From the NCBI RefSeq assembly GCF_001591385.1, contig NZ_BCUU01000009.1, positions 1-64,000 on the forward strand: a DNA stretch of 64,000 nt, read 5' to 3'. Of the stretch, positions 1 through 64,000 are shown one piece after another. The stretch is from Variovorax soli NBRC 106424. Its GTDB lineage: Bacteria > Pseudomonadota > Gammaproteobacteria > Burkholderiales > Burkholderiaceae_C. The translations under genes and the position numbers were made by a program. Position 1 is the stretch's first letter. Every line of letters begins with the position of its first letter. Below the pieces are notes generated by a model. It ran no database searches. It had not been told where the DNA came from and saw nothing but the letters and a program-made list of their open reading frames with translations.

Positions 1-1
1 G

Positions 2-1075
2 CTAGACCAGGTCGGCCGCCTGCAGTTCCTTCTTGAGGTAGGCGTAGAACAGGGGTGCCGCCACCAGCCCGCCCGGGCCGAACACCGCTTCGGCGGCGAA
101 CATCACCGCCAGCAGTTCCCACACGGCCATGTGCGTGCGCTGGCCCACCACCTTGGCATTGATGAGGTACTCGGCCTTGTGGATGAGGATGAGAAAAGCC
201 AGGCAGGCCAGACCCGTGACGGGCGAGACCGACAGGCCGACCACCGTGATCACGCCGTTGCAGATCAGGTTGCCCACGATGGGGACCAGGCCCGCCAGGA
301 AGGTGAGGGTGATGAGGGCCGGCGTGTAGGGCAGGTGCAGGTCCCACAGCGGCAGCACGAAGAGCAGGAAGGCGGCCGTGAGGATGGTGTTGAAGGTCGC
401 GATCCAGAACTGCGCCGCCACGATCTGGCCGAAGGCCTCGCCGAAGAGCGACACGCGCTCGCGCAGTGCCAGTGTGAGCGGGCCCGATGCCTCGGCACGC
501 CGGCTGACCGCCGCCAGCGAGCCGACGATGATGCCGACGTAGGCGAACAGGAGCGCATTGAGCCAGGCGCGCCCGGCCATGGCCAGCGAGCCGGCCTGGG
601 CGCTGAGGTACTTGGCGACGATGCGCTGCAGATCGGCCACGCCGTCGGGCAGGTACACCGCCATCTCGGGCGAGAGCTTGGAGCGCAGTTCCAGCACCGT
701 GCGCGCGACATAGTCCAGCAGCTCGCGGTATTGCGCCGGTGCGTTGAGCATCACCTCGCGCGACTGCGACAGGGTGCCGGTCAGGATGGCGATGGGCGAG
801 AGGATCAGCAGCGCCACCGCCACGATGTCCGCCAGCAGGCCAACCTGCCGCGGCGCCAGGCGCACCAGGCCGATGCGCTCGAAGCCGGCCAGCAGCCAGC
901 GCGAGATCCAGCGCGCCGAAAGAAAGCCCACGCACACGGCCAGCAGGCCGATGAGCAGGTGCGCAGTGAGCGACAGCAGCAGCACTGCCGCCATCAGCAC
1001 ATAGCTGGCGATCAGCACCGGGCGCGAGAAGCCGCGCTCTGCGCGCAGGGGCGGGAACGCGGGCAGACGGTCCAT
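2..1075 (-). CDS. AI-2E family transporter (PerM-like permease)
   Basis: Polytopic inner-membrane protein of 357 residues from the AI-2E/PerM exporter family. Hydrophobic segments are spread along the whole chain, with a paired helix near the N-terminus, a long hydrophilic stretch in the middle, and a cluster of helices in the last 150 residues, as in this family. The substrate cannot be read from sequence; members range from autoinducer-2 export to sodium/proton antiport. The open frame extends further upstream, but the ATG at 1075 avoids overlap with purM, which ends 20 bases before it. It probably forms a transcription unit with purM. The stop codon lies at the very edge of the window, so the gene is complete. 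Confidence 0.82.
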   Translation of the reverse strand: MDRLPAFPPLRAERGFSRPVLIASYVLMAAVLLLSLTAHLLIGLLAVCVGFLSARWISRWLLAGFERIGLVRLAPRQVGLLADIVAVALLILSPIAILTGTLSQSREVMLNAPAQYRELLDYVARTVLELRSKLSPEMAVYLPDGVADLQRIVAKYLSAQAGSLAMAGRAWLNALLFAYVGIIVGSLAAVSRRAEASGPLTLALRERVSLFGEAFGQIVAAQFWIATFNTILTAAFLLFVLPLWDLHLPYTPALITLTFLAGLVPIVGNLICNGVITVVGLSVSPVTGLACLAFLILIHKAEYLINAKVVGQRTHMAVWELLAVMFAAEAVFGPGGLVAAPLFYAYLKKELQAADLV

Positions 1076-1094
1076 CGGCGGCAAGGCCGAAGGC

Positions 1095-2135
1095 TCAGGC
1101 GACCACGACCGCCGCGCCTTCGCCGCGCGGCGCGATGACGCCGATTTCATGAACCGTCTCCCCGGCGGCGCGCAGCGTCTCGGCGCAGGCCTTGGCGCTG
1201 GCGGCATCGGTCACCACCACCATGCCGATGCCGTTGTTGAAGGTGCGGTTCATCTCGATATCGTCGATGCCGGCCACCTTCTGCAGCCAGGCGAACAGCT
1301 CGGTTTGCGGCCAGCTGCCCTTGCGCAGGTGCGCGGCGGTGCCTTCGGGCAGCACGCGCGGGATGTTCTCGAGCAGGCCGCCGCCGGTGATGTGGGCCAG
1401 CGCTTTGATGGGGTGTTGCGCGAGCGCAGCCAGCACGGGCTTCACGTACAGGCGGGTGGGGGCCATCACAGCTTCGCGGAAGGGCTTGCCGTCGAGCGTG
1501 GCGGGCAGGTCGGCACCGGCGCGCTCGATCACCTTGCGCACCAGGCTGAAGCCGTTGGAGTGCACGCCGGAAGACGTCAGGCCCAGCACCACGTCGCCGG
1601 GCTTCACGTCCGTGCCGGTGAGGATCTTCGACTTCTCGACGGCGCCAACGGCAAAGCCGGCCAGGTCGTACTCGCCGGCCGGGTACATGCCGGGCATTTC
1701 GGCCGTCTCGCCGCCGATGAGGGCGCAGCCGCTGAGCTCGCAGCCGCGGGCAATGCCGCCCACCACGGCCGCGGCGGTGTCCACGTCGAGCTTGCCGCAG
1801 GCGAAGTAGTCCAGGAAGAACAGCGGCTCGGCGCCTTGCACCAGCACGTCGTTCACACTCATGGCCACCAGGTCGATGCCCACGGTGTCGTGCATGTTCC
1901 ATTCGAAGGCCAGCTTGAGCTTGGTGCCCACGCCGTCGGTGCCGGAAACCAGCACCGGCTCCTTGTAGCGCTTGGGCACCTCGAACAGGGCGCCGAAGCC
2001 GCCGATGCCGCCCAGCACGCCTTCGCGCAGGGTCTTCTTGGCCAGGGGCTTGATGCGGTCGACCAGCGCGTCGCCCGCGTCGATGTCGACTCCGGCGTCT
2101 TTGTAGCTGAGCGGGGCGTTGGTGGCGGAAGTCAT
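1095..2135 (-). CDS. purM: phosphoribosylformylglycinamidine cyclo-ligase (AIR synthetase)
   Basis: Cytosolic purine biosynthesis enzyme converting FGAM and ATP to aminoimidazole ribonucleotide. The protein is 346 residues, the normal PurM length. It shows the glycine-rich segment [16 protein letters not shown] near the N-terminus, the [13 protein letters not shown] block, the [18 protein letters not shown] block, and the C-terminal [13 protein letters not shown] motif. A frame-compatible TTG lies 12 bases further upstream, but the ATG at 2135 is the first standard start. It is divergent from hda and is followed on the same strand by a PerM-like permease, a frequent Burkholderiales order. Confidence 0.97.
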
Positions 2136-2287
2136 GGCGTGCGTCAAAGGAAATGAATGGGAGGAATCGGCTGCGCAATGCGTGCTTGAGGGCCTTGCGT
2201 GATGGCGTCCGGGGCCGGGCCGATAGAATTCGTCACGATTTTAAGGGCCTGGAGCAGCACTTCCGGCCTATTCCCCGACCCTTTCGC

Positions 2288-2974
2288 ATGAAGCAGCTCG
2301 CGCTCGACATCGGCTTGACGACGGGTCCGACGCTAGAAGGCTACTTCGCGGGACCCAACGAGGCAGCCCTGCGCCATCTCCAGCTCTGGCTGGGGAGCGC
2401 GGGGCAGGCCAACCTGCACTCGCCCGTGCCCACCTACCTGTGGGGCGAGAGCGGGAGCGGCAAGTCGCACCTGCTGCAAAGCGTTGGTGCGGCGCTTTCC
2501 GCGCAAGGTTCTCGCGTGGGATGGCTGCATGCCGACATGCACGAGCCGCCTGAGTTCGACGAGAACTGGGTGGCGGTGCTGATGGACGACGTGGAGCGCT
2601 ACAACGCGGTGCAGCAGCACGCGGCGTTCAACTGGTTCGTGAACGCGCAGAGCCTGCAGCGCGGCGTGGTGGCGGCCGGCCTGCTGCCGCCGGCCGACCT
2701 GCCGCTGCGCGAAGACCTGCGCACCCGCCTCGGCTGGGGCCATGTGTTTGCCCTGCAGGTGCTGACCGAGGCCGAGCGCCGTGCGGTGCTGCGCCAGGCG
2801 GCCGACGCGCGCGGGCTGATGCTGTCGGACGACGTGCTGAACTTCATGCTGCATCGCTTCAGCCGCGACCTGGGAAGCCTGATGGAGCTGCTGGTGCAGC
2901 TCGACGGCTTTGCATTGCAGACGCAGCGCGCCATCACCATCCCGCTGATCCGGGCCATGCTCGAGAATGAATGA
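2288..2974 (+). CDS. hda: Hda, DnaA-homologous regulator of replication initiation
   Basis: AAA+ protein of 228 residues homologous to the ATPase domain of DnaA. In gammaproteobacteria Hda binds the beta clamp and stimulates DnaA-ATP hydrolysis after initiation. Walker A is GESGSGKS (residues 53-60) and Walker B ends in the acidic pair D100-D101. The N-terminus MKQLALDIG resembles the clamp-binding motif (QL/LALD) of Hda proteins. There is no DNA-binding domain IV, which separates it from DnaA. The upstream frame is open, but the ATG at 2288 gives the family N-terminus. A TAGAAT hexamer about 60 bases upstream could be its -10 box. It is the first gene of the hda-pcnB-folK run. Confidence 0.92.
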   Translation: MKQLALDIGLTTGPTLEGYFAGPNEAALRHLQLWLGSAGQANLHSPVPTYLWGESGSGKSHLLQSVGAALSAQGSRVGWLHADMHEPPEFDENWVAVLMDDVERYNAVQQHAAFNWFVNAQSLQRGVVAAGLLPPADLPLREDLRTRLGWGHVFALQVLTEAERRAVLRQAADARGLMLSDDVLNFMLHRFSRDLGSLMELLVQLDGFALQTQRAITIPLIRAMLENE

Positions 2975-3004
2975 GGGGCGCACGCCCTTCGACAAAGAAA
3001 TCCA

Positions 3005-4594
3005 ATGATCAAGAAATTCATCGACAAGCTGCTGGGCAAATCCGGCGGCGGCAACGGCGCCAAGATGCGCTTCGGCAAGCGCCAGGAGCACACGGCCGAC
3101 GTGCACGGCATCGACCCGTCGCTGGTGGACGACCGCGCCAAGAACGTGGTGACCACCCTGCAGGAAGCCGGCTACGAGGCCTATGTGGTGGGCGGCGCCG
3201 TGCGCGACCTGCTGCTGGGCCTGCGGCCCAAGGATTTCGACGTGGCCACCAACGCCACGCCCGAGCAGGTCAAGGCGTTGTTCCGCCGCGCCTTCATCAT
3301 CGGCCGGCGCTTTCGCATCGTGCACGTGGTGTACGGCCGGGGGCGCGAGCATGAAGTGATCGAGGTCTCGACCTTCCGCGCCTACATGGACAACTCGGCC
3401 GCCGAGCAGGTCTCGGGCAACGAGCGCACCAGCAAGGGCGAGCTGGCCGCCATGAAGCATGCGGTGGATGCCAGCGGCCGCGTGCTGCGCGACAACGTCT
3501 GGGGCCCGCATGACGAAGACGCCACCCGCCGCGACTTCACCGTCAATGCCATGTACTACGACCCGGCGCGCCAGATCGTGGTCGACTACCACAACGGCCT
3601 GAAGGACGCCAAGAAGCTGGTGCTGCGCATGATCGGCGACCCGGCCACGCGCTATCGCGAAGACCCGGTGCGCATCATTCGCGCCATCCGCTTCTCGGCC
3701 AAGCTGGCGGCGCTGGGCTTCAAGCTCGAGCCCAAGACTGCCTCTCCGCTGGTCGAGATGAGCAAATTGCTGGCCGACGTGCCGCAAAGCCGCCTGTTCG
3801 ACGAGATGCTCAAGCTGCTGCAGACCGGCCACGCGCTCGCCACCGTGGCGCAGCTCAAGGCGCTGGGGCTCGAGCGCGGCATCTACCCCCTGCTGGATGT
3901 GGTGGTGGAGCGCGCCGACCTGCCGTTCGTCAAAGCCGCCCTTCAGGACACCGACCGCCGCGTGGGTGAAGGCAAGCCGGTGGCGCCCAGCTTCCTGCTG
4001 GCCTGCGTGCTCTGGAAGGACGTGCGCGACGGCTGGGCCCAGCGCATGGAGGGCCGCCACGGCCAGCGCGGCCAGGCGCCGTTCCCGGCGCTGCAGGACG
4101 CGATCGACGACGTCTTCAATGCCCGCATCGGCGACGTGTCGGGCCGCGGCAAGCTGGCGGCCGACATGCGCGAGATCTGGATGATGCAGCCGCGCTTCGA
4201 CAAGCGCAGCGGCTCGACGCCCTACAGCCTGGTGGAGCAGGCACGCTTTCGCGCGGCCTTCGACTTCATGCGCCTGCGTGCCGACGTGGGCGAGGTGAGC
4301 GAAGCGATTGCCGAATGGTGGCAGGAGTTCAGCACCGCCGACGAGGTGCGCCGGCAGGACCTGCTGGACCAGGTGCGCGAAGAGCAGCACAAGGGGCGCC
4401 GCGTGCACACGCGTGCGCCCAGGCGCGAGGCAACTGCGGCTGATGCCGACACGGCGCCCGCCTCTGAAACGGCTTCCGGCGAAGAGGCCGGCGAGAGCGC
4501 CGGGGCCGCACCGCGCAAGCGCCGTCGCCGCCGCAAGCCGCGCACCGGCGCTGCGGGCGGTGCCGATGGTGGCGCATCCACGAGCCAGCCCTGA
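3005..4594 (+). CDS. pcnB: polynucleotide adenylyltransferase, poly(A) polymerase I
   Basis: Adds 3' poly(A) tails to RNA and so marks it for decay. The 529-residue protein has the nucleotidyltransferase signature VVGGAVRDLLLG (residues 61-72), followed by RPKDFDV with the metal-binding aspartates D77 and D79, then the RNA-binding head and arm domains. The last 70 residues are low-complexity and strongly basic (KRRRRRK), typical of bacterial PAP I and useful for separating it from CCA-adding enzymes. The start at 3005 follows hda by 30 bases, so the two are probably co-transcribed. Confidence 0.93.
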   Translation: MIKKFIDKLLGKSGGGNGAKMRFGKRQEHTADVHGIDPSLVDDRAKNVVTTLQEAGYEAYVVGGAVRDLLLGLRPKDFDVATNATPEQVKALFRRAFIIGRRFRIVHVVYGRGREHEVIEVSTFRAYMDNSAAEQVSGNERTSKGELAAMKHAVDASGRVLRDNVWGPHDEDATRRDFTVNAMYYDPARQIVVDYHNGLKDAKKLVLRMIGDPATRYREDPVRIIRAIRFSAKLAALGFKLEPKTASPLVEMSKLLADVPQSRLFDEMLKLLQTGHALATVAQLKALGLERGIYPLLDVVVERADLPFVKAALQDTDRRVGEGKPVAPSFLLACVLWKDVRDGWAQRMEGRHGQRGQAPFPALQDAIDDVFNARIGDVSGRGKLAADMREIWMMQPRFDKRSGSTPYSLVEQARFRAAFDFMRLRADVGEVSEAIAEWWQEFSTADEVRRQDLLDQVREEQHKGRRVHTRAPRREATAADADTAPASETASGEEAGESAGAAPRKRRRRRKPRTGAAGGADGGASTSQP

Positions 4595-4642
4595 GGCGGC
4601 CCGGCGGCGCCTTGCTGCGTGAAGACTGAGCGAGAAACAGCC

Positions 4643-5101
4643 GTGGCCGAGATCGCCTACGTTGCCATCGGCGCCAACCTCGGCGATCCGCGCCAAGCTG
4701 TCGAACATGCCATCGACGCCTTGGGCCGCCTGCCGCAAAGCCGGCTGGTGGCGCGTTCGTCGCTCTACCGGACTGCGCCGGTGGATGCCGGCGGGCCCGA
4801 TTTCATCAACGCCGTGGTGGCGCTCGAAACCGAACTGGCGCCGCTGGACCTGCTGGCGCGCCTGCAGGCCATCGAGGCGGCTGCAGGACGTGAGCGCCCG
4901 TATCGCAACGCGCCGCGCACACTGGACCTGGATCTTCTGATCCATGGTGAGCGGGCGCTCGAAACGCCGACCCTGACGCTGCCGCATCCGCGGATGGGCC
5001 AGCGGGCCTTCGTTCTGGTGCCCCTGGCCGAAATCGCGCCGAACCGTGTGACGGCCGCACAACTTGCCGCCGTGGCGGGGCAGGCTATCCAGCGCCTCTG
5101 A
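4643..5101 (+). CDS. folK: 2-amino-4-hydroxy-6-hydroxymethyldihydropteridine diphosphokinase
   Basis: HPPK transfers pyrophosphate from ATP to the pterin in folate synthesis. The protein carries the N-terminal YVAIGANLGDP motif, the central ERPYRNAPRTLDLDLLI block containing the catalytic and metal-binding residues, and the LPHPRMGQRAFVLVPLAE segment. I place the start at the GTG at 4643, which puts the core motif a few residues from the N-terminus and has a weak purine-rich site (GCGAGAA) upstream. A GTG at 4619 would add eight residues and cannot be excluded. It lies 48 bases after pcnB on the same strand. Other pterin genes in this window are at 17.3, 62.5 and 63.8 kb. Confidence 0.93.
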   Translation: MAEIAYVAIGANLGDPRQAVEHAIDALGRLPQSRLVARSSLYRTAPVDAGGPDFINAVVALETELAPLDLLARLQAIEAAAGRERPYRNAPRTLDLDLLIHGERALETPTLTLPHPRMGQRAFVLVPLAEIAPNRVTAAQLAAVAGQAIQRL

Positions 5102-5185
5102 AGGTTTTCAGGGGGGCGTGGTCCGGGCGCGACGGACCGCCTGTCCGGGTTTTCCCGAGCCAATTACACTTCCGGGTTTCGTGCC

Positions 5186-5203
5186 CTGTCATCAAATCGA
5201 CAC
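5186..5203 (+). promoter_or_regulatory. candidate PhoB box upstream of the DUF47-pit operon
   Basis: A perfect 7-base CTGTCAT repeat at 5186-5192 is followed by a 4-base spacer and a second, degenerate repeat TCGACAC (4 of 7 matches to CTGTCAC). The 11-base spacing is that of the classical Pho box. It lies 26 bases before the start codon of the phosphate-uptake pair. This is a single-site pattern match; no clear -35/-10 pair was recognised around it. Confidence 0.45.
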
Positions 5204-5229
5204 AAAACGCCTCAACGGGATTCCACGCC

Positions 5230-5874
5230 ATGTTCGGTAAGTTGCTGCCCCGCGAGGGCAATTTTTTTGAGATGTTCAACCAGCATGCCGAGCGCATCGT
5301 CGAGGCGGGCCGCGCTTTCGAACAACTGGTGGCGAACTACAACGACCTGCACCTTCGCGAGCAGTACAACCGTGACGTCGACAATGCCGAGCGCGCGGCC
5401 GACCGCGTCACGCACGACGTCAATCGCCTGCTGCACAAGACCTTCATCACCCCGATCGACCGCGAGCAGATCCACAAGCTGATCAACACCATGGACGACG
5501 TGGCCGACCTGATCCAGGACTCGGCCGAGACCATGGCGCTGTACGACGTGCGGCACATGACGGAGGAGATCAGCCGCTTGACGGCGCTGTCCGTCAAGTG
5601 CTGCGAGCGCGTCAAGGACGCGGTCAAGCACCTGGGCAAGATCAGCGACCCGGCCACCGCCGAGGCCACCCTGAAGGCCTGCGAGGAGATCGACCGGCTG
5701 GAATCCGACGCCGACCGCGTCATGCGCAGCGCCATGAGCAAGCTCTTTCGCGAAGAGCCGGACGTGCGCGAGGTCATCAAGCTCAAGGCCATCTACGAAC
5801 TGCTCGAAACCATCACGGACAAGTGCGAAGACGTCGCCAACGTGATCGAGGGCATCGTCCTCGAGAACTCCTGA
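5230..5874 (+). CDS. DUF47 family protein (PhoU-like partner of Pit transporter)
   Basis: Soluble, helical protein of 214 residues from the DUF47 (TIGR00153) family, distantly related to PhoU. It lacks membrane segments and consists of amphipathic helices rich in Asp, Glu and Lys. Family members are almost always encoded directly before a Pit phosphate transporter and are thought to control its activity. Here the pit gene starts 16 bases downstream, so the two form an operon. A candidate PhoB box lies 26 bases upstream of the start, which suggests phosphate control. The regulatory role is inferred from context. Confidence 0.9.
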   Translation: MFGKLLPREGNFFEMFNQHAERIVEAGRAFEQLVANYNDLHLREQYNRDVDNAERAADRVTHDVNRLLHKTFITPIDREQIHKLINTMDDVADLIQDSAETMALYDVRHMTEEISRLTALSVKCCERVKDAVKHLGKISDPATAEATLKACEEIDRLESDADRVMRSAMSKLFREEPDVREVIKLKAIYELLETITDKCEDVANVIEGIVLENS

Positions 5875-5890
5875 TCGGCAGCGCCTCGCC

Positions 5891-6901
5891 ATGACAACGA
5901 TCCAGGCCAGCCTTTGGTTGGTGATCCTGCTCGTGGGCCTTGCACTGGCCTTCGATTTCATGAACGGCTTTCACGATGCCGCCAACTCGATTGCCACGGT
6001 GGTGTCCACCGGCGTGCTCAAGCCGACGCATGCGGTGGCCTTTGCGGCCTTCTTCAACCTGATCGCCATCGGCGTGTTCCACCTGAGCGTGGCCGCCACG
6101 GTGGGCAAGGGCATCGTCGAGCCGGGGGTGGTCGACGTGCACGTGGTGTTCGGGGCCTTGCTCGGCGCCATCACGTGGAACCTGGTCACCTGGTACTACG
6201 GCATTCCGAGCAGTTCCTCGCATGCGCTCATCGGCGGCATCGTCGGGGCGGTCATGGCCAAGGCCGGCTCGAGCGTGCTGCTGGCTGGCGGCATCCTGAA
6301 GACGGTGGCCTTCATCTTCGTCTCGCCCGTGCTGGGCTTCTTCCTGGGCGCGCTGATGATGGTGGCGGTGGCGTGGGTGTTCCGCTTGTCCACGCCGTCG
6401 CGCGTGGACCGGTGGTTCCGCCGCCTGCAGCTGGTGTCGGCCGGCGCCTATAGCCTGGGCCACGGGGGCAACGACGCGCAGAAGACCATCGGCATCATCT
6501 GGATGCTGCTCATCGCCACCGGCCATTCGGCCGCCACCGACGCTGCGCCGCCCACCTGGACCATCGTGAGCTGCTACACGGCCATTGCGCTGGGCACCAT
6601 GTTCGGCGGCTGGCGCATCGTGAAGACCATGGGCCAGAAAATTACCAAGCTCAAGCCCGTGGGCGGCTTCTGCGCCGAGACGGGCGGGGCGCTCACGCTG
6701 TTCCTGGCCACCTTCCTGGGCATTCCGGTGTCCACCACGCACACCATCACCGGCGCCATCGTCGGCGTGGGCGCCGCGCAGCGCATGAGCGCGGTGCGCT
6801 GGGGCGTAGCGGGCAACATCGTGTGGGCGTGGATCTTCACGATCCCGGCCTCGGCCTTCGTGGCGGCGATTGCGTACTGGATCAGCCTGCAGCTGTTCTG
6901 A
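5891..6901 (+). CDS. pit: inorganic phosphate transporter, Pit family
   Basis: Low-affinity, proton-coupled phosphate permease of the inner membrane, 336 residues with about ten hydrophobic segments. The family's duplicated signature is present: FMNGFHDAANSIATVVST near residues 23-40 and GHGGNDAQKTIGI in the second half, each the core of one PHO4 repeat. It is shorter than E. coli PitA (about 500 residues) because the long cytoplasmic insert is absent, as in many beta- and alphaproteobacteria. It is co-transcribed with the upstream DUF47 gene. Confidence 0.93.
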   Translation: MTTIQASLWLVILLVGLALAFDFMNGFHDAANSIATVVSTGVLKPTHAVAFAAFFNLIAIGVFHLSVAATVGKGIVEPGVVDVHVVFGALLGAITWNLVTWYYGIPSSSSHALIGGIVGAVMAKAGSSVLLAGGILKTVAFIFVSPVLGFFLGALMMVAVAWVFRLSTPSRVDRWFRRLQLVSAGAYSLGHGGNDAQKTIGIIWMLLIATGHSAATDAAPPTWTIVSCYTAIALGTMFGGWRIVKTMGQKITKLKPVGGFCAETGGALTLFLATFLGIPVSTTHTITGAIVGVGAAQRMSAVRWGVAGNIVWAWIFTIPASAFVAAIAYWISLQLF

Positions 6902-6962
6902 GCACGCCCCACTCCCGAGCTTGGCCGGCTTGGCCGTTGGCGTGCGCCTCGAGGGCCCGGCG

Positions 6963-7952
6963 TCAAACCGACACGACGATCTTGCCGAACTGCTGGTTCG
7001 ACTCGAGAAAGCGATGCGCCTCGATGATTTCATCGAACGCAAAGGTCCGCGCGATCACCGGGCGCAGTGCGCCCGATTCCAGCCCCGCAAGAATGAAAGC
7101 CTTGGCGGCTTCGAGCCGCGCCGGATCGCGCAAGACCTCGTGCACGAGATAGCCGCGCAGCGTCAGCGTCTTGCTCAGCACGGCAAACAGCGGAAACGGC
7201 GTCGGCTCCGTGCTCAGGCCGCCATATTCGATGAGGATGCCGCCCGGAGACATCGCGGCGGTCAGCGGCTCGAAGATCGAACCGCCGATGGCGTCCAGGA
7301 CCACCCTTGCGCCACGGTCCCCGGTGATGGCCTTGAGCCGCGCCTGCAGATCTTCTTCCTGCGAAGCGATCACGTGCGCAGCGCCCGCTTCGACCAGGGC
7401 CTTCCTCTTGGCGGACGTGCGCGTCACGGCAACAGGGGTCGCGCCCAGCATGTTCACGATCTGGATGGCGGCAAGGCCGACGCTGCTCGACGCCGCCGTG
7501 ATCACGACGAAGTCCTGCGTGGTCACGCCGGCAATGTCGACGAGCGCGCCATAGGCCGTCAGATACTGCATCCAGGCGGATGCGGCCGCCTCCCAGCCGA
7601 GCGACGGCGGGTGCTTCACGACCAGGTGCGCGGGAAAGTTCACCAGCTCGCCATAGGCAGGCCAGCGAACCATCGACATCGGGGGAATGATGCTGACGGC
7701 CTCGCCTGGCGCCAACCCATGGACACCTTCGCCAACGGCATCGACGACACCGGCAGCCTCCAGGCCGAGCCCGGAGGGCAGCGGTGGTGTCTCGATGTAG
7801 TGGCCGGCGCGCAGCAGGGCTTCGGCGCGATTGAGTCCCAGCGCCTTGACCCGGATGCGCACCTCTTCGGCCGCAGGCTGCGGAACCTGAGCCTCCTCGA
7901 TGCGCAATACCTCGGGACCACCATGCTCGAGGAAGCGGATGACGCGTGCCAT
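6963..7952 (-). CDS. zinc-independent quinone oxidoreductase-like MDR dehydrogenase
   Basis: Member of the medium-chain dehydrogenase/reductase superfamily, quinone-oxidoreductase branch, 329 residues. It has the N-terminal GroES-like barrel with GLGLEAAGVVDAVGEGV and a Rossmann domain whose AASSSVGLAAIQI segment replaces the usual AAAGGVG nucleotide motif. Structural-zinc cysteines are absent, which argues against a classical alcohol dehydrogenase. The substrate is unknown. The ATG at 7952 has a GGAG site six bases upstream; an ATG at 7964 is also possible. It is divergent from a LysR gene that probably controls it. Confidence 0.85.
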   Translation of the reverse strand: MARVIRFLEHGGPEVLRIEEAQVPQPAAEEVRIRVKALGLNRAEALLRAGHYIETPPLPSGLGLEAAGVVDAVGEGVHGLAPGEAVSIIPPMSMVRWPAYGELVNFPAHLVVKHPPSLGWEAAASAWMQYLTAYGALVDIAGVTTQDFVVITAASSSVGLAAIQIVNMLGATPVAVTRTSAKRKALVEAGAAHVIASQEEDLQARLKAITGDRGARVVLDAIGGSIFEPLTAAMSPGGILIEYGGLSTEPTPFPLFAVLSKTLTLRGYLVHEVLRDPARLEAAKAFILAGLESGALRPVIARTFAFDEIIEAHRFLESNQQFGKIVVSV

Positions 7953-7960
7953 TTCGTTCT

Positions 7961-7982
7961 CCATTCATTAAAAATTGAATGG
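7961..7982. promoter_or_regulatory. inverted repeat, candidate LysR-type operator
   Basis: CCATTCA and TGAATGG form a perfect 7-base inverted repeat separated by eight AT-only bases, at the QOR end of the divergent QOR-LysR intergenic region. The 105-base intergenic stretch is AT-rich against a strongly GC-rich background. LysR-type regulators usually bind such dyads in the divergent promoter they share with their target. The repeat would cover the upstream alternative ATG of the oxidoreductase. No footprint data; assigned by position and symmetry only. Confidence 0.4.
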
Positions 7983-8057
7983 AATCAACTGTAGGTATCT
8001 TCTCTTTCTTGATAAATCGAGGTATTTTGAAGACCGTCGAAACTATTGGTTTTTAAT

Positions 8058-8957
8058 GTGGACCGTCTTACGAGCATGGCCGTGTTCGTCAAAGCCGTCG
8101 ATCTGGGGTCGTTTGCGGCCGCCGCGGACGCGCTCGAACTGTCGGGCCCCATGGTCGGCAAGCACGTCCGGTTTCTTGAAGATCGGCTCGGTGTTCGACT
8201 TCTCACCCGGACGACGCGCCGTCAGAGCCTGACCGATTTCGGGCGCGCCTACTACGACCGCTGCCGGATCGTGCTGGCAGAAGCCGAAGCTGCGGATGGG
8301 CTCGCGGCCGACCAACTGGCCGAGCCGCGCGGCAGGCTGCGCGTGACGATGCCCGTGCATTTCGGGCGGCGCTGCGTGATGCCGGTCCTGGTCGCCTTTG
8401 CGCAAAGGCACCCGGCGCTCGAGCTTGATCTGTCCTTCAACGATCGTTTCGTCGATCTGGCCGAGAACGATCACGACCTTGCGATCCGGACCGGCGATAT
8501 CAGCGACAGGGCCGGCTTGATCGCGCGCCGCATCGCCCGCCAGCGCATGCTCGTCTGCGCTGCGCCGTCGTATATCGAGACGCACGGCCAACCGGGCGGC
8601 ATCGATGATCTGCGCAATCACCAGGCGATCGTCTATTGGCGCTCGGGTCGCGTCGGACCCTGGCTCTTCCCGCGCGAAGATCGGCCTCCCGCGGAAATCT
8701 TGCCGCCCCATCGCCTGCGGCTCGACGATCTCGACGCAATCGCGGATGCCGCCATGCTCGGCATGGGGTTGGCCTGGCTTCCGTCCTGGCTCGTGCGCGA
8801 ACGCATTCAGGCGCGCACGCTCGTGAAGGTGCTGCCCGGCGAGGCCGACTTTCCCTACGATGCACACGCGCTGTGGCTGCCGACGCCACACCTGCCGCTG
8901 AAGGTGCGCCTCGCGGTCGATGCACTCGCACAGGCGCTGCCCGCAATGATGGCGTAA
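8058..8957 (+). CDS. LysR family transcriptional regulator
   Basis: LysR-type regulator of 299 residues. The N-terminal winged helix-turn-helix occupies about residues 1-60 (FVKAVDLGSFAAAADALELS), followed by the periplasmic-binding-protein-like effector domain. The start is the GTG at 8058, giving the usual family N-terminus (DRLTSMAVFV); a TTG 12 bases further upstream and an ATG at residue 7 are alternatives. It is divergent from the oxidoreductase, its most likely target. Codon use is odd: aspartate is coded 16 times by GAT and 9 by GAC, while nearby trmD uses GAC 14 to 2, which hints at acquisition from elsewhere. Confidence 0.88.
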   Translation: MDRLTSMAVFVKAVDLGSFAAAADALELSGPMVGKHVRFLEDRLGVRLLTRTTRRQSLTDFGRAYYDRCRIVLAEAEAADGLAADQLAEPRGRLRVTMPVHFGRRCVMPVLVAFAQRHPALELDLSFNDRFVDLAENDHDLAIRTGDISDRAGLIARRIARQRMLVCAAPSYIETHGQPGGIDDLRNHQAIVYWRSGRVGPWLFPREDRPPAEILPPHRLRLDDLDAIADAAMLGMGLAWLPSWLVRERIQARTLVKVLPGEADFPYDAHALWLPTPHLPLKVRLAVDALAQALPAMMA

Positions 8958-8994
8958 GCGGCGGCGCCATCGCACGGGGGGCGCCCGGGTCGGC

Positions 8995-9447
8995 CTACTG
9001 CGACATCTTGCGGCCTTCTTCCACCTGGTGCTCGAAGTAGCGCTGGAAGCTGAAGGCGATGCTGGACATCAGCACGATGGCGCCGAAAAACAGCGCCAGC
9101 ACCACCGCGCCGATGGTGAGCCAACCGGTGCGGCCCGCAGGGGCTTGCGCCTGCGATTGCGGGTTGAACCGCGCATTCCATTTCTCGGTGGTGGTCAGGC
9201 CATAGACGATGGCCGTGAGCGCGCAGGCCGCGATGGTGAAGCCCAGGAAGGGAATCAGCACCCAGCTCCAGCCGTCGTCCAGGCCGAACTGTCGCGCGCG
9301 CTCGATGCCGTACAGGCCGAGCGCGGTCGGGATCGGCAGGAGCCAGCCGAGCGTGTCGCCCATGCCGTGCAGGTAGAAGCGGTGCAGGCCCAGCGGGCCG
9401 CCCAGGAAGGCCAGCCAGGCGGCCAGGGTCTTGTTCTTGTTTTTCAT
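8995..9447 (-). CDS. TM2 domain-containing membrane protein
   Basis: Small membrane protein of 150 residues. The N-terminal half carries the TM2 signature GGPLGLHRFYLHG between two hydrophobic segments, and two further hydrophobic segments follow, one of them near the C-terminus. No enzymatic function is known for this family. The start codon overlaps the stop of the upstream acetyltransferase gene by four bases (ATGA), so the two are translationally coupled. The open frame continues far upstream inside the acetyltransferase gene, but that part is a shadow. Confidence 0.75.
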   Translation of the reverse strand: MKNKNKTLAAWLAFLGGPLGLHRFYLHGMGDTLGWLLPIPTALGLYGIERARQFGLDDGWSWVLIPFLGFTIAACALTAIVYGLTTTEKWNARFNPQSQAQAPAGRTGWLTIGAVVLALFFGAIVLMSSIAFSFQRYFEHQVEEGRKMSQ

Positions 9448-9971
9448 TCGGGGCGGGTGGTGCTGCCGGCGCCGATGACCTTTTCCATCAGCACGATGTC
9501 CCGCCACTCCCCGAACTTCCAGCCGCAGTCCTTGATGACGCCTACCTGGCTGAAGCCCTGCTTGCGGTGCACGCCCACCGAACCGGCGTTGGCCGAATCG
9601 CCGATGACGGCGATCAGCTTGCGAACGCCCGAGACTTGCGCGGCCTGCTCCAGCGCCGCCAGCAGCTGGGCGCCCAGGCCCTGTCCCCGGGCCTCGTTGG
9701 CGATGTAGATCGAATCCTCGGCCGAGAAACGGTAGGCCGGCCGAGGCTTGAACCAGTTGCAATAGGCATAGCCCACCACCTTGCCAGCCTGCTCGGCCAC
9801 CAGGTAGGGCAGGTTCTTCGCCAGCACGTCGGCGCGGCGTGCGGCCATCTCGGTGGGCGAGGGCGGTTCGGTCTCGAAGGTGCCGGTGCCGTGCAGGACG
9901 TGATGGGCGTAGATGGTGGAAATGGCGGCGACATCCTCGTCGCGGCTGGCACGGATGGTGACGGGTGGCAT
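9444..9971 (-). CDS. GNAT N-acetyltransferase, phosphinothricin acetyltransferase-like
   Basis: GNAT-fold acetyltransferase of 175 residues, closest in pattern to the Pat/YncA group: IYAHHVLHGTGTFETEPP near the N-terminus, a YIANEARGQGLGAQLL acetyl-CoA-binding motif A, then IGDSANAGSVGVHRKQGF. Members acetylate amino groups of small molecules such as methionine sulfoximine or phosphinothricin; the actual substrate here is unknown. The ATG at 9971 lies 19 bases from the TATAAT box that serves the divergent rpsP operon. The downstream TM2 gene overlaps it by four bases. Confidence 0.85.
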   Translation of the reverse strand: MPPVTIRASRDEDVAAISTIYAHHVLHGTGTFETEPPSPTEMAARRADVLAKNLPYLVAEQAGKVVGYAYCNWFKPRPAYRFSAEDSIYIANEARGQGLGAQLLAALEQAAQVSGVRKLIAVIGDSANAGSVGVHRKQGFSQVGVIKDCGWKFGEWRDIVLMEKVIGAGSTTRPE

Positions 9972-9990
9972 GAAAAAAGAGCGCTCAGGC

Positions 9991-10005
9991 TATAATCGAG
10001 GGCTT
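9991..10005 (+). promoter_or_regulatory. -10 region of the rpsP operon promoter with GC-rich discriminator
   Basis: A consensus TATAAT at 9991-9996 is followed by three bases and GGGCTT. No good -35 box lies 16-18 bases upstream. The same arrangement, -10 box plus three bases plus (A/G)GGCTT, recurs before the helicase, rplU and fmdB genes in this window. A transcript starting here would have a leader of about 115 bases. Confidence 0.65.
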
Positions 10006-10098
10006 TTCAGCGTGTCGCTGGCCGGGTGGCCATGTCGCGTGTCTCAACGCTGAAGGAAATTGGTCGGCGGTTCGAGTGCTCGGAAAGCACATTCGCCG
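10006..10098 (+). promoter_or_regulatory. structured 5' leader of rpsP
   Basis: Two nested stem-loops fill the leader. The first pairs TTCAGCGT (10006-10013) with ACGCTGAA (10047-10054) and encloses a small hairpin TGGCC-GGGT-GGCCA (10019-10032). The second pairs CGGCG (10065-10069) with CGCCG (10094-10098) and encloses GTGCT-CGGAA-AGCAC (10076-10090). The ribosome-binding site GAAGGA follows at once. Leaders of r-protein operons are often autoregulatory; whether this one is has not been shown. Confidence 0.45.
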
Positions 10099-10119
10099 GC
10101 TCCACCCGAAGGATAAATC

Positions 10120-10383
10120 ATGGTCGTGATTCGACTCTCGCGCGGCGGCTCCAAGGGCCGTCCTTTCTTCAACATCGTCGTCGCCGACAAGCGCGTGCGC
10201 CGTGACGGCCGCTTCATCGAGCGTCTGGGCTTCTACAACCCCACCGCCAAGGGCGGCGAGGAAAGCATCCGCATCGCCCAGGACCGCCTGACCTACTGGA
10301 AGAGCGTCGGCGCCCAGGCTTCGCCCACCGTCACCCGCCTGATCAAGCAAGCCGCCGCGGCTGCTCCCAAGGCCGCCGCCTAA
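10120..10383 (+). CDS. rpsP: 30S ribosomal protein S16
   Basis: Small-subunit ribosomal protein of 87 residues with the conserved N-terminus [18 protein letters not shown] and the [14 protein letters not shown] block. The C-terminus is short and alanine-rich. It opens the conserved operon rpsP-rimM-trmD-rplS, in which ribosome components and their maturation factors are co-expressed. A GAAGGA ribosome-binding site precedes the ATG. Confidence 0.98.
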
Positions 10384-10401
10384 GCGCTGCTGCCGACGGT
10401 G

Positions 10402-10971
10402 ATGCTGCCCGGACTCGAAGCCGCCGAATTGCCGGCGGACGCCATCGAAGTCGGGCGCATTGCCGATGCGTGGGGGATCAAGGGCTGGTTCAAGGTCCTT
10501 CCCCACAGCGCCCAGCCCGAGGCGCTTTTCTCTTCCAAGCGCTGGTTCCTGAAGCCGCCTGGCACCGCTGCCGGCGCAACCAGTGCGTTCCGCCTTCCGA
10601 TCCGCGAAGCCAAGGAACACTCCGACTGCATCGTCGCCACCTCGCCCGAGGTGCCTGACCGCAATGCCGCCGAGGCCCTGCGCGGCGCACGCGTGTTCGT
10701 GCCCCGGTCGAGCTTTCCGTCGGCGGGCGAAGACGAGTACTACTGGGTCGACCTCATCGGCCTGGCCGTGGTCAACCGCGAAGGCGTTGCCCTGGGTACG
10801 GTGCGTGAACTGCTCGCCACGGGCCCGCAGACCACGCTGGTGCTCGAGCAGCCGGCCGAAGGCGAGGGCGCCAAGCCTGTGGAGCGCATGATTCCCTTCG
10901 TGAGTGCCTTCGTCGACAAGGTCGACCTGGCCGGCCGCACCATCCTGGTCGACTGGCAGGCCGACTACTGA
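10402..10971 (+). CDS. rimM: 16S rRNA processing protein RimM
   Basis: Ribosome maturation factor that binds S19 and helps assemble the 30S head. The 189-residue protein begins with the RimM beta-barrel motif VGRIADAWGIKGWFKV and ends with the PRC-barrel-like half containing YYWVDLIGLAVVN and IPFVSAFVDKVDLAGRTILVDW. It starts 18 bases after rpsP. A GTG three bases earlier is an equally possible start. The linker contains an insertion of about 20 residues after the N-terminal barrel, common in Burkholderiales. Confidence 0.95.
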   Translation: MLPGLEAAELPADAIEVGRIADAWGIKGWFKVLPHSAQPEALFSSKRWFLKPPGTAAGATSAFRLPIREAKEHSDCIVATSPEVPDRNAAEALRGARVFVPRSSFPSAGEDEYYWVDLIGLAVVNREGVALGTVRELLATGPQTTLVLEQPAEGEGAKPVERMIPFVSAFVDKVDLAGRTILVDWQADY

Positions 10972-10997
10972 GGCCGCTTCCAGCGCCATGTAGCGTC

Positions 10998-11747
10998 ATG
11001 CGCTTCGACGTCCTCACCCTCTTTCCCGAACTCTTCACGCCCTTTCTCGAAAGCGGCGTCACCCGGCGCGCCTACGAATCCAAGCAGGTCGAAGTCGTGC
11101 TGTGGAACCCCCGCGACTACGCCGCCGGCAACTACCGGCGGGTGGACGACCGGCCCTTCGGCGGCGGGCCCGGCATGGTGATGATGGCCGAGCCCCTCTC
11201 GGCCTGCCTGGATGCGGCGCAGGCCGCCCGGAGTAACGACGGTGCGCCTGTGGTCCTTTTCTCGCCCCTGGGCGAGCGCCTGCGCCACGAGGTCGTGGTG
11301 CAATGGTCGGCGAGTGCCGGCGCCGTGCTGGTGTGCGGCCGCTACGAGGGCATCGACCAGCGCTTCATCGACGCCCGCGTCACCCACCAGTTGAGCCTGG
11401 GCGACTTCGTGCTGTCGGGTGGCGAGATTGCGGCCATGGCGCTGCTCGATGCCGTGGCGAGGCTGCAACCGGGCGTGCTGGGCGACGAGGCCAGCCATGT
11501 GCAGGACAGCTTCAACCCGGCGCTGGACGGCCTGCTCGACTGCCCGCACTACACGCGGCCCGAGCAGTGGCGGGGTGAGGCAGTGCCGGCGCCGCTGATG
11601 TCGGGCAACCACGCACTCATCGAGCGCTGGCGGCGCGACCAGCGGCTGGCCATCTCGCAGGCCAGGCGGCCCGAACTGGTGGAGGTGGCGCGTGCCGCCG
11701 GGCGCCTGTCCAGGCAGGACGAGGCCGCGCTCAAAAAAAAGCTATAA
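10998..11747 (+). CDS. trmD: tRNA (guanine-37-N1)-methyltransferase
   Basis: Methylates G37 next to the anticodon of tRNAs reading CNN and related codons, including tRNA-Pro, preventing frameshifts. The 249-residue SPOUT enzyme shows FDVLTLFPELF at the N-terminus, the CGRYEGIDQRFID motif and the trefoil-knot segment LSLGDFVLSGGEIAAMALLD that binds S-adenosylmethionine. Third gene of the S16-L19 operon. The promoter-like TATAAT for rplS overlaps its stop codon. Confidence 0.97.
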   Translation: MRFDVLTLFPELFTPFLESGVTRRAYESKQVEVVLWNPRDYAAGNYRRVDDRPFGGGPGMVMMAEPLSACLDAAQAARSNDGAPVVLFSPLGERLRHEVVVQWSASAGAVLVCGRYEGIDQRFIDARVTHQLSLGDFVLSGGEIAAMALLDAVARLQPGVLGDEASHVQDSFNPALDGLLDCPHYTRPEQWRGEAVPAPLMSGNHALIERWRRDQRLAISQARRPELVEVARAAGRLSRQDEAALKKKL

Positions 11748-11748
11748 T
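11743..11748 (+). promoter_or_regulatory. candidate -10 box for rplS
   Basis: TATAAT sits across the trmD stop codon and is followed by a GC-rich stretch (TGCGGG) like the other translation-gene promoters here. No recognisable -35 element. It would give rplS its own transcript with a leader of about 85 bases in addition to read-through from rpsP. Confidence 0.45.
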
Positions 11749-11839
11749 TGCGGGTTCCCCGATCCTCTGGCCGGCCGCGGTACCTTTTTTAGGAAGCCGC
11801 CTTTAGTGCAGCGCGGACATGATCGACAAGCAGGAAAAC

Positions 11840-12223
<384 letters not shown>

Positions 12224-12254
12224 TCTGCTGCTCGTATGGGCATGGCCCTTGCGC

Positions 12255-12286
12255 AAAAGCCGCCGACGAGGCGGCTTTTTGCTTTT
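12255..12286 (+). terminator. rho-independent terminator of the rpsP-rplS operon
   Basis: Perfect 10-base inverted repeat AAAAGCCGCC / GGCGGCTTTT with a 5-base loop (GACGA), followed by a T-rich tract. It lies 31 bases after the rplS stop codon. Confidence 0.9.
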
Positions 12287-12325
12287 CTGCCCTAATCAAT
12301 TCCCTCCAAAACAAAGAACCATCAC

Positions 12326-13063
12326 TTGAGCGCCCCAGTTCCTCCGTCTGCCGACACTGCCCAGCCTTCCGAGCCGATCAACGCGGTTTCGCTGCGGACC
12401 TTCGACCCGCATCGCGTGCCCGTGGTGGCGGTGGACAGTGCGCTGCCCGCGGTCGAGTTGCAGCGGTTGACGGCGCAGGCCCTGCGCGAGCGCTTCGCCC
12501 ATCCGCCGCCTTGGACGCCCGAGGTGCGGCGCGAACCCAAGCTGGACGGGCGCCTGCCGGCCAAGGCTGCGGTGCTGATCCCGATCGTGCTGCGCCCCGA
12601 AGCGCCCACCGTCCTGCTGACGGAGCGCTCGGCCAAGCTCAGCACGCACTCGGGCCAGGTGGCCTTCCCGGGCGGGCGCGTCGACCCGACCGACCCCAAT
12701 ATCGCTGCGGCGGCGATGCGCGAAGCGTGGGAAGAGGTGGGGCTCTCGGCCGACTACATCGAGGTGCTCGGCAGCCTGCCGACCTACACCACCATCACCT
12801 CGTTCGAGGTCACGCCGGTGGTGGCGCTGGTGCGGCCGGGCTTCGAGCTCACGCTCAATCCCTACGAGGTGGCGGACGCCTTCGAAGTGCCGCTGCACTT
12901 CCTGATGAACCCCGCGAACCACCGTCGGCATGCGATGGTGGGCGAGGGCCTCAACGCGCGCCAATGGTTCTCGATGCCCTACCAGGACGGCCCGCACGAG
13001 CGCTTCGTCTGGGGGGCCACGGCGGGCATGTTGCGCAACTTCTATCGCTTCCTCAGCGCCTGA
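12326..13063 (+). CDS. CoA pyrophosphatase, Nudix family (NudL-like)
   Basis: Nudix hydrolase of 245 residues. It carries the UPF0035 signature of CoA diphosphatases, VLLTERSAKLSTHSGQVAF followed by PGGRVD, and the Nudix helix AAMREAWEEVGL. These enzymes cleave CoA or acyl-CoA to 3',5'-ADP and phosphopantetheine. The start is uncertain: the only early initiation codon in frame is a TTG at 12326, with no clear Shine-Dalgarno site. It follows the rplS terminator and precedes the CbiB-like gene by about 40 bases. Confidence 0.85.
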   Translation: MSAPVPPSADTAQPSEPINAVSLRTFDPHRVPVVAVDSALPAVELQRLTAQALRERFAHPPPWTPEVRREPKLDGRLPAKAAVLIPIVLRPEAPTVLLTERSAKLSTHSGQVAFPGGRVDPTDPNIAAAAMREAWEEVGLSADYIEVLGSLPTYTTITSFEVTPVVALVRPGFELTLNPYEVADAFEVPLHFLMNPANHRRHAMVGEGLNARQWFSMPYQDGPHERFVWGATAGMLRNFYRFLSA

Positions 13064-13093
13064 GGCGGCCGCTAGCCGGGCGGGGCCTGTCGC

Positions 13094-13099
13094 TATCAT
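13094..13099 (+). promoter_or_regulatory. -10 box placed for a leaderless transcript (CbiB-like gene)
   Basis: TATCAT ends exactly six bases before the ATG of the CbiB-like gene, so transcription would start at or beside the A of the start codon. There is no Shine-Dalgarno sequence. The same spacing occurs at orn, hemA, the MscS gene and ubiJ. Confidence 0.45.
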
Positions 13100-13105
13100 C
13101 GGGAC

Positions 13106-14107
13106 ATGAGTTTTTTCGCCATCCTGTGCGCCTTGCTCATCGAACAGGTGCGACCGCTGGGCTATCACAACCCGGTGTACGCAGGCGTGCTCGACTGGAC
13201 GCGCTGGATCAGCCGCAACTTCGACGCCGGCAAGCCGCAGCACGGCTGGGTGGCCTGGAGCCTGGCGGTTCTTGTTCCTACGTTTGCGGCGCTGGGCATC
13301 CACTGGCTGCTGATCCTGACCCTGGGCTTGCCCTTTGCGGTGCTCTGGAACATTGCGCTGCTTTACGTCACGCTGGGATTCCGGCAGTTCAGCCACCACT
13401 TCACCGGCATCCGCGATGCGCTGGAAGAGGGCGATGAGCCGTTGGCGCGCTCGCTGCTGGCCCACTGGCAGCACATCGACGCGGCCAACCTCCCGCGCAG
13501 CGAGATCGTGCGCCATGTCATCGAGCATTCGGTCATTGCCGCGCACCGGCACGTGTTCGGCGTGCTGGCCTGGTTTTCCATCCTGGCGGCGATCGGCCTG
13601 GGGCCGGCCGGGGCGGTCTTCTATCGCATGAGCGAGTTCGTGGCGCGCTACTGGTCCAGCCAGGGGGCCAGCGCGCTGCAGCCGGCCAGCAGCCATGTGC
13701 AGGACGCGTCCCGGCGCGCATGGGGCTTGATCGACTGGCTGCCGGCCCGGATCACCGCGCTCGGATTTGCCGTCGTGGGCAGCTTCGAAGAGGCCATCGA
13801 CTGCTGGCGCAACGACGCGGATCGCTTCCCCAACGAGAACGACGGCGTCATCCTGGCCGCCACCTCGGGGGCGCTGAACGTGCGCCTGGGCGGCGGCGTG
13901 CTGCGCAGCGAGGCGGTGGCCGATCCGCTGCAGCAGGCGCAGGCAGGGGATTCCGTTTTCAGCACGCTGCCGCCCGACAGCGGCAGCACGCCGGGCCGCG
14001 AGCCCGAGCCGGGGCACCTGCGCAGCGTGGTGGGACTGGTGTGGCGGTCGGTGGTGATGTGGCTGGTGCTGCTGGCGCTGCTCACCCTGGCCCGGCTGCT
14101 GGGTTGA
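13106..14107 (+). CDS. CobD/CbiB family membrane protein
   Basis: Inner-membrane protein of 333 residues in the CobD/CbiB (adenosylcobinamide-phosphate synthase) superfamily, which also resembles AmpE. Hydrophobic helices lie near residues 50-95, 150-180 and at the C-terminal end, and the stretch around [20 protein letters not shown] is the most family-like segment. No other cobalamin gene is near, so a role in B12 synthesis is uncertain; Burkholderiales carry this protein widely. Its stop codon overlaps a frame-compatible TTG of the following HisC-like gene, so the two are tightly coupled. Confidence 0.75.
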
Positions 14108-14112
14108 CGGCC

Positions 14113-15195
14113 GTGTCGCCCCAGGACTTCTGGAGCCCGCGCATCCGCGCGCTCGAACCCTACGTGCCCGGCGAGCAGCCGCGCATTGCCGGGCTGGTGA
14201 AGCTCAACACCAACGAGAACCCGTATGCGCCTTCGCCGGCTGCGCTCGACGCCATCCAGAACGCCGCAGGCGACGCGCTGGCGCTGTACCCGGACCCGGA
14301 GTCGCTGCTGCTGCGCGAAGCCATTGCACGCCGGCACGGCCTGCAGGCGTCGGAGGTCTTTGTCGGCAACGGCTCGGACGAGGTGCTCGCCCATGCCTTC
14401 TTCGCCTTCTTCCAGCAGGCGCAGCCCTTGCTGGTGCCCGACGTCACCTACACCTTCTACCGGGTCTATGCGCAGCTGTACGGCATCGATGCGGACCTGC
14501 AGCCGGTGGACGAGCGCCTTCGCATCGACATCCCCGCGCTGTGCGCCCGCGCAAGGTCGGGCTGCGGCGGCGTGGTGCTGGCCAATCCGAATGCGCCCAC
14601 CGGCATCGGCTTGCCCCTGGCCGACATCGAGGCCCTGCTGCAGGCCTGCCCCCAGCGTGTGGTGCTGGTCGACGAGGCTTACGTCGATTTCGGTGGACAG
14701 AGCGCCTTGCCCCTGATCGACCGCTATTCCAATCTTCTGGTGGCCCAGACGCTGTCCAAGTCGCGCTCGCTGGCGGGCCTGCGGGTCGGCTTCGCATGCG
14801 GGCAGGCGCATCTCGTCGAAGCGCTCACGCGGGTGAAGAACAGCTTCAACTCCTATCCGCTCGACCGCCTGGCACAGGCCGGCGCGATGGCAGCCATGGA
14901 AGACGAGGCATGGTTCTCCAGGACACGGGATGCCGTCATCGACACGCGGGAAGGTCTGGTGCTCGCGCTCGAAGATCTTGGCTTCGACGTACTGCCCTCG
15001 CAGGCCAACTTCGTGTTCGCGCGCCATCCGGTGCATGACGCGGGCCAGCTGGCGGCCGGGCTGCGCCAGCGCAAGGTGCTGGTGCGGCATTTCAGGCAGC
15101 CGCGCATCGACCAGTACCTGCGCATCAGCATCGGGACGCGCGAACAGTGCACGCTGCTCGTCGCGGCGCTGCGCGAAGTACTTTCCGACGCCTGA
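14113..15195 (+). CDS. hisC: histidinol-phosphate aminotransferase-like enzyme
   Basis: PLP-dependent fold-type I aminotransferase of 360 residues. It has [15 protein letters not shown], the [12 protein letters not shown] motif, [13 protein letters not shown] and the PLP-lysine segment [15 protein letters not shown] with K216 as the Schiff-base lysine. This is the HisC pattern, but threonine-phosphate decarboxylase of the cobalamin pathway is a HisC relative, and the upstream neighbour is CbiB-like, so that alternative should be kept in mind. Start assigned to GTG 14113; a TTG at 14104 overlaps the preceding stop. Confidence 0.85.
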
Positions 15196-15206
15196 TCAGA
15201 TCAGGC
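15190..15206. repeat. palindrome spanning two convergent stop codons
   Basis: GCCTGATC and GATCAGGC form a perfect 8-base inverted repeat around a single base. It contains both the TGA of the HisC-like gene and the TGA of the convergent glycosyltransferase. There is no T-tract, so it is not a canonical intrinsic terminator. Confidence 0.6.
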
Positions 15207-16328
15207 CGCCCTTGCGGTGGCGCGCAGCAGCTCGATGTACTGATCGATGAAGCGCTCGGGCGCAAAGCGCTCGGCGCGCAGCAGGGCGCGCTGGCCCAGC
15301 ATGTGCCGCAGTTGCGGCTCGGCCAGGATGCGAAGCATGCAACGCGCCAGCGCATCCGCATCGCCGTTGGGGAAGAGCAGGCCGGCGTCGCCGGCGCATT
15401 CGGCCAGTCCGCCCCGCTCGGACACGATGAGGCCGCGTCCCGCCGCCATCAGCTCGATGGCGACGCCGCCCATCGGCTCTTCCCAGGCGGAGGGCACGAT
15501 GCCGACCGCACCTTGGCCCACCCAGTCGACCAGGCCTTGTCCGCTCTGCCGGCCGGCGAAATGCACGCTGTCTTCGATACCCAGCGTGCGCGCCAGCGCC
15601 TGCACCTGCGCCATGCGGTCGCCGTCGCCAATCAGCAGCAGTCTCGGTTTCGCATCGGCCTGTCGCACCACGCGGGCGAAGGCCTGGATGAGTGTGTCGA
15701 CGCCCTTTTCCGACACCATGCGTCCGAGGTAGGCGAAGTCGTAAGACGCATCGCCGACCGGTGCGGCCCCGCGGAAGCGGTCGATGGGGAAGGGGTTGTA
15801 GATCTGCACCTGCCGTGCCAGCGGCTGTGCCTTGTCCATCCATTGCGTGATGGCTACATGCCGGTCCACGAAATGCCGTGCGACCAGCCGACGCAGCAGC
15901 AGCTTGAGCCCGCCGATGGCAGCGCGTGCCGGACCGCTGCGGCGTGCATGGAAAGCCACCGAGGCCCAGGGCGTTCTCGGCGCAGGTTCGCCGTCGACCC
16001 ACCCCAAGCCGTCGATGCACGAGACCTGGTAGCCCACGTGGACCCAGATGAAAGGCTTGCGCGAGAACAGCAAGCCCGGCTGCAGCGCCAGGCTGGCACC
16101 GTTGAACAGCACCACGTCTGCCCAGTCGATGAGCTGGCGCGCCGTGCGCGCATCGGGCGCGCGAATGACGTGGTAGCCGAATTCGGTGCGATCGTCGCCC
16201 GCGGGCGTGCTGGTCAGCAGCTTGAAGTCGATGCCGCGCTGGGCCAACCCTTCGGCCAGGGTTCGCGAAACCGTCTCGACGCCACCCGTGGAAGGATGAA
16301 AGACGTGCGAGTAGAGCAGCACCTTCAT
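15201..16328 (-). CDS. glycosyltransferase family 4 (GT-B fold)
   Basis: Glycosyltransferase of 375 residues with the GT4 layout. The N-terminal acceptor domain begins MKVLLYSHVFHPSTGGVE, which is the Gly-rich start of this family. The C-terminal donor domain has FAYLGRMVSEKGVDTLIQAF and the EPMGGVAIELMAAGRGLIV segment that holds the E-x7-E-like nucleotide-sugar motif. Donor and acceptor sugars cannot be assigned. There is no other surface-polysaccharide gene near. Its ATG overlaps the rsgA stop by four bases. Confidence 0.85.
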   Translation of the reverse strand: MKVLLYSHVFHPSTGGVETVSRTLAEGLAQRGIDFKLLTSTPAGDDRTEFGYHVIRAPDARTARQLIDWADVVLFNGASLALQPGLLFSRKPFIWVHVGYQVSCIDGLGWVDGEPAPRTPWASVAFHARRSGPARAAIGGLKLLLRRLVARHFVDRHVAITQWMDKAQPLARQVQIYNPFPIDRFRGAAPVGDASYDFAYLGRMVSEKGVDTLIQAFARVVRQADAKPRLLLIGDGDRMAQVQALARTLGIEDSVHFAGRQSGQGLVDWVGQGAVGIVPSAWEEPMGGVAIELMAAGRGLIVSERGGLAECAGDAGLLFPNGDADALARCMLRILAEPQLRHMLGQRALLRAERFAPERFIDQYIELLRATARAA

Positions 16329-17266
16329 GGGTAGCGGGGCTGGCTCAATTCGTCGAACAGTTCGCCGTAGATCCGGTAGCGCGATGCATCGATGGCGCCG
16401 GCCTTCACATGCTCGATCACGCTGCATCCGGGCTCGTGCAGGTGCGTGCAGTTGTAGAACTTGCAGTCGTTGGCGTATTCGCCGATGTCGGGCATCAGGC
16501 GGGCCAGCTGCGTCGGCTCGATGTGATGCAGCCCGAATTCCTGGAAGCCCGGCGAGTCGATCAGCGCGGTGCCCGCTGCGCGGTCCACCCAGTACCAGGT
16601 GGTGCTGGTGGTGGTGTGCCGCCCCGAGTTCAGTGCCTGCGAGATCTCGCCCGTCTGCGCCGCGGCGCCGGGCACCAGCAGGTTGATCAAGGTGCTCTTG
16701 CCGGCGCCCGAAGGCCCCAGCACGAGCGTCGTCTTGCCTGCCAGGCGCTTTTCCAGCGTTTCGCGGTCGACGTCGCCCGATGCGGTGAGCGACAGGGGCA
16801 GCACGCCATGGTGCATGTGCCGGTAGGGCGCGAGCCGCGCCCATGCGCGCTCGAACGGTGCCACCAGGTCGCTCTTGTTCAGCGCGATGATCGGCGTGAT
16901 GCCTTCGGCCTGCGCGGCAATCAGCGCGCGCGCCAGCTGGTGCTCGGAGAACTCGGGCTCCGCCGCGATGAGGATCAGCACATGGTCGAGATTGGCCGCG
17001 AAGGACTTGGTGCGGATCTCGTCCTGCCGATAGAAGAGGTTGCGCCTGGGCTCCACCCGCTCGACCGTGCCTTCATCCTGGCTGGCCTGCCACAGCACCC
17101 GGTCGCCCACGACGGCCTGGCTCTTCTTGCCGCGCGGGTGGCAGATCAGGCGTTCGCCTTCGGCCGTCTCGACCAGGCAATGGCGGCCGTGGCTGGCCAC
17201 CACGAGGCCCGCCCGCAAGTCCGCCTTGCCGGCGGCTGCTGCGCCCGCCTTAGGCGGCCTGGCCAT
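16325..17266 (-). CDS. rsgA: ribosome small subunit-dependent GTPase A
   Basis: Circularly permuted GTPase that tests late 30S subunits. The G motifs occur in the permuted order: NKSD (G4, residues 130-133), P-loop GPSGAGKS (184-191), then DSPG (G3, 237-240). The C-terminal zinc finger is C268, C273, H275, C281. The N-terminal OB fold precedes these. The protein is 313 residues. It lies 44 bases after the pterin dehydratase gene and overlaps the glycosyltransferase, so all may share one transcript from the M48 promoter. Confidence 0.95.
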   Translation of the reverse strand: MARPPKAGAAAAGKADLRAGLVVASHGRHCLVETAEGERLICHPRGKKSQAVVGDRVLWQASQDEGTVERVEPRRNLFYRQDEIRTKSFAANLDHVLILIAAEPEFSEHQLARALIAAQAEGITPIIALNKSDLVAPFERAWARLAPYRHMHHGVLPLSLTASGDVDRETLEKRLAGKTTLVLGPSGAGKSTLINLLVPGAAAQTGEISQALNSGRHTTTSTTWYWVDRAAGTALIDSPGFQEFGLHHIEPTQLARLMPDIGEYANDCKFYNCTHLHEPGCSVIEHVKAGAIDASRYRIYGELFDELSQPRYP

Positions 17267-17310
17267 GCGAATTGGCTTTCTTCTTGTGCAGTCGCATGGG
17301 CCGGTACGTT

Positions 17311-17649
17311 TCAGCCTGCCAGGAGCGCGTCGACGCGCGTGGCGCAGTCGATGTCGGTGGACGAGATCCCGCCCACGTCATGCGTATTGAAGCGCACCAC
17401 GCAGCGGTTGTAGTGCACCGAGAGATCCGGGTGGTGGTCCTGAACATGCGCCACCATCGCCACCGCGTTCACAAAGGCGATGGTCTCGAAGTAGTTGGCA
17501 AAGCTGAAGGTCTTCTCGATGGCGACGCTGGCACCATCGCCCGACAGCTTCCAGCCGTCGAGGCGGGCGAGGGCGGTGACGGCTTCGGTGGCGCTCATGG
17601 CCCGGCGGGGCTGGCCTTGCCAGACCTTGGGTTGGAACATGCTGCTCAT
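17311..17649 (-). CDS. phhB: 4a-hydroxytetrahydrobiopterin dehydratase
   Basis: Pterin-4a-carbinolamine dehydratase of 112 residues. It has WKLSGDGASVAIEKTFSF and the HHPDLSVHYNRCVVRF core with the catalytic histidines, followed by THDVGGIS. It recycles the pterin cofactor of aromatic amino acid hydroxylases; in bacteria without such hydroxylases another role is possible. A GAAAGAGG ribosome-binding site precedes the ATG. It lies 27 bases after the M48 peptidase gene on the same strand. Confidence 0.92.
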   Translation of the reverse strand: MSSMFQPKVWQGQPRRAMSATEAVTALARLDGWKLSGDGASVAIEKTFSFANYFETIAFVNAVAMVAHVQDHHPDLSVHYNRCVVRFNTHDVGGISSTDIDCATRVDALLAG

Positions 17650-17676
17650 GGCGTGCCTCTTTCTTGACGTGCGTAC

Positions 17677-18936
17677 TCAGGCCGCGGCCATGCGAGCGAG
17701 GCGCTCGGAGGCGGGCGGGTGGGAGTAGTAGAACTTGACGAACACCGGGTCGGGCGTGAGCGTCGACGCGTTGTCCTGGTAGAGCTTGAGCAGGGCGTTG
17801 GACAGGTCGGTGCTGCTCGTCTGTGCGACCGCATAGGCGTCTGCCTCGAACTCGTGCTTGCGCGAGAGCATGGCTGCCAGGGGCGACAGGAAAACAGCAA
17901 AGACCGGCACGGCCAGCATGAACAGCAGCAGGGCCAGCGCATCGTTGGGCGCAGCCATGTTCGGCTGCACGCCCAGGCCGGTATAGAACCAGGCCTGCGA
18001 AGACATCCAGCCGAGCAGCGCGAAGCCGGCCAGGCTCATCGCGAACATGGCCACCATCCGCTTCAACACGTGACGATGCTTGAAGTGGCCCAGCTCGTGC
18101 GCCAGCACCGCCTCCACCTCGCCGGCATTGAGCTGGCGAAGCAGCGTGTCGTAGAACACCACGCGCTTGCTCGCACCGAAGCCGGTGAAGTACGCATTGG
18201 CATGCGCGCTGCGGCGGCTGCCGTCCATCACGAACAAGCCCTTGGCGGCAAAGCCGCAGCGCTTCATCAGCGCGGTGACGCGGTTCTTGAGCGTGGCGTC
18301 GTCCAGCGGCTGGAACTTGTTGAACAGCGGCGCGATGAAGGTCGGGTAGACGAGCATCAGCGTCAGGTTGAAGCCCACCCACACCAGCCATGCCCACAGC
18401 CACCAGCGCGCGCCGGCTGCACCCATGAGCCACAGGATGAGCGCCGCCAGCGGCAGGCCGATGAGGGCGCCGACCAGCGCGCCCTTGAGCGCGTCGGCCA
18501 CCCACAGGCGCCAGGTCATCTTGTTGAAGCCGAAGCGCTCTTCCAGGCGGAAGGTCTGCCAGAGCGAGAAGGGCAGCTCGAGCAGGCCGCCGATCAGGCT
18601 GAAGCAGGCCAGCAGGGCCAGCTGCTGCCACATGCCGCCGCCCAGCAGGTCGCCCAGGCCGCGGTTGAGCAGGTCCAGGCCGCCCAGCAGCGTCCAGCCC
18701 AGCAGTACGGCCGATCCCCAGGCCATCTCCAGGATGCCGAAGCGGCTCTTGGCCACGGTGTAGTCGGCCGCCTTCTGGTGCGCCGCCAGCGTGATGGTGC
18801 CGGCAAAGGCGGCGGGCACCGCGTCGCGGTGCTGCGCCACGTGGCGGATCTGGCGCGAGGCCAGCCAGAACTTCAGCAGCAGGCCGGCTGCCAGGGCGGC
18901 GGCAAAGGCGTAGGTCAGGATCAGCGAGGCGGACAT
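17677..18936 (-). CDS. M48 family zinc metallopeptidase (Ste24-like)
   Basis: Membrane-embedded zinc peptidase of 419 residues related to CaaX protease Ste24. The zinc motif HELGH is at residues 280-284 and a second ligand lies in the downstream EFEADAYA segment. Several hydrophobic helices precede and follow the catalytic region, as in Ste24, giving it a large membrane part. Bacterial members are thought to act in membrane-protein quality control. The start at 18936 gives a hydrophobic N-terminus (MSASLILTYAFAAALAAG); it is divergent from orn. Confidence 0.9.
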   Translation of the reverse strand: MSASLILTYAFAAALAAGLLLKFWLASRQIRHVAQHRDAVPAAFAGTITLAAHQKAADYTVAKSRFGILEMAWGSAVLLGWTLLGGLDLLNRGLGDLLGGGMWQQLALLACFSLIGGLLELPFSLWQTFRLEERFGFNKMTWRLWVADALKGALVGALIGLPLAALILWLMGAAGARWWLWAWLVWVGFNLTLMLVYPTFIAPLFNKFQPLDDATLKNRVTALMKRCGFAAKGLFVMDGSRRSAHANAYFTGFGASKRVVFYDTLLRQLNAGEVEAVLAHELGHFKHRHVLKRMVAMFAMSLAGFALLGWMSSQAWFYTGLGVQPNMAAPNDALALLLFMLAVPVFAVFLSPLAAMLSRKHEFEADAYAVAQTSSTDLSNALLKLYQDNASTLTPDPVFVKFYYSHPPASERLARMAAA

Positions 18937-18961
18937 GCGGGGCGCAGTGTAGGCCATCGAC

Positions 18962-18967
18962 GACAAT
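18962..18967 (+). promoter_or_regulatory. -10-like box placed for a leaderless orn transcript
   Basis: GACAAT (4 of 6 consensus bases) ends exactly six bases before the orn ATG, and there is no Shine-Dalgarno site. It is the weakest of the five boxes with this spacing in the window and is supported mainly by the shared geometry. Confidence 0.3.
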
Positions 18968-18973
18968 CGCCCG

Positions 18974-19606
18974 ATGCACGAACCGATTGACCCGAACCCT
19001 TCCGCACCCATTCAGGCGCCCGCTGGCGAGCCAGCCGCACAAGCCCCCGCCAGCCTGAAGAAGAGCGACCAGAACCTGGTCTGGCTGGACTGCGAAATGA
19101 GCGGGCTCGATCCCGAAAAGGAGCGCCTGCTGGAAATTGCCGTGGTCGTCACCGGGCCGAACCTCACGCCCCGCATCGACGGCCCCGTTCTGGTCATCCA
19201 TCAGAGCGACGAGGTCCTGGACGGCATGGATGCCTGGAACAAGGGCACGCACGGGCGCAGCGGCCTGATCGACAAGGTCAAGGCGTCCGCCGTCGACGAA
19301 GCGGCGGCCGAAAAGCAGCTGCTCGAGTTCATCTCCCGTTACGTGCCCAAGAACGGCTCGCCCATGTGCGGCAACACCATCGGCCAGGACCGGCGTTTCC
19401 TGGTCAAGTACATGCCCAAGCTGGAAGCCTTCTTCCACTACCGCAACCTGGACGTGAGCACGCTCAAGGAACTGGCCAAGCGCTGGAAGCCCGCCGCCTA
19501 CAGCGCCTTCAAGAAGCAGCAGGCGCACACGGCCCTGGCCGACGTGCACGAGTCCATCGACGAGCTCGAGCACTACCGGGAAACCTTCCTGAAAATCAAT
19601 GATTAG
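18974..19606 (+). CDS. orn: oligoribonuclease
   Basis: Essential 3'-5' exoribonuclease that degrades two- to five-nucleotide RNAs, including pGpG from cyclic-di-GMP breakdown. The DEDDh residues lie in [32 protein letters not shown] and [12 protein letters not shown]. The protein is 210 residues, about 28 longer than E. coli Orn because of a Pro/Ala-rich N-terminal extension. An ATG-less internal start would be needed to remove it, so the extension is probably real. No ribosome-binding site is seen. Confidence 0.95.
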
Positions 19607-19623
19607 GTAAAAACCCGAAGCCA

Positions 19624-19641
19624 TGTGATAATCGCAGGCTT
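19624..19641 (+). promoter_or_regulatory. extended -10 promoter of the DEAD-box helicase
   Basis: TGTGATAAT (extended -10) is followed by three bases and AGGCTT, matching the pattern of the rpsP, rplU and fmdB promoters in this window. It would yield a leader of roughly 210 bases before the helicase start codon. Confidence 0.55.
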
Positions 19642-19655
19642 CGCGAAATGTCCGG

Positions 19656-19800
19656 TGCGCATGAAGATGCGCAACCAAGGCCGGCAGCGAGTTCCCGCAT
19701 CTCCCTATCTTGCACAGCGTGCCCCTTTGAATGGGCCGCAGCCCGGTGCCTTCTGACCGAGCTGAATGTCGTTGGATGGTTGATGTTTTTTGACCATCCA
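19656..19800 (+). promoter_or_regulatory. structured long 5' leader of the DEAD-box helicase
   Basis: Two perfect stem-loops are present: TGCGCAT-GAAG-ATGCGCA (19656-19673) and TGGATGGT / ACCATCCA (19773-19780 and 19793-19800) with a T-rich 12-base loop. No conserved small open frame was recognised in the 200-base leader. Long leaders of DEAD-box helicase mRNAs elsewhere mediate cold or autogenous control; this use here is inferred. Confidence 0.45.
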
Positions 19801-19852
19801 CGGCAAGCAAGGCCCCACGGCTCTTGTTTTGCGTGCAAGAAAGTTTGCTTTC

Positions 19853-21631
19853 ATGACCGACGCTTTTGAAGCGCAGGGCGATCTCGCGCCCGCGCAATCC
19901 GTTTCCGTATCCGCCGAATTCAATGCCGGCGTTGAATCGCCCGAGCTGGAGGCGCTCGACGCCGCCGCGGCACCCCAGGAACCCAACGGCTTTGCCCGCC
20001 TGGGCCTGTCGCCGCAACTGCTGGCCGCCGTCGAGAGCCTGGGCTTCAGCCAGCCCACCGCGGTGCAGGACAAGGCCATTCCCCTGGCCATGGGCACCGA
20101 TGCCAAGGGTTTTGTCGACCTCATGGTCTCCAGCCAGACCGGCAGCGGCAAGACGGCGGCCTTCCTGCTGCCCGTGCTCCACACCCTGATCCAGCAGCAG
20201 GCCGAAGCCGAAGAGGCTGCCCGCGCCGAATTCCAGCGCCTGGCCGCCGAGGCCGCCGCCCGCGGCGAGCCCGCCCCCAAGCGCCCCAAGCGCAAGGACC
20301 CGACCAACTCGCGCAACTTCAAGCCTGCCGTGCCCGGCGCCCTGGTGCTGTGCCCCACGCGTGAACTGGCGCAGCAGGTGGCGCATGACGCCATCGGCCT
20401 GGTGCAGCACTGCCGCGGCCTGCGCATCGCCAGCGTGGTGGGCGGCATGCCCTACCAGCTGCAGATCGCGCGCCTGCAGAACGCCAACCTCGTGGTGGCC
20501 ACGCCCGGGCGCCTGCTGGACCTGCAGCGTTCGATGCAGATCAAGCTGGACCAGGTGCAGTTCCTGGTGGTCGACGAAGCCGACCGCATGCTCGACCTCG
20601 GCTTTGCCGACGATCTGGCCGAGATCAACCAGCTGACCATCGAGCGCAAGCAGACCATGATGTTCAGCGCCACTTTTGCGCCGCGCATTCAGCAACTGGC
20701 CGCGCGCGTGATGCGCCAGCCGCAGCGCGTGCAGATCGACACGCCGCAGGAAAAGCACGCCAACATCAAGCAGGTGATGTTCTGGGCCGACAACGCCCAG
20801 CACAAGCGCAAGCTGCTCGACCACTGGCTGCGCGACACCAGCATCAACCAGGCGATCGTCTTCGCCAGCACGCAAGTCGAATGCGACGGGCTGGCCAACG
20901 ATTTGCAGCAAGAGGGCTTCTCCGCCGTGGCGCTGCACGGCGCACTGAGCCAGGGCCTGCGCAACCGCCGACTGATGGCGCTGCGCAACGGCCAGGTGCA
21001 GATCCTGGTGGCCACCGATGTGGCGGCGCGCGGCATCGACGTGCCCACCATCACCCACGTCTTCAACTTCGGCCTGCCGATGAAGGCGGAGGACTACACC
21101 CACCGCATCGGCCGAACGGGCCGCGCCGGCCGCCAGGGCCTGGCCGTGACCTTTGCCGAGTTCCGCGATCGCCGCAAGATCTTCGACATCGAGGCCTACT
21201 CGCGCCAGCAGTTCACGGCAGAAACCATTCCAGGTCTGGAGCCGCAGCAGCGCTTCCCGCAGTCGCGCCCGCATGGCGACTTCGGCGGCCGTGGTCGCGA
21301 CAACCGCGACCACCATTCGCGTGACCGCAAGTTCGGCGGCGGCGGCCAGCGTTCTTCGGGCGGCGGCTTTGGCGAGCAGCGCCATGGCTTCGGTGGCGGC
21401 AACGGCTTCGGCGGTGGCCGCGGCCATGGCGGCCCGCGCGACGAAGGCGGCGGCTACGGCCGCAAGTCTGGCTGGGGTGACAACGCCCACCGCGGCGATG
21501 GCCAGCGCCGTGGCGACGGCTTCGGCTTCCAGCAGCGCGACGGTGGACATCGCGGCAACGGCGGTGGTGCGCGCAGCTTCGCGCCGCGCGACGGCCAGCC
21601 GGCCAAGCGCGCCTTCAAGCCCGGCCGCTGA
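19853..21631 (+). CDS. DEAD-box ATP-dependent RNA helicase (RhlE-like)
   Basis: RNA helicase of 592 residues. The core shows the Q-motif region FARLGLSPQLLAAVESLGF, motif I SSQTGSGKT, PTRELA, motif II VDEADRMLD, motif III MFSAT, and motif VI YTHRIGRTGRAGR. An insert of about 40 charged residues (QAEAEEAARAEFQRL...) lies between motifs I and Ia. The last 120 residues form a Gly/Arg/Asp-rich RGG-like tail suited to RNA binding. The start at 19853 has an AAGAAAG site; the frame is open 63 bases further upstream. A bidirectional terminator follows. Confidence 0.92.
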   Translation: MTDAFEAQGDLAPAQSVSVSAEFNAGVESPELEALDAAAAPQEPNGFARLGLSPQLLAAVESLGFSQPTAVQDKAIPLAMGTDAKGFVDLMVSSQTGSGKTAAFLLPVLHTLIQQQAEAEEAARAEFQRLAAEAAARGEPAPKRPKRKDPTNSRNFKPAVPGALVLCPTRELAQQVAHDAIGLVQHCRGLRIASVVGGMPYQLQIARLQNANLVVATPGRLLDLQRSMQIKLDQVQFLVVDEADRMLDLGFADDLAEINQLTIERKQTMMFSATFAPRIQQLAARVMRQPQRVQIDTPQEKHANIKQVMFWADNAQHKRKLLDHWLRDTSINQAIVFASTQVECDGLANDLQQEGFSAVALHGALSQGLRNRRLMALRNGQVQILVATDVAARGIDVPTITHVFNFGLPMKAEDYTHRIGRTGRAGRQGLAVTFAEFRDRRKIFDIEAYSRQQFTAETIPGLEPQQRFPQSRPHGDFGGRGRDNRDHHSRDRKFGGGGQRSSGGGFGEQRHGFGGGNGFGGGRGHGGPRDEGGGYGRKSGWGDNAHRGDGQRRGDGFGFQQRDGGHRGNGGGARSFAPRDGQPAKRAFKPGR

Positions 21632-21683
21632 TCGCGCCTCGCCCGGCCCGCAAGGGCCGATGGCGAACAAGCCAGGCAAAACA

Positions 21684-21723
21684 AAAAGCCCGACTCCGCA
21701 AGGAGCCGGGCTTTTGTTTTTCA
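21684..21723. terminator. bidirectional rho-independent terminator
   Basis: A 14-base inverted repeat with one mismatch, AAAAGCCCGACTCC / GGAGCCGGGCTTTT, around a GCAA loop. T-rich tracts exist on both strands, so it can end the helicase transcript and, from the other side, the ispB-tRNA-Pro transcript. Confidence 0.88.
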
Positions 21724-21734
21724 AAACAGGAATC

Positions 21735-21811
21735 TGGTCGGGGTGAGAGGATTCGAACCTCCGGCCTCTACGTCCCGAACGTAGCGCTCTACCAGGCTAA
21801 GCTACACCCCG
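21735..21811 (-). tRNA. tRNA-Pro (anticodon CGG)
   Basis: A 77-base cloverleaf on the minus strand. The acceptor stem pairs CGGGGTG with CACCCCG, with discriminator A and an encoded CCA. The anticodon arm is CTACG-TTCGGGA-CGTAG, giving anticodon CGG for the codon CCG. The T arm contains GGTTCGAATCC. It lies 40 bases after the ispB stop on the same strand with no terminator between, so it is probably processed from an ispB read-through transcript. Confidence 0.96.
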
Positions 21812-21851
21812 AAGTGCAGTGAATTGAGAAAGCGGCCTTGTGTTTTTGACT

Positions 21852-22838
21852 TCAGGCGCGTCGCTCAGTCAGCTGAGCCGCTAATTGTAGCAAACCTTCG
21901 GCGTGTTGATTGCGCGCAAGTGCAGGAAGTGCATCAATTGCGCGTTGAGCCTCCGCGGCTGCTGCTGCGCGCGTGGCTTCCAGTGCGCCGGTCTGTTTCA
22001 CGATCGCAACGATCTGCGGCAGTTGCGTGGTGTCGCCGGCTTCGATGGCGGCCTTGATCAATGCGCGCTGCTCGTCGGTGCCGCGCTGCATGGCGAGGAT
22101 GAGCGGCAGTGTGGTCTTGCCTTCGCGCAGGTCGTCGCCCAGGTTCTTGCCGGTCTCGTTGGCGTCGCCCGCGTAGTCGAGCACGTCGTCGATGACCTGG
22201 AAGGCGGTGCCCAGCGCCTGGCCATAGGTGGCGCAGGCTTCTTCCACTTCGGGCGGTGCCTTGGCCAGCACCGCCGCAAGCCTGGTGCTGGCCTCGAAGA
22301 GCTTGGCGGTCTTGGAGCGGATCACGCGCAGGTACGCCGCCTCGTCCAGGCTGGCGTCGTGCATGTTCATGAGCTGCAGCACCTCGCCTTCGGCAATGAT
22401 GTTCGTGGCTTCGGCCAGGATCTCCATCACGCGCATGTCGTGGGCATCCAGCATCATCTGGAAGGCGCGCGAATACAGGAAGTCGCCCACCAGCACGCTG
22501 GCCGGGTTGCCGAAGGATTCGTTGGCGGTGGGGCGGCCGCGGCGCAGGGTGGATTCGTCCACCACGTCGTCATGCAGCAGCGTGGCCGTATGGATGAACT
22601 CGATGACCGCCGCCAGGTTGTAGTGCTGCGTGCCCTTGTACTCGAGCGCGCCGCTCATCAGCAGGAGCAGGGCCGGCCGCAGGCGCTTGCCGCCGGCGGA
22701 AATGATGTAGCGCGAAACCTCGCTGACGAGCGGCACGCCCGTGTCCAGGCGATTGGCGATGACTCGGTCGACTTCGACCATGTCGTCGGCGATAAGGCCG
22801 AGCACGGACGCGGTATTGGTTGCGGCGGAAACTGGCAA
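21852..22838 (-). CDS. ispB: octaprenyl diphosphate synthase
   Basis: Trans-polyprenyl diphosphate synthase of 328 residues that makes the ubiquinone side chain. The two aspartate-rich motifs are LLHDDVVDES and FQVIDDVLDYAGD, with GGKRLRPALLLL upstream. I place the start at TTG 22838, since no ATG or GTG lies between it and the conserved core at a reasonable distance; this makes the N-terminus LPVSAATNT. A minus-strand TATAAT lies about 70 bases upstream. It is divergent from rplU, the usual arrangement. Confidence 0.93.
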   Translation of the reverse strand: MPVSAATNTASVLGLIADDMVEVDRVIANRLDTGVPLVSEVSRYIISAGGKRLRPALLLLMSGALEYKGTQHYNLAAVIEFIHTATLLHDDVVDESTLRRGRPTANESFGNPASVLVGDFLYSRAFQMMLDAHDMRVMEILAEATNIIAEGEVLQLMNMHDASLDEAAYLRVIRSKTAKLFEASTRLAAVLAKAPPEVEEACATYGQALGTAFQVIDDVLDYAGDANETGKNLGDDLREGKTTLPLILAMQRGTDEQRALIKAAIEAGDTTQLPQIVAIVKQTGALEATRAAAAAEAQRAIDALPALARNQHAEGLLQLAAQLTERRA

Positions 22839-22906
22839 GTCGCGGGGCGCCTGGCGCCGGAGGAAGGGTGGAGGGGAGGCGGACCTGCGTCCGCCGGCAG
22901 CCGGCA

Positions 22907-22912
22907 ATTATA
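22907..22912 (-). promoter_or_regulatory. candidate -10 box for ispB
   Basis: A consensus TATAAT on the minus strand, about 70 bases upstream of the proposed ispB start, inside the divergent ispB-rplU region. No -35 element was found at the expected distance. Confidence 0.4.
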
Positions 22913-22986
22913 GGGAGAGGCTCACGCGCCCTCCGGCGCCGGATGGGGCCGGCCCCAGGCCGCCCACTGGCTTCCGGAGTGCTTCG

Positions 22987-23004
22987 TGCTAGAATATTGG
23001 GCTT
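22987..23004 (+). promoter_or_regulatory. extended -10 promoter of rplU-rpmA-obgE
   Basis: TGCTAGAAT (extended -10) is followed by three bases and GGGCTT, the layout shared with the rpsP, helicase and fmdB promoters. The predicted leader is about 105 bases and contains a CTTCGT/ACGAAG hairpin shortly after the transcription start. Confidence 0.6.
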
Positions 23005-23105
23005 CGTGGAAATTCGTCTACGAAGCTTCGATGGGCTCTTGGCTGGCCCTGGCCGGTTACTTGTTGACTGGCTGCAGTCTGAGCCCGCATTCCAAGAGGT
23101 TAAAC

Positions 23106-23417
23106 ATGTACGCGGTCATAAAAACCGGTGGCAAGCAGTATCGCGTTGCTTCCGGCGAGAAAATCAAAGTAGAACAGATTGCTGCGGACGTTGGCCAGGA
23201 AATCGTGATCGACCAGGTTCTGGCTGTCGGCAACGGCAGCGATATCAAGGTCGGCACGCCCCTGGTGTCCGGCGCAACGGTGACGGCCACGGTGCTGTCG
23301 CACGGCAAGCACGACAAGGTTCGCATCTTCAAGATGCGCCGTCGCAAGCACTATCAGAAACGTCAAGGCCATCGCCAGCAGTTCACCGAACTGCAAATCG
23401 GCGCGATTGCTGGCTAA
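23106..23417 (+). CDS. rplU: 50S ribosomal protein L21
   Basis: Large-subunit protein of 103 residues beginning [14 protein letters not shown] and containing [20 protein letters not shown] near the C-terminus, both diagnostic. The ATG follows an AGAGGT site. The open frame extends upstream through the leader but without conservation. rpmA starts 12 bases after its stop. Confidence 0.98.
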
Positions 23418-23429
23418 GGAGCGGACACC

Positions 23430-23690
23430 ATGGCACAGAAAAAAGGCGGCGGCTCTACGCGAAACGGGCGCGATTCCAAGCCCAAGATGCTCGGCGTGAA
23501 GGCCTTCGGCGGCGAACTGATCAGCGCAGGCTCGATCATCGTGCGCCAGCGCGGCACGCAATTCCACCCCGGCACCAATGTCGGCGTTGGCAAGGATCAC
23601 ACCCTCTATGCACTGGTCGACGGCCACGTGTCGTTCAGCACCAAGGGTTCGCTGAACAAGCACACGGTCACCGTGACGCCCGCGGCCTAA
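23430..23690 (+). CDS. rpmA: 50S ribosomal protein L27
   Basis: Protein of 86 residues whose N-terminus [15 protein letters not shown] reaches the peptidyl-transferase centre. It also has the [21 protein letters not shown] block followed by GT-x-FHPG. The short N-terminal peptide found in Firmicutes L27 is absent, as expected for proteobacteria. Co-transcribed with rplU; a terminator-like hairpin separates it from obgE. Confidence 0.98.
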
Positions 23691-23718
23691 AAGCCCGGTC
23701 ACCTCGATCGTGAACCCG

Positions 23719-23747
23719 AAGCCCCGCCTGGCGGGGCTTTCTTGTTT
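23719..23747 (+). terminator. rho-independent terminator between rpmA and obgE
   Basis: AAGCCCCG / CGGGGCTT stem with a CCTGG loop, followed by a short T-rich stretch. It lies 28 bases after the rpmA stop. It probably ends most rplU-rpmA transcripts while letting some read into obgE. Confidence 0.75.
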
Positions 23748-23764
23748 GTAAACTTGGAAAGTAG

Positions 23765-24832
<1,068 letters not shown>

Positions 24833-24894
24833 GCCTGCGCTGCCGCGGCGCGAGCTCCGTCCAACAATCGATCCGTCAATTCTCAAGAAAGTCG

Positions 24895-26040
24895 ATGACT
24901 GCCAAAGCTGGTTCCACGGTTCTTCGCGACGCCCGTCGCATCGTCGTCAAGGTCGGTTCCAGCCTGGTGACCAACGAGGGGCGCGGGCTGGATGAGGCGG
25001 CGATCGGCGAGTGGTGCCGGCAGCTGGCGCTGCTGGTGCGCGACGGCCGGGAAGTGGTGATGGTTTCCAGCGGCGCCATCGCCGAAGGCATGAAGCGCCT
25101 GGGCTGGCGGACCCGGCCGCACGAGGTGCACGAGCTGCAGGCGGCCGCGGCGGTCGGGCAGATGGGCCTGGCCCAGATGTACGAGACCAAGCTGCGCGAG
25201 AACGATCTGGGCAGCGCGCAAGTGCTGCTCACCCACGCCGACCTGGCTGATCGCGAGCGCTATCTGAATGCCCGTTCCACGCTGCTCACGCTGCTGGGCC
25301 TGGGCGTGGTGCCGGTGATCAACGAGAACGACACCGTCGTCAACGACGAGATCAAGTTCGGCGACAACGACACATTGGGCGCCCTCGTGGCCAACCTGGT
25401 CGAGGCCGACGCGCTGGTGATCCTGACCGACCAGAAGGGCCTGTACACGGCCGACCCGCGCAAGGACCCGGCCGCACAGTTCGTGCATGAGGCCGCCGCG
25501 GGCGACCCGGCGCTGGAGGCCATGGCCGGCGGCGCGGGCAGCAGCATCGGCAAGGGCGGCATGATCACCAAGATCCTGGCGGCCAAGCGCGCGGCCGGTT
25601 CGGGGGCGTCCACCGTGATCGCCTGGGGCCGCGAGGCGGATGCGCTGGTGCGCCTGTCCAAGGGCGATGCCATCGGCACGCTGCTGGTGGCGCAAACGCC
25701 CAAGCACCAGGCGCGCAAGCGCTGGATGGCCGACCACCTGCAGTTGCGCGGTGCGGTGAGCGTGGATGCCGGGGCGGCCGCCAAGCTGCGCGGCGAAGGC
25801 AAGAGCCTGCTGCCCATCGGCATGACGGCGGTGGAAGGCGAGTTTTCGCGCGGCGACGTGATCGCGGTGCGCGGCCCCGATGGCGGCGAAGTGGCGCGCG
25901 GCCTGGCCAACTACTCGAGCGCCGAAGCGCGGCTGTTGTGCCGCAAGGCGTCGGGCGAAATCGAGCGGCTGCTCGGTTACGTGGCCGAGCCCGAGATGAT
26001 CCACCGCGACAACATGATCCTGACTGCTGTCGCGGTCTGA
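24895..26040 (+). CDS. proB: glutamate 5-kinase
   Basis: First enzyme of proline biosynthesis, 381 residues. The amino-acid-kinase domain contains [32 protein letters not shown] and [19 protein letters not shown]; the C-terminal PUA domain covers about residues 280-370. It lies 62 bases after obgE. Placing proB after obgE is common in betaproteobacteria. The next gene is convergent. Confidence 0.96.
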
Positions 26041-26092
26041 TCTGCACGGGGGGTGCGGAAGTGGGCAGGCTGCCTGGCCTGCCTGCGATGTC

Positions 26093-26641
26093 TCAGTCGA
26101 TGTAGTGCGGCTTTTTCAGGGCCTGGACCATCTCGCCCGTGGTGCCGCGCGGCGCGCCGCTGCGGCAGATGGCCTGCCGCGCCAGGGCAAGGCTGTAGCG
26201 CGTCTTGGCCTGTCCCAGCGGCTGCCACTCCGGGTTCTCGACCGGATGCCATGCATCGCCGCTGTAGCGGGCGTAGGTCTTGATTTCACCCGTGGCGCAG
26301 CGCACGCCGTCGTAGAAGGCATTGAGCGCAGCGCCCGGCCCGGTGCTCTTGGCGATGGCGACATAGCGCACCACGCCGTCGTCGGTAATGGCAAGTGTCT
26401 TGGGATCGACGCCGTACTTCAGGTCGTACACCCGCGGCATGTCGATCTCGAGCATGCGCCGCTGGTCGAATTCCGGCGCCGGCGGCACCGGAGATTCCTT
26501 CCAGTCAGGGTCGGTGAAAAGCTGCGCTGACGCGGCCTGGGCCAGCACGAGTGCGGGCAGGGCGGCGCCAAGCAGCCGGCTAGCGCGGCGCAAGAAGCTG
26601 GCTGGGCGCCGGTGCGGCACCCTCGGGGGCAGACGGGACAT
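26093..26641 (-). CDS. CNP1-like family exported protein
   Basis: Protein of 182 residues from the CNP1-like family (PF08750), function unknown. An N-terminal signal peptide ([20 protein letters not shown]) is followed by [13 protein letters not shown] and a conserved mid-region with [20 protein letters not shown]. The ATG at 26641 lies inside rppH, a 62-base out-of-frame overlap. A TTG at 26593 would cut the overlap to 14 bases and leave a more typical 23-residue signal peptide, so the true start is uncertain. It follows rppH and is convergent with proB. Confidence 0.75.
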
Positions 26642-27239
26642 TGGGATCGGGATCGAAGGAGGCGCCGGGCGGCAGCTCGAAGTTCGGCTCGTGCCCGCCG
26701 ACGGCGGGATGGCGATCGAACTCGCGGCCGCGCACGTTGCCACGCAGAAAGCGGTTGCGGAAATCCTGGCGGGGCAGGTAGCGGGCGAGTTCGGTCAGCG
26801 CCATTTCATAGACGCCGCGCTTGAACTCGACGACGACGTCCAGCGGAACCCAGTAGTCGTGCCAGCGCCAGGCGTCGAATTCCGGGTGGTCGGTGGCGCG
26901 AAGATTCAGGTCCCAGTCGTGACCGGTGAGTTGAAGCAGATACCAGATCTGCTTCTGGCCCTTGTAGTGGCCGCGCGCGTCGCGGCGGATGAACCGATCC
27001 GGCACCTCGTAGCGCAACCAGTCGCGGGTGCGGGCCACGATGCGCACATGTTCCGGCGATAGGCCGACCTCCTCATGCAGCTCCCGATACATGGCCTGCT
27101 CGGGGCTTTCGCCGCGGTCGATTCCGCCTTGCGGAAACTGCCATGAATGGGTGCGTATGCGCTTGCCCCAGAAAACCTGATTGCGATGGTTGAGCAGGAT
27201 GATGCCGACGTTGGGCCTGAAGCCATCTCGGTCGAGCAT
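26580..27239 (-). CDS. rppH: RNA pyrophosphohydrolase
   Basis: Nudix enzyme of 219 residues that removes pyrophosphate from mRNA 5' ends and so triggers decay. It begins [18 protein letters not shown], and the Nudix box is [20 protein letters not shown] at residues 38-57, followed by VGL. The last 50 residues are a low-complexity, Pro-rich tail. A minus-strand promoter (TTGCCG, 16 bases, CATAAT) lies about 30 bases upstream. Divergent from proS. Confidence 0.95.
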
Positions 27240-27268
27240 AATCGAACCCCAATTTTTGAACTGAGTCG

Positions 27269-27296
27269 ATTATGCATGCCGGGTTGCGCTCGGCAA
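27269..27296 (-). promoter_or_regulatory. promoter of rppH
   Basis: On the minus strand, TTGCCG (-35, 4 of 6) and CATAAT (-10, 5 of 6) are separated by 16 bases, about 30 bases before the rppH start codon. This is the only promoter in the window with both elements recognisable at normal spacing. Confidence 0.55.
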
Positions 27297-27363
27297 GTAG
27301 ACCGGTTTCCTGGCCCTGGCCCCGGGGCATCCTGTTTTTCCCGCATATCTGAGCCGCCACCCG

Positions 27364-29109
27364 ATGAAAGCCTCCCGTTTCTTTGTCTCCACCCTCAAGG
27401 AAGCACCGGCCGACGCCGAAGTCGTCAGCCACCGCCTGATGACCCGCGCCGGCATGATCAAGAAGCTGGGCGCTGGCATCTACACCTACATGCCCATGGG
27501 CCTGCGGGTGATCCGCAAGGTGGAGGCCATCGTGCGCGAGGAAATGAACCGCGCGGGTGCGGTGGAGATCACGATGCCGGTGGTCCAGCCGGCCGAGCTG
27601 TGGCAGGAGAGCGGCCGCTTCGACAAGATGGGCCCCGAGCTGCTGCGCATCAAGGACCGCCACGAGCGCGACTACGTCGTGCAGCCCACCAGCGAAGAGG
27701 TGGTGACCGACATCGCCCGGCAGGAGATCCGCAGCTACAAGCAGCTGCCGCTGAACCTCTACCAGATCCAGACCAAGTTCCGGGACGAGCGCCGTCCGCG
27801 CTTCGGCCTCATGCGCGGGCGCGAGTTCACCATGAAGGACGCCTACAGCTTCGACCGCGACCTCGATGCCGCCAAGACCAGCTACCAGGTGATGTCGCAG
27901 GCTTACCGCCGGATCTTCGACCGCTTCGGCCTGCGCTACCGGGCCGTGCGCGCCGACAGCGGCGCCATCGGCGGCGACATGAGCGAAGAGTTCCAGGTGA
28001 TTGCCGCCACCGGTGAAGACGCGATCGTCTACTGCCCCGAGAGCGATTACGCGGCCAACATGGAAAAGGCCGAGGCGCTGGCGCCTGCCGGTCCGCGTCC
28101 GGCTGCCAGCCAGCCGGCCACCAAGACGCCGACCCCCGGCAAGGCCACCTGCGAGGAAGTGGCCGCACTGCTAGGCGTGCCGCTGTCCACCACCGTCAAG
28201 TCGCTGGTGCTGGCCACCGACAAGACCAACGACAAGGGTGAGATCGTCGGCTCGCAGGTGTGGCTGCTGCTGGTGCGCGGCGACCACGACATGAACGAGA
28301 TCAAGGTCAGCAAGGTGCCGGGCCTGAACGAGGGCTTCCGCTTTGCCACCGTCGCCGAGATCGAAGAGCACTTCGGCGCCAAGCCCGGTTACCTGGGCCC
28401 GCTGAACATGAAGAAGCCGGTCAAGCTGGTGGCCGACCGCGACGTGGCCGTCATGGCCGACTGGATCTGCGGCTCCAACGAGGCGGACTTCCACACCACC
28501 GGCGTCAACTGGGGCCGCGACCTGCCCGAGCCCGACGTGGTGGCCGACATCCGCAACGTGGTGGCCGGCGACAAGTCGCCCGACGGCAAGGGCCTGCTGG
28601 CCATCGAGCGCGGCATCGAGGTGGGCCACGTGTTCGTGCTGGGCACCAAGTACAGCAAGTCCATGAACGCCACCTTCCTCGACGAGGCCGGCAAGCCGCA
28701 GCACCTGGAAATGGGTTGCTACGGCATCGGCATCACGCGTCTGCCGGCCGCGGCCATCGAGCAGAACCATGACGAGCGCGGCATCATCTGGCCCGATGCC
28801 ATCGCCCCCTTCACCGTGGTGGTGTGCCCCATCGGCATGGACCGCAGCGAAGAGGTGAAGGCGGCTGCGACCCGGCTCTACGACGACCTGCTGGCTGCCG
28901 GCGTGGACGTGATCCTGGACGACCGCGGCGAGCGCCCCGGCGCCATGTTCGCCGACTGGGAACTGATCGGCGTGCCTCATCGCCTGACCATCGGCGACAA
29001 GGGCCTGAAGGACGGCGTGGTCGAGTACCAGCACCGCCGCGATGCCGCTGCCACCAAGGTTCCCGTGGCCGAGGCGGCCGCCTTCGTGCGCAGCAAACTC
29101 GCGGCATGA
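27364..29109 (+). CDS. proS: prolyl-tRNA synthetase
   Basis: Class II synthetase of 581 residues, the bacterial type with an inserted editing domain. It starts [19 protein letters not shown], contains the class II motif 2 region [20 protein letters not shown], the YbaK-like editing insert at about residues 225-410, and the anticodon-binding domain at the C-terminus. Translationally coupled to the next gene by an ATGA overlap. Confidence 0.97.
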
Positions 29110-29738
29110 CACTTTCGCGGCGCCACTGCCTGGGCGGTGCCGCGGCCGGCGTGCTGTCGCTGGCGGGCCTGCCACGCCAGGCAATGGCCGGCGCGCAGAT
29201 CGAGGAGCCGCTGATGGACTCGGTGCGCACCGCGCTGAGTTCGGCCATCCACAACAGCGCGCCGCCAATCCCCGAGTTCAAGGACACCGAATCGCGCCTG
29301 GCCTACCTGCGCTGGCTGGGCAGCATGAGCGAGCGCCTGAAAAAGCGCATGCCCGACTGGAACACGCGCAAGGAATTCCTGCAGACCATCTGGTACGAGG
29401 CCAAGCGCGCCGGCCTCGACGTGAGCCTGGTGCTTGGGCTGGTGCAGGTGGAGAGCAATTTCCGCAAGTTCGCGGTGTCGAGCGCGGGCGCGCGGGGCTT
29501 CATGCAGGTGATGCCGTTCTGGACGCGGGTGATCGGCGACGGCGATCCGTCCACGCTCTTTCACATGCAGACCAACCTGCGCTTCGGCTGCGTGATCCTG
29601 CGCCACTACCTGGACCGCGAGCGCGGCGACCTGTTCATGACGCTGGGCCGCTACAACGGCAGCCGGGGCCAGTCGCCCTATCCGAACGCGGTGTTTGCGA
29701 ACCAGCGAAACTGGAAGTTCGTCGACCGGCAGGATTGA
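29106..29738 (+). CDS. lytic transglycosylase, Slt-like
   Basis: Exported peptidoglycan lytic transglycosylase of 210 residues. The N-terminus [20 protein letters not shown] resembles a twin-arginine signal ending at AMA (residue 28). The catalytic glutamate is E116 in [20 protein letters not shown], followed by GFMQVMPFW. It overlaps the proS stop codon by four bases, so both are co-translated. The pairing with proS is common in Burkholderiales. Confidence 0.9.
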
Positions 29739-29754
29739 CCGGGCAGGTCGGCAT

Positions 29755-29777
29755 TCGCATGCGTGCGGCGCATGCGA
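29755..29777. repeat. perfect hairpin in the gap before the MFS gene
   Basis: TCGCATGCG and CGCATGCGA form a 9-base inverted repeat with a 5-base loop, 17 bases after the transglycosylase stop. There is no T-tract. It could be an operator for the MFS gene or an mRNA-stabilising 3' structure. The rest of this 149-base gap contains only a weak ATATCG/CGATAT pair. Confidence 0.5.
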
Positions 29778-29887
29778 GGCATTCCAAATCAGCGTTTGTG
29801 GAGGCGGGGATCGCATAGCAATATCGCGGTCCTTCGAACGGCTGTCGATATGGCTGCTCGCATTCCAACCTTCGATCCGATAACTCC

Positions 29888-31078
29888 ATGCCTTCCATGC
29901 TCTGGGCCCTCCTGGCCGGCAATTTCGCCATCGGCACCGGCGTGATGGTGGCCAGCGCCACCCTCAACGAAGTCAGCGCCTTCTTCCAGGTGCCGGTGCC
30001 CGTGGCCGGCTACCTCATCTCGGTGGCGGCCCTGGTGGTCTGTCTGGGCGCGCCCACGCTGGCCGCCGCGGTGGCGCCCTTCGACCGGCGCAAGCTGCTG
30101 GCGGCGGCCATGGTCTGGTACGGCCTGCTGCATGCGGCCTGTGCCTTGGCCACCGACTTCCATGTGCTGCTCGCCCTGCGGGTGCTGGCCGTGATTCCGG
30201 CCGCGGTGTTCACGCCGCAGGCTGCGGCATGCGCCGGCTACCTGATGCCGGCCGAACAGCGCGGGCGCGCTATCACCTTCGTCTTCGTCGGCTGGTCGCT
30301 GGCCTCGGTGCTGGGCATGCCGCTGAATGCGTGGCTGAGCGGCATGCTCGGCTGGCAGGGCGCGTACGGGCTGGTCGCAGTGCTGTCGCTGGCCAGTGCG
30401 GCGTGGGTCTGGCAGGCCATGCCCCACGACGTGCGGCCGCCGCGCTTCTCGCTGGCCAGCTGGGGCACGGCCTTGCGCATGCCGGCCCTCATGCTGTGCG
30501 TGGCCGTGACGCTGCTGTGCGCGGCGGGGCAGTTCGTGGTGTTTGCCTACTTCGCGCCCATCTTCCGCAACAGCCTGGGCGCCAGCGTGCATGAGCTGAG
30601 CGCGTTGTTCATGTTCTTCGGCGCATTCGGCCTGCTGGGCAACGTGCTGATGTCCCGCTACATCGACCGGCTGGGCGCGCCCCGCGGCGTGATGATCACC
30701 ATCGGCGCCATCGCGTTGAGCATGCTGGCCTGGCCGCTGGCCTCGACGCTCGTGCTGGCCGCCGTGGTGCTGGTGCCCTGGGCGCTCGGCTGCTTCTCGG
30801 CCAACTCGGCGCAGCAAGCGCGGCTGGTGTCGCTGGCGCCGGCCCTGGCAGGCGGCTCGGTGGCGCTGAACACCTCGGCCATGTATGCCGGCCAGGCGAT
30901 CGGCACGGCCGTCGGCGGCTGGATGATCTCGCACCAGGCCATGCAGAGCCTGCACCTGGCGGGCCTGGTGCTGCTGGTGGCCGCGATGGCCGTGAGCGCC
31001 TGGGCCGCTCGCGTTGCAAGCCGCGGCGCAGCGCAGGCCCCGGCGGCCACGGGCGTCGTGGCCAATCGCTCCGCCTGA
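29888..31078 (+). CDS. MFS transporter, drug/sugar efflux type (DHA1-like)
   Basis: Major facilitator of 396 residues with twelve predicted helices. The start MPSMLWALLAGNFAIGTGVM and the cytoplasmic loop APFDRRKLLAAAM correspond to helices 1-3 of the AraJ/YdhP-like group, and RVLAVIPAAVFTPQAAA to helix 4. Substrate unknown. No regulator lies beside it. It is preceded by a gap with a hairpin and converges with the CorC-like gene 6 bases downstream. Confidence 0.85.
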   Translation: MPSMLWALLAGNFAIGTGVMVASATLNEVSAFFQVPVPVAGYLISVAALVVCLGAPTLAAAVAPFDRRKLLAAAMVWYGLLHAACALATDFHVLLALRVLAVIPAAVFTPQAAACAGYLMPAEQRGRAITFVFVGWSLASVLGMPLNAWLSGMLGWQGAYGLVAVLSLASAAWVWQAMPHDVRPPRFSLASWGTALRMPALMLCVAVTLLCAAGQFVVFAYFAPIFRNSLGASVHELSALFMFFGAFGLLGNVLMSRYIDRLGAPRGVMITIGAIALSMLAWPLASTLVLAAVVLVPWALGCFSANSAQQARLVSLAPALAGGSVALNTSAMYAGQAIGTAVGGWMISHQAMQSLHLAGLVLLVAAMAVSAWAARVASRGAAQAPAATGVVANRSA

Positions 31079-31084
31079 GGCGGT

Positions 31085-32407
31085 TCAGCCTGCCGCGCTG
31101 GCTTCAGCCGGCTGGCGCGCGGCCTCGCGCGTCACCATCACCTGGTCGATGCGGTGGCTGTCCACGTCCATCACCTCGAACTTGAAGCCCGCCCAGGTGG
31201 CGCTGTCGGTGCGCTTGGGCACACGGCGCAGCATGTACATGAGGAAGCCGGCCAGGGTCTCGTACTCGTCGACGTGCGGCATCTCGTCGATGTCGAGCGC
31301 GCGCTGCACGTCCTGAATGGGCGTGACGCCGTCGATGAGCCACGAGTTCTCGTCGCGCCGGACGATCTGCTGCTCTTCGTCCGAGGGCGGCACCAGGTCG
31401 CCCATGACGGTGCTCATCACGTCGTTGAGCGTGATCACGCCCACCACCAGGCTGTACTCGTTGACGACGATGGCGAAGTCCTCGTGGGCCTGGCGGAACT
31501 GCTCGAGCACTTCGGTGAGCGAGATGCGGTCCGGGATCACCAGCGCCTTGTTCAGCGGCAGCCCCTGGTCGAAAGACAGCGGCTGGCCGCTGAGCACGCG
31601 CTGGAACATGTCCTTGGCGTCCACATAGCCCAGCACATGGTCGATGTCGCCGTCGCACACCGGATAGGCCGAGAAGGGCTCGGCAATGATGCGCGCGCGC
31701 AGGATGCTTTCGGACTCGCCCTTGTCGAACCAGATCACGCGGTCGCGCGAGGTCATGACGCTGCTCACCGGCCGGGTGTCCAGCTCGAACACGTTGGCAA
31801 TCACCTGCTGCTCGCGCTCGGCCAGCACGCCGGCGCGCAGGCCGGCCTCGGTCATGGCCAGGATGTCGGCCGAGGTGATGGTTTCCTCGCGCTGCGTGGG
31901 CATGCCCAGCAGCTTGAACAGCACGTCGGTGCCGTGCGTGAAGAGCCAGACCAGCGGCTTGAAGGCGGTGATCAGGAACTGCATCGGCCCCACCAGCCGC
32001 AGCGCGAGCCGCTCCGGCTCGTTCATGCCCAGCCGCTTGGGAAAGAGGTCGGCGAAGATCAGGAAGATCGAGATGATCAGCACGAAGGAGCTGAGGAAGG
32101 CGGCGCGCTGCGCCAGTTCCGGGTTCATCCAGTTGGAATACAGGTCCGCGAAGTAGGGGCTGAATGCGCCTTCGCCCACCACGCCGCCCAGGATGGCCAC
32201 CGCGTTCAAGCCGATCTGCACCACGGTGAAGTAGTGGCCCGGCTGCTCCTGCAACTGCAGTACCTTTTCTGCCCGGGCGTCCCCGTCGTCTGCCAGTTGC
32301 CGCAGACGCAGCCGGCGCGCGGCCGCCAGGCAGATCTCGGCCAGGGAGAAAAAGGCGCTGGTTGCGATCAGCGCGGCAATGGTCAGGAGGCTCTGCGTGA
32401 GGGTCAT
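31085..32407 (-). CDS. CNNM/CorC-HlyC family transporter-associated protein
   Basis: Membrane protein of 440 residues with the hemolysin-C-like layout: an N-terminal DUF21 transmembrane domain (about residues 1-190), two CBS domains (MTSRDRVIWFDKGE and RISLTEVLEQFRQAHEDFA) and the C-terminal CorC_HlyC domain. Relatives take part in magnesium or cobalt efflux; haemolysin activity is not implied. The start at 32407 avoids ten non-conserved residues of the longer frame. Confidence 0.88.
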   Translation of the reverse strand: MTLTQSLLTIAALIATSAFFSLAEICLAAARRLRLRQLADDGDARAEKVLQLQEQPGHYFTVVQIGLNAVAILGGVVGEGAFSPYFADLYSNWMNPELAQRAAFLSSFVLIISIFLIFADLFPKRLGMNEPERLALRLVGPMQFLITAFKPLVWLFTHGTDVLFKLLGMPTQREETITSADILAMTEAGLRAGVLAEREQQVIANVFELDTRPVSSVMTSRDRVIWFDKGESESILRARIIAEPFSAYPVCDGDIDHVLGYVDAKDMFQRVLSGQPLSFDQGLPLNKALVIPDRISLTEVLEQFRQAHEDFAIVVNEYSLVVGVITLNDVMSTVMGDLVPPSDEEQQIVRRDENSWLIDGVTPIQDVQRALDIDEMPHVDEYETLAGFLMYMLRRVPKRTDSATWAGFKFEVMDVDSHRIDQVMVTREAARQPAEASAAG

Positions 32408-32447
32408 GTGCGGTTCTTCAACCCCACATGGTGCCACGAGCCTGCCG

Positions 32448-32924
32448 TCAGACCCCGCCTGTCGGGTGGGTCGGGTCGACCCAGAGCACCGTCTGCGGCT
32501 TCTCGACCGGCTCGATGTCCAGGTTGACGGCCACGGCCTCGCCGTCGCTGCGGCACAGCACGCATTCGAGCGTCTCGGTGCTGCTGGCGTTGATTTCCTG
32601 GTGCGGCACGAAGGGCGGCACGTAGATGAAGTCGCCCGGACCGGCTTCGGCTGTGAACTCGAGCTTCTCGCCCCAGCGCATGCGGGCGCGACCGCGCACC
32701 ACGTAGATGACCGATTCGAGGGGCCCGTGGTGATGGGCGCCGGTCTTGGCGCCCGCGTGGATGTGCACCGTGCCGGCCCAGAGTTTCTGGGCGCCGACGC
32801 GCGCGAAATTGATGGCGGCCGCCCGGTTCATGCCGGGCGTCTGCGCCGTGTTGGCGTCCAGCTGGTTGGCCGGGATCACCCGCACGCCATCGTTTTTCCA
32901 ATCGGTGGGGTGGGGGTGCGCCAT
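32448..32924 (-). CDS. cupin domain-containing protein
   Basis: Small cupin of 158 residues. The two cupin motifs are visible: GAHHHGPLESVIYVVRGRARM with three consecutive histidines, and AGPGDFIYVPPFVPHQEIN. They build one double-stranded beta-helix with a likely metal site. The reaction is unknown. A GGAG site precedes the ATG. It lies 18 bases after grxD on the same strand. Confidence 0.85.
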   Translation of the reverse strand: MAHPHPTDWKNDGVRVIPANQLDANTAQTPGMNRAAAINFARVGAQKLWAGTVHIHAGAKTGAHHHGPLESVIYVVRGRARMRWGEKLEFTAEAGPGDFIYVPPFVPHQEINASSTETLECVLCRSDGEAVAVNLDIEPVEKPQTVLWVDPTHPTGGV

Positions 32925-32942
32925 GCCGGCTCCGACCTGCTC

Positions 32943-33272
32943 TTACTGTGCGGAGGGCGTTGCCAGCACCTGCTGCAACTCGCCCGACTCGTACATCTCC
33001 ATCATGATGTCCGAGCCGCCGATGAATTCGCCGCGCACGTACAGCTGGGGAATGGTGGGCCAGTTGCTGTATTCCTTGATGCCCTGGCGGATGCCGTCGT
33101 CCTCGAGCACGTTCACCGTCTTGAGCGACTTGGGGTCGACGCCGCAGGCCTTCAGGATCTGCACGGCGCGGCCGGAGAAGCCGCACATGGGAAAGCTGGC
33201 GCTTCCCTTCATGAAAAGAAGAATCTCGTTTTGCTTGACCAGGTCGTCAATGCGTTGCTGGGCGTCGCTCAT
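32943..33272 (-). CDS. grxD: monothiol glutaredoxin Grx4 type
   Basis: Glutaredoxin of 109 residues with the monothiol CGFS site (C30-S33 in GSASFPMCGFSGRA), and the WPTIPQLYVRGEFIGGSDI block for glutathione binding. These proteins carry [2Fe-2S] clusters with BolA partners. The start at 33272 is preceded by GGAG; the longer frame adds 15 residues without conservation. Placed after prmC in the hemA-prfA-prmC-grxD order. Confidence 0.96.
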   Translation of the reverse strand: MSDAQQRIDDLVKQNEILLFMKGSASFPMCGFSGRAVQILKACGVDPKSLKTVNVLEDDGIRQGIKEYSNWPTIPQLYVRGEFIGGSDIMMEMYESGELQQVLATPSAQ

Positions 33273-33298
33273 GGGGGCTCCTCGAAAGAATGGGTTGA

Positions 33299-34159
33299 TT
33301 ATTTCACCGCGCGCCAAAGCCCGCCGGAGCAGCGCTCGATGCCGGCAAGATCCTTGCGGCTTTGCACTTCCTGGAAGCCGCCGGCCACCAGCAGGGCGCG
33401 CACGTCGGCCGCCTGGTCGTGGCCGTGCTCCAGCAGCAGCCAGCCGCCGTCGGCCAGGTGTCGCGGCGCCGCCTGCACGATGCGGCGGATGTCGGCCAGG
33501 CCGTCGGCACCGGCCGCCAGGGCGGACAGCGGCTCATGCCGCAGGGCCGGCAGGTGCGGGTCGTCGGCGCGGATGTAGGGCGGGTTGCTCACGATCAGGG
33601 CGTAGCCGGTGCCGGCCCCCTCCAGCCAGTCGCCGTGGGCGAAGCGCACCGGCAGGCCGAGGCGCTCGCCGTTGGCGCGGGCCACGGCCAGGGCGTCTTC
33701 GCTGGCATCGACGGCATGGATCTGCAGGTCGGGCCGCGCCTTCTGCAGCGCCAGGGCGATGGCGCCGCTGCCGGTGCCCAGGTCGATCACGCGCACCTCG
33801 TGCAGGCCTTGAAGGCGCTCGAGGGCCCAGTCGACCAGCGTCTCGGTGTCCGGCCGGGGCACCAGCACGCGGGCGTCCACCTGCAATGCGAGGCCATGGA
33901 ATTCCTTTTCGCCCAGCAGATAGGCCACCGGCTCGCCGGCCAGGCGGCGCAGCAGGCTGTCCTGCAGGCACTGCGCCGCGTCGGCAGTGAGTGGATCGCT
34001 GTCGTGCGCCAGCAGCCAGGCGCGCTCGCCGCTCGAGCGGCCCAGCGCATGCAGCAGCAGCAACTGCGCATCGATCCGCTCCACGCCCAGCGCAGCGGCG
34101 GCCGACAGGGCCTGCGCGACGGTGGCGGGCAGGGCGCCCTTGTCTTCGGCTGTATTCAT
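33299..34159 (-). CDS. prmC: release factor glutamine methyltransferase
   Basis: Methylates the glutamine of the GGQ motif in RF1 and RF2. The protein is 286 residues with VIDLGTGSGAIALAL (S-adenosylmethionine binding) and the substrate-binding NPPY motif in LIVSNPPYIRAD. The ATG overlaps the prfA stop codon by one base (TGATG), so enzyme and substrate are translated together. Confidence 0.96.
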   Translation of the reverse strand: MNTAEDKGALPATVAQALSAAAALGVERIDAQLLLLHALGRSSGERAWLLAHDSDPLTADAAQCLQDSLLRRLAGEPVAYLLGEKEFHGLALQVDARVLVPRPDTETLVDWALERLQGLHEVRVIDLGTGSGAIALALQKARPDLQIHAVDASEDALAVARANGERLGLPVRFAHGDWLEGAGTGYALIVSNPPYIRADDPHLPALRHEPLSALAAGADGLADIRRIVQAAPRHLADGGWLLLEHGHDQAADVRALLVAGGFQEVQSRKDLAGIERCSGGLWRAVK

Positions 34160-35247
34160 CACGCCTGGCCCGCCGCTTCCAGCTCCGCCAGCTGCTCGGC
34201 CTCGTGCGCCGCCTTCAGCGCGCCCAGCACCTCGCCCAGGTCGCCTTCCATGATGAACTGCAGCTTGTAGAGCGTGAGGTTGATCCGGTGGTCGGTCAGC
34301 CGCCCCTGCGGAAAGTTGTAGGTGCGGATGCGATCGGAGCGGTCGCCGCTGCCGATCAGGCCCTTGCGCAGCGCCGCGTCCTTGGCGGCGCGCTCGCTGC
34401 GCTCCTTTTCCTGGATGCGGGCCGACAGCACCTGCAGCGCCTTGGCCTTGTTGCGGTGCTGGCTGCGGTCGTCCTGGCACTCGGCCACGATGCCGGTGGG
34501 GATGTGCGTGATGCGCACCGCGGAATCGGTCTTGTTGATGTGCTGGCCGCCGGCGCCGCTGGCGCGGTAGGTGTCGATGCGCAGGTCGGCCGGGTTGATC
34601 TGCACTGCCTGTGCTTCATCGGGCTCGGCCAGCACCGCCACCGTGCAGGCGCTGGTGTGGATGCGGCCCTGCGTCTCGGTGGCGGGCACGCGCTGCACGC
34701 GGTGGCCGCCCGATTCGAAGCGAAGGGCGCCGAATACGTCGTCGCCCACGATGCGCACCACCACTTCCTTGTAGCCGCCCAGTTCGCTTTCGCTCTCGCT
34801 CACGATCTCGCAGCGCCAGCCCGCGCGCTCGGCGTAGCGGGTGTACATGCGCAGCAGGTCGCCGGCGAACAGGGCCGATTCGTCGCCGCCGGTGCCCGCG
34901 CGGATTTCCAGGAAGGCGTTGCGTGCATCGTCCGGGTCCTTGGGCAGCAGCAGGCGCTGCAGCTCGGCTTCGAGCTTCACCAGCTCGGCCTCGCCCCCTT
35001 CGATTTCCTCGCGCGCCATCTCGGCCATGTCGGGGTCTTCGAGCATTTCGCGGGCGCCGGCCAGGTCCGACTCGACCTGCTTGTAGCGCTGGTAGCGGCC
35101 GGCCACCTGGGTCACCTGCGCATGTTCGCGCGAGAGCACGCGGTACTGCGACATGTCGGCCATGATGTCCTCGCGCGAGAGCAGGAAGTCCAACTCTTCC
35201 AGGCGTTGCACATAACGTTCGAGTTGTTGGCGCAGAAAGCTTTTCAC
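34159..35247 (-). CDS. prfA: peptide chain release factor 1
   Basis: Terminates translation at UAA and UAG. The protein has 362 residues, with the GGQ motif in [16 protein letters not shown] and a PAT tripeptide ([14 protein letters not shown]) of the P-x-T anticodon-like type that reads A or G as RF1 does. The start is the GTG at 35247, giving the family N-terminus [18 protein letters not shown]; the frame extends 33 residues upstream without conservation. The gene lies about 110 bases downstream of hemA. Confidence 0.97.
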
Positions 35248-35357
35248 AAGAAGAATGGCCGAGGTCGGCAGATGGGCAAAAGAGGGAAGGGGCCTTGGGA
35301 CCCGCCATGGACTGGCACGGAGCAGGCCGCATGGGCCCATCGGCAAAGGCAGCGTCG

Positions 35358-36629
35358 CTAACGCTCTTTGCGCAGGAACAGGCGCGCAATGGTCTGCGCC
35401 GTCTGTTCGCGCGAGGCCGCGTCGCCCGCATGCAGCTCGGCCATGGCGCCGTGCAGCATCTTCTGGGTGAGGCCGCGGGACAGGGCTTCGAGGACGGTGT
35501 CCAGGTCTTCGCCCTTGGCCAGCAGCTTCTTCGCACGGGCCAGCTCGGCGCTGCGCCAGGCGTCGGTCTGCGCGTTGAGCTGCTGGATCAGCGGCACCGT
35601 ACCGCGCTGGCCGAGCCAGTGCATGAAGCTCTGAACGCCGGCGTCGATGATCACCTCGGCCTGCGCCACGGCGGCCTGGCGCTGGGCCTGGCCTTGCTGC
35701 ACCACCTGCGCCAGGTCGTCCACCGTGTAGAGGTACACGTCCGACAGGGCCCGCACCTCGGGCTCGATGTCGCGCGGCACGGCCAGGTCGACCATGAACA
35801 TGGGCCGGTGCTTGCGCTGCTTGAGCGCCCGCTCCACGGCGCCGAGGCCGATCAGCGGCAGCGTGCTGGCGGTGCAGCTGACGACGATGTCGAATTCGGC
35901 CAGGCGCGCCGGCAGGTCGGCCAGGCGCATGGCCTCGCCGCCGAAGCGGGAGGCGAGTTTTTCGCCGCGCTCCAGCGTGCGGTTGGCAATGACCATCGCC
36001 TTGGGGCTGCGCGCCGCGAAGTGCGTGGCCGCCAGGTCGATCATTTCGCCGGCACCCACGAACAGTACGCGGGTCTGCTTCAGGTCTTCGAAGAGCTGGC
36101 TGGCCAGGCGAACCGAGGCGGCCGCCATGCTGATGGAGTGGGCGCCGATCTCGGTCGCGGTGCGCACTTCCTTGGCCACCGCGAACGAGCGCTGGAACAG
36201 CTGGTTCAGCGTGCTGCCCAGCGAGCCGGCGCTTTCGGCGGCGCGCACGGCATCCTTCATCTGGCCCAGGATCTGGGCCTCGCCCAGCACCATGGAATCG
36301 AGCCCGCTGGCCACCCGGAAGGCGTGGCGTGCGGCCTGGTCGTTTTCCAGCGTGTAGGCATGCGAGCGCAGCAGGGATGGGGACACGCCGCCGCTCTCGG
36401 CCAGCCAGCCCACCGTGTGCTCCAGCGCGGCGTTGTTGGCCGCGCAGTAGATCTCGGTGCGGTTGCAGGTGGAGATGATGGCCGCCTCGACGTCCGGATG
36501 GCGCTGGGCGCCGAACGAACTGCGCAGGCTGTGCAGGGTGGGCGCCAACTGGTCGAGGGCGAACGCAAAACGACCGCGCAGATCGAGCGGCGCGGTCGTG
36601 TGATTCAAGCCCAGGGCCCAGACTGCCAT
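35358..36629 (-). CDS. hemA: glutamyl-tRNA reductase
   Basis: First enzyme of the C5 haem pathway, reducing glutamyl-tRNA to glutamate-1-semialdehyde. It has 423 residues with [14 protein letters not shown] at the N-terminus, the nucleophile C55 in [12 protein letters not shown], and the NADPH site [19 protein letters not shown] perfect TATAAT ends six bases before the ATG and no Shine-Dalgarno site is present, so the mRNA may be leaderless. It heads the hemA-prfA-prmC-grxD run. Confidence 0.97.
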
Positions 36630-36635
36630 CCCCGG

Positions 36636-36641
36636 ATTATA
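36636..36641 (-). promoter_or_regulatory. consensus -10 box giving a leaderless hemA transcript
   Basis: TATAAT on the minus strand ends exactly six bases (CCGGGG) before the hemA ATG, so transcription would begin at the start codon. It is the best consensus match among the five genes with this spacing. No -35 box is seen. Confidence 0.6.
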
Positions 36642-36709
36642 AAATTTGCCGCCTTGCTCGGCCCTTGCGCTGAATCAATGGCCCCTCGAGGTGCCCTCCA
36701 CCCCTATTC

Positions 36710-36985
36710 ATGTCCCCGTTTGCCCTGATCGACCACCTGGCCAATTTCGCCCTGCCGGCCCTTGTCGTGGCTGTGGTGCTGGGCCTGGGCGGCCGGCTCA
36801 TCATGGGCAAGGGCGCCCCGCTCGCGCTGTGGAAGCAGATCGTCATCAATTTCGTGGCTGGCGTCGTCGTGCTGGCCGGCGGGCTGGCGTATTTCGGTCG
36901 CGACGGGATGATGGCGACGTATGCCGCCCTGGTACTGGTTTGCGGCACGCTGCAATGGCTTCTGGCCGGCGGCCTGCGCAGCTGA
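36710..36985 (+). CDS. small hypothetical membrane protein
   Basis: Protein of 91 residues with three hydrophobic segments: about residues 9-30, 46-62 and 70-85. I do not recognise a family. It is flanked by the divergent hemA and the convergent MscS gene, with only three bases separating its stop from the MscS stop. A long, uninterrupted frame with hydrophobic periodicity and its clean fit between neighbours support it as real. Some charge (KGAPLALWKQ) lies in the loop after the first helix. Confidence 0.6.
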   Translation: MSPFALIDHLANFALPALVVAVVLGLGGRLIMGKGAPLALWKQIVINFVAGVVVLAGGLAYFGRDGMMATYAALVLVCGTLQWLLAGGLRS

Positions 36986-36988
36986 GGC

Positions 36989-39430
36989 TCAGGCGCCGCT
37001 GAGCGGCGAGGACGGCGCCGGCGGCGCTGCAGGGGAGGCCGGGGCCAGCGACGCGCCCAGCGTGCCCGGCACCGGCGCCGACAGGTACACCGCCATCGGT
37101 ACCTGGGCCTGGCGCAGCCCGTCCAGGATGGTGAAGAGCAGGTCGCTGCGAACGCCCGAGGCCATGCGCGGATTGGGCACGAAGGCGATGGCCTGGAACA
37201 CCAGCAGGCCGTTCTCGATGCCGTCGAGCGTCACGCTCGGCTCGGGGGTGGGCAGCACGGCGTCGTGTTCCCGGCAGGCCTTGAGCATCACCTCGCGCAC
37301 CTGCTGCGCATCGGTGGTCAGTGGCATGGGCAGCCGGATCAGCACGCGGCCCTCGGCGTTCGCCAACGTCATGTTGCGCACGGTCTTGGTGATGAACTCC
37401 GAGTTCGGCACGATCAGCGTGGAACGGTCGCCCAGCTGGATCTCGGTGGCGCGCACGTTGATGCGGCGCACGTCGCCCTCCGATGTGCCCAGCACCACCC
37501 AGTCGCCCACCTTCACCGGCCGCTCGGCCAGCAGGATCAGGCCCGAGATGAAGTTCTGCACGATGGCCTGCAAACCGAAGCCGATGCCCACCGACAGCGC
37601 GCTGGCCACCCACGCGATGCGGTTCACCCCGATGCCCAGGGCCGACAGCGCCAGCGCGACCACCACCACCGCGCCCACGTAGCCCAGCAGAGTGCTGATG
37701 GAGCTGCGCATGCCCGATTCGAGCTGTGTGTTGGGCAGGTAGCTGTTTTCGAGCCAGCGCTTGAACAGGCGCAGCACGATGAAGCCGATGATGAGCACCG
37801 CGACGGCGCCCAGGATGGCGCTGGAGTCGAGCTCGAACTCGCCCACCTTCAGGCGCGTGCTCACGCGGCCGCTGCGCTGCGCCAGTTCGCCCGGCGTGCT
37901 GCCCAGCGGCGCAATGAAGGCGACCACCATGTAGAACGCAATGACGATGCGGCTGAGCGCCGACATCAGCACCGCAGCCTGGTCCAGCGTTTGCGCGCGC
38001 AGGCCCATGCTCTTTTGCAGTTTCTGGCCCGACGTGCTGCGCGAGGACAGCAGCGACATCCACAGGTCGTCCGCGAACTTGAGCAGCAGGTAGCCCAGGA
38101 CCGCGACGATGCCCGCCCACAGGATCTGGCCCGCCAGGACCCGGGCGAAGGCGAGGTAGCCGACCGCCACCAGCAGCAGGAGCGCCAGCAGCACCATGCC
38201 CACCAGCCCGCGCAGCAGGCTGACCCAGGCCGGCCGCTCGACCGCTGCGGTATCGGCTGCCTCGGACTCGGCGCCGAGTGCACCGATGCGAGACTGGCGC
38301 ACCAGGAACACCGTCAGCATGCAGGTCGCCAGGAAGGCGGCCACCGGCATGAGGTTGGTGAGCATGCTGTTGAGCGGATCGTCGATGACCTGGTTGATCG
38401 AGAGCGGGGCGCCGCTGACCAGTGCGCACAGCGCCACCAGCCAGGGCAGCGGCCACAGCCGACGGGCCACTCCGTCGGTGATGGGCGGCAGCCGCCAGGA
38501 CGGCCGCCGGTTGGACAGCATGGCGCGCCCCAGGCCCACCACGAAGGCCAGGAACATGAGCCACTGCACCAGCATGCCGGCCAGGCGCGTGGTGCGGGTG
38601 CCCCAGTCGCCCAGCCGCTCGACCGTCCCCCAGACGGCGGTGCCTGCCAGCCCGGCAATCAGGACGTACGCGAGCACGGTCAAAAGCGCGAGCAGCGAGC
38701 GCCGCAGCCGCCCGATGGGGAAGCTGCGCGCGGCCAGCCAGGCCAGGCACGCTTCCATGACCCGGATCGCCAGTGCCAGGGCGCCGATTCCCAGGAGCAG
38801 GCCCAGGGCGATGGCGAACCAGCCCGTCTCGCCCAGCGCGCTTTCGATGCCTCGGCCGAACTCCTTGGACAGGCCCGCCAGGTCTTCCTTGTCGCCCTGC
38901 CATTCGTCGGACATCCGCTCCCAGAAGCTGGACGTCAGCGGCGAGAGGGAGCGCTCGAACAGCTTGGCCTCGAACACCGCGCGGCGCTGGGCCAGCATCT
39001 CGGTGCGGTGCTGCTGCGCATTCACGATCAACAGGCGTGCCAGCCGGATGTCGGCGTCGATGGCGTTGCGCTGCTTGGTCAGGGCGGCGCGCTGGCGGGT
39101 GATGTCCGGTGTTTCGGTGCTGGCGGCGCCCTGCGCCGGCGCCGGGCCGAGTTCGCCCAGCCGCGCATTGAGGTCGTTGAGCTGGGTGGTGCGGCTGGCC
39201 ACGAAGCGCTCCGACTCGGCGGTGATCTCGTCGGTGAGCGTGTTCAGGCGCTGCACGTCCTCGTCGGTGTCCGCCGTCTCCGGAATCTGCTCCACCTTGA
39301 GGCGCAGCGACTCCAGGGTGATTTCGGGCGGTGCCGGAGTGGCCGAAGCGGGGCCCTGTTGCGCCAGTGCGCCGCTGCAGGCCAGCAGCAGGGCGACGAG
39401 CAGGAGGGCGCAGCGGGTGATCCAGGTCAT
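36989..39430 (-). CDS. large mechanosensitive ion channel (DUF3772-MscS)
   Basis: MscS-type channel of 813 residues, the extended form. A signal peptide (LLLVALLLACSGALA) precedes a periplasmic coiled-coil-rich domain (DUF3772, about residues 30-190). About nine hydrophobic segments follow, and the C-terminal MscS core contains SVGIGFGLQAIVQNFISGLI, the pore-helix region, and the beta domain LAERPVKVGDWVVLG. Such proteins protect against osmotic downshift. A TATGAT box ends six bases before the ATG. Confidence 0.92.
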   Translation of the reverse strand: MTWITRCALLLVALLLACSGALAQQGPASATPAPPEITLESLRLKVEQIPETADTDEDVQRLNTLTDEITAESERFVASRTTQLNDLNARLGELGPAPAQGAASTETPDITRQRAALTKQRNAIDADIRLARLLIVNAQQHRTEMLAQRRAVFEAKLFERSLSPLTSSFWERMSDEWQGDKEDLAGLSKEFGRGIESALGETGWFAIALGLLLGIGALALAIRVMEACLAWLAARSFPIGRLRRSLLALLTVLAYVLIAGLAGTAVWGTVERLGDWGTRTTRLAGMLVQWLMFLAFVVGLGRAMLSNRRPSWRLPPITDGVARRLWPLPWLVALCALVSGAPLSINQVIDDPLNSMLTNLMPVAAFLATCMLTVFLVRQSRIGALGAESEAADTAAVERPAWVSLLRGLVGMVLLALLLLVAVGYLAFARVLAGQILWAGIVAVLGYLLLKFADDLWMSLLSSRSTSGQKLQKSMGLRAQTLDQAAVLMSALSRIVIAFYMVVAFIAPLGSTPGELAQRSGRVSTRLKVGEFELDSSAILGAVAVLIIGFIVLRLFKRWLENSYLPNTQLESGMRSSISTLLGYVGAVVVVALALSALGIGVNRIAWVASALSVGIGFGLQAIVQNFISGLILLAERPVKVGDWVVLGTSEGDVRRINVRATEIQLGDRSTLIVPNSEFITKTVRNMTLANAEGRVLIRLPMPLTTDAQQVREVMLKACREHDAVLPTPEPSVTLDGIENGLLVFQAIAFVPNPRMASGVRSDLLFTILDGLRQAQVPMAVYLSAPVPGTLGASLAPASPAAPPAPSSPLSGA

Positions 39431-39436
39431 CGGCGC

Positions 39437-39442
39437 ATCATA
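39437..39442 (-). promoter_or_regulatory. -10 box placed for a leaderless MscS-gene transcript
   Basis: TATGAT (5 of 6) on the minus strand ends exactly six bases before the ATG, and there is no Shine-Dalgarno site. Same geometry as hemA, the CbiB-like gene, orn and ubiJ. Confidence 0.45.
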
Positions 39443-39472
39443 AGAAAAGGCCGGACCGGGGCGGCCGGCGCG

Positions 39473-40212
39473 TCAGTCCGGCGGGAAGAGGTCGACGCGG
39501 TCGGTCACGATGCCGTCCGTGTCCAGTTGCCACAGCCATTGGGCCACGCTCTCGTCGTTGACGGTGTAGCTCAGGGCGCGCATGCCGGCGCCGTGCACCT
39601 GGGCAACGGCATCGGCATCCCACAGGCTGTAGTGGCAGACCACAGCGGCGCATTGCAGTGCCTGCGCCTCCTGCAGCCACCCTTCGCGCAGCTTGTCGAG
39701 CAGCAGCCCGCGCGGCAGCTGCGGCGCCACTTCCAGCGCGGCCTTGAGCGATTCCGGCTGGAAGGAGGTGAGAAAGGGCGGAACCGGGGTGCCTGCCCAC
39801 AAGGCAGCGGCCTCGCGCGCCACCACCTCCCCGGTCCGGCGCTCGGTGCCGGGGGTGGGCTTGATCTCGATGTCCATCAGATGGCCGCTGGCCAGGCACC
39901 AGCGCGCCAGGTTGGCCAGCGTGGGCAGCGGCTCGCCGGCGTACTCGCGCGAATGCCAGCTGCCGGCGTCGAGCTGCGACAGCTGCGACCAGGGCAGTTC
40001 GCCGCCGGTGCCGCTGCCGCTGGTGGTGCGGTCCAGCAGCGCATCGTGCATGAGGAAGACGACGCCGTCGGCGCTCAGCTTGGCGTCGCACTCGAACATG
40101 CGGTAGCCGTGGCGCGCGCCCAGGCGGAACGCGGCCAGGGTGTTCTCGGGGGCCAGCTTGCCGGCGCCGCGGTGGGCGATCCAGCGGGGGTAGGGCCAGG
40201 CGGGGAGCGTGC

Positions 40213-40216
<4 letters not shown>
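39473..40216 (-). CDS. ugpQ: glycerophosphodiester phosphodiesterase
   Basis: Cytosolic enzyme of 247 residues cleaving glycerophosphodiesters to glycerol-3-phosphate and an alcohol. The GDPD motif [18 protein letters not shown], the acidic pair in [12 protein letters not shown], and the catalytic HD in [11 protein letters not shown] are present. The start at 40216 overlaps the ugpC stop by four bases. Last gene of ugpBAECQ, so imported diesters can be hydrolysed at once. Confidence 0.93.
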
Positions 40217-41226
<1,010 letters not shown>

Positions 41227-41289
41227 CTTGTTTTTTCAGCTTAAGTAGCGGCCGCTTTGCGTTCTTCTGTGGCGGCGGATGAAAGATAG

Positions 41290-41390
41290 GAGCCGGAAAC
41301 GCCGCGGAAGCGGCTTTGCCGGGCCGCAGGTGTTGCTCCCTTGAGGGGGGATGCGAGCCACACGAAGTGGGCGAGAGTCGGGGGTGGGCT
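41290..41390. repeat. intergenic sequence resembling a dispersed repeat
   Basis: The ugpE-ugpC gap holds the GC-rich segments GAAACGCCGCGGAAGCGGC and CACACGAAGTGGGCGAGAG separated by a G-run (TTGAGGGGGG). It does not look like coding sequence, has no clear promoter and contains short overlapping dyads. Its style resembles small dispersed repeats of Comamonadaceae genomes. No second copy exists in this window, so the assignment is tentative. Confidence 0.3.
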
Positions 41391-42238
41391 CATTTCTCCG
41401 TATCCACCAGGCCCTTGACGAACCAGCGCTGCATGAGAACGACCACGATGGCTGGCGGGATGAGTGCCAGCACGGCGGTGGCCATCACCAGGTTCCAGTC
41501 CACCGCGGCATCGCCCGAGGCGATCATCCGCTTGATGCCGATCACCACCGGGTACATGTCCTCGGTGGTGGTGGCCAAGAGCGGCCACAGGTACTGGTTC
41601 CAGCCGTAGATGAACTGGATGACGAACAGCGCCGCAATCGAGGTCTGCGACAGCGGCACCAGGATGTCCTTGAAGAAGCGCATCGGCCCGGCGCCGTCGA
41701 TTCGCGCGGCTTCCACGAGCTCGTCGGGCACCGAGAGGAAGAACTGCCGGAACAGGAAGGTGGCGGTGGCCGATGCGATGAGCGGAACCGTCAGGCCCGC
41801 ATAGGTGTTGAGCATGTTCAGGTCGGCAAGCACCTTGTAGGTGGGCAGGATGCGCACCTCCACCGGCAGCATCAGCGTCACGAAGATCAGCCAGAACACC
41901 AGCTTCTTGAACGGGAAGCGGAAGTAGACGATGGCAAAGGCCGACAGCAGCGAGATGGCGATCTTGCCCACCGCGATCACCATCGCCGTGACAAAGCTGA
42001 TCCACATCATGCGGCCCACCACCACGCGGGCGCCTTGGGTGTCGGCGCCCAGCAGGGCGGCGCTGTAGTTCTCGAGCATGTGCTTGCCCGGCACGATGGG
42101 CATGGGCACGTTCAGGATCTCGTCGCGCGTGTGGGTGGAGGCGACAAAGGCCAGGTAGATGGGAAACACCACCAGCGCAATGCCCAGCAGGAGCACCACG
42201 TGCGACAGGATGGTGAGCCCGGGGCGGCGTTCAACCAT
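41390..42238 (-). CDS. ugpE: glycerol-3-phosphate ABC transporter permease UgpE
   Basis: Inner-membrane permease of 282 residues with six hydrophobic helices. The coupling EAA loop is [20 protein letters not shown], which contacts UgpC. The first helix ([19 protein letters not shown]) lies at the N-terminus. A CGGAG site precedes the ATG. It follows ugpA by 42 bases. Confidence 0.93.
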
Positions 42239-42280
42239 GTCGGCGACTCCGGATGAATTGATGAGGTTGCGGGCGGGCCA

Positions 42281-43162
42281 TCAGTACTGAACCTTCTTTT
42301 CGACGTAGCGGAACTGGATCACCGTGAGCGCGATGACGATCACCATCAGCACCACCGACTGCGCGGCCGAGCCGCCCAGGTCCAGCGCCTTGAAGCCGTC
42401 GTGCCACACCTTGTAGACCAGGATGGAGGTGTCGCGCCCCGGGCCGCCCTCGGTCGTGGCGTGCACGATGGCGAAGGTGTCGAAGAAGGCATACACCACG
42501 TTCATCACCAGGAGGAAGAAGGTGGTGGGCGACAGCAGCGGAAACTGGATGTCGAAGAAGCGCCGCAGCGGCCCGGCGCCGTCGATGGAGGCGGCTTCGA
42601 TCAGCGCCTTCGGAATGGACTGCAGCCCCGCCAGGAAGAACAGGAAGTTGTAGGAAATCTGCTTCCACACCGAGGCCGCCACGATCAGGGTGAGCGCCTG
42701 GTTGGAGTTGAGGAAGTGGTTCCAGTCCACGCCCAGGAAGCGCAGGTAATAAGTGACCAGCCCGATGCTGGGCGAGAACATGAAGACCCACAGCACGCCC
42801 GCGATGGCGGGCGCCACCGCGTAGGGAATGATCAGGAAGGTCTTGTAGACCAGCGCGCCGCGCAGGATGCGGTCGGCAAAGATGGCCAGCAGCATCGCCA
42901 GCGCAATGCCGATGCCGGCCACCAGGATCGAGAAGATCGCGGTGACCTTGAACGACTCGATGTACGCCGGGTCGTCGAAGAGCGTCTTGAAGTTTTCCAG
43001 CCCGACGAAGGTGGTGGACGTGCCGAAGGCGTCTTCGGCCTGCATGGACTGCAGGATGGCCTGGCTGGCCGGCCAGAAGAAGAACACCAGGATCACCGCC
43101 ATCTGCGGCGCGATCAGCAGCCACGGCAGCCAGCCTGACCGAAAAAGAACGCGTTTCTCCAT
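42281..43162 (-). CDS. ugpA: glycerol-3-phosphate ABC transporter permease UgpA
   Basis: Permease partner of UgpE, 293 residues, six helices and the EAA loop EAASIDGAGPLRRFFDIQFP. The ATG at 43162 has a strong GAGGGG ribosome-binding site; the frame runs eight residues further upstream. It lies 167 bases after ugpB, with an intrinsic terminator and a hairpin in between that should lower its expression relative to UgpB. Confidence 0.93.
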   Translation of the reverse strand: MEKRVLFRSGWLPWLLIAPQMAVILVFFFWPASQAILQSMQAEDAFGTSTTFVGLENFKTLFDDPAYIESFKVTAIFSILVAGIGIALAMLLAIFADRILRGALVYKTFLIIPYAVAPAIAGVLWVFMFSPSIGLVTYYLRFLGVDWNHFLNSNQALTLIVAASVWKQISYNFLFFLAGLQSIPKALIEAASIDGAGPLRRFFDIQFPLLSPTTFFLLVMNVVYAFFDTFAIVHATTEGGPGRDTSILVYKVWHDGFKALDLGGSAAQSVVLMVIVIALTVIQFRYVEKKVQY

Positions 43163-43182
43163 ATCCCCTCGGACCTTCTCTC

Positions 43183-43226
43183 TCAAAAAACGAAACGCCC
43201 GCCCCGGCGTTATTCAGGGCGGGCGT
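43183..43226 (-). terminator. intrinsic terminator/attenuator between ugpB and ugpA
   Basis: On the minus strand a perfect 10-base inverted repeat, ACGCCCGCCC / GGGCGGGCGT, is followed by a T-rich run (TTTCGTTTTTTG). It lies about 100 bases after ugpB and 21 bases before ugpA. It can end part of the ugpB transcripts so that the binding protein outnumbers the permease. Confidence 0.75.
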
Positions 43227-43277
43227 GCGAGTCTACTGCGACGACACCATCACCGGCGGGCTCCCTCCTCGCTCGGC

Positions 43278-43296
43278 GGGGAGGGTTGGGGAGGGG
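43278..43296 (+). other. G-quadruplex-type motif in the ugpB-ugpA gap
   Basis: Four G-runs (GGGG, GGG, GGGG, GGGG) separated by one to two bases occur on the plus strand, the template strand for ugpB transcription. The pattern fits the G3+N1-7 quadruplex rule. Its function, if any, is unknown. Confidence 0.5.
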
Positions 43297-43314
43297 TGCA
43301 AACAGTGTGGCGTC

Positions 43315-43345
43315 AGCCAACAAGGGCTTTCAGCCCTTGTTGGCT
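43315..43345 (-). other. 14-bp stem-loop around the ugpB stop codon
   Basis: AGCCAACAAGGGCT and AGCCCTTGTTGGCT form a perfect stem around a 3-base loop. The last ugpB codons form one arm and the stop codon is at the loop. No T-tract follows, so it is more likely an mRNA 3'-end stabiliser or processing element than a terminator. Confidence 0.7.
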
Positions 43346-44640
43346 TTCTGGAAGCGCTCCAGCTGCTCGTCGCCGCGCTTCACCGCGGCCTCGAGTGCCT
43401 CCTTGGGGCTCTTCTTGCCGCTCCAGATCTGCTCGGTTTCCTCGTCGATGATGGTGCGGATCTGCACGAAGTTGCCCAGGCGCACGCCGCGCGACTTGTC
43501 GGTGGTCTTGCGGATCATCTGCGTCACCGCCACGTCGGTGCCCGGGTTCTCCTTGTAGAAGCCCGAGGCATCGGTCAGCTTGTAGGCCGCCGTGGTGATG
43601 GGCAGGTAGCCCGTGCGCTTGTGGCTGTCGGACTGCACCTTGGTGTCGGACAGGAAGGTGAAGAAGCTGGCCACGCCCTTGTAGTGGTCGGCCGGCTTGC
43701 CCGACATGACCCACAGGCTGGCGCCGCCGATCACGGTGTTCTGCGGCGCGCCCTTCACGTCGGGGTAGTAGGGCAGGGTGGAGATGCCGTACTTGAACTT
43801 GGCGTCCTTGGCCACGCGGGCGTACAGGCCCGACGAGCCCGTCATCATGGCGCACTCGCCCGAGGGGAAGGCGGCGTCGGCCGTGTTGTTGCGGCCCTTG
43901 TAGACGAAGGTGCCGTCCTTGGCCATCTTGGCCAGGTTCTCGAAGTGCTTCACATGCAGCGGCGAGTTGAAGGCCAGGCGCGCCGAGGTGCCGCCAAAGC
44001 CGTTGTTCTGCGTCGCGTACAGGGTGTTGTGCCAGGCCGAGAAGCTTTCGAGCTGGGTCCAGCTCATCCAGCTGGTGGTGAAGGGGCACTTGTGGCCGCT
44101 GGCCTTGAGCTTGTCGGCCGCCGCCATGACCTCGGGCCAGGTGGTGGGCGCCTTCTCGGGGTCCAGGCCGGCCGCCTTGAAGGCGTCCTTGTTGTAATAG
44201 AAGATGGTGGTCGAGCTGTTGAACGGGAAGCTCAGCATCTGGCCGTTGGGCGCCGTGTAGTAGCCGGCCACGGCGGGCACGTACACGCTGGGGTCGAACT
44301 TGGCGCCGCCCGAGTTCATCACTTCGCCCACCGGCTTGATCGCGCCCTTGGAGGCCATCATGGTGGCGGTGCCCACTTCGAACACCTGCAGGATGTCGGG
44401 CGCATTGCCGGCACGGAAGGCGGCAATGGCGGCGGTCATCGATTCGTCGTACTGGCCCTTGTAGGTGGGCACGACCTTGTAGTCCTTTTGGCTGGCGTTG
44501 AACTGTTTGGCCAAGTCATTGACCCACTCGCCCAGCGGCCCGCTCATCGAATGCCACCACTGGATTTCGGTTTGAGCGTGGACTGGGGCGATCAGTGCGG
44601 CGGCCAGCGCGGCACCCATCGCTGCGGTCTTGATTTGCAT
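43330..44640 (-). CDS. ugpB: glycerol-3-phosphate-binding periplasmic protein
   Basis: Periplasmic solute-binding protein of 436 residues. A signal peptide (MQIKTAAMGAALAAALIAP to about residue 22, cut after VHA) precedes QTEIQWWHSMSGPLGEWV, typical of UgpB. The rest matches the extracellular-solute-binding family 1 fold. It heads ugpBAECQ. Three PhoB-box-like repeats lie 34-62 bases upstream of its start, so induction by phosphate starvation is likely, as in E. coli. Confidence 0.93.
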   Translation of the reverse strand: MQIKTAAMGAALAAALIAPVHAQTEIQWWHSMSGPLGEWVNDLAKQFNASQKDYKVVPTYKGQYDESMTAAIAAFRAGNAPDILQVFEVGTATMMASKGAIKPVGEVMNSGGAKFDPSVYVPAVAGYYTAPNGQMLSFPFNSSTTIFYYNKDAFKAAGLDPEKAPTTWPEVMAAADKLKASGHKCPFTTSWMSWTQLESFSAWHNTLYATQNNGFGGTSARLAFNSPLHVKHFENLAKMAKDGTFVYKGRNNTADAAFPSGECAMMTGSSGLYARVAKDAKFKYGISTLPYYPDVKGAPQNTVIGGASLWVMSGKPADHYKGVASFFTFLSDTKVQSDSHKRTGYLPITTAAYKLTDASGFYKENPGTDVAVTQMIRKTTDKSRGVRLGNFVQIRTIIDEETEQIWSGKKSPKEALEAAVKRGDEQLERFQKANKG

Positions 44641-44673
44641 AAGGGAACACTCCTGCTTGGGAAATACGGAACC

Positions 44674-44702
44674 GTGTAGGGTATTTGACAGTTGTTACAC
44701 AG
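44674..44702 (-). promoter_or_regulatory. candidate PhoB box of the ugp operon
   Basis: Reading the minus strand, CTGTGTA, CTGTCAA and CCTACAC follow each other at exact 11-base intervals with 4-base spacers. They match the CTGTCAT/C half-site at 4, 6 and 4 of 7 positions. The site is about 34 bases before the ugpB start. The known Pho control of ugp in E. coli makes it plausible. Confidence 0.5.
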
Positions 44703-44728
44703 CGGAGTCAGCGTTTGTCACACGTTTT

Positions 44729-44740
44729 GAGTCGCGACTC
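44729..44740. repeat. 12-bp perfect palindrome between ugpB and serA
   Basis: GAGTCGCGACTC is a perfect palindrome in the 154-base divergent region between ugpB and serA, about 55 bases upstream of serA. It is a possible operator; no regulator can be assigned. Confidence 0.4.
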
Positions 44741-44752
44741 CACCGTAAAAAC

Positions 44753-44774
44753 CCTTCCGGTTTCCTTCCGGTTC
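44753..44774. repeat. tandem 11-bp direct repeat upstream of serA
   Basis: CCTTCCGGTTT and CCTTCCGGTTC follow each other directly, 21 bases before the serA start codon. The unit length of about one helical turn suggests stacked protein binding, but this could also be chance. Confidence 0.4.
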
Positions 44775-44794
44775 TCACTTGCAAGAAGGCTTTC

Positions 44795-46030
44795 ATGACC
44801 ACCGCCCGCACCTCGCTTCCCAAGGACAAGATCCATTTCCTGCTGCTCGAAGGCATTCATCCCTCGGCCGTGAAGCTGCTGCACGAGCAGGGCTACAGCC
44901 GGGTCGAGCAGGTGGCCGGCGCGCTCAGCGAGGACGAACTCAAGGCGCGCCTGGCGGACGTGCACTTCCTGGGCATCCGTTCGCGCACGCAGCTCACGCG
45001 CGCCGTGTTCGAGGCCGCGCCCAAGCTGGTGGCGGCGGGTGCCTTCTGCATCGGCACCAACCAGATCGACCTGGACGCCGCGCGCGAGCATGGCGTGGCG
45101 GTGTTCAACGCGCCGTATTCCAACACCCGCTCAGTAGCGGAACTGGTGCTGGCCGAGGCCATCCTGCTGCTGCGCGGCGTGCCGGAAAAAAGCGCGGTGG
45201 CACACCGGGGCGGCTGGCTCAAGTCGGCGGAGAACGCCTTCGAGATCCGGGGCAAGACGCTGGGCATCGTGGGCTACGGCTCCATCGGCGCGCAGCTGTC
45301 GGTGCTGGCCGAGGCGCTGGGCATGCAGGTGGCCTTCTACGACGTGGTGACCAAGCTGCCGCTGGGCAATGCCCGCCAGGTGCGCGACCTGCACGAGCTG
45401 CTGGCGCAAAGCGACATCGTCAGCCTGCACGTGCCAGAGACGCCGGCCACACAATGGATGATCGGCGAGCGCGAGATCGCGGCCATGAAGCCGGGGTCCA
45501 TCCTCATCAACGCCTCGCGCGGCACGGTGGTCGAAATCGAGCCGCTGGCCAAGGCGCTGAAGGACAGGAGGCTGCTGGGCGCCGCCATCGACGTCTTCCC
45601 GGTCGAGCCCAAGAGCAACAAGGACGAGTTCCAGTCGCCGCTGCGCGGGCTGGACAACGTGATCCTCACCCCGCACATCGGCGGCTCCACCATGGAGGCG
45701 CAGGCCAACATCGGCCTCGAAGTGGCCGAGAAGCTGGTGAAGTACAGCGACAACGGCACCACCACCTCGTCGGTCAACTTTCCTGAAGTGGCGCTGCCGG
45801 CCCACCCCGGCAAGCACCGGCTGCTGCACATCCACCGCAACGTGCCGGGCGTGCTGTCGGAGATCAACCGCGTGTTTGCCGAAAACGGCATCAACATTTC
45901 GGCCCAGTACCTGCAGACCAACGACAAGATCGGCTACGTGGTGACGGACATCGATGCGGCCTATTCGGACCTGGCGCTTGAAAAGCTGGCCAAGGTGCCC
46001 GGCACCATCCGCAGCCGGGTGCTCTTCTAG
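44795..46030 (+). CDS. serA: D-3-phosphoglycerate dehydrogenase
   Basis: Commits 3-phosphoglycerate to serine. The protein is 411 residues, the E. coli SerA type, with the Rossmann motif GIVGYGSIGAQ, the catalytic LTPHIGGSTMEAQ, and a C-terminal ACT domain (about residues 340-411, LLHIHRNVPGVLSEINRVF) that senses serine. The start has an AGAAGG site; the longer frame upstream is not conserved. SerA also makes D-2-hydroxyglutarate as a by-product, and the next gene encodes a candidate enzyme to remove it. Confidence 0.96.
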   Translation: MTTARTSLPKDKIHFLLLEGIHPSAVKLLHEQGYSRVEQVAGALSEDELKARLADVHFLGIRSRTQLTRAVFEAAPKLVAAGAFCIGTNQIDLDAAREHGVAVFNAPYSNTRSVAELVLAEAILLLRGVPEKSAVAHRGGWLKSAENAFEIRGKTLGIVGYGSIGAQLSVLAEALGMQVAFYDVVTKLPLGNARQVRDLHELLAQSDIVSLHVPETPATQWMIGEREIAAMKPGSILINASRGTVVEIEPLAKALKDRRLLGAAIDVFPVEPKSNKDEFQSPLRGLDNVILTPHIGGSTMEAQANIGLEVAEKLVKYSDNGTTTSSVNFPEVALPAHPGKHRLLHIHRNVPGVLSEINRVFAENGINISAQYLQTNDKIGYVVTDIDAAYSDLALEKLAKVPGTIRSRVLF

Positions 46031-46117
46031 CCACGCCGGGCGGGCCTTTGGCCCCTGCCTTAAAATGACCGGCCCCGGCTCATGGGGCGCGCAGCGCCCA
46101 GCCGAGGCCCCATCCCG

Positions 46118-49100
46118 ATGAATGCTCCGACCGCGCTGACCGCGTTGTTGTCGCAGGCTGCCGAGCCGGTGCGACTGCGCGAGATCCCGTACAACTACAC
46201 CAGTTTCTCCGACCGAGAAATCGTTATCCGCCTGCTGGGCGAACGCGGTTGGTCACTGCTCCAGGTGCTGCGCGACGAGCGCCGCACGGGCCGCTCGGCC
46301 CGCATGCTCTACGAGGTGCTGGGCGACATCTGGGTGGTCCAGCGCAATCCCTACCTGGTGGACGACCTGCTGGACAACCCGCGCCGGCGCAGCCAGCTGG
46401 TGGAGGCCCTGCACCACCGCATGGCCGAGGTGCAGAAGCGCCGCACGCCCGACGCCGACCCCCAGCGCGACGCCCTGGTGGGCGAGCTCACCGGCCTGGT
46501 GTCGCAGGCCATCGACGCCTTCGACGCCAAGTTCCGCGACGTGGCGCAGCTGCGCCGCAAGGCCACCCGGGCCCTGCGCCGGGTCACGGCCAAGGACAAC
46601 ATCAAGTTCGACGGCCTGTCGCGCGTCTCGCACGTCACCGACGCCACCGACTGGCGGGTCGAATACCCCTTCGTGGTGCTCACGCCCGACTCCGAGGCCG
46701 AGATGGCCGAGCTGGTCAAGACCTGCATCGAACTGGGCCTGACCATCATCCCGCGCGGGGGCGGCACGGGCTACACCGGCGGCGCCATTCCGCTGACCTG
46801 GAACAGCGCGGTCATCAACACCGAGAAGCTCGAGGCCATGACCGAGGTCGAGCTGGTCTCGCTGCCCGGCCTCGACGCACCGGTGCCCACCATCCATACC
46901 GAGGCGGGCGTGGTCACCCAGCGTGTGGCCGATGCGGCCGAGCGGGCCGGCTTCGTCTTCGCGGTGGACCCCACTTCCGCCGAGGCCTCCTGCGTGGGCG
47001 GCAATGTCGCCATGAACGCGGGCGGCAAGAAGGCCGTGCTGTGGGGCACGGCGCTGGACAACCTGGCCTCGTGGCGCATGGTCACGCCCCAGGCCGAGTG
47101 GCTGGAAGTCACCCGCGTGGGCCACAACCTGGGCAAGATCCACGACGCCGAGGTGGCGGCGTTCGACCTGACCTACTACGCGGCCGACGGCAAGACCCTG
47201 CTGCGTACCGAGCGGCTCGAGATTCCGGGCAGGAGCTTCCGCAAGGAAGGCCTGGGCAAGGACGTGACCGACAAGTTCCTCTCGGGCCTGCCGGGCATCC
47301 AGAAGGAGGGCTGCGACGGCCTGATCACCAGCTGCCGCTGGGTGGTGCACCGCATGCCCGAGCACACCCGCACGGTGTGCCTGGAGTTCTTCGGCAACGC
47401 CAAGGACGCGGTGCCCAGCATCGTCGAGATCAAGGACTTCATGTTCGCCGAGCAGCGCCGTACGGGCGTGATGCTGGCCGGCCTGGAGCACCTGGACGAC
47501 CGCTACCTGAAGGCGGTGGGCTACGCCACCAAGTCCAAGAAGCACGGCGGCGGCTTGCCCAAGATGGTGCTGGTGGGCGACATCGCCGGCGACGATGCCG
47601 ACGCCGTGGCGCGGGCCACGTCGGAGGTGGTGCGCATCGCCAATTCGCGCAGCGGCGAGGGCTTCATCGCCATCAGCCCCGAGGCGCGCAAGAAGTTCTG
47701 GCTGGACCGCAAGCGCACCGCGGCCATCAGCCGCCACACCAACGCCTTCAAGATCAACGAGGACGTGGTGATCCCGCTGCCGCGCATGGCCGAGTATTCG
47801 GACGGCATCGAGCGCATCAACATCGAGCTGAGCCTCGCGAACAAGCTCGCGCTGTGCGACGCGCTGGAGGTTTTCCTCACCCGCGGCAACCTGCCGCTGG
47901 GCAAGACCGACGACGCCAACGACATTCCCTCGGCCGAACTGCTGGAAGACCGCGTGGCCCAGGCTGTGGCGCTGGTGCAGGAGGTGCGCGAACGCTGGGC
48001 CGGCTGGCTGCGCGACGTGGATGCGCTGTTCCCGCACCTGCAGGACCATTCCCTGCGCGCGAGCTGGAAGACCCAGATTCGCGCCCCGCTGCAGCAGATC
48101 TTCTCCGGCGCCGCTTTCGCGCCGATCCTGGCGGAGTGCAATGCGATCCACCAGCGGGTGCTCAAGGGCCGCGTGTGGGTGGCGCTGCACATGCATGCCG
48201 GCGACGGCAATGTGCACACCAACATCCCGGTCAACAGCGACAACTACGAGATGCTGCAAACCGCGCATGCCGCGGTGGCCCGCATCATGGTGCTGGCGCG
48301 CAGCCTGGGCGGCGTCATTTCCGGCGAGCACGGCATCGGCATCACCAAGCTGGAGTTCCTCACGGACGAGGAACTGGCCCCCTTCACCGACTACAAGCGC
48401 CGCGTCGACCCCGAGGGCCGCTTCAACAAGGGCAAGCTGCTGCGCGTGCAAGGGCAGGGCGCACCGGTGCTGCATGCCGACCTGACCAACGCCTACACGC
48501 CCAGCTTCGGCCTGATGGGGCACGAGTCGCTCATCATGCAGCAAAGCGACATCGGCGCCATTGCCGATTCGGTCAAGGACTGCCTGCGCTGCGGCAAGTG
48601 CAAGCCGGTGTGCGCCACCCACGTGCCGCGCGCCAACCTGCTGTACTCGCCGCGCAACAAGATCCTGGCGACCTCGCTGCTGGTCGAGGCCTTCCTGTAC
48701 GAAGAGCAGACCCGCCGCGGCATCAGCATCAAGCACTGGGAAGAATTTGAAGACGTGGCCGACCACTGCACGGTGTGCCACAAGTGCTTCACGCCCTGCC
48801 CGGTGAAGATCGACTTCGGCGACGTGTCGATGAACATGCGCAACCTGCTGCGCAAGATGGGGCAGAAGAGCTTCCGGCCCGGCAATGCGGCGGCCATGTT
48901 CTTCCTCAATGCCACCAACCCGACCACCATCAAGGCGGTGCGCACGGGCATGGTCGAGGTGGGCTTCAAGGCCCAGCGTTTCGCCAACGACCTGCTGCGC
49001 GTGGCCACCAGGAAGCAGACCGCCCACCCGCCGGCCACGCTGGGCCCGGCGCCGGTGAAGGAGCAGGTCATCCACTTCGTCAACAAGAAGATGCCGGGCG

Positions 49101-49999
49101 GCCTGCCCAAGAAGACGGCGCGCGCGCTGCTGGACATCGAGGACGCGAACTACGTCCCGATCATTCGCGACCCGAAGGCCACCACGTCGGAAACCGAGGC
49201 GGTGTTCTACTTCCCGGGTTGCGGCTCGGAGCGCCTGTTCTCGCAGGTGGGCCTGGCCACGCAAGCCATGCTCTGGCATGCCGGCGTGCAGACCGTGCTG
49301 CCGCCGGGCTACCTGTGCTGCGGCTATCCGCAGCGCGGCAGCGGCCAGTACGACAAGGCCGAGCAGATGATCACCGACAACCGGGTGCTGTTCCACCGCG
49401 TGGCCAACACGCTCAACTACCTGGACATCAAGACGGTGGTGGTGAGCTGCGGCACCTGCTACGACCAGCTGCAGGGCTACCAGTTCGACAAGATCTTCCC
49501 GGGCTGCCGCATCGTGGACATCCACGAATACCTGCTCGAAAAGGGCATCACCCTGGGCGATGCCGCGGGCGGCGGCTACCTGTACCACGACCCCTGCCAC
49601 AGCCCCATGAAGCAGCAGGACCCGATGAAGACGGTCAAGGCGCTGGTGGGCGACAACGTGCTCAAGAGCGACCGCTGCTGCGGCGAGTCGGGCACGCTGG
49701 GCGTGAGCCGGCCGGACATCTCCACCCAGATCCGCTTCCGCAAGGAAGAAGAGCTGAAGAAGGGCGAAGCCGCGCTGCGCCAGGGCGGCCTGGTCGGCCA
49801 GAAGGACAACGTGAAGATCCTCACCAGCTGCCCGAGCTGCCTGCAGGGCCTTTCCCGCTATGGCAACGACCTGAACAACGGCCTGCTGGAAGCCGACTAC
49901 ATCGTGGTCGAGATGGCCCGCCAGATCCTGGGCGAGGAATGGATGCCGCAATATGTGGAGGCCGCCAACCAGGGCGGCATCGAGCGGGTGCTGGTATGA
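46118..49999 (+). CDS. FAD/Fe-S dehydrogenase, candidate D-2-hydroxyglutarate dehydrogenase (YdiJ-like, DUF3683)
   Basis: Very large oxidoreductase of 1,293 residues. Order of parts: N-terminal DUF3683 (about 1-110), FAD-binding PCMH domain with [10 protein letters not shown] at residue 213, FAD-oxidase C domain with [16 protein letters not shown] at about 691 and [12 protein letters not shown] at 737, two [4Fe-4S] motifs (C822/825/828/832 and C884/887/890/894), then two CCG domains ([39 protein letters not shown]). This matches E. coli YdiJ with an extra N-terminal domain. It starts about 90 bases after serA. The substrate is inferred from that context. Confidence 0.88.
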
Positions 50000-50024
50000 G
50001 CACAGCACCGATGAGCCGGAGGGC

Positions 50025-50477
50025 ATGATGGGAGCATTGGCGTCGAGCGGCATCGTCAGCTGCCCCCTGTGCGAGGGCAGCGGCGGACGGCTGGTGTACG
50101 AGACCCCCAGGTTCCGGGTGATCCACGCCTCGGAAGCGGGCTTCCCGGCCTTCTATCGCCTGATCTGGCGCGAGCATGTGCGCGAGTTTTCCGATCTGTC
50201 CAAGGAGGACCGCCTGCTGTGCATGGAGGCGGTGACGGTCATCGAGCAGTCCATGCGCGAGCTGCTCTCGCCCACCAAGATGAACCTGGCAACCCTGGGC
50301 AACGTGGTGCCGCACCTGCACTGGCACCTGATCGCCCGTTTCGACTGGGACAGCCATTTCCCAAGCCCCGTCTGGTCGGCTGCGCAGCGCGAACGCGCCG
50401 TGCAGCGCGAGGCCGAGGTGGCGGCCAGGCTGCCGGCGCTCGAATCGCGCATCATCGAGAGACTCAGGAGTTCCTAG
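50025..50477 (+). CDS. HIT family protein
   Basis: Histidine-triad nucleotide hydrolase of about 150 residues. The signature HLHWHLIARF (H-x-H-x-H) is intact, preceded by LCEGSGGRLVYETPRFRVIH. Such enzymes act on dinucleoside polyphosphates or nucleotide-phosphoramidates. A GGAGGG site lies beside the start, with ATG 50025 and 50028 both possible. It begins the HIT-DUF971-ubiE run, a few bases after the FAD/Fe-S dehydrogenase. Confidence 0.9.
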   Translation: MMGALASSGIVSCPLCEGSGGRLVYETPRFRVIHASEAGFPAFYRLIWREHVREFSDLSKEDRLLCMEAVTVIEQSMRELLSPTKMNLATLGNVVPHLHWHLIARFDWDSHFPSPVWSAAQRERAVQREAEVAARLPALESRIIERLRSS

Positions 50478-50479
50478 AC

Positions 50480-50896
50480 ATGGCAGGTCTGCAGTCCGGG
50501 GCGCCGACGCCCCAATCGATCACCTTGCACGGCCAGTCGCGCGTGCTCGAGGTGGGTTTTTCCGATGGCGCCGTCTTTCGCATCCCCTTCGAGCTGATGC
50601 GCATCTATTCGCCCTCGGCCGAGGTGCAGGGCCACGGTCCGGGCCAGGAGGTGCTGCAGACCGGCAAGCGCGAGGTGCAGATCGTCGACCTGCAGCCGGT
50701 GGGCAACTATGCGGTGCAGCCCACCTTCAGCGACGGCCACGACTCGGGCATCTATTCGTGGGACCTGCTGTACGAGCTGGGTGCCAACGAGAAGTCGCTG
50801 TGGGCCGAATACGCGTCGCGCCTGGCCGCTGCCGGTGTGGATCGCGATGCGCCCATGCCCGAAAAGGGCGGCGGCCACGCCTGCGGCAGCCACTGA
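50480..50896 (+). CDS. DUF971 domain protein
   Basis: Protein of 138 residues from the DUF971 family, also found as the N-terminal domain of gamma-butyrobetaine hydroxylases. It has the ITLHGQSRVLEVGFSDGAVF start, the YSPSAEVQGHG block and GIYSWDLLYELG. It ends in a Gly/His/Cys tail (GGGHACGSH) that could bind metal. Its start follows the HIT stop by two bases with a CAGGAG site, and ubiE follows. Function unknown. Confidence 0.85.
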   Translation: MAGLQSGAPTPQSITLHGQSRVLEVGFSDGAVFRIPFELMRIYSPSAEVQGHGPGQEVLQTGKREVQIVDLQPVGNYAVQPTFSDGHDSGIYSWDLLYELGANEKSLWAEYASRLAAAGVDRDAPMPEKGGGHACGSH

Positions 50897-50991
50897 AGCC
50901 ATCGCCTCCGGGCACGGAAATACCACAAATGCCCGCCGACCGTGCGGGGTCGTCGGCTTGGAAATAGGGCTTCCGTCCTAACATGCGTGCC

Positions 50992-51723
50992 ATGAGCAGC
51001 ACGCATTTCGGATTCGAGCAGGTTGAAGAGCAGGACAAGGCGCGCCGCGTGCGCGGCGTCTTCGATTCCGTGGCCTCGCGCTACGACCTGATGAACGACC
51101 TGATGTCCGGCGGACTGCACCGCGCCTGGAAGGCCTACACCGTCATGGTCGCCAACCTGCGCGAAGGCTCGCGCGTGCTCGACATTGCCGGCGGCACGGG
51201 CGACCTGTCGCAGGCGTTCGCGCGCAAGGTCGGCGAATCGGGCCAGGTGGTGCACACCGACATCAACGAGGCCATGCTGCGCACCGGCCGCGACCGCCTG
51301 CTCGACGCCGGTGTGGCGCTGCCCACGCTGGTGTGCGACGCCGAGAAGCTGCCCTTTCCCGACAACTATTTCGACGTGGTGAGCGTCGCCTTCGGCCTGC
51401 GCAACATGACGCACAAGGACGCGGCGCTCAAGGAGATGAACCGCGTGCTCAAGCCGGGCGGCAAGCTGCTCGTGCTGGAGTTCTCCAAGGTGGCCAAGCC
51501 CTTGGCCAAGGTCTACGACTGGTATTCGTTCCAGGTGCTGCCGCGCCTGGGCAAGCTGGTGGCCGGTGACGACGCGAGTTACCGCTATCTGGCTGAGTCC
51601 ATCCGCATGCATCCCGCCCAAGAAGAACTTAAAACCCTGATGAAGGAGGGCGGTTTCGGGCATGTGGACTATCACAACATGACCGGGGGCGTGGTTGCCC
51701 TGCATGTTGGAATCAAGTGTTGA
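50992..51723 (+). CDS. ubiE: demethylubiquinone/demethylmenaquinone C-methyltransferase
   Basis: S-adenosylmethionine-dependent methylase of 243 residues acting in ubiquinone biosynthesis. It shows [20 protein letters not shown], the SAM motif [16 protein letters not shown] and the [17 protein letters not shown] block. The start at 50992 gives the normal N-terminus; a TAACAT hexamer ends seven bases before it. It opens a ubiquinone cluster with ubiJ and ubiB downstream. Confidence 0.95.
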
Positions 51724-51749
51724 AAGAAAAGCGCCCTAGAGGAGACGCC

Positions 51750-52757
51750 ATGAAGAAATTGATGCCTGTTCTGTTTGCCTGTGCCATCGCCCTTGCGAGC
51801 ATCCAAGCGGATGCCGCGCGCATCGGCGGCGGCAAGTCGGTAGGCCGCCAGTCCAGCAACGTGACGCAGCGCGAGGCGGCTCCCAGCGCCCCGACCAACA
51901 CGGCAGCGCCCACGCAGTCGGCCAATCCGTCGGCTGCTACCGCCAAGCCTGGCACTGCCGCACCCGCGGCAGCGCCCAAGCGTCCGTGGGGCGCCATGCT
52001 CGGCGGCCTGGCGGCCGGCCTGGGCCTGGCGTGGCTGGCCAATTCGCTGGGCCTGGGCCCGGCCTTTGCCAACTTCCTGCTGATCATGCTGGTGGCCATG
52101 GCCGCGCTCATTGCGTGGCGGATGTTCAGCGCCCGCAAGTCGCCGCCGGCCCGCCAGGGCGGCTACGCCTTCCAGGGCGCGGGCGGCCCGGCCACGGCCA
52201 CGGCACCCGCGCAGTACAGCCCGAACAACGTCGGCAACGATGCCTCGGCACGCCCCTGGGAGCGCCAGGGCGCGGCCTTCGACGCCGGTGCGTCGGCCCA
52301 GCACGGCTCGGCCGCGCTGGCCGGCGGCAGCATGATCGGCTCGGCCCTGTCGGGTGCGCAGTCGTGGGGCATCCCGGCCGGCTTCGACACCGACGGCTTC
52401 CTGGCCGCTGCCAAGCGCAACTTCGTGACGCTGCAGGACGCCTGGGACAAGAGCGACATCACCATGCTGCGTTCCATGATGACCGACGGCATGGTCGGCG
52501 AGATCCGCGCGCAACTGGCCGAGCGCGAGGCGCACACGGGTGGCCAGCCCAACAAGACGGAAGTGGTCATGCTCGACGCCAAGCTGCTGGGCATCGAGGA
52601 GCTGCCCGACGTCTACATGGCCAGCGTCGAGTTCTCCGGCATGATCCGCGAAGACATGTCGGCCGGCCCGAGCCCCTTCCGCGAGGTCTGGAACATGACC
52701 AAGCCGTTGAACGGCAGCAGCGGCTGGCTGGTGGCGGGCGTGCAAGCGCTGCAGTAA
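51750..52757 (+). CDS. Tim44-like domain membrane protein
   Basis: Protein of 335 residues. A signal peptide (MKKLMPVLFACAIALASIQA) leads into an Ala/Pro/Ser-rich linker, one or two hydrophobic helices (about 85-125), and a C-terminal Tim44-like domain (about 205-335, SWGIPAGFDTDGFLAAAKRN). Tim44 in mitochondria anchors the import motor; bacterial versions are poorly understood. It lies between ubiE and ubiJ, a conserved position in Burkholderiales. A strong AGAGGAGA site precedes the ATG. Confidence 0.88.
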   Translation: MKKLMPVLFACAIALASIQADAARIGGGKSVGRQSSNVTQREAAPSAPTNTAAPTQSANPSAATAKPGTAAPAAAPKRPWGAMLGGLAAGLGLAWLANSLGLGPAFANFLLIMLVAMAALIAWRMFSARKSPPARQGGYAFQGAGGPATATAPAQYSPNNVGNDASARPWERQGAAFDAGASAQHGSAALAGGSMIGSALSGAQSWGIPAGFDTDGFLAAAKRNFVTLQDAWDKSDITMLRSMMTDGMVGEIRAQLAEREAHTGGQPNKTEVVMLDAKLLGIEELPDVYMASVEFSGMIREDMSAGPSPFREVWNMTKPLNGSSGWLVAGVQALQ

Positions 52758-52808
52758 AAAGTCAGCCTGGGGCGGCCGCCGCAAAGCGGGGCGCCTGCGT
52801 GACGCGAC

Positions 52809-52814
52809 GATAAT
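52809..52814 (+). promoter_or_regulatory. -10 box placed for a leaderless ubiJ transcript
   Basis: GATAAT (5 of 6) ends exactly six bases before the ubiJ ATG, with no Shine-Dalgarno site. Same geometry as hemA, orn, the MscS gene and the CbiB-like gene. Confidence 0.45.
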
Positions 52815-52820
52815 GGGGAC

Positions 52821-53381
52821 ATGGCCACACCATCGTCCCCATTTGCTTTTCTCGCCGAGCTGTTCGACAAGGCGTCGAGCCGACTGCAGCCCCCCGCGTG
52901 GGCCATCCACGAGATCCAGCATCGGACGGTGCTCTTCCTCAACCATGTGCTGCAGCAGGAGCCCGAGGCGCAGGCGCGCCTGAAGCGCCAGCAGGGCCAG
53001 GTGGTGGAGGCGCGCTGGCGCGGCATCTTCATTCGCCTGGTGGCCACGCCCGCCGGCCTGCTCGACCTGGCGCCCGAGGGCGCCACGCCCGACCTGACGT
53101 TGAGCATCACGCAGGAAAACCCGCTGGAGCTGGCGCAGGCGGCCATGCTGGGTGACAAGCCCATGGTGCGCATCGTCGGCGACGTGCAACTGGCCGCCGA
53201 GGTCAACTGGCTGGTCGACCATGTCCGCTGGGACGTGGAGGACGACCTGGCGCGCGTCATCGGCGACGTGCCCGCGCATGCCATCGGCAATGCCGCGCGC
53301 AGGATGGTGGCGGGCTTGCGCCAGTTCGTCGACAAGGCGGCTCGCAAAGGCCCTGCTGCCACGAAGTCCGACGCCGAATGA
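52821..53381 (+). CDS. ubiJ: ubiquinone biosynthesis accessory factor UbiJ
   Basis: SCP2-domain protein of 186 residues that assembles the soluble ubiquinone-synthesis complex in proteobacteria. It has the lipid-binding-like SCP2 fold ([18 protein letters not shown] and [18 protein letters not shown]) and the conserved C-terminal helix region. The stop overlaps the ubiB start (ATGA). It probably has its own start at a -10 box six bases upstream. Confidence 0.9.
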
Positions 53382-54946
53382 GCCGGCTCGTTCGCGGCGC
53401 GTTCATCGTGCTGGTCGCGTTGCGCTACGGCCTGGACGAGCTCGTTCTCACCAGTTTCCAGAAGCCCTGGCTGCACGCGCTGGCGCGCATCGTTTCGTTC
53501 GGGCGCAAGCTCGACGCGCCGCGCGGCCAGCGCCTGCGCGAGGCGCTCGAGCGCCTGGGCCCCATCTTCGTGAAGTTCGGCCAGGTGCTGTCGACCCGGC
53601 GAGACCTGCTGCCGGCCGACATCGCCGACGAACTCGCCTGGCTGCAGGACCGGGTGCCGCCTTTCGACTCCAAGGTGGCCATCGCCACCATCGAGCGCGC
53701 CTTCCACCGGCCGGTGGGGGAAATCTTCGAGGAGTTCGACGAGGTGCCCATTGCCAGCGCCTCCATTGCGCAGGTGCACTTCGGCGTGCTGCGCAAGCCC
53801 GATGGCGGCAGGCGCGAAGTCGCGGTGAAGGTGCTTCGCCCCGGCATGCGCGGCGTGATCGAGAAGGACCTGGCGCTGATGGCCATGATGGCCGGCTGGG
53901 TCGAGAGGCTCTCGCCCGACGGCAAGCGCCTGAAGCCGCGCGAGGTGGTGGCCGAGTTCGACAAGTACCTGCACGACGAACTCGACCTGGTGCGCGAGGC
54001 CGCCAATGCCGCCCAGCTTCGGCGCAACATGAGCAAGCTCGACCTGGTGCTCATTCCGGAGATGTTCTGGGACTTCTGCCATCCGGAAGTCATCGTGATG
54101 CAGCGCATGAACGGCGTGCCCATCGCCCAGCTCGACCGCCTGCGCACGGCCGGCGTCGACATCCCGAAGCTGGCGCGCGACGGCGTGACCATCTTCTTCA
54201 CGCAGGTGTTCCGCGACGGGTTTTTTCATGCCGACATGCACCCGGGCAACATCCAGGTGAGCCTGGAGCCGGCCACTTTCGGGCGCTACATCTCGCTGGA
54301 CTTCGGGATCATCGGCACCCTCACCGAGGTCGACAAGGAATACCTGGCGCAGAACTTCGCCGCCTTCTTCCGGCGCGACTACAAGCGCGTGGCCGAGCTG
54401 CACCTGGAAAGCGGCTGGGTGCCGCCGGGCACCCGGGTGGACGAACTCGAGGCGGCCATCCGTACCGTGTGCGAGCCGTACTTCGACCGGCCTCTCAAGG
54501 AAATTTCGCTGGGCATGGTGCTCATGCGCCTCTTCCAGACCTCGCGGCGCTTCCACGTCGAGATCCAGCCGCAGCTGGTGCTGCTGCAAAAGACCCTGCT
54601 CAACATCGAAGGCCTGGGCCGCCAGCTCGACCCCGAGCTGGACCTCTGGGCCACCGCCAAGCCCTTTCTCGAGAAGTGGATGCTCGACCAGCTCGGCCCC
54701 AAGAAGCTGCTTCAGCAGCTGCGCGCCGAGTCGCCGCGCCTGGCCAAGCTGCTGCCGCAACTGCCGCGCCTGCTGCACGACTACCTGGAGCGCCCGCCCA
54801 CCGACCACCGCCGGGAACTCCTGGAACTGCTGGCGGCACAGAAGCGCACGAACAAGCTGCTGCAAGCCATCATCTACGGCGGCATCGGGTTCGTGCTGGG
54901 CCTGCTGGCCATGCAGCTGCTGGTGCGCGTGCGGCTGTTCTTCTGA
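53378..54946 (+). CDS. ubiB: ubiquinone biosynthesis kinase-like protein UbiB
   Basis: Atypical kinase/ATPase of the ABC1/COQ8 family, 522 residues. Signatures: [20 protein letters not shown] (the KxGQ motif), [13 protein letters not shown] (the alanine-rich loop) and VAVKVLRPG. The C-terminus has a hydrophobic anchor ([19 protein letters not shown]). It is coupled to ubiJ by an ATGA overlap. It is needed for ubiquinone synthesis, perhaps by extracting intermediates from the membrane. Confidence 0.95.
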
Positions 54947-54996
54947 GCCGCGGCGGGCATTCAAGAGATCGAAAAAGAGGATTTGAGGAGACTTTC

Positions 54997-56439
54997 GTGC
55001 TGCTGAGCCTGGTCATCGTCTATTTGCTGGTCACCATCGCCATCGGCCTGTGGGCCGCCAAGCGGGTGAAGAACACGGCCGACTTCGCCATCGCGGGGCG
55101 GCACCTGCCGCTGTACATGATCGTCACAACCACCTTCGCGACCTGGTTCGGCTCGGAGACGGTGCTGGGCATTCCGGCCAAGTTCATCGAAGGCGGCCTG
55201 GGCGCGGTGGTGGAAGACCCCTTCGGCGCCGGCACCTGCCTGATCCTGGTGGGCCTGTTCTTCGCCGGCAAGCTCTACCGCATGACGCTGCTGACCATCA
55301 GCGACTACTACCGCGAGCGCTACGGCCGCAGCGTGGAAGTGGCGTGCTCGCTGATCATCATGCTCAGCTACCTGGGCTGGGTCTCGGCGCAGGTGACGGC
55401 GCTGGGCCTGGTGTTCAACGTGCTGTCGGGCGGCTTCATCAGCGTGCCGGTGGGCATGGTGATCGGCGTGGTGTCCATCCTGGCCTACACCCTGTTCGGC
55501 GGCATGTGGTCGGTGGCCGTGACCGACTTCATCCAGATGATCATCCTGGTGCTGGGCCTGGCGGTGATCGCCATGTTCGCCGGCAACATGGCCGGCGGGG
55601 CGTCCAAGGTGATCGAGTTCGCCGCCAGCAAGGACCTGTTCCGCTTCTGGCCGGAGCCGAGCTTCAAGGACATGATCTTCTTCCTGGCGGCCGCACTGAC
55701 CATGATGCTGGGCTCGATCCCTCAGCAGGACGTGTTCCAGCGCGTGATGTCGGCCAACAGCGTCAAGTCGTCCACCCGCGGGCCGGTGATCGGCGGCATC
55801 TGCTACATCCTCTTCGCCTTCGTGCCCATGTTCCTGGTGGCCAGCGCGCTGCTGATCATGCCCGAAGCCACGGCCACCCTGCTCAAGGAAGACCCCCAGC
55901 GCGTGCTGCCCACCCTGGTGCTGGAGAAGATGCCCTTCGTGATGCAGGTGCTGTTCTTCGGCGCGCTGCTCTCGGCCATCAAGTCGACCGCCTCGGCCAC
56001 GCTGCTGGCGCCCAGCGTGACCTTCACCGAGAACATCTGGCGCCAGTTCCGTCCGGCGGGGTCGGACAAGTCCAACCTGATGACCATGCGCATCACCGTG
56101 CTGGTGTTCAGCGCCTGCGTGCTGGGCTATGCCATCCGCATGCAGGGCACCTCGATCTACGAGCTGGTGTCCGGCGCCTACCAGGTGCCGCTGGTGGGCG
56201 CCTTCGTACCCCTGGTGTTCGGCCTGTACTGGCAGCGCGCCACCACCCAGGGTGCGGTGGCGGCCATCGCCCTGGGCATCGGCGTCTGGCTGGCCGGCCT
56301 GGGCATGGCCTGGGGCGAGGCTTTCCCGGCCCAGCTGGCCGGGCTGCTGGCCTCGGTGGCCGGCATGCTGGCCGGGTCGCTGGCGCCGCAATGGCTGACC
56401 AATGTACGCACCCCGCACCGCCCGATTGCGGTGAGTTGA
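54997..56439 (+). CDS. sodium:solute symporter family protein
   Basis: Solute:sodium symporter of 480 residues with about twelve hydrophobic helices. It starts VLLSLVIVYLLVTIAIG and contains NTADFAIAGRHLPLYMI, the SSS-family signature region, followed by ATWFGSETVLGIP. The start is GTG 54997 with a TGAGGAG site. Substrate unknown (family transports proline, pantothenate, sugars or carboxylates). It stands about 50 bases after ubiB with no clear role in ubiquinone synthesis. Confidence 0.85.
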   Translation: MLLSLVIVYLLVTIAIGLWAAKRVKNTADFAIAGRHLPLYMIVTTTFATWFGSETVLGIPAKFIEGGLGAVVEDPFGAGTCLILVGLFFAGKLYRMTLLTISDYYRERYGRSVEVACSLIIMLSYLGWVSAQVTALGLVFNVLSGGFISVPVGMVIGVVSILAYTLFGGMWSVAVTDFIQMIILVLGLAVIAMFAGNMAGGASKVIEFAASKDLFRFWPEPSFKDMIFFLAAALTMMLGSIPQQDVFQRVMSANSVKSSTRGPVIGGICYILFAFVPMFLVASALLIMPEATATLLKEDPQRVLPTLVLEKMPFVMQVLFFGALLSAIKSTASATLLAPSVTFTENIWRQFRPAGSDKSNLMTMRITVLVFSACVLGYAIRMQGTSIYELVSGAYQVPLVGAFVPLVFGLYWQRATTQGAVAAIALGIGVWLAGLGMAWGEAFPAQLAGLLASVAGMLAGSLAPQWLTNVRTPHRPIAVS

Positions 56440-56493
56440 GCCGGCATGGCGCCCGCTCGGGCGCCATGGGCGCCGACCGGGGGAGGGCGCCCT

Positions 56494-56508
56494 TATAATT
56501 GAAGGCTT
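56494..56508 (+). promoter_or_regulatory. -10 region before fmdB-DUF502-aspS
   Basis: TATAAT, three bases, then AGGCTT, the fourth example of this layout in the window. It lies 50 bases before the fmdB start. No -35 element was recognised. Confidence 0.55.
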
Positions 56509-56549
56509 TGCTGGCGCCATCCTGCCAGTGCCTTTTCTCCCCGTTTCCC

Positions 56550-56867
56550 ATGCCAATCTATGCCTACAAGTGCAGCGCCTGTGGCCATGCCAAGGACGTG
56601 CTGCAGAAGATGTCCGATGCACCGCTGACCGACTGCCCGGCATGCGGCGCCGCCGCATTCAGCAAGCAGGTGACCGCCGCCGGCTTCCAGCTGAAGGGTT
56701 CCGGCTGGTACGTCACCGATTTCCGGGGCGGCGACAGCGCCGGCAAGGCCGGCAGCGACAGCAAGGGCGCGTCGGCCTCGTCTTCTGACGCGCCGGCGGC
56801 GAGCGCCCCGGCGCCTGCCGCCGCGCCTGCGCCTGCGGCCAGTCCCGCTCCTGCAAGCACCAACTAA
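56550..56867 (+). CDS. FmdB family zinc-ribbon protein
   Basis: Protein of 105 residues. The N-terminal 45 residues are a zinc ribbon with two CxxC pairs, in PIYAYKCSACGHAKDVLQKM and LTDCPACGAAAF. The tail is an Ala/Ser/Pro/Lys-rich low-complexity stretch. The function is unknown. It precedes DUF502 and aspS, the standard order in Burkholderiales. Its start at 56550 removes 17 non-conserved residues from the longer frame. Confidence 0.85.
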   Translation: MPIYAYKCSACGHAKDVLQKMSDAPLTDCPACGAAAFSKQVTAAGFQLKGSGWYVTDFRGGDSAGKAGSDSKGASASSSDAPAASAPAPAAAPAPAASPAPASTN

Positions 56868-56872
56868 GAGGC

Positions 56873-57502
56873 ATGCACGGCACCATGCTCGCGCTGCGCA
56901 AGTGGCTGTTTTCCGGCCTGCTGGTCATCGTTCCCCTGGCCATCACGCTGTGGGTGCTCGACTGGATCATCGGCACGCTGGACCAGACCCTCTGGCTCCT
57001 GCCCACCGATTGGCAGACATGGCTGACCCAGCATCGCGTGCGCGGCCTGGGCGTGCTGTTGACGCTGGCCATCCTGCTGGGCGTCGGGGCCATTGCCAGC
57101 AACTTCGTCGGCAAGCGCCTGCTGGGCTGGGGCGACGCAGTGGTGCGCCGCATTCCCGTGGTGCGCTCCATCTACTCCAGCGTCAAGCAGGTTTCCGATA
57201 CCCTGTTCTCCGAAAGCGGCAACGCCTTTCGCACCGCGGTGCTCATCGAATGGCCGCGCCCGGGCGTCTGGACCATTGCCTTCGTCACCGGCACGCCGGG
57301 CGGCGATGTGCTCAACTACCTGCAGGACGACTACCTGGGCGTGTACGTGCCCACCACGCCGAACCCCACCGGCGGCTATTTCGTGATGCTGCGGCGCAGC
57401 GAATGCATCGAACTCAAGATGAGCGTCGACGAGGCGCTCAAGTACATCGTGTCGATGGGTGTGGTGGTGCCAGGCGGCCCCGCATCGATCGCCACCGCTT
57501 AA
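56873..57502 (+). CDS. DUF502 family membrane protein
   Basis: Protein of 209 residues with two N-terminal hydrophobic helices (about residues 12-30 and 55-75: LLVIVPLAITLWVLDWIIG, VLLTLAILLGVGAIAS) followed by a soluble domain with IPVVRSIYSSVKQVSDTLF and VGVVVPG-like end segments. Function unknown. It lies five bases after fmdB. Starts at 56873 and 56885 are both possible. Confidence 0.85.
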   Translation: MHGTMLALRKWLFSGLLVIVPLAITLWVLDWIIGTLDQTLWLLPTDWQTWLTQHRVRGLGVLLTLAILLGVGAIASNFVGKRLLGWGDAVVRRIPVVRSIYSSVKQVSDTLFSESGNAFRTAVLIEWPRPGVWTIAFVTGTPGGDVLNYLQDDYLGVYVPTTPNPTGGYFVMLRRSECIELKMSVDEALKYIVSMGVVVPGGPASIATA

Positions 57503-57562
57503 GAAACCGACAGAAATCAAGTTAGAGGAGTAGGCGCCTCAAGAGGGCGCCGGCAACGAGCC

Positions 57563-59368
57563 ATGGCCATGCGTTCACACTACTGCGGTCTCGTGACCGA
57601 AGCCCTGATGGGCCAAACCGTCACCCTGTGCGGCTGGGTCAACCGTCGCCGCGACCACGGCGGCGTCATCTTCATCGACCTGCGCGATCGCGAGGGCTAT
57701 GTGCAGGTGGTGTGCGACCCCGACCGCGCCGCCACGTTCGCGACGGCCGAGAGCATGCGCAACGAATTCTGCGTGCAGGTCACCGGTCTGGTTCGCGCCC
57801 GCCCCGAGGGCACGGTGAACGACCAGCTCAAGAGCGGCAAGATCGAAGTCCTCTGCCACGAGCTGAAGGTGCTCAACCCCTCGGTCACGCCGCCCTTCCT
57901 GCTGGACGACGACAACCTCAGCGAAACCACGCGCCTCACGCACCGTGTGCTGGACCTGCGCCGCCCGGCCATGCAGAAGAACCTGATGACGCGCTACAAG
58001 GTGACGATGGAGGTGCGCAAGTTCCTCGACGCCAACGGCTTCATCGACATCGAGACGCCCATGCTGGGCAAGTCCACGCCCGAAGGCGCGCGCGACTACC
58101 TGGTGCCCAGCCGCGTGCACGACGGCAGCTTCTTCGCGCTGCCGCAGTCGCCCCAGCTGTACAAGCAGATGCTGATGGTGGCCGGCTACGACCGCTACTA
58201 CCAGATCGTCAAGTGCTTCCGCGACGAAGACCTGCGCGCCGACCGCCAGCCCGAATTCACCCAGATCGACATCGAGACCTCCTTCCTGGCCGAGGACGAG
58301 ATCCGCGCCATGTTCGAGGGCATGATCCGCCAGGTGTTCACCAACGCCGCCGGCATCGAGCTGGGCGCATTCCCGGTCATGAGCTATGGCGACGCCATGT
58401 TCAAGTACGGCTCCGACAAGCCCGACCTGCGCGTGAAGCTGGAGTTCACCGAACTCACCGAGCTGATGAAGACGGTCGACTTCAAGGTGTTCTCGGCTGC
58501 GGCCAACATGCCCGGTGGCCGCGTGGTGGCCCTGCGCGTGCCCGGCGGCGGCGCAGAGGGCGGCCTCTCGCGCGGCGAAATCGACGCCTACACCGAGTTC
58601 GTCAAGATCTACGGCGCCAAGGGCCTGGCGTACATCAAGGTCAACGACGTGGCCGCCGGCCGCGAGGGCTTGCAAAGCCCCATCGTCAAGAACATCGGCG
58701 ACGACGTGCTGGCCCAGATCATCGAGCGCACCGGCGCACAGAACGGCGACCTGCTGTTCTTCGGCGCGGACAAGGCCAAGGTGGTCAACGACGCCATCGG
58801 CGCGCTGCGCATCAAGATCGGCCAGAGCGCCTTCGGCAAGAAGGCGGGCCTGTTCGAAGACCGCTGGGCCCCGCTGTGGGTGATCGACTTCCCCATGTTC
58901 GAATACGACGAGGACGGCCAGCGCTGGAGCGCGGTGCACCACCCCTTCACCAGCCCCAAGGACGGCCACGAAGACCTGATGGACAGCGCGCCCGAGAAGT
59001 GCCTGGCCAAGGCCTACGACATGGTGCTCAACGGCATCGAGATGGGCGGCGGCTCGGTGCGTATCCACCGCGAGGAAGTGCAGAGCAAGGTGTTCCGCGC
59101 CCTCAAGATCGATGCCGACGAAGCGCAGGCCAAGTTCGGCTACCTGCTCGACGCGCTGCAATACGGCGCGCCCCCGCACGGCGGCATCGCCATCGGCCTG
59201 GACCGCCTGGTCATGCTGATGACCGGCGCCGAGTCCATTCGCGACGTGATCGCCTTCCCCAAGACCCAGCGCGCGCAGGACCTGCTCACCCAGGCCCCGA
59301 GCCCGGTCGACGAGAAGCAGCTGCGCGAGCTGCACATCCGCCTGCGCAACCCGACGCCTGCGGGCTGA
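57563..59368 (+). CDS. aspS: aspartyl-tRNA synthetase
   Basis: Class IIb synthetase of 601 residues with an N-terminal OB-fold anticodon domain ([20 protein letters not shown]), class II motif 2 ([18 protein letters not shown]), the bacterial GAD insert in the middle and motif 3 ([13 protein letters not shown]). Whether it is discriminating or non-discriminating cannot be decided from motifs alone. It follows DUF502 by 60 bases. A terminator follows. Confidence 0.97.
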
Positions 59369-59413
59369 CGCGGGCGCCCGACGGGCGAGCAGGCTTCATT
59401 CGCCGCACAACAA

Positions 59414-59448
59414 AAAAACGCCGGGGTGATGCCCGGCGTTTTTGTTTC
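59414..59448. terminator. bidirectional terminator between aspS and the oxidase lipoprotein
   Basis: AAAAACGCCGGG / CCCGGCGTTTTT is a perfect 12-base stem with a 6-base loop. T-rich tracts lie on both strands. It ends aspS and the convergent lipoprotein gene. Confidence 0.9.
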
Positions 59449-59498
59449 TGCCGGTCATCGCACGTCAGGCGCGACGACCGGCGTTGTCCGGCAATCGA

Positions 59499-62309
59499 TC
59501 AGCTCGAGGCACTGCCCCGGCACGCCAGGCCCACCGCATCGATGTACCAGCCGGCACGGCCGTAAAGCCCATTCGCCGGCTGCCCGTTGGCGCAGGCAGC
59601 GCCGTTGGCCGTTCCGTTGGCATTGCCGGCACCGTCCAGCGTGGTCACGCCAGCCTTGAGCCGCCCCGGGCTGGCCAGTGGCTGGCATTGGAGGGTGATG
59701 TGGTTGACGTAGGCGCCGGTCCGCACGCCGAAGCCGCTGACCGCCTGATCGGCAGGGCAGAGCCGGCTGAAGGGGCTGCCGCCGTTGTTGCCGGCTGCGC
59801 CGCGGCCGATCACGTCCGAAGACCACTTGCCCCATTCGTCGACCTTCGCGCACAGCGGCGCGAGCTTGTCGAGATTGCCGCCGGAACGGCCGCTGACGCC
59901 CACGAGCACTTCGTCGCTGTGGCAGGACAGGGCGAAGGGCGATCCACCGGTGCTGCTGCCGAACGAGCTAGTCTTCGAGGCGGTGAAGAAGGGGAATGCG
60001 GCAGCCGTGTCTTCGCTGCGGCACAGCAGGCCCACCGCGTCCACCGAAGCGCCCCAGCGCCCGTAGAGGCCCCGCGCAACGCCTTCGGCGCCGCAGCGCC
60101 GGTAGGCACGTTCGGTGCCGCCTGCGCCACCCACGGCGGCCAGCGCTGTGGGCACGCCGCCGGCGCGGTTGAGGCCGCTGAGCGGCTCGCACGAGACGAC
60201 GATGTTGTCGGTGCGCGCGCCCGAGCGTCCGCTGTAGCCCACCACCGCCTGGTCGCGCGGGCAGGTGCGGGTGTAGGCCCCGCCCTCGGTGCCGCCGTAC
60301 GTCTTCTCGTTGTACGGCTCGCCGATCCAGCGGCCGGCCTTGTCGACGCGCACGCATTGCGCACCGATGTTCCTCACCTCGTTGTTCGAGGACCCCTGGA
60401 TGCCCGCCAGCACTTCGTCGCTCTGGCATTCAGAGGTGAAGCTCTGGCCCCCGCCCCAGTTGCCGATGGTGCCCAGCCAGTCGGCGTGGATGGCCTGTCG
60501 GGCGCCTTCGTTCATCGACACGATCTTGGCGACCGACGGCACGCCGGCGGTGTCGATCAGGAACAGCATGTAGTAGCCCGGCGGGACCACCGCGCCATTG
60601 GTCGGCACATGCGCCTGGAGCGTGTTGCCGGTCTGCTGCATGTCCAGTGGCACGCGCCGGTTGTCGAAGCTGAAGGAGTGCGTGACCGAGCCGGTGCGCA
60701 GCAGCACCGCCTTCGAGATGGGCAGGCCGCTGTTGACGCCGATGGAGATGATCTGCCCCGGCGTGAGGGTGTCCGGTGCGGAGGTGATCTGCGGGCGCGG
60801 CGCGGGTTCGCCATTGGGGCCGAAGAGGTAGGGCGGCGAATAGCGCTCGGCGGTCTTGTAGTTCACGCCATCGATCGCGTTGACATTGTCGGCGGGGCGC
60901 ACCCCGGGCGCTCCACCCCCGGCGACGAGCACGGTGGCATCGGGAAGCAGAATGGCGCTGGAGTGATAGAGCCGCGGGTCGGTGCCCACGGCACCGACGC
61001 TCCACTGGCCCACGGCCGGATCCCACATCTCCGCCGCGTTGTTGACGCCCACGAAGCGGTTGTCGACTTCACTCCCGCCCGTGACCAGGACCTTGCCGTC
61101 CGGAAGCACGGTGGTGGTGCCCCAGAAGCGTTTGGTCGACGTCGGTGCCGTCTCGCTGACCTGGGGCACCGGCCGGTTGATTCCGATGCGCGCCACGCGA
61201 TTGCTGTTGGCGCCCATCTGCAGGATCTGGCCGGGCGTGTACATGGCGGCACTGGAGCCCTTCGCAGCGAAATCCTTGACGAGGTTGGTAACCCGCTGGA
61301 CGTAGCCCCGGTCCCGCGGATCGACGAAGAACATGAGGCCGTCGATGTCCAGGCCGAAAATCCGGTCGTCCGGCGTCAGGAAATTGCGCGGATACCAGTA
61401 GCTGAAATTGTCGGTGGGCGCGTCCTCGAGGAGCCTGAACGTGCCGTCCTTGGCGCGCACTTCGGGCCTGTCGTTTCCGCCGGCGCCGCCGGCGATGAAG
61501 ATTTGCGCATCGGACAAGGTGGTGACGGTGGCATACCACCGCTCCCGGTTGAGGCCCTTGGCCGGACTCAAGGTATTGGTGCCCGGGTCGAAGAGCGCGG
61601 TGTCGCGGGTTCGGAGGTTGTAGCCCACTGGGGGATCGCCCGGCTCGTATTGATCGCCGCCTGCCAGGAACAACTGCCCGCTGCCCGCGAGCAGGGTTTG
61701 CGCATTGCAGAAGAGGTCGGTGCCGGTCATGTTCGGCAGCGTCAGGTGCCCTGCATCCAGGGCGCCGGCCGGATCCCAGACGTCATAGATGAGCTTGCCG
61801 GTCTGAAGCATTCCGGTGCCGTCGGTGCCGTAGGTCATCACGCGTCCGTCGGGCAGCAGGGCAGAGTGAATGGCGATGAGCGGCCAGGTCGCCCGGGGCG
61901 TCCAGCCGCCCTTGGCGTTGGCATCCGGTGCGGCGGCGGGCGCCACGGCGGCCCTGGTGGACTTGACGTCGTTGTCAGCCGTCACGGTGCGGGTCGTCAG
62001 TTGGGCGAGCTTCTGAGATGCCCAGTTCAGCGCAGAGTCGTAGTTGCTCTCCGGCTGGCGCTGAGGCGGCGGAATGTCCGTCGTCAGCGCGTTGGAAGCG
62101 CCCTGGGGCGCCGCCGCCATGTTGCCCGTGCCTTCAGCCCGGCCCGCTTGCGCGATCGGGTCGCCATTCGCCGATTGGACGGCGGCGGACTGGCCGCTTT
62201 CACCGCCGCTGCCGCCTCCGCCGCAACCGGCAAGCAGGGCAACGACCGCGGATGCCGAAACGACGGCCCGTAGCCGCTGAATACCCCTGGGGACTGAATG
62301 CATCTTCAT
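59499..62309 (-). CDS. secreted lipoprotein: galactose/glyoxal-oxidase-like copper radical oxidase with C-terminal repeat domain
   Basis: Lipoprotein of 936 residues. The lipobox LLAGC puts the acylated cysteine at C29. Residues 130-605 are a kelch-type beta-propeller plus DUF1929 domain like galactose/glyoxal oxidases (family AA5). All copper and radical residues appear: C201 (DLFCNAQTLL) and Y259 (RERWYATVTTL) for the thioether pair, Y448-H449 (DPRLYHSSAILLP), H544 (SVTHSFSFDNRRVP). Residues 628-930 hold six repeats bracketed by C-x23-C. A strong AGAGAGGAAA site precedes the start. It is convergent with aspS and divergent from nudB. Substrate unknown. Confidence 0.85.
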   Translation of the reverse strand: MKMHSVPRGIQRLRAVVSASAVVALLAGCGGGGSGGESGQSAAVQSANGDPIAQAGRAEGTGNMAAAPQGASNALTTDIPPPQRQPESNYDSALNWASQKLAQLTTRTVTADNDVKSTRAAVAPAAAPDANAKGGWTPRATWPLIAIHSALLPDGRVMTYGTDGTGMLQTGKLIYDVWDPAGALDAGHLTLPNMTGTDLFCNAQTLLAGSGQLFLAGGDQYEPGDPPVGYNLRTRDTALFDPGTNTLSPAKGLNRERWYATVTTLSDAQIFIAGGAGGNDRPEVRAKDGTFRLLEDAPTDNFSYWYPRNFLTPDDRIFGLDIDGLMFFVDPRDRGYVQRVTNLVKDFAAKGSSAAMYTPGQILQMGANSNRVARIGINRPVPQVSETAPTSTKRFWGTTTVLPDGKVLVTGGSEVDNRFVGVNNAAEMWDPAVGQWSVGAVGTDPRLYHSSAILLPDATVLVAGGGAPGVRPADNVNAIDGVNYKTAERYSPPYLFGPNGEPAPRPQITSAPDTLTPGQIISIGVNSGLPISKAVLLRTGSVTHSFSFDNRRVPLDMQQTGNTLQAHVPTNGAVVPPGYYMLFLIDTAGVPSVAKIVSMNEGARQAIHADWLGTIGNWGGGQSFTSECQSDEVLAGIQGSSNNEVRNIGAQCVRVDKAGRWIGEPYNEKTYGGTEGGAYTRTCPRDQAVVGYSGRSGARTDNIVVSCEPLSGLNRAGGVPTALAAVGGAGGTERAYRRCGAEGVARGLYGRWGASVDAVGLLCRSEDTAAAFPFFTASKTSSFGSSTGGSPFALSCHSDEVLVGVSGRSGGNLDKLAPLCAKVDEWGKWSSDVIGRGAAGNNGGSPFSRLCPADQAVSGFGVRTGAYVNHITLQCQPLASPGRLKAGVTTLDGAGNANGTANGAACANGQPANGLYGRAGWYIDAVGLACRGSASS

Positions 62310-62519
62310 GGTTTCCTCTCTGAGCGATATTTGTGTGATGCCTCGAGAGGACCGCGCGCCATTTCGGCGAATGCAGATTCGATGGGAATGACACAGCGAA
62401 CCATCCCTTGGCGGGCGCAGTATGGGCGGCGAGCCATCCTCTGAAATTCAACTTTCTTCAGCCGTGCAATAGCATGTCGGTCCGGTCCCGCCCACTGCGC
62501 AAGAGCCCCGCTGCATCCC

Positions 62520-62993
62520 ATGACGGTCCCTGCCAAGCCCTACAAGATCCCCGAGTCCGTGCTGGTCGTGATCTACACGCCGGCGCAAGACGTGCTGCTC
62601 ATCCGGCGCGCCGACGCGCCGGACTTCTGGCAGTCGGTCACCGGCAGCAAGAACACGGTGGACGAGCCTCTGACGCTGACCGCCTCGCGCGAGGTGTACG
62701 AGGAAACGGGCATCGACTGCCGCCCCGGCACGCCGCTGTCCGCGCGACTGCGGGCCTGGAACGTTTCCAACGTCTATTCCATCTATCCGCAATGGCGATG
62801 GCGCTACGCGCCGGGCGTGCTGCGCAACACCGAGCACCTGTTCGGCCTGTGCGTTCCCGAGCGCATCGAGCCGGTGCTCGAGCCGCGCGAGCATGACGCC
62901 TGGCAATGGCTGCCGTTCCGGCAGGCGGCCGACGCCTGCTTTTCGCCGTCGAACGCCGAAGCGATCCTGTTGATGCCAAAATTTCTGGAATGA
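62520..62993 (+). CDS. nudB: dihydroneopterin triphosphate diphosphatase
   Basis: Nudix enzyme of 157 residues removing pyrophosphate from dihydroneopterin triphosphate in folate synthesis. It has YKIPESVLVVIYTPAQDVLL, FWQSVTGSKNTVDE and the Nudix helix ASREVYEETGI. The stop overlaps the next start (ATGA). folE, the preceding pathway step, lies 800 bases downstream. Confidence 0.92.
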   Translation: MTVPAKPYKIPESVLVVIYTPAQDVLLIRRADAPDFWQSVTGSKNTVDEPLTLTASREVYEETGIDCRPGTPLSARLRAWNVSNVYSIYPQWRWRYAPGVLRNTEHLFGLCVPERIEPVLEPREHDAWQWLPFRQAADACFSPSNAEAILLMPKFLE

Positions 62994-63742
62994 CTGCCGA
63001 GAACAAGCTGCGCGTTGCCACCTACAACATCCACAAGGGTGTGCAGGGGCTCGGGCCCGCGAGCCGGCTCGAAATCCACAACCTCGGCCATGCGGTCGAG
63101 CAGCTGGACGCCGACATCATCTGCCTGCAGGAAGTGCGCAAGATGAACCGCAAGGCGGCCCTCAAGTTCGCGCGCTGGCCCGAGCAGTCGCAGGCCGAGT
63201 TCCTCGCGCCCCTGGGCTACACGGCGGTCTACGAAACCAATGCCTACACCCGCCACGGCGAACACGGCAACGCCTTGCTCACCCGCTGGCCGGTGATCCG
63301 CAAGACGCACCGCGACATTTCCGACCACCGCTTCGAGCAGCGCGGCCTGCTGCACGCGGTGATCGACGTCGACGGCACGCCGCTGCACACCATCGTGCTG
63401 CACCTGGGGCTGATCAAGGGCAGCCGCATCCGCCAGGTGGCCCAGCTGCGCGATTTCGTCGAGCGCGAGATCCCGCCGGACGAGCGGCTGGTCGTGGCCG
63501 GCGACTTCAACGACTGGGGTGCGCGCATGCGCTACGCCATGAACGCGATGGGCCTGCGCGACGCCAGCGACCTGCGCGGCCCGCGCATCCTGACCTACCC
63601 CTCGCGCCTGCCCCTGACGCAGCTCGATTTCATCTATGCACGCCACCTGCGGCTGACGGAGTGCTCGGTACCGCGCGGCCCGATCTGGGCGCGCATGTCG
63701 GATCACCTGCCGCTCGTGGCCGATTTTTCGCTACAAGATTGA
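62990..63742 (+). CDS. endonuclease/exonuclease/phosphatase family protein
   Basis: EEP-fold hydrolase of 250 residues. Metal and catalytic motifs are present in family order: TYNIHKG, ICLQEVRKM, HRDISDHRFEQRGLLHAV (with the first His region), HLGLIKGSR, GDFNDWG and SDHLPLVADF. The superfamily includes DNases, sphingomyelinases and inositol-phosphate phosphatases, so the substrate is open. It is translationally coupled to nudB by ATGA and lies before folE. Confidence 0.85.
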   Translation: MTAENKLRVATYNIHKGVQGLGPASRLEIHNLGHAVEQLDADIICLQEVRKMNRKAALKFARWPEQSQAEFLAPLGYTAVYETNAYTRHGEHGNALLTRWPVIRKTHRDISDHRFEQRGLLHAVIDVDGTPLHTIVLHLGLIKGSRIRQVAQLRDFVEREIPPDERLVVAGDFNDWGARMRYAMNAMGLRDASDLRGPRILTYPSRLPLTQLDFIYARHLRLTECSVPRGPIWARMSDHLPLVADFSLQD

Positions 63743-63816
63743 TAGCAGACGAGGCAATTGCCACGTGTATTCCGGCCTGGGAGGGCAGGGAATCCATTCA
63801 CTGATAGGATGCACCA

Positions 63817-64000
63817 ATGCTGACCAAGATCGACGCCAAGCTGCGCCCCGTGGAGGCGCCGGCCACGCCGGCTGCGGAGGATGAAGGCACGCCCGTCTCC
63901 GTGAAGATCCGCGAGCGGATCCAGGCCGCCCGCAAGCGCTTCTACGCCAACGACAACATCGCCGAGTTCATCCAGCCCGGCGAGCTGGAGTCCTTGCTCG
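63817..64000 (+). CDS. folE: GTP cyclohydrolase I, N-terminal fragment
   Basis: Only 61 codons are inside the window; the gene runs off the right edge. The visible part, with VKIRERIQAARKRFYANDNI and FIQPGELESLL, matches the N-terminal region of betaproteobacterial GTP cyclohydrolase I, but the catalytic zinc residues lie outside. An AGGAT site precedes the ATG. With nudB nearby it would give two consecutive steps of folate synthesis. The identification is moderate because the fragment is short. Confidence 0.6.
   Translation, partial: MLTKIDAKLRPVEAPATPAAEDEGTPVSVKIRERIQAARKRFYANDNIAEFIQPGELESLL

What the first reader, a model, noticed from the sequence alone, without database searches (positions are those of the whole stretch)
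59520..60428. Six C-x23-C repeats arranged as a duplicated triplet at the end of an oxidase lipoprotein
Residues 628-930 contain six cysteine pairs, each exactly 24 residues apart: C628/652, 683/707, 739/763, 796/820, 851/875 and 906/930. The repeat period is 55-57 residues. The repeats fall into three types, and types 1-2-3 are repeated in order: 1 and 4 share SDEVL-x-G, 2 and 5 share P-x-DQAV-x-G, 3 and 6 share NGLYGR or GLYGRWG with DAVGL-x-C. This suggests two copies of one three-lobed fold (beta-prism or beta-trefoil type), i.e. a duplicated carbohydrate- or surface-binding module, each lobe pinned by a disulfide. I do not recognise it as a named domain.
Basis: seen in the sequence. Interest (0 to 1): 0.85.

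Follow-up and report, generated by a model that had tools for sequence, protein, structure and literature searches.

The report
Tandem cysteine-paired jacalin domains on oxidase
The end of this bacterial oxidase looks like two sugar-binding domains of the plant-jacalin type in a row, each of their six lobes probably locked by its own disulfide bond; it is an unusual variant of a known lectin fold, not a new fold, and suggests that the enzyme is steered to particular sugars.

The parts
59499..62309 (-). Whole gene: 936-aa lipoprotein, copper radical oxidase core followed by two jacalin-related lectin domains
   Evidence: ORF; Pfam
62223..62309 (-). Signal peptide ending in lipobox LLAG-C29; Gly at +2, Gly/Ser-rich stretch after it
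   Evidence: read from the translation; lipobox rule recalled, no signal-peptide program run
60504..61922 (-). Oxidase core, residues 130-602 (galactose/glyoxal oxidase type plus E-set); C201, Y259, Y448, H449, H544 align with the thioether and copper residues
   Evidence: Pfam; alignment to PDB 9g43; the five residues are invariant in the window and two orthologs
60516..60797 (-). Galactose-oxidase-like early set domain, residues 505-598
   Evidence: PF09118, 83.5 bits, cut-off 25
60009..60488 (-). Jacalin-related domain A, residues 608-767 (lobes 1-3)
   Evidence: Pfam Jacalin below cut-off alone (20.7 of 22), tail as a whole 41.0; alignment A3
59502..60008 (-). Jacalin-related domain B, residues 768-936 (lobes 4-6)
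   Evidence: Pfam Jacalin 34.2 bits, cut-off 22; ortholog domain predicted as beta-prism I
60354..60428 (-). Lobe 1, C628-C652; no GXXXD (NNEVR)
60189..60263 (-). Lobe 2, C683-C707; GXXXD = GARTD
60021..60095 (-). Lobe 3, C739-C763; GXXXD = GASVD
59850..59924 (-). Lobe 4, C796-C820; GXXXD = GGNLD
59685..59759 (-). Lobe 5, C851-C875; GXXXN = GAYVN
59520..59594 (-). Lobe 6, C906-C930; GXXXD = GWYID

Best explanation
The six repeats are the six Greek-key lobes of two tandem jacalin-related beta-prism I lectin domains (residues 608-767 and 768-936). Most lobes have the jacalin sugar-site elements (a Gly-Gly loop in five of six, GXXXD in four of six). Each lobe also has one cysteine pair, taken as a disulfide, joining the stretch after the GG loop to the last strand, where VMO-I has its per-lobe cysteines. 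The protein is exported, lipid-anchored at C29, oxidised outside the cytoplasm, and the double lectin holds the copper radical oxidase core on a glycan (mannose/glucose type by motif), where it oxidises alcohol or aldehyde groups and releases hydrogen peroxide. Shown here by computation: the repeat, the family match, the fold of an orthologous domain, the motif, the kept catalytic residues, and other modules in the same place in relatives. Inferred: that the disulfides form, that sugar is bound and which, cell-surface exposure, the substrate and the biological role.
Against: The window's own double domain did not fold with three sequences (pLDDT 38.2); only the ortholog's domain B did, and one of its five models had mean pLDDT 37.7. 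Domain A alone stays under the Jacalin cut-off (20.7 of 22); of the other triplet proteins L032 passes it (26.4), L036 does not (17.3) and L037 is not listed at E <= 0.01. Lobe 1 lacks GXXXD, lobe 5 has Asn, lobe 6 lacks the GG loop; orthologs L033 (lobes 4, 6) and L034 (lobes 2, 6) also lack the exact motif in two lobes each. The VMO-I comparison is weak (probability 7.4%; score 23.5 against at most 21.2 in 200 shuffles). No coordinates were available to measure cysteine distances. The stacking Trp of galactose oxidase falls in a gap of the alignment, so the substrate may differ. Of 6 other relatives' oxidases scanned with Pfam, only one shows a lectin domain.
Confidence: 0.72

Rival explanations
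1. The tail has the beta-prism fold but no longer binds sugar: it is a rigid, protease-resistant spacer or protein-protein contact for an extracellular oxidase.
For: The exact GXXXD motif is missing in 2 of 6 lobes of the window (one has GXXXN) and in 4 of 12 lobes of the two orthologs (two have GXXXN). VMO-I, the relative by cysteine pattern, is described as having an uncertain main function (PMC9363672 passages).
Against: The motif is kept in four lobes of each of the three proteins, in different combinations, whereas G and D at those two places would meet by chance at about 0.8%. One relative's oxidase has a legume lectin domain in the same place.
Confidence: 0.2
2. The tail binds chitin-like or acidic glycans as reported for VMO-I rather than mannose/glucose.
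For: Cysteine positions match VMO-I; VMO-I is reported to bind heparin and N-acetylglucosamine oligomers (PMC9363672 passages); weak VOMI match, 16.8 bits of 25.
Against: Jacalin matches far better than VOMI (41.0 against 16.8 bits), and the sugar-site motif at that place is the jacalin one; VMO-I does not have it at the equivalent place (by eye).
Confidence: 0.15
3. The six lobes close into one six-bladed beta-propeller rather than two prisms; each blade is a four-stranded sheet of about 55 residues.
For: Six repeats of 55-57 residues with no linker between lobes 3 and 4 (C763 to C796 is 33 residues, the other gaps 31-32).
Confidence: 0.03

Closest known systems
Jacalin-related lectins (Pfam PF01419): griffithsin, banana lectin, Parkia lectin, ZG16p
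   Same: Beta-prism I fold, three lobes, GG loop and GXXXD sugar motif; tandem domains are also known (the triplet profile matches the 447-residue Parkia lectin in three places)
   Different: Here every lobe has its own C-x23-C pair. The disulfides I read about in such lectins differ: PPL2 C37-C109 and C63-C134 (PMC4223035 passages; between lobes, my reading of the spacing), ZG16 a CXXC on a flexible tail (PMC9291870 passages)
[quoted passage not shown] 1vmo)
   Same: Three repeats of about 53 residues, beta-prism, disulfides at its base, cysteines at equivalent places of the lobe as aligned
   Different: Longer spacing within the lobe, no GXXXD at the equivalent place, Pfam match under the cut-off
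Dermatopontin (DERM, PF14704)
   Same: Weak match over lobes 1-2 (21.4 bits, cut-off 28.3)
   Different: Below cut-off; no paper with both dermatopontin and beta-prism found in the library
AA5 copper radical oxidases: galactose oxidase, bacterial GlxA
   Same: Core fold, E-set, copper ligands and Cys-Tyr pair; galactose oxidase is also described as carrying a carbohydrate-binding domain, at its N-terminus (PMC12355970 passages)
   Different: Lipoprotein with a C-terminal double jacalin-type tail; not the GlxA equivalog (163 of 800 bits); stacking Trp not found in the alignment

Membership tests
Jacalin-related lectin domain (PF01419) | Profile score above the curated cut-off | tested here: met
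   Tail 41.0 bits, domain B 34.2, cut-off 22; domain A by itself 20.7, under it
Jacalin-related lectin domain (PF01419) | Beta-prism I fold | tested here: met
Jacalin-related lectin domain (PF01419) | GG loop and GXXXD sugar-binding motif | tested here: met
   GXXXD in 4 of 6 lobes, GG before the core in 5 of 6; motif from PMC4059138 passages
Jacalin-related lectin domain (PF01419) | Carbohydrate binding | not testable with these tools
   needs a binding assay
VOMI (PF03762) | Profile score above the curated cut-off | tested here: not met
   16.8 bits, cut-off 25
VOMI (PF03762) | One disulfide per lobe at the base of the prism | tested here: inconclusive
   Cysteines align with those of VMO-I, score 23.5 against at most 21.2 in 200 shuffles, hhalign probability 7.4%; bonds not measured
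AA5 copper radical oxidase | E-set and glyoxal/galactose oxidase profiles | tested here: met
   PF09118 83.5 (cut-off 25), PF07250 38.6 (cut-off 37.5)
AA5 copper radical oxidase | Cys-Tyr pair and Tyr, His, His copper ligands | tested here: met
   C201, Y259, Y448, H449, H544 align with the equivalent residues of 9g43; their roles are recalled from galactose oxidase
AA5 copper radical oxidase | Trp stacked on the Cys-Tyr cofactor (galactose oxidase W290, recalled); not defining for all AA5 members as far as I recall | tested here: not met
   The Trp of 9g43 (GGSWSGG) falls in a two-residue gap of the window sequence; orthologs have GGSGG there
GlxA (NF052501) | Equivalog cut-off | tested here: not met
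   163 bits of 800

The most novel reading that the evidence does not exclude
A distinct bacterial class of jacalin-type lectin in which each lobe is locked by a VMO-I-like disulfide while keeping griffithsin-like sugar sites, so that one tail carries four to six sites; on this oxidase it makes a multivalent, extracellularly hardened lectin that aims hydrogen-peroxide production at mannose-rich surfaces such as fungal or plant walls. It would also link the sugar-binding jacalin branch with the disulfide-rich VMO-I branch of the fold.
Probability: 0.2. Interest if true: 0.55.

Novelty: new variant of a known kind. Interest (0 to 1): 0.36.

Why it matters
If true, it adds a disulfide-pinned, multi-site form of the jacalin fold to bacteria, gives a naturally hardened relative of griffithsin, and makes a testable case of an oxidase directed by binding modules that are exchanged between relatives.

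Tried and rejected
Beta-trefoil: not supported by the family match or the model. Six-bladed propeller: see rivals. Viral or plasmid module: 21 stretches of viral contigs matched a pattern from A1 and none encodes a relative; a strict lobe pattern (3 exact matches in the window, none in 100 shuffles; a first mis-spaced version gave 0) hit 4 viral contigs, three with a stop inside the match and one in a low-complexity frame that I judged unrelated by eye; no tblastn match of the tail in plasmids or phages, nor of the L032 triplet in plasmids. AlphaFold2 on the whole tail with three rows was uninformative. MAFFT of shifted lobe triplets only overlapped them, so they were not used for folding. PF01419 searched over the own genome found nothing, and nothing in 14 control genomes either, so that call shows nothing. 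1vmo was not among the 50 rows shown or; this excludes nothing. Papers: PMC4059138, PMC7804308, PMC11766507, PMC12355970, PMC8878817, PMC4223035, PMC9291870, PMC9363672 and PMC11267884 seen as passages; PMC5536079 passages and section 6; all others only as search listings. Searches for jacalin or lectin with such oxidases (785 papers, 20 listed; none, oxidase with carbohydrate-binding modules: 27, 12 listed), for Variovorax with jacalin (2) and for disulfides in jacalin-type or VMO proteins (7; 33, 8 listed) showed no report of this arrangement in what I saw; the library and the listings are partial.

Full report
What is there. The window carries, on the minus strand at 59499-62309, a 936-residue protein that begins with what reads as a lipoprotein signal (LLAG-C29). 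Its core is a galactose/glyoxal-oxidase-type copper radical oxidase. The alignment to galactose oxidase 9g43 pairs C201, Y259, Y448, H449 and H544 with the thioether and copper residues (roles recalled), and all five are invariant in the window and two orthologs aligned.

Repeat structure. The lobe pairing 1-4, 2-5, 3-6 is the best of 15 pairings in the window and in L034 and a tie for best in L033. So the unit is a triplet, duplicated. A single triplet occurs in four otherwise different proteins: L032 (PASTA lipoprotein), L036 (no other domain found), L037 (with a CAP domain) and L043 (with cytochrome-like matches below cut-off). On these, Jacalin scores 26.4 (L032, above the cut-off of 22), 17.3 (L036, below), and is not listed for L037 at E <= 0.01 or for L043 at E <= 1; they were brought in by the triplet profile or by the window tail. 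In L037 one lobe has spacing 27, and in L043 two of three lobes keep 24 as counted by eye; L043 was left out of the motif count.

Sugar site and cysteines. In jacalin-type mannose lectins the site is made of a GG loop, a recognition loop and a binding loop, with GXXXD as the common motif (PMC4059138 passages). Over 27 lobes of six proteins examined, 26 have spacing 24; of these 18 have GXXXD and 22 GXXXD or GXXXN. In the window 4 of 6 lobes have GXXXD (2, 3, 4, 6), lobe 5 has Asn, lobe 1 has neither; GG precedes the core in 5 of 6. The two cysteines of a lobe align with the two of a VMO-I lobe. VMO-I is described as three repeats of about 53 residues with four disulfides at the base of the prism (PMC9363672 passages). 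Disulfides described for other jacalin-type lectins differ: PPL2 has C37-C109 and C63-C134 (PMC4223035 passages), ZG16 a CXXC on a flexible tail (PMC9291870 passages). So the module combines jacalin sugar loops with a VMO-I-like lock. That the bonds form is inferred from secretion and conservation.

How it probably works. Relatives of this oxidase in the genus and order share the core but carry different tails. Of 14 tails printed, seven are proline-alanine linked cysteine repeats (L008, L009, L011, L012, L013, L030, L031), two carry DUF5648 (L006, L029), one a legume lectin (131.4 bits) with a sub-threshold bulb-lectin match (L010), L005 a short proline-rich end with a hydrophobic stretch, L007 and L014 nothing, and L016 an unrelated extension; 6 of the 14 were scanned with Pfam. 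Loci L015 and L017-L028 were not examined this way, save that L017 was listed without a tail printed. This looks like a slot for exchangeable modules, one of them a lectin, and supports, without proving, the reading that the jacalin pair holds the oxidase on a glycan. Which glycan, and whether the product that matters is the aldehyde or the peroxide, is open. The stacking Trp of galactose oxidase falls in a gap of the alignment, and the GlxA equivalog cut-off is missed (163 of 800).

Distribution. In draws from the order 3 of 399 and from the phylum 3 of 398 match, own included in both and one genome (G588) in both; with the window tail alone at E <= 1e-4, 2 of 399 in the family draw, own included. 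The gene lies at three unlike places in the three genomes: between aspS and a nudix gene here, by an amino-acid permease and a methylmalonyl-CoA mutase in L034, by an autotransporter-like gene and a response regulator in L033; gene names are my reading of the ORFs. A search of 31 genomes for aspS gave 29 with a match. Of 26 loci L049-L074, one per genome, 25 have the nudix gene within the 1.5 kb fetched and none has the oxidase there; L061 has neither, and three further fragments (L075-L077) do not reach the place or show neither. So the gene was probably gained here. No match in plasmids, phages or viral contigs.

Known or new. Jacalin-type domains on bacterial proteins are known: 227 bacterial proteins in a 2017 survey, 69.6% of the bacterial ones fused to EEP domains (PMC5536079 section 6). 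Tandem VOMI domains with another lectin are known in rotifers (PMC8878817 passages), and galactose oxidase is described among enzymatic lectins (PMC12355970 passages). A per-lobe disulfide form of the jacalin domain, or its pairing with this oxidase, did not turn up, within a partial library and capped listings. I therefore call it a new variant of a known kind, of moderate interest.

Noticed in passing
L008 1477-4245, L012 1366-4473, also L009, L011, L013, L030, L031 (tails of related oxidases): Seven relatives of the oxidase carry three to five copies of a repeat of about 40-50 residues (roughly VxYGADTRWVxKTVxGxxxCTNxFFGTDPAPxxxKSC) joined by long Pro-Ala linkers. One 49-residue copy matched no Pfam family and no PDB chain.
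   Followed up: partly
L010 1084-4224: A related oxidase with a legume lectin domain (131.4 bits) and a bulb-type lectin match below cut-off behind the E-set.
   Followed up: partly
L037 1321-2829: A cysteine-paired jacalin-like triplet in front of a CAP (cysteine-rich secretory protein) domain in another genome of the same order.
   Followed up: no
L043 298-2118: A similar cysteine triplet at the start of a 606-residue protein whose end holds cytochrome-like CXXCH motifs, with matches below cut-off.
   Followed up: no
window 59368-62520: The oxidase gene stands between aspS and a nudix gene that lie near each other in 25 of 26 other aspS loci of the genus examined, so the region looks like an insertion.
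   Followed up: yes
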